42,805 nucleotides of DNA from Desulfobacterales bacterium (GTDB taxonomy: Bacteria > Desulfobacterota > Desulfobacteria > Desulfobacterales > SpSt-501). A program made the position numbers and the translations under genes. Below, in pieces: positions 1-42,805 of the stretch (positions are counted from its first letter, which is position 1; every line of letters starts with the position of its first letter). Under the pieces are notes generated by a model. The model saw only the letters and a list, made by a program, of their open reading frames with translations, ran no database searches and was not told the DNA's origin. The stretch spans positions 1 to 42,805 of the forward strand of contig JAUQXK010000146.1 in assembly GCA_030834695.1 (NCBI GenBank). The letters are read 5' to 3'.

Positions 1-1449
1 CTTGAGGATGGACTTCAGACTGCTGTAACTGGTGGCGCCGATCTCAAGCGCCCGCTGGCAGGCCATCTCCAGTCGCCTGGCGTCGTAGTCTTTTTCCAGC
101 CGCAGGATGCCCAAGGCCGAACGGAAGCCCTGCTGGGGAAGGCTCCGTGAGCTGATGACAGTCGTAATCAGGGTGGCGCAGGCCGGACCGATCTTCTGAG
201 CCCAGCGGCCGAAGCGCTCCGGGGTCCAGTCCAGCCATCGCTGATGGTTGGGGGGCATGTGCTCTTTGAGGGTGGTATGCCGGCCGCGCAGGTAGCTTCT
301 GATGTGGCTGGCGACCCGGGTGCTCTGGTAGAAGCATTCCACCGTGTGCGGGGTGTAGCGCAGGTCGAGCTTTTTTCTGACCAGCCGGTAGGGGACACTG
401 TAGTAATGGCCGTCGAGTTCGACGTGGTAGTCGATGTGGACCGTGGCCTTTTTCCATTCGGCGAACTGGTAGGGCCGATCCGGAAGCGCTCTGAGAGCGG
501 GCTTGTCGATCTCCAGGAAGGCCGAGTGCCGACTGCCGGGCAGCTTTTGGAAGGGCCGGTGGTTGAGCGCTTCGAGCAGTTCACCGATTCTACGGTTTAA
601 CTGGGCCAGGCTGAAGAAGGTCTCGTTTCGGATGCGCGCGAGGATCCAGCGCTCGACCACCAGCACGCCGCTTTCCACCTTGGCCTTGTCGCGGGGTTTT
701 TTAACCCGGGTGGGCAGGATGGCCGTGCCGTAGTGGTGGGCCATCTCCAGATAGCTCGGGTTTAGGTCCGGCTCGTAGAAACAGGCTTTGCTGATCCCGG
801 TTTTGGTGTTGTCGGGCACCACGGCGCGGGAAGCCCCGCCGAAGAAGGCAAACGCCCGACAGTGAGCGCCGATCCAATCGCCAAGGGCTTGGCTTAACGT
901 GGCCTCGGCATAGCTGCAGTTGGAAGCCGCCAGCACCGCAACGAAAATGGAGGCCTGCTTCTGGCTGCCGGAGAGCGCATCGACAATGGGAACCGTCATC
1001 CCGGCCCAGTCGACGCAAAGTGTCTCCCCGGCCCGGTGCTCCTGGCGCATGACCGGATCGATCCGCTCGGCCCACGTTCGATACAGATTGCAGAACTGGC
1101 TGTACTGGTAGCCGTCGGGATGCGTTGCCTTGTACTCCTGCCACAAAAGCATCAGGGTGACGGCTTTGCGGCGCAGTTCCCGGTGGATGTAAACAAAGTC
1201 CGGCGGCTGCCGGGGCTGCTCCATCACAACAGGGGGCGGCGGGAACAGCAGCGCTTCCAGCTGTGCGTCGTCGGTCTCAGCCGAAAGCGGCCAAGTGAGC
1301 CCCGAGGCCGCAAAACGCATGAGATACTCGGCGACGGTGCTTCGGGCGATTTTACAGCTGGTGGCGATCTGTCGCTTGGTCAGATGACAGTTGAAAAAAA
1401 GACGCAGCACTTCACGGATCTTTCGCATGGTCAACCTCGTGGCCGGCAT
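1..1449 (-). CDS. istA: IS21-family transposase IstA (3' end outside window)
   Basis: The minus strand has an uninterrupted frame of 483 codons from an ATG at 1449 to the window edge, where it is cut. An AGGAGG ribosome binding site lies 4 nt upstream. The N-terminus carries a helix-turn-helix (LTKRQIATSCKIARSTVAEY). A DDE integrase core follows, with the triad visible in LCVDWAGMTVP, VVPDNTKTGI and KAKVESGV. The C-terminal part (HYYSVPYRLV, then RWLDWTPERFGRWA) is the usual IstA mu-type domain. IstA with the IstB ATPase catalyses IS21 transposition; istB would lie beyond base 1. The frame looks intact. The family call is firm; whether the element is complete cannot be judged. Confidence 0.93.
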   Translation of the reverse strand, partial: MPATRLTMRKIREVLRLFFNCHLTKRQIATSCKIARSTVAEYLMRFAASGLTWPLSAETDDAQLEALLFPPPPVVMEQPRQPPDFVYIHRELRRKAVTLMLLWQEYKATHPDGYQYSQFCNLYRTWAERIDPVMRQEHRAGETLCVDWAGMTVPIVDALSGSQKQASIFVAVLAASNCSYAEATLSQALGDWIGAHCRAFAFFGGASRAVVPDNTKTGISKACFYEPDLNPSYLEMAHHYGTAILPTRVKKPRDKAKVESGVLVVERWILARIRNETFFSLAQLNRRIGELLEALNHRPFQKLPGSRHSAFLEIDKPALRALPDRPYQFAEWKKATVHIDYHVELDGHYYSVPYRLVRKKLDLRYTPHTVECFYQSTRVASHIRSYLRGRHTTLKEHMPPNHQRWLDWTPERFGRWAQKIGPACATLITTVISSRSLPQQGFRSALGILRLEKDYDARRLEMACQRALEIGATSYSSLKSILK

Positions 1450-1545
1450 GGCACCTCCTAAAGAAACTTTTTTGAGGTGCCTTCTACCGGCTGTCTGATA
1501 GGTTAACCAGCGTTGCGTTCAGCTCCGTGAAATCCGGATTATAGG

Positions 1546-1640
1546 GTGGCCGCTTTGCCTCGGAATGGGTGGCCGGATTCGATCGGAATCAGTGGCCGCT
1601 TTCGATCGGAATCGGTGGCCGGCTTGCCTCGGAATACGCA
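1546..1640. repeat. IS21 terminal multiple repeats (4 x 23 bp)
   Basis: Four copies of a unit beginning GTGGCCG and ending CGGAAT start at 1546, 1569, 1592 and 1615, exactly 23 bp apart. Copies 1 and 4 share the centre CTTTGCCT/CTTGCCT and copies 2 and 3 share TTCGATCGG. The block ends in TACGCA at 1640, giving a TG...CA-type IS end. IS21 elements are known for such multiple terminal repeats that bind IstA. The inferred right end is therefore base 1640, only about 70 bp from the PEP-CTERM gene. Confidence 0.8.
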
Positions 1641-1711
1641 TTCAATCTCCGATGCGCAAAAAGGCAGAGCCAGATCCGGCCCTGCCTTTCGATGCGTCAA
1701 TCCAAAGATTG

Positions 1712-2263
1712 TCAGGCCTTCTTAAACCTCTTTCTGGAAAACCCAAAAACAAGCAAACCAGTCCCAAAAAGCAGCATAGAGGCCGGCTCGGGAACCGGCT
1801 GCGTATTTCCATACAGGGTCAAGTGTGAAATGGAACCGCCTCCTGGCCAGAAACCACTCAATTGAAGGGGATCCGTTCCGCCCCAACTCAATGCCGTCAG
1901 GTCGAATAAGTACCAAGCCGGATAATGATCTCCGTCTTTGACGAGCAGGAATGCATTGGGGCCGACAATATCACCGCCCGTATATTCTATGTTAGCCCCA
2001 ACTGCGCCGTCTCCTGGCACATAGGCGTAAAAGGTATGGTAGCTATTTGCCAGCGGCCCTTCTTCACCTTGCGGCTCGTCACTCTTATAGAGTTCTAAAG
2101 CTGAGCCAATATATCCCGCGATGGCAGTATTGATATCATCTTGATTGTTTTGACCACCAATCCATTTAAAGCCGGTATCAGGGGTAATCATCAAAGCGTG
2201 CCCTGATGTAAATGAGAAAACTAAGATCAGAAAGCTTAAAAATACCAAAAATAATTTTTTCAT
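1712..2263 (-). CDS. PEP-CTERM sorting-signal protein
   Basis: A secreted protein of 183 aa. It begins with a signal peptide (MKKLFLVFLSFLILVFSFTS) and ends with a classic PEP-CTERM tail: VPEPASMLLFGTGLLVFGFS followed by a basic RKRFKK end. Such tails are recognised and cleaved by an exosortase during export of surface or extracellular proteins; no exosortase gene is in the window. The middle (FKWIGGQNNQDDINTAIAGY and a GGGSISHLTLYG stretch) is a beta-rich ectodomain of unknown function. The ATG at 2263 is preferred over an upstream ATG because the signal peptide starts there and an AAAGGGGG purine stretch lies upstream. The IS21 end sits just downstream. Confidence 0.85.
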   Translation of the reverse strand: MKKLFLVFLSFLILVFSFTSGHALMITPDTGFKWIGGQNNQDDINTAIAGYIGSALELYKSDEPQGEEGPLANSYHTFYAYVPGDGAVGANIEYTGGDIVGPNAFLLVKDGDHYPAWYLFDLTALSWGGTDPLQLSGFWPGGGSISHLTLYGNTQPVPEPASMLLFGTGLLVFGFSRKRFKKA

Positions 2264-2838
2264 CTCAGAATGCCCCCTTTTTGCCGCAAATTTCGCGATG
2301 TGCTTTACCCCCCAACTTCTCCCCCGACACAAAAGAGCCCACATTAAAAAACAACCCGGCTATTTCTTCCTGAATTCCGGCTGTTTTCCGCACTCACCCC
2401 CCGGTGGAGTTGGCCCCTTCTGCGGACTTGCGGCATTCTGCCAATCTTTTCGTTTAATCAGCAAGAAACATGCAAAGGTATCATTGTTTAGTAAAATCGA
2501 ATTTAATCAATGTGTTACAGTATCATTTGGCCGATTAGAGATAAAATTGTGGCAGATAGGAGGATAAAAGATGGGTAAAAAATGTCGCTACCTTCGGAAT
2601 AATCTATCCCATAAATTTAGTGCCAGGAGGTTTCAGATTTTGTTTTGTGCTTAGGCTGTCACAAGCACATCATTCTTGGGAGTATAGTTTGTTTCGGTAT
2701 TCTCAACGATAGACATGGCCTGTGGGCGCAACTCCGCGCCCATCAGGCCTAATTAACCAATGCCAGCTTAATCCCTGTAAAATATCTTTTACACCATGAA
2801 CATGGGAATTATCTATTGGCGCAAAATTCAGATAAAAA
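2264..2838. other. Gene-free intergenic stretch
   Basis: No convincing coding region is seen. A plus-strand ORF at 2298-2567 has no family resemblance and looks like chance. Base composition falls from GC-rich to AT-rich across this stretch, marking the start of the AT-rich island that runs to about 7.3 kb. The upstream region of the PEP-CTERM gene presumably holds its promoter, but no clear -35/-10 pair was recognised. Confidence 0.5.
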
Positions 2839-3303
2839 CTATTTAATACAAGTTAGTCCTTCTTCTGATGAAGTAATATTATAGCTAATTCCACGATTCT
2901 TTAATTGATCTTTCACAAAAACCAAATCACTTTCAGATATATCATATTGGCCCTCATCGCGCATGATTGGAGCAATTTGAATATCTGGCTTTAAAAATTC
3001 AACGGAGTTCGTGGTGCATAGCTTGTTTAGCCAATTATTTACTGAAACTTTTAGCTCTTCGTCAGAATCAAATTTTTTTAATTTTGCTGATGCAAATCCC
3101 TGACCATTTGGGATTATAATTTTAGCTTTTTCACCATCAGGTCCCGGGCCAGTTAATACAAGAAATTCGCTTCCATCTTTTGTATAAAAAACAGGCTTTT
3201 TCAACTTGTACTGAGGACTACTTTTTTGAGGTTGAGAAACTGTCCCACATGATATCGCAAAGAAACACATAAGCGAAAATATAAAATATTTTTTGAAATC
3301 CAT
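2839..3303 (-). CDS. Hypothetical lipoprotein (154 aa)
   Basis: The N-terminus MDFKKYFIFSLMCFFAISCG is a type II signal peptide whose lipobox (AISC) puts the lipidated cysteine at residue 19. The mature part is charged and soluble, with a segment FVLTGPGPDGEKAK-like in character and a C-terminal pair of cysteines (one at ...CTT, one in LTCIK). No known family was recognised. It lies 173 bp downstream of another lipoprotein gene on the same strand and may share its transcript. The AT-rich codon use differs strongly from the genes after 9 kb, which suggests transfer. The lipoprotein call is strong; the function is unknown. Confidence 0.75.
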   Translation of the reverse strand: MDFKKYFIFSLMCFFAISCGTVSQPQKSSPQYKLKKPVFYTKDGSEFLVLTGPGPDGEKAKIIIPNGQGFASAKLKKFDSDEELKVSVNNWLNKLCTTNSVEFLKPDIQIAPIMRDEGQYDISESDLVFVKDQLKNRGISYNITSSEEGLTCIK

Positions 3304-3476
3304 TTTTATGATCCATTTTATAGCTTAGAATGCCTCGTTTTTTGTTTTCAATCTTAAATAATTAAATATTACAATTCGCAGCTCATAGCGGACGCTAAGA
3401 CAAAAATAATTTTGTGACATTAAAATAGAAAATAGTCTGTTTTTAATGATTTTTTACCATTTAAATATAAAAATAA

Positions 3477-4169
3477 TTAAAGGCTAAATGTTTTTTCCTT
3501 AAAAAATAATATAGCCTCATCAGCTCCTTTCCGTAGTTCATTTTTAAGTACAGCCGCGTTGTTATTCATCAATTCGTCATAACTAAATGTTTTATTCGTA
3601 TCAGGGGACTTTGTATTTGGATAACTAAAAACTTCCTGGGTCAAAGCTTGTTTAGCTTTTAAATCAATAATCTTCAGGTCTAAAATAAAAGAAACCTGGT
3701 ATTGCACCGATAATGCTGGGTTGGAACCCGCTCCCGTACCAAAGGCCCAACCAATTGTTCTCACATCCAAAAGAAGGTCGCCCTTGCTATATGTTTTGCA
3801 CAGTGTATCTATATCATTATTTTCGCTTATGGCCTCTGCCTTTGGCATAAATTTGATATTGAAATTTTGATTCAATATTTTTTCCATTTCTTGGGAAACA
3901 AAAATAGCAGGATCTTCGATATTATTTTGCTCCACAATTTCCCGCCCTGCAGAAAAAGATGCAGCCATTCCAATCATAGGAGGAAGCCAAGCTTTGCCAG
4001 TTGTTTGTGCATAAAAATCTGGCGTTTTAGGGTTACTAGTTTCGCAAGTTTTTCCATTAATCTTAGCCGCAGATTCCTTTGACAGAGGAAGACGTTGAAT
4101 GGGTGTGACACAGCTTAAAAGCATGGAGCTTAAAATAATTAGCAAGGACGTAAAGATATATTTTTTCAT
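3477..4169 (-). CDS. Hypothetical lipoprotein downstream of GEMM leader (230 aa)
   Basis: The signal sequence MKKYIFTSLLIILSSMLLSC ends in a lipobox (MLLSC), so the protein is likely membrane-anchored by a lipid at Cys20. The mature domain has a glycine-rich WAFGTGAGSNPALSVQY stretch and a beta-type FILDLKIIDLKAKQAL segment, resembling outer-membrane-associated lipoproteins in general, but no named family was recognised. The start at 4169 has a good RBS (AGGAGGGAAAATG). The transcript leader upstream carries a cyclic-di-GMP-I-like aptamer and terminator, so expression is probably ligand controlled. Codon use is AT-rich, like its neighbours. Confidence 0.78.
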   Translation of the reverse strand: MKKYIFTSLLIILSSMLLSCVTPIQRLPLSKESAAKINGKTCETSNPKTPDFYAQTTGKAWLPPMIGMAASFSAGREIVEQNNIEDPAIFVSQEMEKILNQNFNIKFMPKAEAISENNDIDTLCKTYSKGDLLLDVRTIGWAFGTGAGSNPALSVQYQVSFILDLKIIDLKAKQALTQEVFSYPNTKSPDTNKTFSYDELMNNNAAVLKNELRKGADEAILFFKEKTFSL

Positions 4170-4191
4170 TTTCCCTCCTTTATTTTGATAT

Positions 4192-4231
4192 AAAAAAAGC
4201 CGGCCTCCCTTATTATAATGGCAGCCCGGCT
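4192..4231 (-). terminator. Intrinsic terminator of GEMM leader A
   Basis: Read on the minus strand, AGCCGGGCTGCC pairs with GGGAGGCCGGCT (12 pairs, two mismatches) and is followed by a run of seven T. The 5' arm overlaps the 3' end of the preceding aptamer, so aptamer and terminator are mutually exclusive. That arrangement fits a transcriptional ON switch; this is inference from geometry. Confidence 0.75.
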
Positions 4232-4370
4232 ATCCCCTTAGGTTGAAGACTTAAAGCAAATAGTTCAAGAGAACCTGCAGAAACCCGCAGGAAAAAGTTC
4301 TGTCAGCTTTAAGCAACAACAGATCTGGACCCATGGCTTTCCGTTTCCCTGTTTCCCGAGATTTGGCTTT
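4220..4370 (-). promoter_or_regulatory. Cyclic-di-GMP-I (GEMM) type riboswitch, copy A
   Basis: The minus-strand RNA contains AAATCTCGGGAAACAGGG followed by AACGGAAAGCCATGGGTCC, matching the GEMM-I core (a GAAA-type capped hairpin, then ACGnAAAGCnAnGGG). After a long variable hairpin (CTTAAAGC pairs with GCTTTAAG), the 3' strand GATAGCCGGGCTGCC follows. It is very similar in order and sequence to copy B near 7.0 kb. GEMM-I RNAs bind cyclic di-GMP; some Geobacter members prefer cGAMP, so the ligand is not certain. It heads the 230-aa lipoprotein gene. Confidence 0.72.
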
Positions 4371-4385
4371 TTCCTTTTAAACCTG

Positions 4386-4414
4386 CTTTTAATATCAGGC
4401 TTAAAAAATTTCAA
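4386..4414 (-). promoter_or_regulatory. Candidate sigma70 promoter for GEMM leader A
   Basis: On the minus strand TTGAAA (4414-4409) and TAAAAG (4391-4386) are separated by 17 nt. This is just upstream of the aptamer start, which is the expected position. Confidence 0.5.
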
Positions 4415-4449
4415 ATGTCGGATTTCAGCGCAAAATAGGGTTAATCCTG

Positions 4450-4698
4450 TTAATAAGTTACCTGCCTGATGAAGTACCATGATTTGAGTCTGAAGAATTT
4501 GTTTTCTCTGAAGCCGTAGGCTTGGTGTTTCATGGTATTGATTTTGTTGTTGGTGCCTCCAGACGGTCCGGTGGAAATCGGGTAAATGCCATAGGAAGGA
4601 ATCCCTTTCAAATGAGCCGCCGCCGTGCGAACCATTTTGGGAGACATCGGCACCATAGAACCTCCGGTACGGTAGATCCGGTCTATGAGAAAATCCAA
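4450..4698 (-). pseudogene. ISL3-family transposase C-terminal remnant
   Basis: The frame reads HLKGIPSYGIYPISTGPSG then GTNNKINTMKHQAYGFREN, the typical C-terminal end of ISL3-type transposases (GLNNKIKTLKRQAYG...). Only about 80 residues remain; the N-terminal domain and the catalytic core are missing. The initiator ATG at 4698 is probably not a real start. It marks an old insertion between two lipoprotein/protease units. Confidence 0.75.
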
Positions 4699-4759
4699 TT
4701 GGATAAGCCGCCCGACAGAATCTGAGGGAGGCGTTCAAATGAACAATTGTGATTCCATT

Positions 4760-5719
4760 CTACTTATCTTCAGAGATCCAATATTGGTAGTTGGCGAACG
4801 CTGTTTCGGTTATACGCGTTCCGAAGTTATAGCTATTTATAATGGTACGAGTGTGGATGCCGATTGCATGTGCACCTTTTTTGCCCCTGTCAAACCATAG
4901 GGGGGAGCCGCTGTTTCCACTTGTAGTGTCATTACTGTAGTACAACAAGTACTCTGAGCAGTCAGCAACTTTATTGTGGCTTTGCCATTGTTGCTCCATG
5001 CCGCCCCGATCAACTGGATACCCTGAAACCGCTTGCGGAAAACCATTCATAGCGTCTTCGCCCGCTTTCCATAATAAATTGAAGTATCCTGTCGTGTCGC
5101 CGACATTGCAATCCAATTTTAAGACTCCATAATCGACTTCCTCGTCTCCAGAATCGGTCCACCCTTGCACGGACCCCTTCCATGTTACCCCACAAGAACC
5201 GTAAGGCGCACCACTATTGTAGCCAGGGTAAACTCTATAACCTGTATACCAGCTTCCTCCTGGCCCCCCGCTGTGCACACAGTGGCCAGCCGTTGCGACA
5301 GTATCTCGGCTGATCATAAATCCGGTGCACCCACCTTCATTAAAATCGATTAAAACGACCGCTCTCGCGGGATAATTTCCCGTGTAATTGCGCACACGAG
5401 TATCCACCCCAATTAATGCCTCGGTAACCGCTTCTGAGCCAAGTTCTCTTGTTGCCGTCTTCCGCACCATTTCTTCGAAGTCGGGAAAGTAGTCGAAACT
5501 CACCCCTTGAGCGATCATCTCGGCCTTGTCTGGACGTGGTGTTCCCTGCAAGGGCTTTGCTATAGGCGAGGCTTCTCTCTCAACGGTCTTCTGAGCCGCC
5601 ACTCTTCGTCCGTCGTCGAACACCATGACGTTCCGCTGGCCAGCCTGGGCGAATCCGCTCTGCAAAACGATACACAAGCAAATGGCGAGGATAATGATTG
5701 CGGTTCTCCTCATTCTCAT
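4760..5719 (-). CDS. Secreted trypsin/V8-like serine protease
   Basis: The protein is 319 aa. The chosen ATG at 5719 lies 5 nt after a GGAGG, and the signal peptide (MRMRRTAIIILAICLCIVLQ, then an AQA cleavage site) begins there; an ORF extension of 34 residues upstream is rejected. The catalytic triad of the S1 fold is visible: His in TVATAGHCVHS, Asp in EEVDYGVLKLD, Ser in TSGNSGSPLWF. The pattern (GGCTGFMISRDTVATAGHC and GNSGSPL) resembles glutamyl-endopeptidase (S1B/V8-like) secreted enzymes. A pro-region of roughly 90 residues separates the signal peptide from the protease domain. It lies downstream of a DUF2846-like lipoprotein and may share its transcript. Confidence 0.88.
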   Translation of the reverse strand: MRMRRTAIIILAICLCIVLQSGFAQAGQRNVMVFDDGRRVAAQKTVEREASPIAKPLQGTPRPDKAEMIAQGVSFDYFPDFEEMVRKTATRELGSEAVTEALIGVDTRVRNYTGNYPARAVVLIDFNEGGCTGFMISRDTVATAGHCVHSGGPGGSWYTGYRVYPGYNSGAPYGSCGVTWKGSVQGWTDSGDEEVDYGVLKLDCNVGDTTGYFNLLWKAGEDAMNGFPQAVSGYPVDRGGMEQQWQSHNKVADCSEYLLYYSNDTTSGNSGSPLWFDRGKKGAHAIGIHTRTIINSYNFGTRITETAFANYQYWISEDK

Positions 5720-5798
5720 GGTTGCCTCCAATCGTCGATGGTTGATGGTCAACTGATCTTGAGATGGAATACTTTCAGAAACCATTTTATTGCTCAGG

Positions 5799-6272
5799 TT
5801 AATGCGCAATATTTTTCCCAAATTTATCCCCTAATGTGCACTCGTTAAGGGCTTTTCTGCCCTCTTCTTGGCTAACAACTTCTATCTTGCCGATTCCTTT
5901 TAGCAGGCCCGGATAAACACTCTGATAGATATAATATGTTTTGTTTGCTTCGAGCTTAAGCATAATTTCGGGATCATTATCGTGGCCAGTAACTTTAATT
6001 TTATAATCACCTGGGGCTAAAATAGCATATACGTATATTCCGCCTTGGGTTGTTCCCAAATACTCATCATTAGCTGTAATATCCGTGCCAAATGGTTTTC
6101 CAAGAAATGTTGGTCGCACTACATAAACAATTGATTTGCCTGCGGGGACTTGCATATTTTTTACTTTTGTATCAACTGAGGCAGGCATTGGATTTACAGT
6201 ATTCATTGTCGCACAACCAACTGCCACGATTGAAATTAAAACAATAGAAACACAAACTAATGTTTTTTTCAC
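5799..6272 (-). CDS. DUF2846-like lipoprotein, GTG start
   Basis: The protein is 157 aa with a type II signal (KKTLVCVSIVLISIVAVGCA) and lipobox AVGC. The mature part (SIVYVVRPTFLGKPFGTDI, then a YAILAPGDYKIKV turn) matches the DUF2846 pattern of small beta-rich lipoproteins with a VYRP-like first strand and a PGxY/H motif. No biochemical role is established for the family. The start is GTG at 6272, with AAGGAGG five to six nt upstream. It follows the frameshifted gene at 6386-6909 by 113 bp and precedes the protease gene, so the three may form one transcript from the GEMM leader B. Confidence 0.8.
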   Translation of the reverse strand: MKKTLVCVSIVLISIVAVGCATMNTVNPMPASVDTKVKNMQVPAGKSIVYVVRPTFLGKPFGTDITANDEYLGTTQGGIYVYAILAPGDYKIKVTGHDNDPEIMLKLEANKTYYIYQSVYPGLLKGIGKIEVVSQEEGRKALNECTLGDKFGKNIAH

Positions 6273-6385
6273 GCTTCCTCCTTCTTGTTGAATAATAGTT
6301 GGTTAAGGTCGGCGCGCTTGGTGTTTTACCAAAATAAAGCTGTAATTTCTTCCCAGTTAGGTGATGCCCGTTTTGTATTTACAGG

Positions 6386-6909
6386 CTATGGAGTTTTTAA
6401 CAGTACGTTGTGTATGTCGAGTTTGTTTGCATCACCTGTTTCAAAAGGATATTTAATTTCAACCGTATTTTTGGTATTTTCATCAACAACCAACGCAATA
6501 CTTGCGTTTCCAGTAGTGAACCCCTTTACAGGTTGTAAGTAAAATAATATACTTGCCTGGTTTAAGTGAGGTGGTCTCAAATTTAAAATTACCCCCTTCA
6601 GAAAATTGGGTTTTAAGATGATTCGAATCATCAACCATTATTGAACCATCAGACATTAAAGTGCCGATAATCCCCTTTTCAGAATTATAAAACACCAGAT
6701 GTGAACCTTGAGCAAAATATTTTTTTTGCATGGTCAATATTTATAATTGTTCCAGTAATCGTAATTTTGTTATTTGAAGATTGTTTTGTGGGGCTTGAAG
6801 TTTTTGAGGCTTTTGAGGCAGCCAAGGTAATATTTCCACAAAAATTGCTTAATGCAAAAATTACTACTAATGGCGATATGAAAAAAGTCGGAAAAGAAAT
6901 TTTTTTCAT
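6386..6909 (-). pseudogene. Secreted hypothetical protein broken by two frameshifts
   Basis: Three consecutive frames read as one protein. A signal peptide and linker (MKKISFPTFFISPLVVIFAL ... GTIINIDHAKK) are followed by YFAQGSHLVFYNSEKGIIG up to KPGKYIILL, then QPVKGFTTGNASIALVVDEN to the stop at 6386. The first junction is in an A8 run (plus-strand T8 at 6720-6727), the second near 6535-6550. The start at 6909 has the same RBS context as the gene after riboswitch A. Sequencing error, real decay or slippage at A8 cannot be told apart here. No family was recognised. Confidence 0.7.
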
Positions 6910-6931
6910 TTTCCCTCCTCTTTTTGGAAAC

Positions 6932-6969
6932 AAAAAAAACCGGACCTCCTATTTAAAGGCAGCCCGGTT
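6932..6969 (-). terminator. Intrinsic terminator of GEMM leader B
   Basis: Minus-strand AACCGGGCTGCC pairs with GGAGGTCCGGTT and is followed by T8. The 5' arm is also the 3' strand of the aptamer, as in copy A. Confidence 0.72.
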
Positions 6970-7108
6970 ATCCGCTTAGGTTGAAAACTTAAAGCCAGTG
7001 GTTCAGGAGATCCAGTAGAAGCGCGCAGGAAAAAGTGATGTTGGCTTTAAGCAACAACAATTTTGGACCCGTGGCTTTCCGTCTCCCAGTTTCCCAGGAT
7101 TTGGCTTT
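6959..7108 (-). promoter_or_regulatory. Cyclic-di-GMP-I (GEMM) type riboswitch, copy B
   Basis: The minus-strand RNA reads AAATCCTGGGAAACTGGG then GACGGAAAGCCACGGGTCC, a close match to the GEMM-I core. A variable arm closed by CTTAAAGCCA/TGGCTTTAAG and the 3' strand GATAACCGGGCTGCC follow. It shares most positions with copy A, about 2.7 kb away, so the two are duplicates or co-transferred. It heads the frameshifted secreted protein and possibly the DUF2846 and protease genes after it. Confidence 0.75.
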
Positions 7109-7120
7109 AACTTGGTAGTT

Positions 7121-7149
7121 TCTATCCTACACGAGGGGTGGGTTGTCAA
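7121..7149 (-). promoter_or_regulatory. Candidate sigma70 promoter for GEMM leader B
   Basis: A perfect minus-strand TTGACA (7149-7144) is followed after 17 nt by GATAGA (7126-7121), a weak -10. It sits about 15 nt upstream of the aptamer. Confidence 0.5.
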
Positions 7150-7371
7150 TATTTAAAGTATACTATATCAAGAAATGGCATTGGCCTGTGATTTGTCAGA
7201 TAGCATCGAAAAAGGTCATTCTCTCAAAATATTAGGCTTCTATGCACCTATGGCTGGTTCACCTCCGACCCTTGCCGTCTTACTGACTGTACCTGACTAT
7301 ACAAATGAAAAATATAGTCGCCATCCACGCTCTTTTTAAATGTATTTTCAGTCTGTTGCGAAAGAGATAAA

Positions 7372-7419
7372 ACCTTGACACGGTAGGGGTCCGGGGTTCA
7401 AATCCCCGCGTGCCTACCA
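7372..7419 (+). tRNA. 3' fragment of tRNA-Val(GAC), candidate att site
   Basis: An anticodon loop TTGACAC (7375-7381, anticodon GAC) is followed by the 3' anticodon-stem strand GGTAG and a variable loop GGGTC. The T arm is CGGGG-TTCAAAT-CCCCG (7392-7408), and CGTGCCT, discriminator A and CCA (7417-7419) close the molecule. The 5' half is missing: upstream bases cannot form the D arm or the AGGCACG acceptor strand, and anticodon-stem pairing fails after three pairs. A 3' tRNA fragment that begins at the anticodon arm is the usual scar of tyrosine-integrase insertion. Confidence 0.8.
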
Positions 7420-7428
7420 AGCAAATTC

Positions 7429-7466
7429 AAGGGGCTGAAGATGGTAAAACGTCTTCAGCCCCTTTT
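7429..7466 (+). terminator. Terminator of the tRNA-Val locus
   Basis: AAGGGGCTGAAGA and TCTTCAGCCCCTT form a perfect 13-bp stem with a 10-nt loop, followed by TTTTATT. Its place right after the tRNA CCA end suggests this is the original chromosomal tRNA 3' flank. Confidence 0.8.
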
Positions 7467-7649
7467 ATTCTGCTTGAATAGGCAGGGCGCACAATGGGGA
7501 TTGGGAGAGCGCTCTCCGGCAAAGAGCGTTCTGAACCAGGAAAGGAAATGTGTGATGAAGGTTCTGACGCGGCTATCTTTACCCGTGGTGGGATCGGTTT
7601 TTTTAGACTGGATGGATGCCCTCCTACGGCAGACCTTTCCCCTAAGCTC

Positions 7650-8264
7650 TCATGTCGCACCGAGTAGGTAACGGAGCGCGCTGGAGCCGGAGGGTGAAAG
7701 CAGCCAGATGAGGACACTGCAATTGGCTATGACCGTCACCCAAAAAACGATTTGGAACGACTGCTTCTTCGATTTGTGATGGAGCAGTCCCTGCGCCACC
7801 AAAGCTCCCGGCCAACCGCCGATTAGACCGAATATGTGCAGCGTGCTCTCTGGTGTTCTCCATCGATCGTTTCTGGCAGCAGACTTATCACGTGCATAAG
7901 CAAGAAACGCTGAGGCACTTGCGCATAGGTCCAGAGCGAAAATTGCGAAGGGCAACTTCCCTGTCAAAACCGTCAACGATAGAAAACCGAGAAAGAGTGC
8001 AGACAATGTGAGCGAGAAAGTACCACTTCGGAACGAATGCGCTGCTGGGGCGCGGTCCCCGACGAACGCAACGTCTTTGCCTTGCAGTCGCCCCTGTGAA
8101 TCCGCCGTCAGTTCATAAATGACCAATTCATTGCCGGTCGGCCGTCGCTGCCTATTGGAGAACGATTTGATATGAACAAACACTCGCCGACCGCCATCGC
8201 TGGGGGTGATAAAACCAAATCCCCGCTCGTCATTCCAGTTGGTTATCTTACCATGACAGCGCAT
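7650..8264 (-). CDS. Cold-shock domain / DUF1294 membrane protein
   Basis: The protein is 204 aa in two parts. Residues about 1-70 form a cold-shock domain with the RNP1-like motif ERGFGFITPSDGGRRVFVHI. After a linker come two hydrophobic helices, then the DUF1294 signature (AYARDKSAARNDRWRTPEST and HIFGLIGGWPGALVAQGLLH, then HHKSKKQSFQ) with a last helix. This CSD-DUF1294 fusion is widespread in proteobacteria. It is thought to bind nucleic acid at the membrane, but its role is not established. The length is typical and the gene looks intact. It stands alone on the minus strand just inside the tRNA-Val boundary. Confidence 0.92.
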   Translation of the reverse strand: MRCHGKITNWNDERGFGFITPSDGGRRVFVHIKSFSNRQRRPTGNELVIYELTADSQGRLQGKDVAFVGDRAPAAHSFRSGTFSLTLSALFLGFLSLTVLTGKLPFAIFALDLCASASAFLAYARDKSAARNDRWRTPESTLHIFGLIGGWPGALVAQGLLHHKSKKQSFQIVFWVTVIANCSVLIWLLSPSGSSALRYLLGAT

Positions 8265-8273
8265 AGGTGTCCT

Positions 8274-8380
8274 TGATCAAGCGCGGGGGTTTTAGGCTCG
8301 GATATGAGGAAGTCAGAGGGAGAGTTGGGCGGCCGCGAAGCTTGCGGCTAGAGTGAAGTTTTTCCTGCTCGGTGGCCATT
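8274..8380. repeat. Imperfect direct repeat, copy 1
   Basis: This stretch aligns with 9036-9143. Both begin GATCAAG, pass a GGGTT-TAG, and end near TTTTCCTGCTCGG-GGCC. In copy 2 the TAG is the stop of a small ORF ending KARGF; here the same frame reads QARGF then stop with nothing convincing upstream. It is probably a remnant of a duplicated small gene and its downstream flank. Confidence 0.5.
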
Positions 8381-8452
8381 CTTAAACCTTTAGCGTTGCG
8401 AGCACTTCATATGACGAAGCGTTAGGATTCAAGTTTTTTCAGTTTTCGGGCG

Positions 8453-8665
8453 ATGATGCAAATTGAGGATGACATGGAAATCGTTATTGGAAAATTGTTC
8501 TTTCTGATCAGCTCGGCCTGGGCTTTCGTTGTACTCTATCGAATCGCCGCCAGCCTGCTGGCTCACCGCAGACTGAGTCAGCGCAGTCGAACCTATCCCC
8601 TCACCCCCCAGCAGCCAATACGGCCGGTTTATTCTGAAAAGCCAAAGCGGGCCCATATCAATTAA
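8453..8665 (+). CDS. Possible small membrane protein
   Basis: A 70-aa ORF has one hydrophobic stretch (IGKLFFLISSAWAFVVLYRI) followed by a basic, proline-rich tail. An alternative start at 8474 (MEIVIGK) has a slightly better upstream GAGGATGAC. No family was recognised and no clear RBS supports the first ATG. It could be a real single-pass protein or a chance frame in a gene-poor area. Confidence 0.35.
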   Translation: MMQIEDDMEIVIGKLFFLISSAWAFVVLYRIAASLLAHRRLSQRSRTYPLTPQQPIRPVYSEKPKRAHIN

Positions 8666-8810
8666 GACTTTGCGATTCAGCGGTCAGGCCTCGTTTTGGA
8701 TCTATTGCATCGTGCACGCGCTTTCTGACCGGAACCAAGAGTTTCTTGATTTTCCGAGCGGTTGACTCCAGCAACATCCCCTCAAGCTCTCGTTCGCCTC
8801 AGCCGATAAT

Positions 8811-9056
8811 GTGTCCATGGGAGAACTCATCAAATTTCCGAACTGTAGAGAGATTTCATCTGAGGCTGGCCGCCGGATCTCGAAGCGGACAACGAAAGCC
8901 TCCTATTGGGTGAGGCGATGGTCAGAAATCCACAAGACTCTCTGCGAAGAAAACCCCAATGACATGAGCCCCGTGCTTTTGGAGGACTCTTCGCTGTATC
9001 TGGATAGTTGGCTTTACGACCGCAACCGCTCGGCGATCAAGGCGCGCGGGTTCTAG
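8811..9056 (+). CDS. Small hypothetical protein (81 aa)
   Basis: The ORF reads MSMGELIKFPNCREISSEAG and ends in a SAIKARGF tail. The MGELIKFP start (alternative ATG at 8817) resembles many small uncharacterised cytosolic proteins that begin with IxFP. Composition is balanced and coding-like. The last bases and the 3' flank belong to an imperfect direct repeat whose other copy is at 8274-8380, so a paralogous gene was probably once upstream. No function can be assigned. Confidence 0.45.
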   Translation: MSMGELIKFPNCREISSEAGRRISKRTTKASYWVRRWSEIHKTLCEENPNDMSPVLLEDSSLYLDSWLYDRNRSAIKARGF

Positions 9057-9143
9057 ATCCGGAAACTTGCTGGTCGGAGGGGGGTATAGGCGGTCGCGGA
9101 GCAGGGCGGGGTGAAAGTTTTCCTGCTCGGCGGCCGCCGCAAC
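9036..9143. repeat. Imperfect direct repeat, copy 2
   Basis: This partner of 8274-8380 covers the 3' end of the 81-aa ORF and its downstream flank. It includes a local hairpin, GAGCAGG with CCTGCTC. Similarity by eye is roughly 70% with small indels. Confidence 0.5.
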
Positions 9144-9639
9144 TCTGCCTGCTGGTTCGCCCTTTACTATATTGAGCACGGAACCACCGGCCCAAACCGC
9201 GCCGGGGCCTGTTTCTTGGATCTCGGCACCTCGCCAATAATGGCCTCCGGGTTCCTCCCTACCGTCTTCGCCGACATCATCCTGATAGTGTTCCACAACG
9301 TCAATTTCCACTCTCTGCACCCCTGCACGAAAACCTTAATCCCTGTTTCATAATTGGCCGCTGAAATATAACCATGTTTATATAAGTTGGTTTTGGTTAA
9401 TCCAAGCCAGTTTTTTAAGTAAAATTTTAAACAGAATCCGGAAGTTCAGGAACAAGGGTTCGCGTCCGAACAGTCGGATAAAAAAAATGGGTTGCGTATC
9501 CATCTAATTTTTTTTAAATATCAGGCGGGGGTACAAAACAGGCTGTAATCTTTGAGTAATGGCCCGGATAATGCTTGCACATTTATAAAAAGATCAATAT
9601 GTTGTTAATCAAGGATTCAGAAAGGTTTTAAAGGCGGCC
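9144..9639. other. Gene-free stretch
   Basis: No convincing gene is seen on either strand; the ORFs at 8922-9320 (minus) and 9111-9353 (plus) lack any family signature. From about 9360 the sequence turns AT-rich and probably contains the promoter of the 66-aa gene at 9640. Confidence 0.4.
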
Positions 9640-9840
9640 ATGAGCTCTATCCGGAAACAGGTAGCGATGAAATCGGATCGGGACGAGGAAGAAAAAGCTG
9701 AACGGCGAATCGTGATCGAACGGCGCCAGTTTTCTTATTCCGCTTATATCCCCGAGAGACGAACCGGGCGGAAAAGACGCAAGGAAACTGAAACCGCTAA
9801 AGCCCCCGATGGTCTGAGCGCGCTGGATTCCGACGATTAA
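9640..9840 (+). CDS. Small RR-motif hypothetical protein (66 aa)
   Basis: The protein is short and highly charged. Its core IERRQFSYSAYIPERRTGRK resembles small proteins with ERR...ERR repeats that are frequent in Desulfobacterota; that resemblance is from memory and not tested. A similar R-rich DRR pattern occurs at the end of the protein at 17322-17753. A second possible start is at 9667 (MKSDRDEEEK). Function is unknown. An open frame continues right after its stop codon (see next feature). Confidence 0.6.
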   Translation: MSSIRKQVAMKSDRDEEEKAERRIVIERRQFSYSAYIPERRTGRKRRKETETAKAPDGLSALDSDD

Positions 9841-10104
9841 TCGCTTCTGTTATCAGCGCTAGCAGTACGTATCAACCCGCATGGCGCGGGGCCTTATGTA
9901 GATTCCGCGATCAGACCCATCATACGGGTCATTTCTCGGAATGACGCCCTGCTCGGCCCGACGATGTCGAACGCCTTCGATCCGAAGGTGGTTCTCAACT
10001 GGTTTGCAGGACCGGGAGTGAGCCTTTCGCAAAGCCCCGATTGGCCTGCCACTGGCCGAAAGCTGGGAGCAGGCTGCTATGGCATGATTCTGTTTAACGG
10101 GTAA
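9841..10104 (+). pseudogene. Orphan C-terminal coding remnant
   Basis: Immediately after the stop at 9838-9840 the same frame stays open for 88 codons to a TAA, but contains no plausible start near its beginning. The translation (INPHGAGPYVDSAIRPIIRV ... DALLGPTMSNAFDPKVVLNW ... KLGAGCYGMILFNG) has the composition of a real protein. It probably is the tail of a decayed gene. The family was not recognised. The opposite-strand ORF at 9859-10116 looks less protein-like. Confidence 0.4.
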
Positions 10105-10576
10105 ACCGGCTGACATCGTTTCCTTCCCTCAACCTTACCTTCCCCTGAGCCAACCTTCCGTCTGAGTTATTTCATCTTGCTGAGAGTCAGGCGGCTCTGG
10201 TCAACGTATCATTTAGCAAAAAAGAAGCCAAGGATAGCTGCCTAAATATATTGTTTAAAATCAGCATGGTAGGTTTTTATCGAGAGGGCGTTCGGTCGAA
10301 AGCGGATAGGGCGCTGTCTATTTCTGAGAAAAAAATTTCTCTTTGCAGACCGAAGCGCAATGCCAAGAACTGGAGCGGCAATCGAAACCCATCCTGAAAG
10401 CCATGATCTATGCCGTCACGGCGGACGAATCGATGAGTTCGAAATCCGGCGGATAAAAAATACCTCGGTCAACTGGTCGCCGGCACGGGGCCTCGCTCCG
10501 GCGGTCCCTCAACGCATCCAGGCGATCGTCGGTCTTCAGCCGGTGTAGGAGAAAAGATGGCGTGGACGGGCGGTCG
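10105..10576. other. Gene-poor stretch with a further coding remnant
   Basis: No intact gene is supported. Around 10345-10456 one plus-strand frame reads TEAQCQELERQSKPILKAMI and ends SSKSGG before a TAA. It is coding-like but without a start, so another decayed fragment is possible. An ORF at 10360-10548 in a different frame is probably spurious. Confidence 0.35.
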
Positions 10577-11050
10577 TCATGCGGCGGCTGTCCATTTCTT
10601 TTGGGCGATCAGGCATACGCAGTTGGCCGCCAGGAAAGCCATCACCCCGGCCAGATGAAACAGGTCCAGCGCAATGACGAAGCCGTCTGAGAAATGCACA
10701 TAGGGGAGGTTTTTGACGACGATCAGCGCCCCGGAAAAAATGACGGCCGTTAGAAGCGCGGCGCGCACCCATCCGCTGGCGCTGAGCTGCGCCTGCCGGC
10801 GTTTTGAAAGGATGAAATCAAAGGCGACATAGAACACCAGACCCAGCAGTATCACCGCTCCGATGTAGTGAATGTTGCGCGTGATATAGAAATCCGCCAG
10901 CCAGCCCAATCCCGGGATGTCGCTCATATAGTAACGGTTGTAGATCGGCATCTGCCCAAATCCGGTCAGGGCCATGAAAAACAGGGTCAATAGGTAAAGG
11001 ACCTTGACCGAGCGCCAACGGACGGCCGCACTCGTTTTTTCTCCAGACAT
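10577..11050 (-). CDS. Cytochrome b-type membrane subunit
   Basis: The protein is 157 aa with four hydrophobic segments: LYLLTLFFMALTGFG, NIHYIGAVILLGLVFYVAF, AALLTAVIFSGALIVV and FVIALDLFHLAGVMAFLAAN. Histidines in the second (NIHYIG) and fourth (DLFHLAG) helices are candidate haem b ligands, as in small four-helix cytochrome b subunits of respiratory oxidoreductases. It starts 2 bp after the stop of an Fe-S protein gene, so the two are co-transcribed. The likely role is to move electrons between the membrane quinone pool and the periplasmic Fe-S subunit. No catalytic subunit is adjacent. Confidence 0.75.
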   Translation of the reverse strand: MSGEKTSAAVRWRSVKVLYLLTLFFMALTGFGQMPIYNRYYMSDIPGLGWLADFYITRNIHYIGAVILLGLVFYVAFDFILSKRRQAQLSASGWVRAALLTAVIFSGALIVVKNLPYVHFSDGFVIALDLFHLAGVMAFLAANCVCLIAQKKWTAAA

Positions 11051-11052
11051 TC

Positions 11053-12039
11053 TTAACCTTCCCTCCTGCTGCCGGGTGGTTCGGCTTTGCTTCGGGTTTT
11101 CAGAAACCGAACAGCCGCCGCGGCGATACCGGCAACCGGCGCCATCACCATGGCCGCCGCGAAGTTGTTGGCATCCGCCATGGCGTCCTGAACCGGGTTA
11201 AGATGCGGGAAGCCGTCGCCCTTGGCAATGGCCCGGTTGAGGTCCTCGAACGGTACGGGTGAGACGTAGATCGTGTTGGTTCCGCCGTTTTCGATTTCGC
11301 CGTAAACATACCCGCCGATCTCCTTGGCGACGGCGTGGGCCCGGGCAATGATGTCCTGCCGGGGCCCGATGGTTTGCACGTCTTCCGGGCAGGCGTCGAT
11401 GCAGGCCGGCCGTTCGCCCCGGGCGATACGGTCGTAGCAGCGGTCGCACTTGTACATGACACCGTTGCCGGCGAGCGCCGGCAGCAGTTTCAGATACAGC
11501 CCCACTCCGGTCTGGCGCTGAGGGATGTCCCAGGGGCAGACGTTCTTGCACTTCGAGCCGCCGAGACAGATATCCGGATCGATCCGCGAAAGCCCGTTTT
11601 CCATCTGCATGGCGGAGCCCCAGGGGCAGAGCTTGACGCAGGGCGGGTTCACGCAGTGCATGCAGCGCCGGGGAAGCGTGATCTCGGTGTCTTCGCCGTT
11701 GACTTTCACGGTGGCATGCTGGATGAACAACCAGTTGTAGGGCGTGAGGCGGTTGGAGACGTCCCGCTTCTCGGACCAGTCGGAGACTTTTACCCGGGAC
11801 GGATACATTTTCGGAAACGGTTTGACGGGTGCGGGGAACTTTGGGGCGTTGGCTTCGCGGCAAGCCTCCACGCAAGCCTCGCAGCCGATGCATTTGCGGA
11901 TGTCGATGAGTGTCGCCAGGTAGCCGCGGTCGTCGTTGGCGGCCAGCGCCTGGGTTCCGGGAACGGCCGTTGCAGCGGCCCCGGCCGCCGCGGCAATCCC
12001 GCTTTTTAAAAACATGCGCCGCGAAATCAATGGATTCAT
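11053..12039 (-). CDS. Periplasmic Fe-S (HybA/FdnH-like) electron-transfer subunit
   Basis: The protein is 328 aa. It begins with a Tat signal (SRRMFLKSGIAAAAGAAATA), so it folds before export. Four cysteine clusters are visible: CIGCEACVEAC, CMHCVNPPCVKLC, CLGGSKCKNVCPWD and CDRCYDRIARGERPACIDAC, the arrangement of four-cluster HybA/FdnH/DmsB-type ferredoxin subunits. The third motif is CX5CX3C rather than the usual close spacing. A C-terminal hydrophobic helix (FAAAMVMAPVAGIAAAAVRF) would anchor it in the membrane. It pairs with the cytochrome b-like gene downstream. The partner dehydrogenase or reductase is not in the window. Confidence 0.87.
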   Translation of the reverse strand: MNPLISRRMFLKSGIAAAAGAAATAVPGTQALAANDDRGYLATLIDIRKCIGCEACVEACREANAPKFPAPVKPFPKMYPSRVKVSDWSEKRDVSNRLTPYNWLFIQHATVKVNGEDTEITLPRRCMHCVNPPCVKLCPWGSAMQMENGLSRIDPDICLGGSKCKNVCPWDIPQRQTGVGLYLKLLPALAGNGVMYKCDRCYDRIARGERPACIDACPEDVQTIGPRQDIIARAHAVAKEIGGYVYGEIENGGTNTIYVSPVPFEDLNRAIAKGDGFPHLNPVQDAMADANNFAAAMVMAPVAGIAAAAVRFLKTRSKAEPPGSRREG

Positions 12040-12423
12040 GCAAACCTCCCGAAAATCGGCTTCACCGACTCGTCATTCAATGCTTATTCAACCACCGACG
12101 GCAACCCCTTCCAAGACGCCTGAAACCGTCACGCAGCTATTTTAAACATCATTCATTGCCCCGGCAATAAGCAGGTCTAATGCGGTCATGTCACCTATCG
12201 GCCCTGCAGCCGGCCTCGGCTTAGGTAACTCCATACTCTAACGAGCGACCATCCTACCGATAAGCAGGTCTGCCGGCAGGCCCGCCTCGGGCGATTGGAT
12301 GCTGCGCGGTTCTTACCGCGGTTGACGGCCACAACGGCATGGGGTAGCTTTTATCAGACGGTGCCATTGTATGCCTGCCGTCACACCGGACAGGAGCCCC
12401 GAGAAAAAAACACGGAGGATGAA
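12040..12423. other. Divergent intergenic region with a shared motif
   Basis: This lies between the divergent Fe-S operon and the gene at 12424. At 12161-12201 it carries CCGGCAATAA, an 11-nt gap, GCGGTCAT, TCAC and ATCGG; the same words in the same order and nearly the same spacing recur at 21250-21291. No RNA gene or clear promoter pair was recognised. Confidence 0.4.
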
Positions 12424-13038
12424 ATGTCCCCCAAAATTCCACTCCGGATCCGGGTCGCAGCCGCGGTTCTGATGCTGTGGGCCGCTGGGCGATTCGGTTT
12501 CACCCAAAGCCCGCCGGCAGAACCGCAGAACCGAGAGCCTTCAGCCCGGGAGGTTTGGTCCGGACTGCTCCAGCGACGACCCTATCCCTATCTCGTCCCC
12601 CTGCCGAAGCCCGAGCACAGCCCGGTGGACGGCACCTACACCAAAGTCGTGGCGTCCGCGTCCGATCGGGTTCATTGTCTGCGCTGTCCCGATTACGCTC
12701 CCGAGGGCGGCCTATGGAAGCTGAACCTCAGCCGGGGCACCTTCCGAGTCCTACACCCGGAGAGCCGATGGAAAAGCATCGGAACCTACATCGTCTCGGG
12801 CGATCGGATTCTGCTGGCGAACGACCCGGCCTGTCAGGGCGAACTGGGACTTTATCGATGGCGGCTGCAGGAGGGAGAGCTGGTCTTCAAGGTGATCGAC
12901 GATCCCTGCGCCATCAAGCTGCGCGCCATGAACCTGACCCAGCATCCGTGGCGGACCTGCCAGCCGCCCAACGTCGAAGCGGCGGTGACGGAACACTGGC
13001 CGAAGCCCGAGGGATGCGACGATGCCCCAGATCATTAA
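12424..13038 (+). CDS. Secreted beta-rich hypothetical protein
   Basis: The chosen ATG at 12424 follows a good RBS (CGGAGGATGAA); the longer ORF from 12295 lacks one. The 204-aa product starts with a signal peptide (RIRVAAAVLMLWAAGRFGFT). The rest (GGLWKLNLSRGTFRVLHPES, then SIGTYIVSGDRILLAND and GLYRWRLQEGELVFKVIDD) alternates short beta strands like a lipocalin-type barrel that senses or binds a ligand. Four to five cysteines in the mature part could form disulfides in the periplasm. The fold is inference from strand rhythm; no named family was recognised. Confidence 0.7.
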   Translation: MSPKIPLRIRVAAAVLMLWAAGRFGFTQSPPAEPQNREPSAREVWSGLLQRRPYPYLVPLPKPEHSPVDGTYTKVVASASDRVHCLRCPDYAPEGGLWKLNLSRGTFRVLHPESRWKSIGTYIVSGDRILLANDPACQGELGLYRWRLQEGELVFKVIDDPCAIKLRAMNLTQHPWRTCQPPNVEAAVTEHWPKPEGCDDAPDH

Positions 13039-13143
13039 TTCGGATTGCGTCGAGCGGATACCGGGCGGGCCCTGTTCCTTGAACCGGCGATCGGCCCGAT
13101 TCCACCCCAGCGGTGTGCGCTCTAGTAACCGGTGTGAACAGCG

Positions 13144-14046
13144 ATGACGCCTGAATCGCCATTCCAGCCTGTCGAAGGCTACATCGGGGTCCCCGGCGGC
13201 CGACTGCACTACCTGGACTGGGGAGGCCATGGACCCCAAGCCCATTTCCTGCACGGAAACGGTTTTTGTGCGGGAACCTACGCGCCGTTCATTCAACATC
13301 TGGCTGGCGATCTTCACGTCGTCGCCAGCGACGTGCGCGGCCACGGGGGATCGGATTTCACCGGGATCGGGCGCGTCCGCAGCTGGGAGATTTTCGCCGA
13401 GGACCTGCGGGCGATCGTCTCAGCGACGGCCCGGCCGCCAGTCATCGGAATGGGGCACTCGCTGGGGGCCGTGGCCACCTGCATCGCCGCCGCCACGTTT
13501 CCGGAGCTATTCTGGGCCATCGTGCTGGTGGACCCGGTATTCCTGATGCCGCGCCGCCTGGCCATGATCGGCGGCATGCGGGCGCTGGGCCTGAGCGGAC
13601 GCCTGCCGCGCGCCCGCGCCGCCCGACGGCGACGCAATACCTTCAAGAGCAAGGCGGAAGCTCTCAGGCTTTTCCTGTCCGGCCGGGGGATTTTTAAAAC
13701 CTGGTCGCCGGAGTTCGTGGAGGCGTATCTGGAGTGCGGACTGTTGGAAAAAGATTCCGGGGCGGCCGTGTTGACATGCGACCCGGAACTCGAAGCCCAG
13801 ATCTTTGAATCGATCCCGCTGAAGGTTTGGAGCTACGTCCGGCGGGTTCGCTGTCCGCTCTTGGCTATCCGCGGGGGGCTGTCGGATGTTTTTCGGGCTG
13901 AAGCCGCGGAACGTTTGCAGCGCACAGCTCCCCATGCCCATGTAATCACGATCGACGGTACCGGCCATTTCCCGACGATGGAAAAACCGAAGGAATGCGC
14001 ACAGGCTATTCGCGGGTTTCTGCGCCGGCTCCACTTAAAAGGATAG
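13144..14046 (+). CDS. Alpha/beta hydrolase
   Basis: The protein is 300 aa with the alpha/beta-hydrolase layout. An oxyanion-type segment (HFLHGNGFCAGTY) is followed by VVASDVRGHGGSD, the nucleophile elbow GMGHSLGAVA (Ser), a helical cap, and a C-terminal GTGHFPTMEKP carrying the catalytic His. The acid is probably the Asp in IRGGLSDVF. The substrate cannot be predicted. The ATG at 13144 has only a weak RBS. The gene lies 105 bp after the secreted protein gene and ends inside a bidirectional terminator shared with the convergent Tim44 gene. Confidence 0.9.
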   Translation: MTPESPFQPVEGYIGVPGGRLHYLDWGGHGPQAHFLHGNGFCAGTYAPFIQHLAGDLHVVASDVRGHGGSDFTGIGRVRSWEIFAEDLRAIVSATARPPVIGMGHSLGAVATCIAAATFPELFWAIVLVDPVFLMPRRLAMIGGMRALGLSGRLPRARAARRRRNTFKSKAEALRLFLSGRGIFKTWSPEFVEAYLECGLLEKDSGAAVLTCDPELEAQIFESIPLKVWSYVRRVRCPLLAIRGGLSDVFRAEAAERLQRTAPHAHVITIDGTGHFPTMEKPKECAQAIRGFLRRLHLKG

Positions 14047-14078
14047 CGCGGTTTTTGGAAAACCGCGCTATCCTTTTT
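14041..14078. terminator. Bidirectional terminator between convergent genes
   Basis: GGATAGCGCGGTTTT and AAAACCGCGCTATCC form a perfect 15-bp stem with a TGG loop. It is flanked by AAAA on the left and TTTTT on the right, so it can stop transcription from both sides. It overlaps the hydrolase stop codon. Confidence 0.9.
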
Positions 14079-14127
14079 CAAACTTAAGCGCCACGGCCGC
14101 GAAATTCAGGCAACCGCCCGACGCGTT

Positions 14128-15021
14128 TTATCCTTCCACTTGCTGAATCCCCTCAAGTACCCAGAACGCCTCGGGTTTGCTGGCGGCGCGGCTGAAATGC
14201 CAGATTTCGCGAACCTGCCGACCCATCTCGGCAGACGCTTCCCGCATCATCACATCGTAGAGGACCGATGCCACGGTTTGGCCGTCGAGTTCCCGCACTT
14301 CCAGAATCTTGGGGTTGATTAGCAGCAGTTCCGTTTTCCCGGGTGTCGGGTCTTCCTGGACCTGGCGCTGAATTTCCTCAAAGACTTCCGGAGCGGTAAA
14401 CTGCCGGATGTCGTCAAGGTCGCGCTTATCCCAGGAAGACTGCAGGCGGGTATAAATGGCTTTGGCTCCCTTCAGGAACTCGTCCGCATCGAATCCCGGC
14501 GGAATGGAGGGCTGGGCGGCCGCCGCCTGCGTCGAGGCCGCCGCAGGATCGTACCCCGAGCTTCCCCAGCTCTGGGAAGGCCCGCGGTCAAACGACATGG
14601 ATCCGCCGGTCGAAGCACCTTCGGCGGCCATCCGTCTGGCGCGCAGAACACGCATGAGCAAAAAGAGGCCGCCGCCGATGAGTGCGATGTCCAGCATGCC
14701 GATCCCGCCGGCTCCGTGCATGCCGCCGCCGAACAGCAGTGAGCCGATCAGCGAACCTGCCACCAAACCGCCCAGCATGCCGCCCCAACGCCCCATTCCG
14801 GACGTCGCGCCGGGTGTTTGCGGAGTTGTTGTGCCGGGGCTCATCTGGGGCGAGGTCGGACTCGTTGACGGGGCCGGAGCGCTGCGCTGATAGCTCGGCC
14901 GGCTGCCGAAGGATTTACCACCGCCCAGCCGGGCGGCCTCGGCGGTTTCCCCCATCAGGTAAAAAACCGCAAGCGCGATAATGAAAAGACCGGCCAAAGA
15001 AAACCATTTGCTTCTGGTCAT
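14128..15021 (-). CDS. Tim44-like domain membrane protein
   Basis: The protein is 297 aa from the ATG at 15021, chosen because the signal/anchor segment (KWFSLAGLFIIALAVFYLMG) starts there; an upstream ATG at 15102 adds a low-quality tail. A Pro/Ser/Thr-rich spacer follows, then a glycine-rich hydrophobic region (WGGMLGGLVAGSLIGSLLFG and IGMLDIALIGGGLFLLMRVL). The C-terminal part holds the Tim44-like domain (FLKGAKAIYTRLQSSWDKRD ... FTAPEVFEEIQRQV). Bacterial members are membrane proteins of unclear role. It converges with the hydrolase gene. The 200-bp gap upstream contains a TGTTAACTTAACA palindrome (15186-15198). Confidence 0.88.
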   Translation of the reverse strand: MTRSKWFSLAGLFIIALAVFYLMGETAEAARLGGGKSFGSRPSYQRSAPAPSTSPTSPQMSPGTTTPQTPGATSGMGRWGGMLGGLVAGSLIGSLLFGGGMHGAGGIGMLDIALIGGGLFLLMRVLRARRMAAEGASTGGSMSFDRGPSQSWGSSGYDPAAASTQAAAAQPSIPPGFDADEFLKGAKAIYTRLQSSWDKRDLDDIRQFTAPEVFEEIQRQVQEDPTPGKTELLLINPKILEVRELDGQTVASVLYDVMMREASAEMGRQVREIWHFSRAASKPEAFWVLEGIQQVEG

Positions 15022-15225
15022 GCGTCCGCCTTCATCATTGGTGTTTGGGTTGTTGCTCTGGCAATGGGCCGGCGCACCTTGAGCCGATGCCCGGCACCCC
15101 ACAGGGGCACCCCGCTGCGCCGATCGGTGCCATGAACGAATGATACGCCTTCAACAGCCGTTGCCAGAGTGAATTGGCAATCGAATGTTAACTTAACAAT
15201 TCTATCGGATCGCGTCAATAGGGGG

Positions 15226-16458
15226 TCACGGTACGAGGATAGCGACCAGGCGGTCGATGATCTGCTCCGCCGCAGCCGGCTTGGACATGAGCGGCAGCGC
15301 CTGCATCCCGCCGGACGCATCGATCAGGGTCACGCGGTTGGTGTCCACCTCGAACCCGCTGTCGGCGGCCGAGACGTCGTTGGCGACGATCAGGTCCAGT
15401 TTTTTGCGGGCCAGTTTTTCGCGGGCGTTGTCCAGCACATCGCGGGTTTCCGCCGCAAAACCGATGACCGCCTTGAGGCGTCCGCCGGCGCCGCGCTGCC
15501 CGGCCACCGCGGAGAGAATATCGGATGTGCGCACCAGGTTCAGGGCCAATCGATCGTTCCGCTTCTTGATCTTCTGCGGGGCGGCAACCTCCGGCCGGTA
15601 ATCGGCCACGGCAGCGGCCATGACCAGCGCATCCGCGCCGCCGATGGAATCGAGTACGGCGCGCTCCATGTCCGCGCAGGACTCCACCGCAATCGTTTTT
15701 ACGCCGTAAGGAGGTTCCAATGCCGCCGGTCCGTGGATCAACGTCACCGCGGCCCCGCGGTCCCTGGCAGCGGCGGCCAGGGCGAAACCCATCTTGCCGC
15801 TGCTGCGGTTGCCGACAAACCGCACGGGGTCGAAGGCTTCGCGTGTTCCGCCGGCAGTGACGATCACCGCAGTGCCCGCCAGACGGCCGTTGCGTGCGAG
15901 GACCCAGCGCGCAGCCTCCAGAATGGCCGCCGGCTCGGACATCCGCCCGTACCCGTGTCCGCCGGATGCCAGTCGGCCCGATTCGGGGCCTACGGTGCAG
16001 ACGCCGCGGCCTCGCAGGATCTCCATGTTCGCCATCGTCGCAGGGTTGCCCCACATGCCCGACTCCATCGCCGGCGCCAGCAGCAGGGGCGCCCGACAGG
16101 CCAGCGCCGTGGTCGTGAGCATGTTGTCGGCCAGGCCGTGAGCCAGCTTGGCGATCGTGTTGGCGGTGGCCGGGGCGATGATCATGAGATCCGCCCGCTG
16201 ACCCAGGGAAACATGGCCGATGTCGGTCTCCTGCAGAAGGGAAAACATCTCCACGGCCACGGGCCGGTGGGTGAGCGCCTGAAACGTGAGGGGCCGTACG
16301 AATTCGGTGGCGGCATCGGTCATGACCACATCCACCAGCGCCCCGGCCTGGACCAGCCGGCTGGCGAGATCGGCGGATTTGAAGGCGGCGATCCCGCCGG
16401 TGACGCCCAGCACGATGTGTTTGCCCTCCAGCAGCGCAACCCGGGTGTCCATTTTCAT
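15226..16458 (-). CDS. coaBC: Phosphopantothenoylcysteine decarboxylase/synthetase
   Basis: A bifunctional CoA-biosynthesis enzyme of 410 aa. The N-terminal CoaC flavoprotein half shows [19 protein letters not shown], the [20 protein letters not shown] block and the [13 protein letters not shown] loop. The C-terminal CoaB half shows [20 protein letters not shown] and [10 protein letters not shown]. Together they convert 4'-phosphopantothenate and cysteine to 4'-phosphopantetheine. The start (ATG at 16458, or 16452) overlaps the coaX stop in an ATGA junction, so translation is coupled. It is the last gene of the minus-strand run. Confidence 0.96.
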
Positions 16459-17225
16459 TCCTCGCGATTCAGGTGGTAGATCAAGCGCAGTCCTTCCAGG
16501 GTCAGCATCGGATCGACCGATTCGATGACGGACGTCTGCTCCGCCAGAATGTGGGCCATCCCTCCGGTGGCGATGACCTTGACGCGACCGCCGAGCTCCG
16601 CCCGGATGCGCGCCACCAGTCCCTCGATCAATCCCACATACCCCAGGACGAGCCCGGATTGCATCGCATGCACCGTGTTTCGTCCGATCGCAGCCGGCGG
16701 CGCCGTCAATTCGATCCTCGGCAGCTTGGCGGTCCGGCTGAACAGCGCCTCGGCCGCAATGCCTAAGCCTGGGGCGATGGCGCCACCGAGATAGTCGCCG
16801 TCGCGGGAGATGGCATCGAAGGTGGTGGCAGTGCCGAAGTCGACGACAATGCACGGGCACCCGTGCAGGGTCCGGGCGCCGAGTGCATTTAAAATGCGGT
16901 CGGCGCCCGCCTCGGCCGGATAGTCGAGGAGGATTTTGACACCGGTTTTCAGCTGGTGAGTGACGATCAGCGGTTCGTGCCCGAGGTACCGGCGGCTCAA
17001 GTCCACGAAAACGGTGGTGATGGGGGGCACGACGCTGGACAGGGCCACACCGGTGATCTGCGACCAGTCGAGCTTGCTGTACTCGAAAAAATTGCGCAGA
17101 AGCATGGCGTACTCATCCGGCTGTTTGGCCCGATCCGTCGCCACGCGCCAGTGAACGATCCATTTTCCGTCCGCATGGAGGCCGAATGACGTGTTGGTGT
17201 TGTTGACGTTCATGGCCAGCAGCAT
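16455..17225 (-). CDS. coaX: Type III pantothenate kinase
   Basis: The protein is 256 aa from the ATG at 17225. CoaX phosphorylates pantothenate, the first step of CoA synthesis. Visible motifs are [12 protein letters not shown] (catalytic Asp region), [14 protein letters not shown] (second phosphate loop) and [20 protein letters not shown]. Oddly, the first ATP-binding motif, normally DxGNT, reads [11 protein letters not shown], so Asp is replaced by Asn. It overlaps coaBC by 4 bp and feeds the same pathway. Confidence 0.94.
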
Positions 17226-17321
17226 GGTGGTCCTCCACTGCATCCGTCGTTAAACTGCCGCCGCGGCAAGCGCGATCATCATGATGGCCGATCCTACCAG
17301 ATTTGGGCGCGCGACGGAAAT

Positions 17322-17753
17322 TTAATTTTTCTGAATGTTGAATTGCGTGGATGCGTCGCGCTCGCGCCGTCTTTGCCGCCGGTCGACAATGCCGCTGCGG
17401 CGGTCGCGGGCGAGAAAGGTATTTATTCGCCGGCGATCCGCCGGGGTGCGCCGACGATCGAAGGGAACGACATTGGACCGACGCTCGCCGCCCGGATGGC
17501 CCGAGAGCCCCTCCCCCGGTTCTCCGATGTCGGAATCCGCCGGCGCGCCAGCTTCATAAGGAGATTTGAAGTAAAACAAATCGATAAAATCCGCTCGGAG
17601 GGAAACGACCAGGTGTTGGATCCGGTCCAACATCCCCAGCAAATGGAGTTTCTGGGAGTTGAACCGGGAATCGGGAGACAGGGCCATGGCGGAGGTGACG
17701 GATTTCGCCTCTTTGAGATACGTGATGATTCGGAAGAATTTTTCGGTTGACAT
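17322..17753 (-). CDS. Hypothetical protein with DRR-rich tail
   Basis: About 143 aa. The N-terminal half (STEKFFRIITYLKEAKSVTS ... LHLLGMLDRIQHLVVSLRAD) looks helical. The C-terminal half is very basic with repeated D/ERR units (VPFDRRRTPADRRRINTFLA, DRRSGIVDRRQRRRERD). Two starts are possible: ATG 17765, with GGGAGG immediately before it, or ATG 17753. No family was recognised. It sits between cbiB and coaX on the same strand and may be a passenger of the operon. A similar RR-rich pattern occurs in the small protein at 9640-9840. Confidence 0.65.
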   Translation of the reverse strand: MSTEKFFRIITYLKEAKSVTSAMALSPDSRFNSQKLHLLGMLDRIQHLVVSLRADFIDLFYFKSPYEAGAPADSDIGEPGEGLSGHPGGERRSNVVPFDRRRTPADRRRINTFLARDRRSGIVDRRQRRRERDASTQFNIQKN

Positions 17754-17798
17754 GCCCTCGTCCATCCTCCCGGGACGGATTGTTTCTCAGGATAGGCT

Positions 17799-18758
17799 TT
17801 AACCGGAAATAAACCCCAATGCAAGAGCGCCGGCCAGCCCGACGCTGAGAAGAGCGCCCAGCATCATCAAATCGCAGGCTTTCTTGATATCCTCGATTCG
17901 CACCTCTGCGAAGCGTATGCCGATAAAAGGCTTCTTGACCAGGATGCCGCCGTAGGTGTTGGGGCCGTTCAGTTTGACGTGCAAGGCGCCGGCGAACGCG
18001 GCTTCCGGAAGGCCGGCGTTGGGACTCGTGTGGTTGCGTCCTTCGGACCACGCGGTTTTGAGCGAGCGGATTCCGGAACGTGAAAGGATTTGAGCGGCGA
18101 GCGCAATGAGGGGCAGGGAAACGCGGGCCGGCACGAAGTTGAAGACATCGTCCAGCCGGGCGGCGGCCTTGCCGAAGTGATAATAGCGTTCGTTCTTATA
18201 CCCCACCATGGAGTCCAGCGTACTGACCATCTTGAACGCCATGGCCAGGGGAGCGCCGCCGACCGCGGCGAAAAGCAGCGGCGAAAGCACGCCGTCGACA
18301 AAATTTTCAGCTACGGTCTCAACGGCGGCGCGGGCCATGTCATGAGGCTGGTAGCGGTCGACATCGCGCCCGACGATCAGAGCGAGGCGTTCGCGGGCAT
18401 CGGCTGCCCGCTGTTGGTTCAGCAGCGTGAAGATCTCCATGGCCGCATCGTTCAGCGATCGCACCGACAGGCAGAAATAGACCATGACGATTTCGATGGC
18501 GTTTGCCCAGATCGGATCGACGCTGCGGCCGGCATCGATCAGCAGCGTGGCCGCGCACCAGGTGCCTGCCACCAGAACTGCCGTGAACCCGCCCCCGGCC
18601 AGAACCGGATGAACCGGAAGACGCCGGAACCAAGGTTCAGACGTAACGATGGCCCGGCCCATCCAGCGCACCGGATGAGGAAAACGCTGGGGATCGCCCA
18701 GGAGCATGTCCAGGGCGAACGCCGCCGGGATAACCATCCAGGAGGAAAGACCTTCCAC
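17799..18758 (-). CDS. cbiB: Adenosylcobinamide-phosphate synthase
   Basis: The protein is 319 aa. A GTG start at 18758 with GAGGG 7 nt upstream is preferred; an ATG at 18737 is the alternative. Typical features are DMLLGDPQRFPHPVRWMGRA near the start, then AAVETVAENFVDGVLSPLLF and FKMVSTLDSMVGYKNERYYH, plus several membrane helices. CbiB attaches the aminopropanol phosphate side chain to adenosylcobyric acid. CobD, which makes that side chain precursor, is encoded 10 bp upstream. Confidence 0.95.
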   Translation of the reverse strand: MEGLSSWMVIPAAFALDMLLGDPQRFPHPVRWMGRAIVTSEPWFRRLPVHPVLAGGGFTAVLVAGTWCAATLLIDAGRSVDPIWANAIEIVMVYFCLSVRSLNDAAMEIFTLLNQQRAADARERLALIVGRDVDRYQPHDMARAAVETVAENFVDGVLSPLLFAAVGGAPLAMAFKMVSTLDSMVGYKNERYYHFGKAAARLDDVFNFVPARVSLPLIALAAQILSRSGIRSLKTAWSEGRNHTSPNAGLPEAAFAGALHVKLNGPNTYGGILVKKPFIGIRFAEVRIEDIKKACDLMMLGALLSVGLAGALALGFISG

Positions 18759-18768
18759 GCATCCGCCC

Positions 18769-19908
18769 TCATCGTTTGGAGGATGAAGTTTCGATCGTCT
18801 GCGGCTGAGAAACCGCTGCCGACCTCCTGATCTGGGCCGCGAGACCCGCCAGGCGCTCCGCCACCCGGCGGTTGGCGTCGGGAGTCTTCGGCGAAATTCG
18901 GATAAACCGGTCGGACAGCCCCTGAAAGTTGCTGCAGTCGCGGATGAGGATCCGCTCCTGCGCCAAAGCCGTCCACACCATGGAAGCGGACAGCCCCTCG
19001 GGCAGCCGGACCAGAAAAAAAGAAGTCGGGCTGGGAAAGACCCTGAGCCCCGGAATGAGGCCCAGCCGCTGCTCGAACTGCCTCCGCTCGACATCGAGAT
19101 ACGCACGGGTCCCGGCCGCGAAGGCGTCGAGGTCCGCTCCGGCCTCGCAAAGAAAGCGTACGGCGGCCTGGCCGAGCTGGTTGACGTTCCAGGGCCAGAG
19201 GCCGCGGGCAAACGCCGCAATGGTCGCGGGCGAAGCCACCAGAAAACCGACCCGCAACCCGGGGATGCGGTAGATTTTTGAAATCGAAAGAAGGACCAGG
19301 AGGTTGTCGATTCCGCTCCGGACCAGGCTTTGGCCCTCGCCGTCCGCGACGAAGGGCAGATAGGATTCGTCCACGATGAAGCGAACCTGCGGGCGGCGGC
19401 GGCAAAGCCGTTTCAGCTCACCCCCCGGGATGAGGGCTCCGGTGGGATTGTTCGGATTGCAGATGAACACCGCATCGGCGCCGGCCGCGGCTTCTTCGAG
19501 CCGGTCCAGGTCGGGCTTGAAACCGTCCGACTCCCGGCACAAGAAGAATTCGGACGCGACCCCCTGGAGGCGGCAGGCGTCGGCATAATCGGAATAGGTC
19601 GGTCCCACGATCAGCGCCCGGTCCACCTTCAATACGGCGGGGATGGAATAAATGAACTGGGTGGTTCCATTCCCGGCGATCATGCGATCGGCGGAAATCC
19701 CGAGATGGTCGGCGTAGCACCGGATGATCCCCTGGTTATCCACTTCCGGCAGCGCACTCACGGTCTCGATTTGCCGCGCGAGATAGTCGCACAGACCGGC
19801 CGGTGGGCCGAGCGGATTGACGTTGCTGCTCAGGTCGAGGATCTCCGCCGGATCGCACCCCAGCCGACGGGCGAGTTCGTATATGTTGCCGCCGTGTCCG
19901 CCGATCAT
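18769..19908 (-). CDS. cobD: L-threonine-O-3-phosphate decarboxylase
   Basis: The protein is 379 aa, a PLP fold-type I enzyme. The N-terminus HGGNIYELARRLGCDPAEIL and LDLSSNVNPLGPP are characteristic of CobD rather than HisC. The PLP lysine is in LLSISKIYRIPGLRVGFL, and FICNPNNPTGALIPGGELK binds the cofactor. It produces (R)-1-amino-2-propanol O-phosphate for CbiB. It overlaps cobS by 4 bp (ATGA), so it is translationally coupled. Given the operon, CobD is much more likely than histidinol-phosphate aminotransferase. Confidence 0.94.
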   Translation of the reverse strand: MIGGHGGNIYELARRLGCDPAEILDLSSNVNPLGPPAGLCDYLARQIETVSALPEVDNQGIIRCYADHLGISADRMIAGNGTTQFIYSIPAVLKVDRALIVGPTYSDYADACRLQGVASEFFLCRESDGFKPDLDRLEEAAAGADAVFICNPNNPTGALIPGGELKRLCRRRPQVRFIVDESYLPFVADGEGQSLVRSGIDNLLVLLSISKIYRIPGLRVGFLVASPATIAAFARGLWPWNVNQLGQAAVRFLCEAGADLDAFAAGTRAYLDVERRQFEQRLGLIPGLRVFPSPTSFFLVRLPEGLSASMVWTALAQERILIRDCSNFQGLSDRFIRISPKTPDANRRVAERLAGLAAQIRRSAAVSQPQTIETSSSKR

Positions 19909-20633
19909 CGCAGGCCTCCCATGGAAGCGATCAGGAACAAGCCGGCTTCGACCATTTCAGTCAGTGCCCCCAGCATATCCCCGGTGACGCACCCCAACCG
20001 CCGTTTGTAGTAGGCGATGACGACGCCCACCAGCAGGACAAAGCCCGCGTTCAACCCGAGGGCCATCGGTCCGAGGCCCGTGGAGAGCAGCATCGTAGCC
20101 GGCAGGGCCCAGCATTCGCGCCAGCCGAGCTTGCGGGCGAAGAACGCCCGACCCGTTCCGCCCGCCGGCCGCCCGTACTCCAGCCAGCGCATGGCGCAGA
20201 GGATGGCGCCGCGGGCATAGGCCGGAACCAGGATCAGCACCAGCACGCGGTGCGGGCCGAGGCCGCTGATGCCGGCCCACTTCAGAGATAGAACGGAGAT
20301 CAGCACGACCACACCCATGGCGCCGATGCGGCTGTCTTTCATGATCTCGAGGGTCTGCTCCCGGGAGCGATGGCTGCAGAGTCCGTCGGCGGTGTCCGCC
20401 AGACCGTCGAGGTGAAAAGCGCCGGTTACGGCCGCCATGAAAATCACATCCAGGACGGCAGTGGTCTGAGGGCCCCACAGGCGGTCGACGACCTGATCGA
20501 AACCGGCGAGCCCGGCCCCCAGCAGCAGGCCCACGACCGGAAACCATCGGATCATCCCCATCGCATCGAAATGATCCGATGGGCCCGCCGGCAGGATCGT
20601 GATGAATTGGATGGCTGCACGCAGATTCTTCAC
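19905..20633 (-). CDS. cobS: Adenosylcobinamide-GDP ribazoletransferase
   Basis: The protein is 242 aa, multi-helix and membrane-embedded. It carries the acidic active-site signature FHLDGLADTADGL followed by MKDSRIGAMGVVV, both diagnostic for CobS. It joins adenosylcobinamide-GDP with alpha-ribazole (phosphate) at the end of the pathway. The gene lies 22 bp after cobU and overlaps cobD by 4 bp. Confidence 0.96.
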   Translation of the reverse strand: MKNLRAAIQFITILPAGPSDHFDAMGMIRWFPVVGLLLGAGLAGFDQVVDRLWGPQTTAVLDVIFMAAVTGAFHLDGLADTADGLCSHRSREQTLEIMKDSRIGAMGVVVLISVLSLKWAGISGLGPHRVLVLILVPAYARGAILCAMRWLEYGRPAGGTGRAFFARKLGWRECWALPATMLLSTGLGPMALGLNAGFVLLVGVVIAYYKRRLGCVTGDMLGALTEMVEAGLFLIASMGGLR

Positions 20634-20655
20634 GAGCTTCCGTCTTTCGATAGCT

Positions 20656-21192
20656 TCAGACCGAGTTGCGTGGCTTGATCAGGACCGGGATCCCCGCCAC
20701 CGTCATGATCACTTCATCCGCGCCGGCCGCCATGGATTGGTTGGCCATGCCGGCCAGGTCGCGGAACTGGCGGCCCAACTGGCTGTCCGGAACCACCCCG
20801 AGGCCGACCTCGTTCGAGACCAGAATCACCGGGCCGGCGCATGCCTTGACGGCCCTGGCCAGCTCCGCGATGCGGCTTTCGACGACTGCGGGATCCGCCC
20901 GTTCCAGGAGCAGGTTGGAAACCCAGAGCGTGAGGCAATCCACCAGGATCACCCGGCCCTCGCGGCTGTGCTCGGTCAGCGCTTCCGGCAAGGCCAGCGG
21001 GACTTCAAGAGTCTTCCAGCCGGCCCCGCGTTCGGCCTGGTGACGTCTGACGCGATCCTGCATTTCCGCATCGAAGGGTACGGCCGTGGCGATGAAGATG
21101 CGCTGCTCCGCTTCGGCCGCCTCGGCCGTTCTCAGCGCCAAGCTGCTTTTGCCGCTGCGGCAGCCTCCCAGGATGAACGTAACGTTCGCCAC
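20656..21192 (-). CDS. cobU: Adenosylcobinamide kinase/guanylyltransferase
   Basis: The protein is 178 aa, the normal length. The P-loop is ILGGCRSGKSSLAL. The RHQAERGAGW motif holds the guanylylated histidine, and VDCLTLWVSNLLL and VSNEVGLGVVPDS are CobU signatures. It phosphorylates and guanylylates adenosylcobinamide. The gene is separated from the upstream cbiP by 385 bp that carry a long inverted repeat, so it may start a distinct transcription unit with cobS, cobD and cbiB. Confidence 0.96.
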   Translation of the reverse strand: MANVTFILGGCRSGKSSLALRTAEAAEAEQRIFIATAVPFDAEMQDRVRRHQAERGAGWKTLEVPLALPEALTEHSREGRVILVDCLTLWVSNLLLERADPAVVESRIAELARAVKACAGPVILVSNEVGLGVVPDSQLGRQFRDLAGMANQSMAAGADEVIMTVAGIPVLIKPRNSV

Positions 21193-21288
21193 TCAACCTC
21201 CGCAATAAAAATCAGAGAGGATCTGCATGGGGCATCACAGAATAGTAGTCCGGCAATAAAATATATTCAAAGCGGTCATATCACTCAT

Positions 21289-21515
21289 CGGCGGATCGGG
21301 GTATCGGCCGCAGCGCGCCGCCACCATCCGTTCAACGAACCTGCGGACGGCAGCAAGCCCGCTTCATATGTGCCCGGACAGCCCCGGAGGACCGATGCCC
21401 ACGCAGCCGTCAACCGTCTCTGCCTGCGCGCGGTTCCTCTAGACGGCTTGGGGGCGTGGCAGAATCCATTGAAAATTTGGTGGAGGCGCGCTGCGGCCGA
21501 TACCCCGACCCGCCG
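21289..21515. repeat. Long inverted repeat between cbiP and cobU
   Basis: Two 38-bp arms at 21289-21326 and 21478-21515 are inverted copies with two mismatches; the shared core is GGGGTATCGGCCGCAGCGCG. Weaker similarity continues inward (TTCAA). The 151-bp centre has no gene. The motif at 21250-21291, also seen near 12.16 kb, adjoins the left arm. It could be a MITE-like element or a large mRNA hairpin at an operon junction. Confidence 0.75.
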
Positions 21516-21577
21516 AACCCCAGCTGACGTTGCGCTATTCACTTGCCGGATTAATAATACATTCTCTAAAAAAAAGA

Positions 21578-23095
21578 CTATGCTATATGGTCGCCCCTCG
21601 CCCATGCAACTATCGCCTCGATATCCACATGCGCTTCAAAGTGGTCGGCCAGCCGTTCGTAATCGCGGTCGCGGGCGGCCGGACCGTGCAGAGCCGGCGT
21701 CTGGACGTCGCTCATGCCGATTTCCCTCAGCCAGCGCGCGGTGATCTCCGGCGTGTCGAACATCCCGTGGATGTAAGTCCCCATGGCGCGCGCATCCGAT
21801 GCGATGCACCCGTCCTCAGCCTCTTCCAGCCGCCCGTTCCGCTCCAGCACCCCGAACCAGGGCATGCCGCCGTGACGAACCGTCTGCCCCATGTGGATTT
21901 CGTATCCGGTCCCCCGGGCCTCCCCCCAGTTGAAGCGCGTACGCGTCGTGGTCTTGGGCGCCCGCAGAACCGTCTCGACGGGCAACAGGCCAAGGCCGGC
22001 CGATGACCCGGGCGAACCCTCGTGGCCTTCCGGGTCGTGGACCCACCGGCCCAGCATCTGGTAACCGCCGCAGATGCCCAGCAGGCGGCCGTCGTGGCGG
22101 TGAAAATCCAACAAGACCCGGGCCCAGCCGGAGGCCTGCAGCCAGTCGAGATCATGGCGGGTGTTCTTCGACCCCGGCAGGATGGCCGCACGGAATCCTT
22201 TTAGGGACTGAGGCTTCTCCAGGAAATGAACCTGGAGGCCCTCGATGGCGGACAACGGCTCGAAGTCCGTAAAATTGGAAATGTGCGGCAAACGCACCAC
22301 GGCGACGGATGTTCGGGCATCGGCTTCCGGCGGGAGGACCTTCGGCGGATTTTCAATCACCACCGAGTCCTCGGATTCGATCCGGATTTGATCGAACCAG
22401 GGCAGGACGCCCAATACGGTTTTTCCGGTACGTTGTTCGATCCAGCGCACCCCGTCGGCAAACAGGGTCTTGTCGCCGCGGAAGCGGTTCACGATGACCC
22501 CGCGCACCATCCTGCGGTGGTGCGGTTCCAGGCACTCGAGCGTGCCGACGACCTGGCCGAAGACCCCGCCGCGGTGAATATCCGCCACCAGGACGACCGC
22601 AGCCCCGGCCTGCTCCGCCATGCGCAGATTCACGATGTCGCCCGCCATGAGATTGACCTCGGCGCAGGAACCGGCGCCTTCCAGAATAACCAGTTCGAAG
22701 GACCGGCGCAGGCGTTCCAGCGCAGCAGCGGCTTCGCCGAACAAAAGCTCCTTACGGGCATGGTAGTCGCGCGCACTTTGGTTTCCGCACGCCGTTCCCA
22801 GCAGGACGACCTGGCAGCCGACGTCGCTGGTCGGCTTCAGCAGGACGGGATTCATATCCACATGCGGCGATATCCGCGCGGCCTCGGCCTGAACGATCTG
22901 GGCGCGGCCCATTTCAAGCCCTTCCGGTGTCACGCCGGAGTTGTTGGACATGTTCTGGGCCTTGAACGGCGCCACCCGCACGCCGCGCCGGCTGAAGATG
23001 CGGCACAGGGCCGTGGTGACGATGCTTTTGCCCACATCCGAGCCGGTCCCCAGGACGGCCAAGCAGGGGGCCAGGCGGTTGTTGTTTAAATTCAT
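21578..23095 (-). CDS. cbiP: Adenosylcobyric acid synthase (glutamine-hydrolysing)
   Basis: The protein is 505 aa, the normal CobQ/CbiP length. The N-terminal ATPase domain has LGTGSDVGKSIVTTALCRIF and FKAQNMSNNSGVTPEGLEMG. The C-terminal class I glutaminase has the nucleophile Cys in LLGICGGYQMLGR and the His in YIHGMFDTPE. It amidates four side chains of adenosylcobyrinic acid a,c-diamide. It overlaps cobO by 4 bp. Confidence 0.97.
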   Translation of the reverse strand: MNLNNNRLAPCLAVLGTGSDVGKSIVTTALCRIFSRRGVRVAPFKAQNMSNNSGVTPEGLEMGRAQIVQAEAARISPHVDMNPVLLKPTSDVGCQVVLLGTACGNQSARDYHARKELLFGEAAAALERLRRSFELVILEGAGSCAEVNLMAGDIVNLRMAEQAGAAVVLVADIHRGGVFGQVVGTLECLEPHHRRMVRGVIVNRFRGDKTLFADGVRWIEQRTGKTVLGVLPWFDQIRIESEDSVVIENPPKVLPPEADARTSVAVVRLPHISNFTDFEPLSAIEGLQVHFLEKPQSLKGFRAAILPGSKNTRHDLDWLQASGWARVLLDFHRHDGRLLGICGGYQMLGRWVHDPEGHEGSPGSSAGLGLLPVETVLRAPKTTTRTRFNWGEARGTGYEIHMGQTVRHGGMPWFGVLERNGRLEEAEDGCIASDARAMGTYIHGMFDTPEITARWLREIGMSDVQTPALHGPAARDRDYERLADHFEAHVDIEAIVAWARGDHIA

Positions 23096-23607
23096 TTCTC
23101 GATTCCAAGCCGAGCGGCGACGCCCGCCTGATAATAGTGCTTGACCGCCTTCATCTCGGTGACCAGGTCGGCCCGGGCGATGAGTTCCGGCGCTGCCTGG
23201 CGACCGGTCAATACCACCTCCACCCCCTCGGGCCTGGTCTGGACAACGTCCAGGAGTTCCGCCGGCGAAAAAAGACCGCAGGATGCGGCCACGTTGGCCT
23301 CATCCAGGATCACGAGTTGATGGCCGCGGCCGGCGAAGATTTCCCTGACACGTTCGATCCCGCTGCGAGCGGCGGCGATGTCCTCGGGAGTGGGATTGCC
23401 GCGGATAAAGCGGCCCGTCCCGAACTGTTCGACGGTGATGCGGTCCGACAGCCGTTTGAGAGTCGCGATCTCCCCGTAGTCGCCGAGCTTCATGAACTGG
23501 GCGATATAGACCTTGAGGCCGGTGCCGGCCGCTCGCACGGCCAAACCGATCGCAGCGGTGGTCTTGCCCTTGCCGTCACCGGTGTAGATCTGCAAATAAC
23601 CTTTCAT
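23092..23607 (-). CDS. cobO: Corrinoid adenosyltransferase (BtuR/CobO)
   Basis: The protein is 171 aa from the ATG at 23607, with GAGGG 4 nt before it. The P-loop YTGDGKGKTTAAIGLAVRA, the IAQFMKLGDYGE segment, LVILDEANVAASCGLF and EVVLTGRQAAPELIARADLV are BtuR-type signatures. It transfers the adenosyl group from ATP to Co(I) corrinoids. The translation frame upstream of the ATG overlaps nothing useful and is rejected. Confidence 0.95.
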   Translation of the reverse strand: MKGYLQIYTGDGKGKTTAAIGLAVRAAGTGLKVYIAQFMKLGDYGEIATLKRLSDRITVEQFGTGRFIRGNPTPEDIAAARSGIERVREIFAGRGHQLVILDEANVAASCGLFSPAELLDVVQTRPEGVEVVLTGRQAAPELIARADLVTEMKAVKHYYQAGVAARLGIEK

Positions 23608-23659
23608 CCGACCCTCGCCCAGGAGGCGGTCTTCGGCTCTGAGTCCCAAGCGCGAAGCG

Positions 23660-24541
23660 CTACCCGATTTCATACTTATCCGAATATCCGCGGGGAGTGA
23701 ACAGGAAATCCAAATAGCGGTTTGACGATCGGCTGCCGATGAACAGGGTGGTCTGCATGTCCACATGCGCCTCGTTCAGCGCAGCCAGCGAAACGATGCG
23801 CACGTCCTGGTTCGGGCGCATGGCGCCGGTCACGACTCCGACCGGTGTGTCCGGACTGCGGTGCTCCTGGATGATTTTGCGGGCGGCTTCCAGTTGCCAG
23901 GTCCGCTTCCGGCTTTTCGGGTTGTAGATCACGATCACGAAGTCCGCACGGGCGGCCGCATCCAGCCGTTTGGCGATCACCTCCCACGGCGTGAGCAGAT
24001 CGCTCAGGCTCACCACGGCAAAGTCGTGAGTGAGGGGGGCCCCCAGCAGCGCCGCCCCGGCGCAGAGCGCGGGGATGCCCGGAATCACTTCCACCCGGAG
24101 GGTCGGCGGGTCCTTCTCGCCGAGGGCCTTTCCGCCAAGGGGCCGCAAGGGAATATTTTTAAGCTGGCAGGTTTCGAACACCAAGCCGGCCATGGCGTAT
24201 ATGCCGGGGTCTCCGCTCGAGACCAGCGCGCAGGCCTTTCCGCTCATGGCGGCTGCGATCGCGGCCTCCACGCGGGCCACCTCTTTCATCATGCCGGAAC
24301 GCAGCGTTTCCTTGCCCTCGATGAGCGGTTGAATGAGGTCGATATACAGCCCGTAGCCGACCACGCACTCCACGGAATGGAGCACCTCAACCGCGCGTTG
24401 CGTAAGGTGTTCGATGCGACCCGGCCCGATGCCTACGATGTAAAGTTGATGCGGGCGACCGCGACCGTCGCATTGCGGGAGGACCGTTTGGGCACGATCA
24501 GGCTCCCGCCCCTTGACGCCAGAATGGCTGTGGCTTCGCAT
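23660..24541 (-). CDS. cbiH: Cobalt-precorrin-3B C17-methyltransferase
   Basis: The protein has the tetrapyrrole methylase SAM motifs LYIVGIGPGRIEHLTQRAVE and LVSSGDPGIYAMAG, then VEVIPGIPALCAGAALLGAP and IVIYNPKSRKRTWQLEAA. It performs ring contraction and C17 methylation. The only start codon is ATG 24541, which adds about 32 residues before the usual N-terminus and overlaps cbiG by 109 bp in another frame. No in-frame GTG or TTG was found nearer the domain. The catalytic body length is normal. Confidence 0.93.
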   Translation of the reverse strand: MRSHSHSGVKGREPDRAQTVLPQCDGRGRPHQLYIVGIGPGRIEHLTQRAVEVLHSVECVVGYGLYIDLIQPLIEGKETLRSGMMKEVARVEAAIAAAMSGKACALVSSGDPGIYAMAGLVFETCQLKNIPLRPLGGKALGEKDPPTLRVEVIPGIPALCAGAALLGAPLTHDFAVVSLSDLLTPWEVIAKRLDAAARADFVIVIYNPKSRKRTWQLEAARKIIQEHRSPDTPVGVVTGAMRPNQDVRIVSLAALNEAHVDMQTTLFIGSRSSNRYLDFLFTPRGYSDKYEIG

Positions 24542-25485
24542 ACGCTATTCACTCCAATATGTTTGGCGACGACGGCCGAAGGCGTCGGCACCGCCGCCTC
24601 CACCCCGCCGATCGCTTCGCGGCTGAAAAATTGAAGGGGCAGACCCAATTCACGCGCCAGCGCGGCCAGTCCCGGCTCGTCCTGTTTCAGATCGATGGAA
24701 GCCAGGCGCACCAGGCTGGCGGCCGCCAGCCCAGCGGCCTGCAGCGTGCCAAGCAACAGGTCACGGATCTCCGCCACGTCCGTATTGCGATTGCAGCCGA
24801 TCCCCGCTACCAGCGAGCGGGGCCGCAAGACCAGGGCGCCGGGCGGCGCGCCGGCCATGCGGTCGTCCACCCAGACCCTGGCGGCGGCCGCCCTGGTTCC
24901 GGCCGCGGCCGCCGGGACGCGGCCGGCCAACAGGCCCAGGGGATCGTGTACCTCCAGCGGCGACCCGATGAGCAGGGCCATGTTCACGGTCTTGATGGCT
25001 GCCGGTGTTTCGATCGTCAGGCCCAATTCCGCGGCCAGAAGATCGATCGCCACGGCGCCGTTAACGTCGGTAGCGGTGGTGACGACCGGTTGGGCGCCGA
25101 TGGCGGCAGCAACTTGCAGCGCCAGCCGGTTCGCACCGCCGATGTGGCCGGAGAGCAGGCTGATGGCGAACGTACCCCGGTCATCGACCACCACCACGGC
25201 CGGGTCTTCGCTTTTGTGAACGATCAGCCCCGCCACCGTTCGCACCACGATCCCGGTCGCCATGATGAAGACATGGCCGCTGTATCGGCGAAAGCGCGCG
25301 GCCACCGCCTCCGTCAGGGATTCAAAACGGACGGCGGATTCCGGCAGGCGGTCGAGCCGGCCCCCTCCATGCACATCGGCATTCGGAATGGCCGCTGCAA
25401 TCCGTACCGCCAGGGCGGCCCCGTTGGGCGTGATGGCCCAGACGGCGATTTTATTTTCGGAAACCGTGTTCGAAGTCTGCATCAT
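24433..25485 (-). CDS. cbiG: Cobalt-precorrin-5A hydrolase
   Basis: The protein is 350 aa. The N-terminal domain shows FIMATGIVVRTVAGLIVHKS and FAISLLSGHIGGANRLALQ. The middle is a variable linker (alanine-rich), and the C-terminal domain starts LVAGIGCNRNTDVAEIRDLL. CbiG opens the delta-lactone of cobalt-precorrin-5A and releases acetaldehyde, a step specific to the anaerobic route. Its 5' end overlaps cbiF and its 3' end overlaps cbiH, so the three are coupled. Confidence 0.95.
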   Translation of the reverse strand: MMQTSNTVSENKIAVWAITPNGAALAVRIAAAIPNADVHGGGRLDRLPESAVRFESLTEAVAARFRRYSGHVFIMATGIVVRTVAGLIVHKSEDPAVVVVDDRGTFAISLLSGHIGGANRLALQVAAAIGAQPVVTTATDVNGAVAIDLLAAELGLTIETPAAIKTVNMALLIGSPLEVHDPLGLLAGRVPAAAAGTRAAAARVWVDDRMAGAPPGALVLRPRSLVAGIGCNRNTDVAEIRDLLLGTLQAAGLAAASLVRLASIDLKQDEPGLAALARELGLPLQFFSREAIGGVEAAVPTPSAVVAKHIGVNSVCEATAILASRGGSLIVPKRSSRNATVAVARINFTS

Positions 25486-26266
25486 ACAGTTTGGACGTGA
25501 CGCTGAGGTCGTCCGGGCCGATCTCCAGCACCCGGCCGACGATGATCAGGGCCTGGCGCGTGATGCGCTCGGCGCGCACCGCTTCGACCAACTCTTTCAA
25601 GCGTGTCCGGATCACTTTTTCCCCGGCCTGGCTGACCCGGTAGACCACGGCGCAGGCGGCCTCCGCGCCGTACGCTTCGGCGAGAGTGGCGGCCACTTCC
25701 TCGATCTGGCCCATGCTCAGGTAGACCGCCATCGACGTCCGGTGGGCGGCTAGACCGGATAGATTTTCGGTCGCGGGGACCGGCGTACGGCCCGCCGCGC
25801 GCGTCAGGATCAGGGTCTGCGCGACTTCCGGCAGGGTGTACTCGATCCCCAGGGCGGCCGCGGCGGCGAAGGCAGCGGTGACGCCGGGGATCACCTTGGA
25901 TGGGATTCCCGCCCTGCGGAGCGCGGCCATCTGTTCGAAGACGGCCCCGTAGAGACTGGGGTCTCCGGTGTGCAGCCGCACCACCCGTTTGCCGTTGCGC
26001 TGGGCCTGCGCCATGGCCGCGACGATCTCCCCCAGTGGCATGGAAGCGCTGTTGATGGCCGGCGTTCCCGGCCGGGTCCAGACCAGCAGGTCCTCCGGCA
26101 CCAGGGATCCGGCGTAGACCACCAGATCGGCGGCCGCGAGCGCATTGCGACCCTTGACGGTGATCAACTCCGGGTCGCCCGGCCCGGCGCCGACGAAAAG
26201 AACCGGATCGGATTCGGAAGGGGGAAGGCGGAAGGCGGAATTCATGTCTCGATCTTCAGCGCTCAT
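25451..26266 (-). CDS. cbiF: Cobalt-precorrin-4 C11-methyltransferase
   Basis: SAM-dependent methylase motifs are VLFVGAGPGDPELITVKGRN, RLHTGDPSLYGAVFEQMA and IPGVTAAFAAAAALGIEYTL. CbiF adds the C11 methyl group. Starts at 26266 or 26245 are both possible; the first about 20 residues (NSAFRLPPSESD) come from a purine/pyrimidine repeat and are not part of the family domain. It overlaps cbiET by 11 bp and cbiG by 35 bp. The start region lies in the loop of a 16-bp inverted repeat. Confidence 0.95.
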   Translation of the reverse strand: MSAEDRDMNSAFRLPPSESDPVLFVGAGPGDPELITVKGRNALAAADLVVYAGSLVPEDLLVWTRPGTPAINSASMPLGEIVAAMAQAQRNGKRVVRLHTGDPSLYGAVFEQMAALRRAGIPSKVIPGVTAAFAAAAALGIEYTLPEVAQTLILTRAAGRTPVPATENLSGLAAHRTSMAVYLSMGQIEEVAATLAEAYGAEAACAVVYRVSQAGEKVIRTRLKELVEAVRAERITRQALIIVGRVLEIGPDDLSVTSKLYDADFEHGFRK

Positions 26267-26385
26267 CTTTCTTCCCCCTTCCGCCTTCCGCCTTCGAACT
26301 TCCGACTTCCCCCTTCCCCCTTCGCACTTCTCCCTTCACCTCTCCCGCCCTCCGCCTTCGCACTTCCGAATTCCGCCTTCCCGTA
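26215..26385. repeat. Purine/pyrimidine-biased low-complexity tract
   Basis: The minus strand is built from variants of GGAAGGCGGAAGG and GGGGGAAG. It encodes the last roughly 40 residues of CbiET (an RRRR/EVRRGKGE-type basic tail) and the N-terminal leader of CbiF in inverted orientation. Neither stretch belongs to the enzyme families, so the tract seems to have expanded into the gene junction. Confidence 0.7.
26225..26294. repeat. 16-bp inverted repeat around the cbiF start
   Basis: AAGGCGGAAGGCGGAA (26225-26240) is perfectly inverted as TTCCGCCTTCCGCCTT (26279-26294). The 38-nt loop contains the RBS and both candidate start codons of cbiF. In mRNA this would be a strong hairpin that could affect cbiF initiation. 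Confidence 0.65.
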
Positions 26386-27629
26386 ATGATCCAGACCGGG
26401 TTCAACGCCTCCAGCCTTTCGCTCCAGGGCATCGGCTCGCTGCGGTGGATCTGGACCTGCACCGTCTCCGCCGCGAAACCCAGCTGCCGCAGCGCGGCCG
26501 AAGCGTCGTGCATGTTCTGCAGCAGCACGGTATTGATCACGACGATTCCGTTCGGCTTCAGGTGCTGTACCGCCTTGGCAATAATAGCCGGCAGGTCTCC
26601 GCCGCCGCCGCCGATGAAAATGCGGTCCGGTTTGGGAAGCCGTGCGAGCCCTGCCGGCAGAACCGCCTGTACGACGCTCAGATTGCGGACCGCAAAACGC
26701 CGGGCGTTGGTTTTGATCTGTTCGATCCGCCGGGGGTCCTTTTCAACGGCCACGATCCGGCCTTTTCCGATGAACAGGGACGATTCGATGGCGACCGAGC
26801 CGCTGCCGGCACCGAGATCCCAAAGCACCTGGCCGGCGGTCAGTCTCAACTTGGCCAGCGTCACGGCGCGCACTTCGGACTTGGTGATCAGTCCCCGGTG
26901 GTGGTCGAACCACTCGTCCGGCGCCCCCAATGCCGGCCTCCGGCGGGCGGCGACAGGCTGGGCTTCCCGTTTCAGGACCACGAGGTTGGGCTCGGCGAAT
27001 TTCCCGGCCACCGCCTGCTCCAGGCGATACCATCGGTGGCGTTCGGCGGCTGTGCCGAGCGCCTCCATGACCGCCATGCGAAAACCGCCCCCCAGCCGAT
27101 CGAGTATCAACCGGGCCAGCCAGCCGGGGCCGTGCTCCGGATCGGTCAGAACCGCGATCCGTTCTTCCTCCGCCAGCGCCCGGAGCAGACCGCTTTGGTC
27201 TTTCCGGCCATGCAGGCTGACGATGCGAACGCCACTCCAGGACTCCTTGATCCGGGCGAAGGCGGCGGCCACCGAAGAGACATTCGGGTGGATCGTCACC
27301 CGATCGGGTCCGAACGCGTCGATCAGCTTGGCGCCGATGCCGAAGAACAACGGGTCGCCCGATGCCAGGACCACGATCGACGTCCGTGCCATCCGGCGGC
27401 GGATATAGGTGATGGCGTCATCCAAATCCTTTCCGATCGATTTTTTTTCGGCCGGCACGTCCGGAAAAAAAGCGAGAAGACGCTTGCCTCCCAGCAGGAT
27501 CTCGGCGCGCTCGATGATGGCGCGATGCCTGGGAGTCAAGTCATCCGGGCCGAGACCGACGCCGATGACATCGATACAAGGATAATGCCCGTTCTGGGGC
27601 CGACTCTTTCGAGGTTGCGTTTTCGTCAT
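26256..27629 (-). CDS. cbiET: Precorrin-6Y C5,15-methyltransferase/decarboxylase (CbiE-CbiT fusion)
   Basis: The protein is 457 aa. The CbiE half has IDVIGVGLGPDDLTPRHRAI and VVLASGDPLFFGIGAKLIDA. The CbiT half has LTAGQVLWDLGAGSGSVAIE and the PDRIFIGGGGGDLPAIIAK block. The fusion (CobL-type layout) methylates C5 and C15 and decarboxylates the ring C acetate. The C-terminal about 35 residues are a basic low-complexity tail from the repeat tract. A 206-bp gap with a REP-like palindrome separates it from cbiD upstream. Confidence 0.95.
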   Translation of the reverse strand: MTKTQPRKSRPQNGHYPCIDVIGVGLGPDDLTPRHRAIIERAEILLGGKRLLAFFPDVPAEKKSIGKDLDDAITYIRRRMARTSIVVLASGDPLFFGIGAKLIDAFGPDRVTIHPNVSSVAAAFARIKESWSGVRIVSLHGRKDQSGLLRALAEEERIAVLTDPEHGPGWLARLILDRLGGGFRMAVMEALGTAAERHRWYRLEQAVAGKFAEPNLVVLKREAQPVAARRRPALGAPDEWFDHHRGLITKSEVRAVTLAKLRLTAGQVLWDLGAGSGSVAIESSLFIGKGRIVAVEKDPRRIEQIKTNARRFAVRNLSVVQAVLPAGLARLPKPDRIFIGGGGGDLPAIIAKAVQHLKPNGIVVINTVLLQNMHDASAALRQLGFAAETVQVQIHRSEPMPWSERLEALNPVWIITGRRNSEVRRRRAGEVKGEVRRGKGEVGSSKAEGGRGKKDER

Positions 27630-27713
27630 CGTAAGCCCGCTAAGCGTATCAAGTTTTGCGTGTTAAGCAAGCCATGGCGCGCAGCGCCACTTTATCGCCA
27701 AGAAAGTTTTTTG

Positions 27714-27762
27714 GTGGGAGCGGCTTTCAGCCGCGGTCGTCGCGGCTGGAAAGCCGCTCCCA
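27714..27762. repeat. REP-like palindrome, copy 1
   Basis: GTGGGAGCGGCTTTCAGCCG and its near-perfect inverse CGGCTGGAAAGCCGCTCCCAC form a long stem with a short GTCGT loop, in the 206-bp gap between cbiD and cbiET. A second copy is at 41364-41411. The sequence style is that of extragenic REP elements; no RAYT transposase gene is in the window. Confidence 0.75.
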
Positions 27763-27835
27763 CAGAAAATGACCCAACTTGCTTGGAAGCAAAGGATGGC
27801 TTCGATTTCTTGACTGAATGCTTAAAACATGAAGC

Positions 27836-28936
27836 TTAAAGCTGTTTTTCAGAATCGAACACGACTCCCCCGTCGTAATCGAAAATGACGTTCTGAACCT
27901 TGATCCCCGGGCCGGCGAAACGAGCGGCGCTCGCGACCACCCGCCGCCCCACTTCAGCGATCAGGTTGGGGTGAGTCGAGGTGAGGAGCGTGAAGGCTTC
28001 GCGGGCGGTATGGCAGGACCGCACGGTATCCGCCAGCGCCGGAGGGTTGCCCTGCTCAAGGGACCAATCCGCCAGGGCCGCCAGGCTCAACTCCGATCGC
28101 GCCGCATGCGTATGTGGCGCACCCTGGGCCATTTTGATGGCCTTGCCGAAGAAGACCGCCAGAATCACCCGCGCAAAGCCCTTGTGGGCGGCGAGTTCCA
28201 GGCTCTTTTGAAAGAAATCGCCGACCTGCACGAAACCTTCCTCCGGCCATTGCGGCCAGAGCCGCTGCGCGAAGCGCTCGCTGCGCCGGCCGGTGCTCAG
28301 CACCACCCGGTCCAGGCCGCAGGCTCGCGCCACGGACAACCCGGCGGCGATGGTGGCCGTGAAGGCATCGTGCGACATGGGCCGCACGATGCCGGTGGTG
28401 CCGAGAATGGAGATGCCGCCCACGATGCCGAGCCGCGCGTTCAGCGTTTTACGCGCGATCTCCTCTCCGCGCGGTACGAAGATCTCGACGGCGACCGTCG
28501 ACGTCGCGGCATGGGACCCCAGCGCTTCGCCCACCGCCTGGGCGATCATCCGGCGCGGGCCCGGGTTGATGGCGGGCTCGCCTGGCGGCAGCTCAAGGCC
28601 CGGCTTGGTGATCCGGCCCACACCGTCGCCGCCGGAAATGACAACCTCCGGCGGGCCGGCTGCGGGTCCGGCCGGAGCGTGAAGCCTGACCCGGGCGCCG
28701 ATCTCCGCGCCATGGGTGACGTCCGGGTCGTCGCCGGCATCCTTGACGGCGGTGCAGACGGCGCCCTCGGCGGTCCGCCGGCAGCCGTGAATCGGGATGA
28801 CGATGCGGTCGCCGGTCAGCAGAGCGATGGACACCACCTCCGGCGGACGGCCTTCCAACAGGAACCGCACCGCTCCCTTGGCAGCGGCGGCGGCCGTCGC
28901 GCCGGTCGTGAAGCCGGTCCGCAGGCGTTTCTTCAT
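27836..28936 (-). CDS. cbiD: Cobalt-precorrin-5B C1-methyltransferase
   Basis: The protein is 366 aa. The N-terminus LRTGFTTGATAAAAAKGAVR is the CbiD hallmark, followed by GISILGTTGIVRPMSHDAF and the VQVGDFFQKSLELAAHKGFA region. CbiD is the C1 methyltransferase unique to the anaerobic pathway and is unrelated to the other methylases. It starts 3 bp after the GATE-domain gene, so both are on one message. Confidence 0.96.
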   Translation of the reverse strand: MKKRLRTGFTTGATAAAAAKGAVRFLLEGRPPEVVSIALLTGDRIVIPIHGCRRTAEGAVCTAVKDAGDDPDVTHGAEIGARVRLHAPAGPAAGPPEVVISGGDGVGRITKPGLELPPGEPAINPGPRRMIAQAVGEALGSHAATSTVAVEIFVPRGEEIARKTLNARLGIVGGISILGTTGIVRPMSHDAFTATIAAGLSVARACGLDRVVLSTGRRSERFAQRLWPQWPEEGFVQVGDFFQKSLELAAHKGFARVILAVFFGKAIKMAQGAPHTHAARSELSLAALADWSLEQGNPPALADTVRSCHTAREAFTLLTSTHPNLIAEVGRRVVASAARFAGPGIKVQNVIFDYDGGVVFDSEKQL

Positions 28937-28939
28937 TTG

Positions 28940-29995
28940 CTAAGCAACCCCATAATACATCACCCCCACCCCGATGATGCTGACGACCCGAAACAACTGC
29001 CCCAGCACGAGCAGCTCGGCTCCCATCCGCGGAGAATAGATCCCCATGTAGTGCGGCAGCTGATGCCGCAGGGCGCGAATGGGAAACGCCAGGACATTGC
29101 CGGTGAGAAGCGCCAGCACCGTCTGCTGGGTGGTGAGCATCCCGGCATCCATCAGAGCGCCGGCCGTGGCGAATCCGGAAGTGAACTCGGCCACGAAACT
29201 CAGCACCACGATGGAAAGAGACTCCATCGGGACGAAGGAGGTCACCACCGCGTCCGCCAGCCAGTCCCGTGCGCTGGAAAAAAGACCCAGCCGGTTCAGA
29301 ACGAACACCGCCGTATAGATCGGCACCACCAGGATGCCGATTCGCAGGATGCGTTCCGGGAGCTTTTCCCGAATGGCCGTCCAGACCCGTTCGGACCGGG
29401 GAGCGGCTTGCCCTGAAGCTTGTGCAACGCTCTCCTCGGCCGGTTCCGGCTCGGGAGGGAGCCGCAGTCGGCCATAGCCGATGAAGACCAGGGTCCGGAG
29501 CACGAGGGCCAGAAAGGTCAAGGCGAAATAGAGAACCCCGGCAGCCCCGGTCATGGAGATGACCGTGAAAAAAGTGGTCGGCAGATGCAGAAAAAAGGCC
29601 GGGAACTGGTTGAGGAAATTGGCCAGATAAAGTTGCTTCCGGGAGATTTTGTTCTCCTTATAAAAATCCTGCAGCATGGCGTTGGCCGCCACGCCGGAGG
29701 CGAAAGCCGCCGTGAATGCGGCGCCACAGCGGTCCCCCAGTCTGCTGAAACGGAACAGCGGCCGGGCGAGCGCTGCGAAAGTACGGGTCCAGCCGGCCGC
29801 TTCCATCACCTGGCCGATCAGCAGGCCGACCGCGATGGTGAGCATCAGCTGCCCGAGCGGCCAGACCAGCCCGGAGAAAACCTGCCGGCCGCTCATGTGA
29901 GGGGCCAGATACAGGCCGGCCAGCAGGATGACTGCCGCAACCCCCAAAGACACCACCAGGCGGCCGGTAATGGGTTTATTCCGCCGTCGGCTCAT
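28940..29995 (-). CDS. GATE (nucleoside-recognition) domain membrane protein in cob operon
   Basis: The protein is 351 aa with about eight hydrophobic segments and two GATE/nucleoside-recognition repeats. The first includes LMLTIAVGLLIGQVMEAAGW and FASGVAANAMLQDFY; the second includes IVVLSFVAEFTSGFATAGAL and LLTGNVLAFPIRALRHQLPH. A charged central loop (PPEPEPAEESVAQASGQAAP) separates them. The family includes SpmA/SpmB-like and nucleoside-transporter-related proteins, but most members have no known substrate. Here it is tightly coupled: it overlaps cbiL by 20 bp and ends 3 bp before cbiD. A role in transport of a cobalamin precursor, metal or nucleotide component is plausible but inferred only from context. 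Confidence 0.85.
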   Translation of the reverse strand: MSRRRNKPITGRLVVSLGVAAVILLAGLYLAPHMSGRQVFSGLVWPLGQLMLTIAVGLLIGQVMEAAGWTRTFAALARPLFRFSRLGDRCGAAFTAAFASGVAANAMLQDFYKENKISRKQLYLANFLNQFPAFFLHLPTTFFTVISMTGAAGVLYFALTFLALVLRTLVFIGYGRLRLPPEPEPAEESVAQASGQAAPRSERVWTAIREKLPERILRIGILVVPIYTAVFVLNRLGLFSSARDWLADAVVTSFVPMESLSIVVLSFVAEFTSGFATAGALMDAGMLTTQQTVLALLTGNVLAFPIRALRHQLPHYMGIYSPRMGAELLVLGQLFRVVSIIGVGVMYYGVA

Positions 29996-30713
29996 GGGAT
30001 GCGTTCTTCTTGGCGATGACCAGGGTCCAGTAATCCGGTGTCTGCCGGCAAAGCCGCTCGACGTCCGTGACGATCTCCTCGTTCGGATGACCGCAGTTCT
30101 TCACCCCGACGCAATACGGATAGTCGCCGGATTCCGCCAATGCCGAGCATATGTCCGGCAGGTTGCGGTAGGCTTTCAGGAACACGACGGTTTCGGGTTT
30201 CCGGGAAAGCGCCCGCAGACGATCGCCGCCCGTGGCACCGGAAGTGATCATCATCGTGCCCTCGCCTTCGACCAGAGGGGTGCTCAGCCGACAGGCGGCA
30301 GCCTGGTAGGAGGTGATCCCGGGCACGGGCGACACGCCGAGGTGAGGCGCACGGGCCTTCACAAACGTCATCAGATAGCCGAAGGTGGAATAGGTCAGGG
30401 AGTCGCCCAGAGTCAGGAAAGCCGCGTCCCGCCCGGCTTCCAGCTCGTCGATGATGCGCTGGGCGTTGGCGGTCCATGCCCGGCGGGTCTCGGACTTGTC
30501 GCGCGTCATGGGGAAGCGCAGCAGTTCGACCGGAGTGGACTCCGGAATATGCGTCCGGGCGATGTCCATCGCCAGGCTGTGGTGGTTTTTGGTGGAAGCC
30601 GCCGCAAACACGATGTCGACCTGCCCCAGTACCTTGACGGCTTTGAGGGTGATCAGGTCCGGGTCTCCCGGGCCGACACCGATGCCGTATAGCGTTCCGA
30701 TCTTGCTTTTCAT
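29976..30713 (-). CDS. cbiL: Cobalt-precorrin-2 C20-methyltransferase
   Basis: The protein is 245 aa from the ATG at 30713; a GTG at 30722 would add three residues. SAM methylase motifs are LYGIGVGPGDPDLITLKAVK, AFLTLGDSLTYSTFGYLMTF and VPGITSYQAAACRLSTPLVE. CbiL adds the C20 methyl, the first ring methylation committed to cobalamin after cobalt insertion. A short AATAGGTCC/GGACCTATT hairpin lies in the 58-bp gap upstream and overlaps the cbiC stop. Confidence 0.95.
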   Translation of the reverse strand: MKSKIGTLYGIGVGPGDPDLITLKAVKVLGQVDIVFAAASTKNHHSLAMDIARTHIPESTPVELLRFPMTRDKSETRRAWTANAQRIIDELEAGRDAAFLTLGDSLTYSTFGYLMTFVKARAPHLGVSPVPGITSYQAAACRLSTPLVEGEGTMMITSGATGGDRLRALSRKPETVVFLKAYRNLPDICSALAESGDYPYCVGVKNCGHPNEEIVTDVERLCRQTPDYWTLVIAKKNASHEPTAE

Positions 30714-30771
30714 TGTGAGCACCTGAGCGGTGGTTTGGGTTTTTTAATAGGTCCCATTGGTCTTATCGGAC

Positions 30772-31395
30772 CTATTCTTTTTCCTTTTCCTGCGCCAGCA
30801 GCAGCAGCGCATTGACCACGGCCGCCGCCACATTGGATCCGCCCTTCCGGCCCGCGTTGGTGATGAAGGGATGGTCCAATTCCGCAAGGGCGGCCTTGGA
30901 CTCGGCCGCGTTGACGAAGCCGACCGGCAATCCGACGATGAGGGCCGGCCGGGCCCGGCCGCAGCGCACCTGTTCGGTCAGGCGCAGGAGCGCGGTCGGT
31001 GCATTGCCGATGACGTATATGCCGTCCGTCATTTCCGCCAGCGCCGCGTCCACGGCAGCCTCGGCCCGGGTAGTCCCCGAGCGGCGGGCTGCGGCATGGA
31101 TGGCGGGGTCGTCCATGTGACAGCTCACGGCGACACCGAAGCGCAGGGCATCCTGCTTGCGGATGCCGGTGCGCGCCATGTTGGTGTCGGTAATGATGGA
31201 CTTGCCCGTGCGCAGGGCTTTTAGCCCGGCAGCGACGGCCTGCGAATGGAACCGGACGGTGCGCAGATAGTCGAAATCCGCCGAGGTGTGGATCATGCGC
31301 CGCACGATCGGCCACTGCGCGGGGGTGAAATCGTGTGGACCGGCCTCCCGGTCGATGATACGGAAGCTCTCCGTTTCGATGTCAATGGGCTTCAT
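30772..31395 (-). CDS. cbiC: Cobalt-precorrin-8 methylmutase
   Basis: The protein is 207 aa from the ATG at 31395, which overlaps the cbiA stop in ATGA. The catalytic histidine is in WPIVRRMIHTSADFDYLRTV. ITDTNMARTGIRKQDALRFG and PALIVGLPVGFVNAAESKAA are family signatures. It moves the C11 methyl to C12 to give cobyrinate. A larger ORF upstream in the same frame is a shadow of cbiA. Confidence 0.95.
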   Translation of the reverse strand: MKPIDIETESFRIIDREAGPHDFTPAQWPIVRRMIHTSADFDYLRTVRFHSQAVAAGLKALRTGKSIITDTNMARTGIRKQDALRFGVAVSCHMDDPAIHAAARRSGTTRAEAAVDAALAEMTDGIYVIGNAPTALLRLTEQVRCGRARPALIVGLPVGFVNAAESKAALAELDHPFITNAGRKGGSNVAAAVVNALLLLAQEKEKE

Positions 31396-32780
31396 GCGTT
31401 CCGGGTCCTTTCGGTACGGTAGACGCGGCAGGAGACGACAAAAGCCGCTGCCGCCTGCGGGGCGCTTCCGAAGTGCAGGTGAATGTAGCTCCCGAGCGTT
31501 CGACGGAGCACATGACCCTCCATCGTCTTTTGAACGCCATCGCGGCCGGCGATCCGATACACGGCCTCCGCCGCGGACCGGGCCTCCGGCATCTCCGAAT
31601 AATGAAACTCGTGTCCGCGAATGACGGCACCCTTCTCGCCGATGATGGTCCGACGGGCGAGCTGCACCTCGCGATAGCCCAACGCCTTGAGCCGCGGCAG
31701 CATGCGGGTTTTGAACGGAAAGCAGCCGGCCATCGGAAACCGTCGGCCCGCCTGGTCCTGGAGCTCGCTGCAAAGGTACATGAATCCCCCGCACTCCGCG
31801 TAGATCGGCATGCCCGCCAGACTGTGCTCCCGGATCTGTCGCCGCATCGGCTCGTTGGCGGCGAGCTGCCCGGCAAAAAGCTCCGGATACCCCCCGCCGA
31901 GATAGATCCCGTCGAGATCCGACGGCATAGAAGCATCCCGGATCGGTGAAAAAAACACCAGCTGCGCCCCCCTGCCCTCCAGGAGTTCGAGATTGTCGGG
32001 GTAGTAAAAGCAGAAGGCCGGGTCCCGGGCGACGCCGATGCGCACCGGATTCGCCGGGCGTGTCGGACGGACGGATGCCGCACCCGCCGGGACGGCGGTT
32101 TCAGGCATGCCCATCAGCAGCCGGTCGATATCGATGGCCGCCTCGATGCGATCGGCCAGCCGGCCGACGGCGGCATCGTCCAGGAGATGCTCCTCGCGGG
32201 TGACCAGCCCCAGATGGCGTTCGGGTATGGCGATGGCATCCTCGCGCATCATCCCCCCCAGGCAGGCCATCCGTACGGCACCGTCGAGGGCCTCCCGCAG
32301 AAAGCTCAAATGACGGGGACTGCCCAGCTGGTTGAACATCACACCGGCGAACGACAGGCCCGGATCAAAATTCTCAAAGCCGAGGATGAGGGCGGCGGCG
32401 CTGCGCGCCATGCTGCGGGCGTCCACCACCAGGAGCACGGGCAGTCCCAGCCATTTGGCCATTTGGGCAGTGGAGCCGTTTTCGGTTTTGCCGTCGGTGC
32501 CGTCGTACAGACCCATCACACCCTCGACGACGGCGACGTCGGCATCGGCGCACGATTTCCGGAAGGCGTTCAGGTTGTACTCGCGCGACAGCATCCAGCC
32601 GTCCAGATTGCGGCTGGGCCTCCCGGTGATGCGGGCATGGTGGCCGGGGTCGATAAAGTCCGGGCCGACTTTGAACGGCGCAACCCGCTGGCCGCGGCGC
32701 TTCAAGGCCGCCATCAAACCGAGGCTAGCGGTGGTCTTGCCGCACCCGCTGTGGGTGCCCGCGATGACAATGCCTTTCAA
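31392..32780 (-). CDS. cbiA: Cobyrinate a,c-diamide synthase
   Basis: The protein is 462 aa. The N-terminal P-loop is IAGTHSGCGKTTASLGLMAA. DVAVVEGVMGLYDGTDGKTE is the CbiA ATP-binding signature. The C-terminal glutaminase domain carries the nucleophile Cys in MPIYAECGGFMYL. It amidates the a and c side chains. It overlaps btuF (4 bp) and cbiC (4 bp). Confidence 0.96.
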   Translation of the reverse strand: MKGIVIAGTHSGCGKTTASLGLMAALKRRGQRVAPFKVGPDFIDPGHHARITGRPSRNLDGWMLSREYNLNAFRKSCADADVAVVEGVMGLYDGTDGKTENGSTAQMAKWLGLPVLLVVDARSMARSAAALILGFENFDPGLSFAGVMFNQLGSPRHLSFLREALDGAVRMACLGGMMREDAIAIPERHLGLVTREEHLLDDAAVGRLADRIEAAIDIDRLLMGMPETAVPAGAASVRPTRPANPVRIGVARDPAFCFYYPDNLELLEGRGAQLVFFSPIRDASMPSDLDGIYLGGGYPELFAGQLAANEPMRRQIREHSLAGMPIYAECGGFMYLCSELQDQAGRRFPMAGCFPFKTRMLPRLKALGYREVQLARRTIIGEKGAVIRGHEFHYSEMPEARSAAEAVYRIAGRDGVQKTMEGHVLRRTLGSYIHLHFGSAPQAAAAFVVSCRVYRTERTRNA

Positions 32781-33754
32781 AATTTTGCCTTCTGCATGAT
32801 TTCACGGGTTTTTCCCGCAAAGTCATTGGGGTAAAGAATCATCCCGATTTCGAAAATCCCGTCCAGCAGGCGCAGGGTCGGCCGTGAGACCAGGCGCTCG
32901 TCGATGATGTGGACCTGGCCGGTCTTGACCGCCCGGATGGCCCTGAACCCGCTTTCGGCCTTGATGAGTTCGACGGTCGGCTGGTTCATGGCGCCGGACT
33001 GGGCGAGGAAGACATCGATGTCGGCGGCACGCGCCAGGATGCGCTCTTTGCCGTAGGCGGCAATGTTGGTGTCCCTCACCGACTGGGCGTCTGCGGCCAC
33101 GTTGATTCCGCCGGCGGCTTCCAGAGCGAACACGGCCATCGAATCGGGTGAAAAGGTTTTCATTTTTGTGTGGATCGCTTCGAAGTAGACCCGTTTTTTC
33201 GGATGGATGCCGGCGGTCAGCGACCGAAACTCGGCTACCGCCCGGTTGAACCGATCCGCCATCTGCTTCGCCGAGTCCTCGCGTCCGGTCAGCATCCCGA
33301 GGATTTGCCAGTATACGATCATCTCCTCCACGGTGCCCGGCTGCAATGATACGACGGTGATGCCGCCTTTCTCCAGGCGCTGGACGAACTGGGGATAGCC
33401 ACGGTCGATCATGGGGCGGGTGAGGACCAGGTCGGGGTGCGCCGCCAGGAATTTTTCAGGGTCGTCGTGATACGAGAAAACGGGTTTTTGGGCGGCCTCC
33501 GCCGGATAATCTTCATGCGGTGAAACACCGATGATCTGTTCGTGACAGCCCAGGGCGAACAGGTTTTCGCTGTGGGCGCCGTAAAGGGATATGATCCGGC
33601 CGAACGGTTGGGCGGCCGCAATCCTCCGGCCGGACTGGTCGACGACGGTCCTGCCCCCTTCCATCCAGAAATCGGCGGGCTGGCCGGCAGCGCACAGGAC
33701 GGCAATAAATAGGCTTAAGATAATGGAAACTGCCGTTTTGATTTTCACCACCAT
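32777..33754 (-). CDS. btuF: Periplasmic corrinoid-binding protein (BtuF-like)
   Basis: The protein is 325 aa with a signal peptide (KTAVSIILSLFIAVLCAAG). The substrate-binding fold of class III (TroA/FecB-like) proteins is seen in FGRIISLYGAHSENLFALGC and the helical linker VYWQILGMLTGREDSAKQMA. Iron-siderophore binding proteins look similar; the corrinoid assignment rests on the B12 riboswitch and on overlap with cbiA. The start may be ATG 33754 or GTG 33748. The upstream spacer holds a short GGGTTC-rich repeat. Confidence 0.85.
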   Translation of the reverse strand: MVVKIKTAVSIILSLFIAVLCAAGQPADFWMEGGRTVVDQSGRRIAAAQPFGRIISLYGAHSENLFALGCHEQIIGVSPHEDYPAEAAQKPVFSYHDDPEKFLAAHPDLVLTRPMIDRGYPQFVQRLEKGGITVVSLQPGTVEEMIVYWQILGMLTGREDSAKQMADRFNRAVAEFRSLTAGIHPKKRVYFEAIHTKMKTFSPDSMAVFALEAAGGINVAADAQSVRDTNIAAYGKERILARAADIDVFLAQSGAMNQPTVELIKAESGFRAIRAVKTGQVHIIDERLVSRPTLRLLDGIFEIGMILYPNDFAGKTREIMQKAKF

Positions 33755-33789
33755 TTCCCCTGAACCCTGAACTCCGAACCCTTAACCCC

Positions 33790-34563
33790 TTATCGTCTGT
33801 ACACCACATGCAGCGCATGAGAAAAATCGTCGTGGTACACTCGGGCGTCCACCGCGAAGACCTCCCGGATAGCGGCCGGCGTCAGCACCTCGCGAGTGTC
33901 GCCGTGAGCAGCGATCCGTCCCCGCGACATAAAAATCAAATGATCGCAATAAGCGGCCGCCTGGTTGATGTCCTGGAAAACGGCCAGGACGGTGCCGGAT
34001 TCCCGACTGACCCTGCGCGCAGCGAGGTCGAGCAGCTGCATCGCGTGGCCGATGTCAAGGTTCGATGTGGCCTCGTCAAGGATCAGCATCGGCGTGTCCT
34101 GGGCCAGCGCGCGCGCAAACACAACCCGCTGCCGCTCGCCTCCGCTCAGCTCGGTGACCAGGCGCTCCGACATGCCGGCGACATCGGTCGATTCCATGAC
34201 CGCTGCGACGAGATCCGCGTCCCGGGCCGAAGGCCGTCCGAACCTCGGGATGTAGGGGTAGCGCCCCATCATCACCACGTCCCGTACGCGGAACGGAAAG
34301 TTGATGTAAAAGTTCTGTGGCACGAGGGCGATTTCTCTTGCCAGATGCCGCTTCGAATAGAGGCCCAGCGTTTTTCCGCCGTAGAGGATCCGCCCGTGTT
34401 GCGGCGACCGAAAGCGGCACAGCAGATCGACCATCGTGGTCTTGCCGCAGCCGTTGGGCCCGATGACGCCGTAGAACTTTCCGGGTGCCAGCGCGATCGA
34501 CACGCCGTCAACGACTTTCTTGCCGTTGAAGGAGAATCGGACTTCCTGAAGCTCGAAGCTCAT
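33790..34563 (-). CDS. btuD: Corrinoid ABC transporter ATPase (BtuD-like)
   Basis: The protein is 257 aa from the ATG at 34563. Walker A is VIGPNGCGKTTMVDLL, the Q-loop is LVPQNFYINF, the signature is TELSGGERQRVVFARAL, and Walker B is PMLILDEATSNLDIG. The closest general relatives are FecE/BtuD ATPases. It begins 2 bp after btuC ends. The long ORF running through from btuC in this frame is a shadow before the ATG. Confidence 0.92.
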   Translation of the reverse strand: MSFELQEVRFSFNGKKVVDGVSIALAPGKFYGVIGPNGCGKTTMVDLLCRFRSPQHGRILYGGKTLGLYSKRHLAREIALVPQNFYINFPFRVRDVVMMGRYPYIPRFGRPSARDADLVAAVMESTDVAGMSERLVTELSGGERQRVVFARALAQDTPMLILDEATSNLDIGHAMQLLDLAARRVSRESGTVLAVFQDINQAAAYCDHLIFMSRGRIAAHGDTREVLTPAAIREVFAVDARVYHDDFSHALHVVYRR

Positions 34564-34565
34564 GC

Positions 34566-35636
34566 TCACCAGGCCCGGCCGGCCGACTGGCGCCGGAACA
34601 CGTAGCAGAAGAAAGGCCCGCCGATCAGCGCCGTAAGGACGCCGATGGGAATCTCCACCGGCAGAACCGCCCGGGTCAGCGTGTCCGCTCCCAGCAGCAG
34701 CAAGGCACCGGCCAGGAAGCTCAGCGGAACCAGCCGGCGGTTGTCGGGCCCCGACAGCAGACGCATGATGTGCGGCACCAGCAGGCCGACGAAGCCGATG
34801 ATCCCCGCAACCGACACGCAGACGGCCGCCACCACCGACGCGGCGGCCAGCAGGATGAGCGTGACCCGCCGGGTGTCCACCCCGAGAGAGGACGCCATCT
34901 GATTGCCCAACGACATCAGGTTCAGCTCGCGGGCGAAATACCAAAACACGGATGCGCCCGCTGCGACGCAGGCGCCGGTCAGACCGACATCGCCCCAGGT
35001 CTTCGATGCAAAGCTGCCCATCAGCCAAAAGATGATCACCGCGACTTGTTCGTCCGCGACATACTTTAAGAAACTGATGCCGGCCGAAAGGATCGCCGCC
35101 ACGATGATGCCGGAGAGGATCAAGTTGTTGGACGACAGCCCGCCGCTTCCGGCCGACAGGTAGATCACGGCCCCCAGGGTTGCAGCCGCACCGAGAAAAG
35201 CGAAAAGGGGCACCGAGAAAAGCCCGAGTGCGGCCATATTCATGAGGATGGCGAGGGCGGCACCGAACGCGGCGCCGGCCGAAACACCGAGCGTGTAGGG
35301 GTCGGCCAACGGGTTGAGCAGGATGCCCTGGAACACCACCCCGCACATGGCCAGCCCGCCGCCGACCAGCGCCGCCGTCAGGATCCGCGGCAGGCGCACG
35401 TCCATGACGACCACCGGGAAGATTTCGTTGATGCCCGCGAAAGGTGCGGGGCTGCCGCTGATTTCGCCCCAGATGATCTTCAGCACGGCGGCGGGCGGTA
35501 TCTGGATGTAGCCCATGCCCGTCGAAACGACGAACAAGCCGAGTAGGGTGACGACCAAGGTTGACACCTGCAACGCGGTGGCATCCCGGAGACGCCTTCC
35601 CAAACCACTGCTTCCCATCGGTGGGTCCCGGTCCAT
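34566..35636 (-). CDS. btuC: Corrinoid ABC transporter permease (BtuC-like)
   Basis: The protein is 356 aa (338-356 depending on start: ATG 35636 or 35618) with about ten membrane helices. FecCD/BtuC signatures are MDVRLPRILTAALVGGGLAM, FQGILLNPLADPYTLGVSAG and GIIGFVGLLVPHIMRLLSGP. It is the first gene after the minus-strand cobalamin riboswitch and terminator, which supports a corrinoid substrate over a siderophore. Confidence 0.92.
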   Translation of the reverse strand: MDRDPPMGSSGLGRRLRDATALQVSTLVVTLLGLFVVSTGMGYIQIPPAAVLKIIWGEISGSPAPFAGINEIFPVVVMDVRLPRILTAALVGGGLAMCGVVFQGILLNPLADPYTLGVSAGAAFGAALAILMNMAALGLFSVPLFAFLGAAATLGAVIYLSAGSGGLSSNNLILSGIIVAAILSAGISFLKYVADEQVAVIIFWLMGSFASKTWGDVGLTGACVAAGASVFWYFARELNLMSLGNQMASSLGVDTRRVTLILLAAASVVAAVCVSVAGIIGFVGLLVPHIMRLLSGPDNRRLVPLSFLAGALLLLGADTLTRAVLPVEIPIGVLTALIGGPFFCYVFRRQSAGRAW

Positions 35637-35650
35637 CGATCCTCGCCGTC

Positions 35651-35689
35651 AAAATAAAAACCCTTCAGATGATTGCCATCTGAAGGGTT
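35651..35689 (-). terminator. Riboswitch-linked terminator before btuC
   Basis: AACCCTTCAGATG and CATCTGAAGGGTT form a perfect 13-bp stem around a 5-nt loop, followed on the minus strand by TTTTTATTTT. It lies between the aptamer and btuC, so the riboswitch probably acts by attenuation. Confidence 0.88.
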
Positions 35690-35757
35690 GCACCCAGCTT
35701 GCTTGGCCCCTTAGAGTTCGACCAGCCCGCCCGTGTCCGCAGGCGGTACCGTTATTC

Positions 35758-35935
35758 GGCTAGGCAGGTCTTCTGGCTTCCCCCCTCTTCTGGCGACCTT
35801 CCCATCCCGCTCATACGAAACAGTGGTCATCCGGGGCCAGAAGAGTTCCCGGCAATCGGCACCGGGGAGGGATTACAGCGGCGGGACCGCCCCCGATTCT
35901 CACGGGGTTCCCTATTAAGTGCAAACACCTCGCCG
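35758..35935 (-). promoter_or_regulatory. Cobalamin riboswitch of the minus-strand cob operon
   Basis: Read on the minus strand: GCACTTAATAGGGAACCC, GTGAGAATCGGGGGCGGTCC, CGCCGCTGTAATCC and a final GCCAGAAGACCTGCC, in the order of the conserved B12 element. Adenosylcobalamin binding normally reduces expression. It would control btuC through at least cbiD and possibly the whole run to coaBC. Confidence 0.95.
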
Positions 35936-35949
35936 AAATCAATGCCTAT

Positions 35950-35978
35950 TTTTTAAGCTAGCCCCGCAATCCTGTCAA
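35950..35978 (-). promoter_or_regulatory. Promoter of the minus-strand cob operon
   Basis: A perfect -35 TTGACA (35978-35973) and TAAAAA (35955-35950) are 17 nt apart on the minus strand, about 15 nt upstream of the aptamer. Confidence 0.7.
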
Positions 35979-36011
35979 TATTAATGTGCGCCGATCCGAT
36001 TTATGCTGGTA

Positions 36012-36041
36012 AATTCAAATGCCATAGACGGCATTTGAATT
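36012..36041. promoter_or_regulatory. Palindrome between divergent cob promoters
   Basis: AATTCAAATGCC and GGCATTTGAATT form a perfect 12-bp inverted repeat with a 6-bp centre. It ends one base before the plus-strand -35 box, a position suited to a protein operator or activator site. No terminator-like T run follows. Confidence 0.55.
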
Positions 36042-36042
36042 A

Positions 36043-36071
36043 TTGACAAAGGTAATCGAATCGTTTAAATG
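36043..36071 (+). promoter_or_regulatory. Promoter of cobT
   Basis: TTGACA (36043-36048) is followed after 17 nt by TAAATG (36066-36071), or after 16 nt by TTAAAT. The aptamer begins about 13 nt downstream. Confidence 0.65.
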
Positions 36072-36083
36072 CAGCCTCAAAAA

Positions 36084-36284
36084 TTGGTTTGCAGCCTGAC
36101 GGCGCCTTTCGAGGCTCAATAGGGAATCCGGTGATATTCCGGAACGGACCCGCCGCTGTGACCCCGCCCCGCTTTCGAAGATCGCGGGGAACCCTCCTGG
36201 CATGGTTCGGCCACTGCTTCGCTCCGGCGGAGCGGGAAGGCGGCCAGGGGGGCGGGACAGTCAGAAGACCTGCCGTCTGGCTCG
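36084..36284 (+). promoter_or_regulatory. Cobalamin riboswitch of cobT
   Basis: Conserved B12-element blocks in order are CAATAGGGAATCCGGTGA, CCCGCCGCTGTGACCCC, the GGAAGGCGGCCAGG stretch and CAGAAGACCTGCCGTCTGG. A long GC-rich arm is inserted in the middle. It is on the plus strand and divergent from the other copy. Confidence 0.94.
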
Positions 36285-36301
36285 CTGAAGAGGAGATGGT
36301 A

Positions 36302-36339
36302 AATCCTCAAGCGTTGTACCTGCGCTTGGGGATTTTTTA
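36302..36339 (+). terminator. Riboswitch-linked terminator before cobT
   Basis: AATCCTCAAGCG pairs with CGCTTGGGGATT (one G-U pair), followed by TTTTTTA. It lies between aptamer and RBS (AGGAGG at 36345-36350), fitting transcription attenuation. Confidence 0.85.
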
Positions 36340-36356
36340 TTTTTAGGAGGCCGCTT

Positions 36357-37430
36357 ATGACTCTCTCGCTGCAGCAAATCATCGACGGAATTCAACCGCT
36401 AAACCGCATGGCGGTAGAGAACGCCAGGGCGCGCACGGCACAGCTGGTGATGCCGCCGCGCGCGCTGGGCCGCCTGCACGCGATCGGCGAACAATTGTGC
36501 GGGATTCAGGCAACCCTCCGCCCCCAGGTCCGCGGCAAGGCGGTCCTGGTGATGGCCGGCGACCATGGAATCGTCGCCGAGGGCATCAGCGCTTTTCCCC
36601 AGGCCGTAACGGGAGCCATGATCCAGACATTTTTGGCCGGCGGCGCCGGAATCAACGCGATGGCCCGCCAGGTGGGCGCCCAGGTCTGGGTGGCCGACAT
36701 GGGTATCATTCCGGACCTCGATGCCGCCAGCCTCAAGAACGGCAGCCGCCTGCTCGTGCGCAAAGTGGGCCCCGGCACGGCCAATTTCGCCTGCGGGCCG
36801 GCCATGGCTCCGGAGCAAGCCTACAAGGCCATCCTGACGGGCTTCGAGCTGGCTTCAAGCCTCATTTCCAAGGGCGTCGACCTGTTGGGCACCGGCGACA
36901 TGGGAATCGGCAATACGACGCCGGCGGCGGCCATCGGAGCGGTTATTACCGGCAAGAGTATTGCAGACATGGTGGGCCCCGGTACGGGCATCGATGATGC
37001 GGGGATTCTACGCAAGCGCGAGGCCATCCGGCGAGGGATTGACCTCAATCGACCGGATCCGCACGACGGCCTGGATGTGCTGGCGAAGGTGGGCGGCTTT
37101 GAAATCGGCGGCATCGCCGGAACCTTGCTGGCCGGCGCTTATCACCGCAAACCGGTGGTGGTCGACGGGTACATCTCGACGGCGGGGGCCCTGATCGCAC
37201 ACCGCCTTGCGCCCGCCGCAGCCGATTTCATGTTCGCCGGGCATTGCTCGGAGGAGCCCGGCCACCGCCACATGCTCGCGCATTTGAAGCTTTTGCCGAT
37301 CCTCGACCTGGGTATGCGCCTGGGCGAAGGAACGGGCGCAGCGCTGGCCATGAGCGTGATCGAGGCGGCCATCCGGGTGATGACGGAGGTGATGACCTTC
37401 GCGGAGGCGGGGGTGCCCGACAAAGCATGA
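36357..37430 (+). CDS. cobT: Nicotinate-nucleotide-dimethylbenzimidazole phosphoribosyltransferase
   Basis: The protein is 357 aa, the normal length. Motifs are VLVMAGDHGIVAEGISAFPQ, LLGTGDMGIGNTTPAAAIGA and the catalytic Glu in GMRLGEGTGAALAM. It activates the lower-ligand base as alpha-ribazole phosphate for CobS. It is the only cob gene on the plus strand and has its own riboswitch, terminator and strong RBS, so lower-ligand activation can be regulated apart from ring synthesis. Confidence 0.97.
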   Translation: MTLSLQQIIDGIQPLNRMAVENARARTAQLVMPPRALGRLHAIGEQLCGIQATLRPQVRGKAVLVMAGDHGIVAEGISAFPQAVTGAMIQTFLAGGAGINAMARQVGAQVWVADMGIIPDLDAASLKNGSRLLVRKVGPGTANFACGPAMAPEQAYKAILTGFELASSLISKGVDLLGTGDMGIGNTTPAAAIGAVITGKSIADMVGPGTGIDDAGILRKREAIRRGIDLNRPDPHDGLDVLAKVGGFEIGGIAGTLLAGAYHRKPVVVDGYISTAGALIAHRLAPAAADFMFAGHCSEEPGHRHMLAHLKLLPILDLGMRLGEGTGAALAMSVIEAAIRVMTEVMTFAEAGVPDKA

Positions 37431-37626
37431 CCATTACTCGCGCGGCCCCGCGCGATTGGCCTGGATCCTCTTTGAATCACTCTCTGGCGATGCTATGGCC
37501 CGTCGGTATTGGAAGGCGGGGGTTCGTGAATGGATCGAATGTGATCTCTGTCATCGTCGTCGACGGTGGAAACCGGGATCAAACGGCTGCCGCAGCGCGC
37601 GTTCCCACGCAACCAAAGGTTTTCGT

Positions 37627-38355
37627 TCACGAGTGCCGGTGGGGCCGTGAGCCCAACGGGTGGGCGTGCAGGTGCTGGTGAACATGCAGTTCTTCGTCCC
37701 GGCGTATCCTGCCGTCTTCCATGGTGTAGATGAGGTCCGTCACGTTAGTCAGGAAATCGAGTTCGTGGGAGATCAAGATATAGGCGATATCGAGCTTGCC
37801 GAGGATCTCTGAGAGCTTGGCCCGCGTGCGGATGTCGAGTCCGTTTTCCGGTTCATCCAGGAGGAGCACTTCGGGTTCCATGGCCAGCACCGTCGCCAGG
37901 GAGACTAAACGTTTTTCCCCGCCGGAGAGCTTGAAGGTGATCCGATCCTCGAAGCCGTTCAACCCCAGGGCTGCCAGGGTCTGCCGTGCGATAGCGGCCG
38001 CCTCCGCTTTGGTCTTGCCCAGGTTGAGCGGCCCGAAGGCTACATCCTCCAAGACCGTGGGGCTGAAGAGCTGGTCGTCCGGGTCCTGGAACAGCAGGCC
38101 GATGCGGCGGCGCACTTCGGAAAATTCCTTTTCCTCCCGCAGTGCCTTGCCGAATATCGATATCTGCCCCGCGAGCGGCTTGACAAGGCCCATGATCAGG
38201 TGAAACAAAGTGGTCTTGCCGCTGCCGTTGGGGGCGATGACCCCGATGCGCTCCCCGGCGCACAGCGTGAAATCGAGATCGCGCAGAACCGGCGGCCCTC
38301 CCGGGTAGCCGAAGGTCACACCCTTTAAATCGATGATGGGAGTGGCAGTTGTCAT
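37627..38355 (-). CDS. cbiO: ECF metal transporter ATPase (CbiO/NikO)
   Basis: The protein is 242 aa from the ATG at 38355, although the nearest RBS (GGGAGG) is 17 nt away; a GTG at 38415 is an alternative that would overlap cbiQ. Walker A is IGVIAPNGSGKTTLFHLIMG, the Q loop LLFQDPDDQLFSPTVLEDVA, the signature FKLSGGEKRLVSLATVLAM, and Walker B VLLLDEPENGLD. The C-terminus is histidine-rich (HVHQHLHAHPLGSRPHRHS), fitting a metal-linked protein. It powers the CbiM/CbiQ transporter. Confidence 0.93.
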   Translation of the reverse strand: MTTATPIIDLKGVTFGYPGGPPVLRDLDFTLCAGERIGVIAPNGSGKTTLFHLIMGLVKPLAGQISIFGKALREEKEFSEVRRRIGLLFQDPDDQLFSPTVLEDVAFGPLNLGKTKAEAAAIARQTLAALGLNGFEDRITFKLSGGEKRLVSLATVLAMEPEVLLLDEPENGLDIRTRAKLSEILGKLDIAYILISHELDFLTNVTDLIYTMEDGRIRRDEELHVHQHLHAHPLGSRPHRHS

Positions 38356-38408
38356 GGCGTAATTATGCGGATCCTCCCGGCTGATTTCAATCAATAAATT
38401 GGGATGCC

Positions 38409-39170
38409 TCACCACGCGGCCAGCCGCAGCTCAAGGGCCGCAATCCCCGCGACGGCGGCCGAAATCAGAAGAAGGAAGACGAAGCTGCCCGCTCCGGCGT
38501 TGAATTCGTGCAGGCTATAGAACTTGCGCTTGAAGCCCCGGCACCGCATGGCCCATTGGACCCGCTCGGCGCGCTCGACGGCCCTTACGAACAGCATGCC
38601 CACCAGATAGGCGTACGTCCGATAGGTGTGAAAATTTGTGCCCGGCTGGAACCCGCGGATGCTGGCCGCCCGGACCAGGCGTTGGTATTCCTGCTCCAGT
38701 ACGAAAATATAGCGGTAGGTCATCAGGAAGAGGTGCACGATCTTGTCGGGCACCCGGAGATGGTGAAGGGCATGGCCCACGGTCGCCAGTGGCATCGTGG
38801 CGACTAGGGCCATGAAGGCGAGGACGATGGCATTGGACTTGAGCGTGATCTGGGCAGCCAGTTCGACGCCCTCCCGTGCCGCCCCGAACGGCCCCAGGCG
38901 AAACAGCGCCTCCCCGGGGAAGGTGAAGGGGATCACCGCCCAAATGCACACCACCAGCCCGTTGACGACCAGCAACCGTTTGAAGACCTCGGCGGTTCGC
39001 AGGCGGGCCAGCGCAACCAGCGCCATGGACAGAGCCAGGGCGGAGAGCAGCGCGGGGAACTCGCGACATAATGCCACCACGCACGAATAAACCGTGGCTG
39101 ATACCAGCCGGATGCGGGGATCGAGGCGGTGCAAGGGCGAGTCGCCGACGGCGAAAGGTTCGCTGAGCAT
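38409..39170 (-). CDS. cbiQ: ECF metal transporter T component (CbiQ/NikQ)
   Basis: The protein is 253 aa with several membrane helices. The two coupling motifs of ECF T subunits are visible: VRAASIRGFQPG and WAMRCRGFKRKFY. The N-terminal SPLHRLDPRIRLVSATVYS is also typical. It links the substrate-binding CbiM with the ATPase CbiO. The gene starts 12 bp after cooT. Confidence 0.94.
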   Translation of the reverse strand: MLSEPFAVGDSPLHRLDPRIRLVSATVYSCVVALCREFPALLSALALSMALVALARLRTAEVFKRLLVVNGLVVCIWAVIPFTFPGEALFRLGPFGAAREGVELAAQITLKSNAIVLAFMALVATMPLATVGHALHHLRVPDKIVHLFLMTYRYIFVLEQEYQRLVRAASIRGFQPGTNFHTYRTYAYLVGMLFVRAVERAERVQWAMRCRGFKRKFYSLHEFNAGAGSFVFLLLISAAVAGIAALELRLAAW

Positions 39171-39181
39171 GCAGGCGCCCT

Positions 39182-39370
39182 TCAGGAACCGAAGACAATG
39201 CGGTGATTTACCAGGTTCATGAGCTTCAAACGGGCCTTGACTGTTTTCTGCTGGCCGAAAATGTCGACCAGCAGGAACCCTCCATCTTCCTGCGGCTCGA
39301 CGCGGTCGACCGATTCCAGGATCAGTTCCTCCCGGCCGTCCTTATCGATATAGGCATTGGCTTCACACAT
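39182..39370 (-). CDS. cooT: CooT-family small nickel-binding protein
   Basis: The protein is 62 aa from the ATG at 39370. The start MCEANAYIDKDGREELILES and the middle VDIFGQQKTVKARLKLMNLV match the CooT family. Family members are small; Rhodospirillum CooT binds nickel for CO dehydrogenase maturation, with Cys2 as a ligand, and this Cys2 is present. The longer ORF start at 39439 lies inside the DUF3842 gene and is rejected. The 8-bp overlap with DUF3842 suggests coupling. Confidence 0.88.
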   Translation of the reverse strand: MCEANAYIDKDGREELILESVDRVEPQEDGGFLLVDIFGQQKTVKARLKLMNLVNHRIVFGS

Positions 39371-39785
39371 CGGGCAACACCTCCTTGAGTTTGTGGTGAA
39401 CCAGTTGTTGGACCAGGTGGGGTAAGGGTTCGCTGCCAACCCCTACCAGCAAGACGGGTTCCTGGGACAGCGGAAGAAATATCTTGGGGGCCGGGCTGGA
39501 CATGACCGCTTCGGCCATTTTCGGCGTGATCTCGCCGAGCATGGCATTGGCCCAACTGATGGAAATGGCCCCGACGATCACATCGACGCGCCGGCTGCTG
39601 ACAATGATGGCATTCTCGCCTGAAGCCGCCCGGTTGGCGCCCGCTTTAAGCATCTGGGCGGCGGCGATGGCATTGGTCCCCAAAGCGATCAGTTCAACCG
39701 CCTCGCCGTAAGCCTCTTTAAGATACCGGATGAGCGTGGCGCCGATGCCGCCGCCCTGGCCGTCGATGACGCAGATGCGTTTCAA
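39363..39785 (-). CDS. DUF3842 family protein
   Basis: The protein is 140 aa. RICVIDGQGGGIGATLIRYL is a glycine-rich Rossmann-like start, followed by VELIALGTNAIAAAQMLKAG and IVGAISISWANAMLGEITPK, which fit DUF3842. No function is established for this family. It lies inside a metal-transport operon between the NikL-like pair and CooT, so a role in metal handling is a reasonable guess. The C-terminus ends in a charged HHKLKEVLPDV. Confidence 0.8.
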   Translation of the reverse strand: MKRICVIDGQGGGIGATLIRYLKEAYGEAVELIALGTNAIAAAQMLKAGANRAASGENAIIVSSRRVDVIVGAISISWANAMLGEITPKMAEAVMSSPAPKIFLPLSQEPVLLVGVGSEPLPHLVQQLVHHKLKEVLPDV

Positions 39786-39894
39786 GAACAGATTCCTTGT
39801 TGGGTTCCCGTATCACCCTTCGACCAGGGGACAGATGGGAATTTCGTTCGACATTGGATAACGCAGAACACCGTTACCCGCATCCCTTCGGACA

Positions 39895-40236
39895 TCAAGA
39901 TTTGCGCTTGAAGTAGGCAGCCACCCCCACCAAGCCGAAGATATACCCGAGACCGCCGAGGACATCGGTCAGTCGTATTTTGGGTTCATGCATCTCCGCG
40001 AGCATTCTCATAACAGGCGCGAGCTTTTTGTCCAGCGCTTTTTCAATCACCTTGTCGATGCCTGCCGGCAGCGGCGATGCCGCAGCGGGAGAAGGTTCAT
40101 TTACCGCCGGGGCCTCGGTTTTCGCGGCGGGCTGGCGTGGATCCGGCGCCGGCGTGTTCTGGGCCAACGCGGCGCCGGCCGCCAGAAGCAGAAGAGTCGG
40201 CACCAGCCAAAACAGGTATAGCGTACGAACCCTCAT
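39895..40236 (-). CDS. Small membrane protein, NikL/CbiN C-terminal-like
   Basis: The protein is 113 aa from the ATG at 40236, with AAAGGAGG 5 nt upstream. It has its own signal peptide (YLFWLVPTLLLLAAGAALAQ), a proline/alanine linker, a helix (IEKALDKKLAPVMRMLAEMH) and a C-terminal anchor (VLGGLGYIFGLVGVAAYFKR). This looks like the membrane end that is often fused behind the NikL ectodomain. A frame extending upstream to 40554 is not protein-like. Recognition of the fused form is from memory. Confidence 0.72.
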   Translation of the reverse strand: MRVRTLYLFWLVPTLLLLAAGAALAQNTPAPDPRQPAAKTEAPAVNEPSPAAASPLPAGIDKVIEKALDKKLAPVMRMLAEMHEPKIRLTDVLGGLGYIFGLVGVAAYFKRKS

Positions 40237-40312
40237 AAAGCCTCCTTTGGAATTTAGCCCGGCAGCATGGACGGTTGGACTCTCTTGGAGAGCTATGATG
40301 TCGAGGATATCG

Positions 40313-40642
40313 TCAGGGCGCAAGATCCTGCTTGGATATGGGCCATTCGGCCCGATGGCCCATGCCGGCATCGAGCACGATTTTGAGGTCGTCGATCTTG
40401 GGCACCTTGAACGAAAACTCCCCCTTGTCGTTCGTCTTGCCGTTGAGAAGCTCTTTGCCGGCGGAATCCAAAACCCGGATGACACCCTCGTGCACTTTGG
40501 TGCCGTCCGGGTACTTGCACTCGACGAAAACCGTGTCCCCTTCGACCCAGGCAAATATGTTCACCCGGTGGGCCGAGGCCGGGACGGCTGCGATAAGAAT
40601 CCCTATCAAACAACAAACCTTCAAAAGCATTCGAATGCTCAC
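40313..40642 (-). CDS. nikL: NikL-like periplasmic component of ECF metal transporter
   Basis: The protein is 109 aa. The GTG at 40642 overlaps the cbiM stop (GTGA) with AAGGAGG just upstream. A signal peptide ends in PASAHRVNIFAWVEGDTVFV, so the mature protein would begin with a His-containing segment close to the start, as in NikL. A carboxypeptidase-regulatory-like beta domain follows (NGKTNDKGEFSFKVPKIDDL, ending DAGMGHRAEW). NikL replaces NikN/CbiN in many nickel ECF systems. It has no membrane anchor of its own. Confidence 0.82.
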   Translation of the reverse strand: MSIRMLLKVCCLIGILIAAVPASAHRVNIFAWVEGDTVFVECKYPDGTKVHEGVIRVLDSAGKELLNGKTNDKGEFSFKVPKIDDLKIVLDAGMGHRAEWPISKQDLAP

Positions 40643-41256
40643 GAAACCTCCTTGGGGGAATGTCCCGGCAGCATCGCAGGTTGGACTTTTCTGAGAAAGG
40701 CCACGCAAAGGGCCGTTACAAGGCCCTCAATGATCATGACCGGCAGGTGCGCCGCAACAACGGCCGCCGCAACTTCGAAGAAGTTCTCTTCGGTGAACAC
40801 CAACGCCAGGCCGACGATGAGGCCTCCGATGCATACGGCCATGAAACCGCAGGCGAAAGCCGCGGCGAGGGCGACGGGTCGGCTGCGTCGCAGCAGCGGA
40901 GAGAACGCATAATAGCAGGCCACCGCGGGCACGGCCATGATGACGGTGTTGACCCCCAGCGCTGTAATGCCGCCGAATTGGAAGAAAACCGCCTGCAGGG
41001 CCAGCGCCACAAGGATGGCGGGGAAAGCCGCCCACCCGAGAAGCAGCCCGACAATGCCGTTCAGGATCAGGTGCACGCTCGTCGGTCCCAACGGCACATG
41101 GACCAGGGAGGCTACGAAAAATACGCCTGAGAGCATCCCGGTCCGGGCGATTTCATCGTAGTCCAGTTTTTTCAGCCCGATGGCGGTGCCGGCCGCAGCC
41201 ATGGCAGCACCGGACAGAAGCACCGGACCGGAAAGAACCCCTTCGGAAATATGCAT
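40639..41256 (-). CDS. cbiM: ECF metal transporter substrate-binding protein (CbiM/NikM)
   Basis: The protein is 205 aa. The invariant N-terminus MHISEGVLSGP, in which Met1 and His2 coordinate the metal, is present. Membrane helices and conserved SLVHVPLGPTSVHLILNGIV, GGITALGVNTVIMAVPAVAC and AAHLPVMIIEGLVTALC follow. It binds Ni2+ or Co2+. The NikL partner argues for nickel. It is the first gene of the transporter operon. No cobalamin or NiCo riboswitch was recognised in the 280 bp upstream. Confidence 0.93.
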   Translation of the reverse strand: MHISEGVLSGPVLLSGAAMAAAGTAIGLKKLDYDEIARTGMLSGVFFVASLVHVPLGPTSVHLILNGIVGLLLGWAAFPAILVALALQAVFFQFGGITALGVNTVIMAVPAVACYYAFSPLLRRSRPVALAAAFACGFMAVCIGGLIVGLALVFTEENFFEVAAAVVAAHLPVMIIEGLVTALCVAFLRKVQPAMLPGHSPKEVS

Positions 41257-41363
41257 TAGGATAGTTTCTAAATTTAAGGGTTAAAGTTGAAAGTTGAAGG
41301 TGCGGCATACAAAATCTCTGGATGCTGGCACTTCCATCTGGAGCAGCCCGTCCAGCTCATTTT

Positions 41364-41411
41364 GTGGGAGTGGCTTTCCAGCCACGATCATCGAGGCTGA
41401 AAGCCTCCCAC
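41364..41411. repeat. REP-like palindrome, copy 2
   Basis: GTGGGAGTGGCTTTCCAGCC with the inverse GGCTGAAAGCCTCCCAC around an ATCATCG loop closely resembles the palindrome at 27714-27762. It lies upstream of cbiM. Confidence 0.72.
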
Positions 41412-41439
41412 GGGGATGCAAAAAAACGAAATTGCAGGG

Positions 41440-41472
41440 CCTGGAAGGCGAGGTGGAATCTCGCTCTCCAGG
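41440..41472 (-). terminator. Possible terminator after the porin gene
   Basis: CCTGGAGAGCGAG and CTCGCCTTCCAGG form a stem with two internal mismatches on the minus strand; a T7 run follows about 12 nt later. The position downstream of the porin gene fits, but the distance to the T run makes it uncertain. Confidence 0.45.
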
Positions 41473-41538
41473 CTGGCTGCAGGAGTCTAATTCAATACAC
41501 TGCGCTTGGCAACTAATGCCGACGCCGTTGCTGCAGCT

Positions 41539-42804
41539 TCAGAAGTTGAACTCGGCCCGCAGCATGCCGGCGAAGATGCCGTCGTTGTCCGAGTCGCCGC
41601 CGGGGTTCCAGACGTACTGGACATCCGGGGTGAAGGCCAGGTTCTCGGTCACCGCGATGCGGTAGTAGACCTCCAGGTGGTATTCAGGGTTGTTTTGATC
41701 ATAATTATCCCCCGGGGTCAGCGCCGCAAAGCCCACCCCCAGATTGTCCTCGTCGCGGCCGGGGATCAGCCCCTTGAGGTTCACACCCCCGGAGGCCTCC
41801 CACTGCACCACGTAGACATCCTCGTTGTTCCAGCCGAAGCGGCCGAAGAGCCCGATCATCTCAGTGATCTGCTGGTCGGCGGAAACCCCGATGCCCCAGC
41901 CCTTGTCCTTCTCGCCGTCGATGGGGTTGCGGCCGGCGTCGAGCTTGGTATGGTCGTAGCCGGCCTGCCAGCCGTAGAGCCGGTAGTTGCCCTCCAGCTC
42001 CCCGAACTTGGGCGAGAAGGTGATCTGGCCGCCGATGAAGGGCGTGCTGAAGACGTTGTCGTACTTGCTCTTGGCGGTGTTCTCCAGCGAGGTGCCCTCC
42101 ACATACGGCCGCGAGGTGGAGGCACCAATTAACGTGAGGGAGAGCAGCTCGACGGGCTGGATCTTCACCCCGATCAACGGGGTGTACTCGTTCTCGCTGT
42201 CCAAAACCGTGTTGTTCACGAAGGGTTTGCCAACAAACTGCACGCCCTCGTCGTTGGCAAAGGCATTGTCGTCCAGAAATGCCAGTTGGCCGACCTTGCC
42301 GGCGGTGATGCTCAACTTCTTATCGAAGAAGTGATGGGTATAGTGGGCTTCCAGAAGCCGCAGCCCGGTGTCGTCGTTTTCGTCGGAGTTGTCGTCAGCG
42401 ATCGTGTTCAGGTTGCCCAGCAGCACGTCCGCCGGCTTGATGCTCCCGCCGCCGGTGCGGTCGGCACCCGTGCCGTTGCCGGCGTGGATGCGCACATAGA
42501 ACTCGCCGTCCTCAACCACCGGCAGGGCCGGGTGCCAGGTGAATTCCAGGTTGGCTGCGAAGCCGGCCCCGCTGGGGCTGTCAGCCTTCTCCCCGCCCAG
42601 CTCATCGGTCTGGCTGTCCTGGTAGTACAGGATCGCCCCCCCGTGGATCTCCAGCGTGCCGAAACGCTCCTCCAGGGCCTCGCCGATCTTTTCCTCGATG
42701 CCCGCCTCGGTCTTGGCCGCCTGCCGCTTGGCCAGCGCCTCCTGCTCCTCGAGCTTCTCCTCGAGCTCCTCGATCCGTTCCTTGAGCGCTTGGATCTCCT
42801 TCAT
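41539..42804 (-). CDS. OprB-type carbohydrate porin (5' part may lie outside window)
   Basis: 421 residues are visible and the frame may continue past the window edge; a signal peptide is missing, so the first visible Met is probably internal. The N-terminus is a coiled coil (IQALKERIEELEEKLEEQEA). A barrel of alternating strands follows, with YYRIAVTENLAFTPDVQYVW and a terminal phenylalanine (AGMLRAEFNF) for outer-membrane insertion. This pattern fits the OprB carbohydrate-selective porin family. The true substrate is unknown. Confidence 0.85.
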   Translation of the reverse strand: MKEIQALKERIEELEEKLEEQEALAKRQAAKTEAGIEEKIGEALEERFGTLEIHGGAILYYQDSQTDELGGEKADSPSGAGFAANLEFTWHPALPVVEDGEFYVRIHAGNGTGADRTGGGSIKPADVLLGNLNTIADDNSDENDDTGLRLLEAHYTHHFFDKKLSITAGKVGQLAFLDDNAFANDEGVQFVGKPFVNNTVLDSENEYTPLIGVKIQPVELLSLTLIGASTSRPYVEGTSLENTAKSKYDNVFSTPFIGGQITFSPKFGELEGNYRLYGWQAGYDHTKLDAGRNPIDGEKDKGWGIGVSADQQITEMIGLFGRFGWNNEDVYVVQWEASGGVNLKGLIPGRDEDNLGVGFAALTPGDNYDQNNPEYHLEVYYRIAVTENLAFTPDVQYVWNPGGDSDNDGIFAGMLRAEFNF

Positions 42805-42805
42805 G

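Follow-up and report, generated by a model that had tools for sequence, protein, structure and literature searches.

NikKMLQO (or NikM(K)LQO) importers are described in the literature from Desulfovibrio, Desulfotalea, cable bacteria, Synechocystis and Brucella. Regulation by NikR is usual for these systems and does not define them. Nickel ECF importers have NikL as an accessory subunit, to which, to our knowledge, no mechanism has been assigned. A system that has NikK and NikL but lacks NikN is of nickel-class composition (PMC2667541, PMC545781), and in Synechocystis the deletion of NikKLMQO was reported to give a growth and enzyme phenotype that is rescued by nickel and not by cobalt (PMC5904137).

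Pfam and NCBIfam matches confirmed an operon on the minus strand of the window (the whole stretch of 42,805 nucleotides that was analysed) with the order cbiM, nikL-N, nikL-C, DUF3842, cooT, cbiQ and cbiO (Table 1). The order is that of the original prediction, which had also placed CooT and DUF3842 inside the operon, as the PF12953 and PF10133 matches between nikL-C and cbiQ bear out; the interval that it gave for the operon, 39182-41256, spans cbiM to cooT and leaves cbiQ and cbiO outside. The bacterium is a relative of sulfate reducers, and its M, Q and O components stand together in one operon, while no match to NikN/CbiN was obtained among the eight operon-region proteins scanned (Pfam, NCBIfam). 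CbiM, whose solved relatives are 4m58 and 4m5b, has a single match in the whole genome, the one in this operon. For CbiO, the best NCBIfam ECF ATPase/CbiO models reach 171-192 bits, each under its own cut-off. The GTG start of nikL-N overlaps the cbiM stop, and the last 8 nt of the DUF3842 gene are shared with cooT.

Table 1. Features of the importer operon and its upstream flank, in the order of reading on the minus strand
Feature	Position	Strand	Basis or remark
OprB-like porin	41539..42804	-	PF04966 127 bits; 5' end cut by contig end (contig C91 stops at 42805)
cbiM/nikM, ECF substrate-specific component	40639..41256	-	PF01891 196 bits; NF004905 278 bits
Original leader (cbiM 3' end, RBS, nikL start)	40626..40687	-	local alignment score 46 to second copy
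nikL-N, signal-like segment and NikL ectodomain	40313..40642	-	NF058648 positions 3-98, 108.7 bits
Diverged second leader copy, between the nikL pieces	40220..40281	-	supplies RBS and start of nikL-C
nikL-C	39895..40236	-	NF058648 positions 101-179, 72.8 bits
DUF3842 gene, TTG start	39363..39785	-	PF12953 180.4 bits (cut-off 28.5)
cooT	39182..39370	-	PF10133 86.6 bits (cut-off 27)
cbiQ/nikQ, ECF T component	38409..39170	-	PF02361 126 bits; TIGR02454 155 bits
cbiO/nikO, ECF ATPase	37627..38415	-	PF00005 105 bits

The window shares CbiM/NikM, NikL, NikQ and NikO with the NikKMLQO systems, and its relatives add DUF4198, which we assign as NikK. It differs from them in having two genes for NikL, in the presence of DUF3842 and cooT between nikL and cbiQ, in the OprB-like porin upstream and in a genome with no NikR. 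The family search covered seven genomes of one genus, the window's included, and matched NikL in four of them; the three with no match, G003, G004 and G005, have a completeness of 80-87%. In G001, G002 and G006 NikL is unbroken and the order is cbiM-nikL-duf3842-cooT-cbiQ-cbiO; we infer that these three are the loci L010, L006 and L005, respectively. A DUF4198 gene and the OprB-like porin precede cbiM contiguously in L005 and L006, and the porin lies directly before cbiM in these two loci as well as in L013 and L038. In the window's genome DUF4198 has a single match, at one edge of contig C45; next to it a porin gene begins and is broken off by the end of the contig, and the remainder of a porin is at the edge of C91, just upstream of the window's cbiM. 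The two porin versions overlap and are not identical; this is either a tandem porin or strain variation at the C45/C91 break. Because the relatives add DUF4198 (nikK) and the OprB porin upstream, we consider it likely that the operon encodes a NikKMLQO-type, nickel-class ECF importer, the nikL of which was split by a small duplication.

The NikL family model NF058648 (HI1622; 180 positions, cut-off 100) describes one polypeptide, while in the window two small proteins tile it without overlap, jointly aligning with positions 3-179 of 180; taken alone, NikL-C is under the cut-off. The single-chain architecture is absent here, the ectodomain and anchor content is present over two ORFs, and no further match to NF058648 was found in the window's genome. 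The RBS-start pairs of the two pieces are CCAAGGAGGTTTC-GTG and CCAAAGGAGGCTTT-ATG, and each piece begins with a segment that, judged by eye, resembles a signal peptide, in agreement with the predicted two-gene NikL with an RBS for each gene. The likely mature part of NikL-N corresponds to 40316-40570, with His as its first residue. In NikL-C, the signal-like segment is accompanied by a Pro/Ala-rich linker, a charged helical stretch and a C-terminal hydrophobic anchor. The fused NikL of L010 reads through the DLAP codons into the linker, whereas in the window a stop follows these codons, and nikL-C aligns with the L010 protein downstream of DLAP. Pairwise dN/dS against L010, which blends the time before and after the split, is 0.095 and 0.097 for the two NikL halves and 0.113 for CbiM, so that both halves look to be under constraint; in the helix/anchor part of NikL-C 47 of the 56 residues are kept and dN/dS is 0.06.

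The boundary between the pieces carries a diverged second copy of the leader. The stretches 40687-40626 and 40281-40220 align with a local score of 46, a value reached by none of 2000 dinucleotide shuffles (mean 17.4, sd 2.4, maximum 30); the next-best site for the leader in the window scores 37, with a 27-base GC-rich match. Under softer scoring, applied null-free, the similarity extends to the likely signal-peptide cleavage site. The simplest reading would be that a local duplication of the leader gave rise to the split: the cbiM 3' end, RBS and start would have been copied into the linker right after the DLAP codons, the duplicated stretch perhaps extending as far as the cleavage site. nikL-N would thereby have come to encode a soluble periplasmic ectodomain, and nikL-C a separately exported linker and membrane anchor. 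The second copy also aligns with the cbiM end of L010 (score 58; shuffle maximum 32, n = 500), and with those of L003, L005, L006, L013 and L038 at null level only. Since the copy fits the L010 cbiM end (58) better than its own (46), the alternative reading is that it may have been acquired from an L010-like relative.

Frameshift or pseudogene formation is ruled out as the cause of the split by the leader copy, the second RBS and start, and the constraint on the halves. The original prediction had set a fused NikL in related genomes, with a frameshift here, against its own reading; the fused gene does occur in relatives, but there is no frameshift, and the duplicated leader supplies a second RBS and start. 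One could also suppose that NikL-C is a decaying remnant, with NikL-N working alone, or that errors of assembly or sequencing account for the split, considering that among the four same-genus genomes with a NikL match only the window's has the split and that the source assembly consists of 149 contigs with 4.96% estimated contamination. The conservation of the helix/anchor part, the strong RBS and start of nikL-C, the comparable two-gene forms found elsewhere and the divergence of the leader copies, unlike a duplicated-read artefact, make this supposition very improbable.

Such two-gene forms are numerous in the phylum, where the NikL model matched in at least 194 of 395 genomes. From the matches listed we fetched 28 loci in which the match stays within roughly the first 110 positions of the model (G164, G094 and the C112 match of G218 are, for instance, left out, and the G308 match included is not that genome's best). 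A separate NikL-C was present in 19 of the 28; at least 19 further NikL are thus split, and this is a lower bound because the 28 were chosen from among the matches listed. Among the rest, L158 is fused with a short C part and eight loci have no recognised C part. L011 and L024, among the relatives' contig loci, are split as well, so that the split is not unique to the window. The order nikL-N, nikL-C, cbiM occurs in 16 of the 19 loci and the window's order in one (G172), and two have no CbiM in the fetched stretch. None of 21 other split loci has a leader copy scoring above its shuffle maximum (the G172 locus, L136, is borderline, with 1 of 500 shuffles reaching the score, and L134 is next with 6 of 500), and leader duplication as a general route to a split NikL is therefore unsupported.

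A quick CbiM tree, with SH-aLRT support only and read unrooted, was built from 37 fused and 20 split rows (57 in all); it omits 16 unlabelled loci or second copies as well as labelled loci, such as L145 and L146, that have no CbiM nearby. On this tree the split/fused label needs three changes, and the starred branches force three. The window belongs to a starred set of 16 rows, the other 15 of which are fused, and G172 is placed among the fused rows of its family. Because each of the two falls among fused rows, the tree supports at least two independent splits from the fused form in the phylum, and there would be three if the fused form is ancestral.

The ectodomain itself offers a hint of what NikL may do. 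The AlphaFold2 model of the NikL-N ectodomain (pLDDT 96) is a beta-sandwich, and its best VIA match is the MG1 domain of E. coli alpha-2-macroglobulin (Z 13.5, rmsd 1.6, 78 aligned), ahead of the nearest unrelated entry at Z 9.8; CopC-like and LPMO-like folds are not among the rows listed, which excludes nothing. At the likely cleavage site, judged by eye, all 48 NikL domains have a His preceded by A, C, T, G or S, and a Gly-His follows further on. In the alignment of 47 rows, begun at the likely mature N-terminal His, G71-H72 is invariant (47/47), independently of the chosen cleavage site. PMC12537917 reports the crystal structure of a DUF4198 protein holding Ni2+ by His1 and His18 (Kd 18 nM), and describes "anglerase" domains with His1 that are fused to HupE permeases; its main text makes no mention of NikL. 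The DUF4198 protein and the Ang-1/Ang-2 domains reported there have a mature N-terminal His and a second conserved His, as NikL probably does, and the anglerase domains are tied to a membrane partner, as is NikL. The NikL ectodomain differs from both in its modelled macroglobulin/Ig-like sandwich and, in the window, in the loss of the tether. By this analogy, the NikL ectodomain may be a further nickel carrier of the histidine-brace type.

The second peculiarity of the operon is the pair of genes between nikL-C and cbiQ. The window's CooT shares the MC start, Cys2, length and a clear profile match with the CO dehydrogenase accessory protein CooT (PF10133; PDB 6fan, E 1.4e-13); it begins with MCEA, and Cys2 is invariant in 80 of 80 sequences. 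The known cooT lies in the cooS operon, whereas that of the window is in a transporter operon beside DUF3842, a family for which we know of no function and which is not mentioned by this name in the open-access literature searched. Its Cys6 is kept in 85 of 86 sequences. The DUF3842 model (pLDDT 94) is Rossmann-like, and no match to the PDB was found by sequence. The best Foldseek hit is a UbiX-like flavoprotein with a TM-score of only 0.41, and VIA gives a best Z of 9.3 with many tied rows of NAD(P)-binding Rossmann-type domains; because the former match is weak and the latter rows are tied, we claim no specific function from the fold. According to PMC6006190, CooT of R. rubrum binds Ni(II), one nickel per dimer, with a Kd of 9 nM.

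In 148 genomes of the phylum, DUF3842 was present in 55 and CooT in 88, and CooT accompanies DUF3842 in each of the 55 (Fisher p about 1e-17, uncorrected for kinship), while 33 of the 88 CooT genomes are without DUF3842. One DUF3842 row (G021, 21.1 bits) was dropped from the count as falling under the family cut-off. In 55 of the 61 DUF3842 loci of these genomes cooT follows on the same strand, at most 600 nt downstream, and 55 of the 118 CooT loci are paired with DUF3842. A second set, the best 80 DUF3842 loci of 147 relatives, leans toward the window's kin; here cooT lies within 900 nt downstream in 75 of the 80. In 30 of the 80, ispH, yacP or parB is a neighbour, and metal-uptake markers are absent from all 30. 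The other 50 were assigned to the window's kind by default: 31 carry metal-uptake markers and 19 do not, and since several of the best 80 loci end at contig ends, markers may lie outside them. Found in the 50 loci were DUF4198 (18), NikL (16), TonB (13), ExbD (13), ExbB (12), TonB receptor (11), CbiM (9), CbiQ (7), PBP2 (7) and FecCD (5). The neighbours of DUF3842 in loci without markers (seven and six inspected) show no common nickel-enzyme theme.

The DUF3842 tree has two lineages parted by a 100/99 branch (the bootstrap had not fully settled), and the window groups with L005, L006 and L010 (99/99). The ispH lineage takes in five rows labelled by default, L055, L090, L092, L093 and L094, the last four of which do have yacP and ispH as neighbours. 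The window's genome has one DUF3842-CooT pair of each lineage. The idea that the pair is dedicated to this operon has to be given up in view of its wide distribution, its association with other uptake systems and the second lineage at parAB-yacP-ispH. We suggest that DUF3842-CooT, a conserved inner-cell pair, probably receives the imported metal. Alternatively it might play no part in metal delivery here and have come into the operon as a general module for redox or nucleotide sensing. The marker-free second lineage, the 19 marker-free loci of the window's kind and a Rossmann-like model with no obvious metal site would fit such a module, but the 31 of 50 loci with uptake markers and the invariance of Cys2, the reported nickel ligand of CooT, speak against it, and we regard it as doubtful.

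As for the metal, the original prediction of a nickel importer agrees with the nickel-class composition, while the choice of nickel over cobalt goes beyond it. By analogy with the characterised systems, we infer nickel rather than cobalt as the substrate, and keep this conditional because no NikR, nickel/cobalt riboswitch or convincing NikR site was found. NikR_C has no match in the window's genome; upstream of the operon no riboswitch reaches the gathering score, and a permissive search of 40900-42805 gave only two weak, chance-level matches. NikR sites were scanned as consensus matches by mismatch count, with no chance control. For the delta-proteobacterial consensus, L086-L088, L127, L128 and positions 41001-42805 of the window have no site of three or fewer mismatches; a two-mismatch match in L013 and a three-mismatch match in L003 are both inside cooT, and further three-mismatch matches in L003 and L038 are away from the operon start. 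With the E. coli consensus, there are three-mismatch matches in L086 (two) and L127 (one), none of them just upstream of nikK/cbiM, and a two-mismatch match in L038 between cbiM and nikL.

The Nik-type parts could, in principle, make up an importer of cobalt for the B12 pathway encoded next door. Cobalamin riboswitches and B12 genes adjoin the operon, likewise in G001, the window's CbiM is the only one in the genome, and for five NikK1ML1QO systems near B12 genes cobalt uptake was predicted in PMC2667541. At the same time, no riboswitch belongs to the operon itself, the two downstream genes in G006 encode pantothenate kinase and a DFP flavoprotein and not B12 enzymes, CooT, the reported nickel binder, lies inside the operon, and NikK and NikL are nickel-class components. 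We therefore find cobalt import unlikely. Possible nickel users in the genome are two CO dehydrogenase catalytic subunits; it also encodes two hybrid-cluster/hydroxylamine reductase proteins.

For a nickel importer, one can suggest the following direction of metal flow, division of roles between the NikL pieces, action of DUF3842 and intracellular relay. The OprB-like porin may be the route of the metal across the outer membrane. Ni2+ would then be brought to NikM by two carriers that have a His at their likely mature N-terminus, NikK (DUF4198) and the NikL ectodomain now free of its anchor; the NikL-C anchor would remain in the membrane beside NikM, and NikQ and NikO would energise transport. 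In the cytoplasm, CooT would take the metal via Cys2, with DUF3842 as its Rossmann-like, nucleotide-binding partner, and pass it toward users such as CO dehydrogenase. More tentatively still, and with somewhat less than an even chance in our estimation, DUF3842 may load nickel on CooT or release it in a nucleotide-dependent manner, one lineage of the pair serving whichever nickel/cobalt uptake system the cell has, ECF or TonB-linked, and NikL may be a histidine-brace carrier whose tether is dispensable and has been cut two or three times.

The importer type is a known one, and it is the cut in NikL and the DUF3842-CooT pair that give new testable ideas. In the duplicated leader one can read how one secreted membrane protein turns into two secreted proteins, and this natural split indicates that the ectodomain and the anchor of NikL need not share one chain. 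The histidine-brace reading would give NikL a putative metal site. The steady partnership with CooT makes a function of DUF3842 directly testable, and the pairing moves CooT from a CO dehydrogenase accessory toward what may be a more general nickel acceptor.

Divergent NikL-like genes directly adjoin the DUF3842-CooT pair in three related loci (L024, L058 and L081). Their products share the leading His of NikL, at the likely mature N-terminus, and TonB/ExbBD genes are present in these loci too. The selenium genes SelD and YedF lie close to DUF3842 in L080, where they are identified by name, and in L007 (YedF) and L052 (SelD), where the assignment comes from the sequence cluster only; in L009, a MerR regulator with B12-binding domains adjoins DUF3842-CooT. 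DUF3842 of the second lineage sits between yacP and ispH, adjoining parA-parB, in L092, L090 and L094; CooT is present in L090 and L092 and was not found in the L094 locus.

The back-to-back, divergent cobalamin riboswitches of the window recur as a pair in L086, a stretch from a related genome. Two c-di-GMP-I riboswitch matches in the window score above the gathering score. The OprB-like porin versions at the ends of contigs C91 (the window) and C45 (L127, same genome) overlap and are non-identical, representing either a tandem porin or strain variation.

Coordinates of the features in the window and related loci
Feature	Location	Strand
Cobalamin riboswitch 1	window 35746-35947	-
Cobalamin riboswitch 2	window 36083-36291	+
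Cobalamin riboswitch pair	L086 540-741	-
	L086 835-1042	+
c-di-GMP-I riboswitch	window 4217-4377	-
c-di-GMP-I riboswitch	window 7047-7115	-
NikL-like protein	L024 6705-6968	+
NikL-like protein	L058 5554-5817	+
NikL-like protein	L081 4007-4270	+
SelD and YedF	L080 4161-5767	
YedF	L007 4954-5550	
SelD	L052 3610-4572	
MerR regulator	L009 6720-7679	-
Second-lineage DUF3842 locus	L092 4110-8449	
OprB-like porin, C91 end	window 41539-42804	-
OprB-like porin, C45 end	L127 3-671	-
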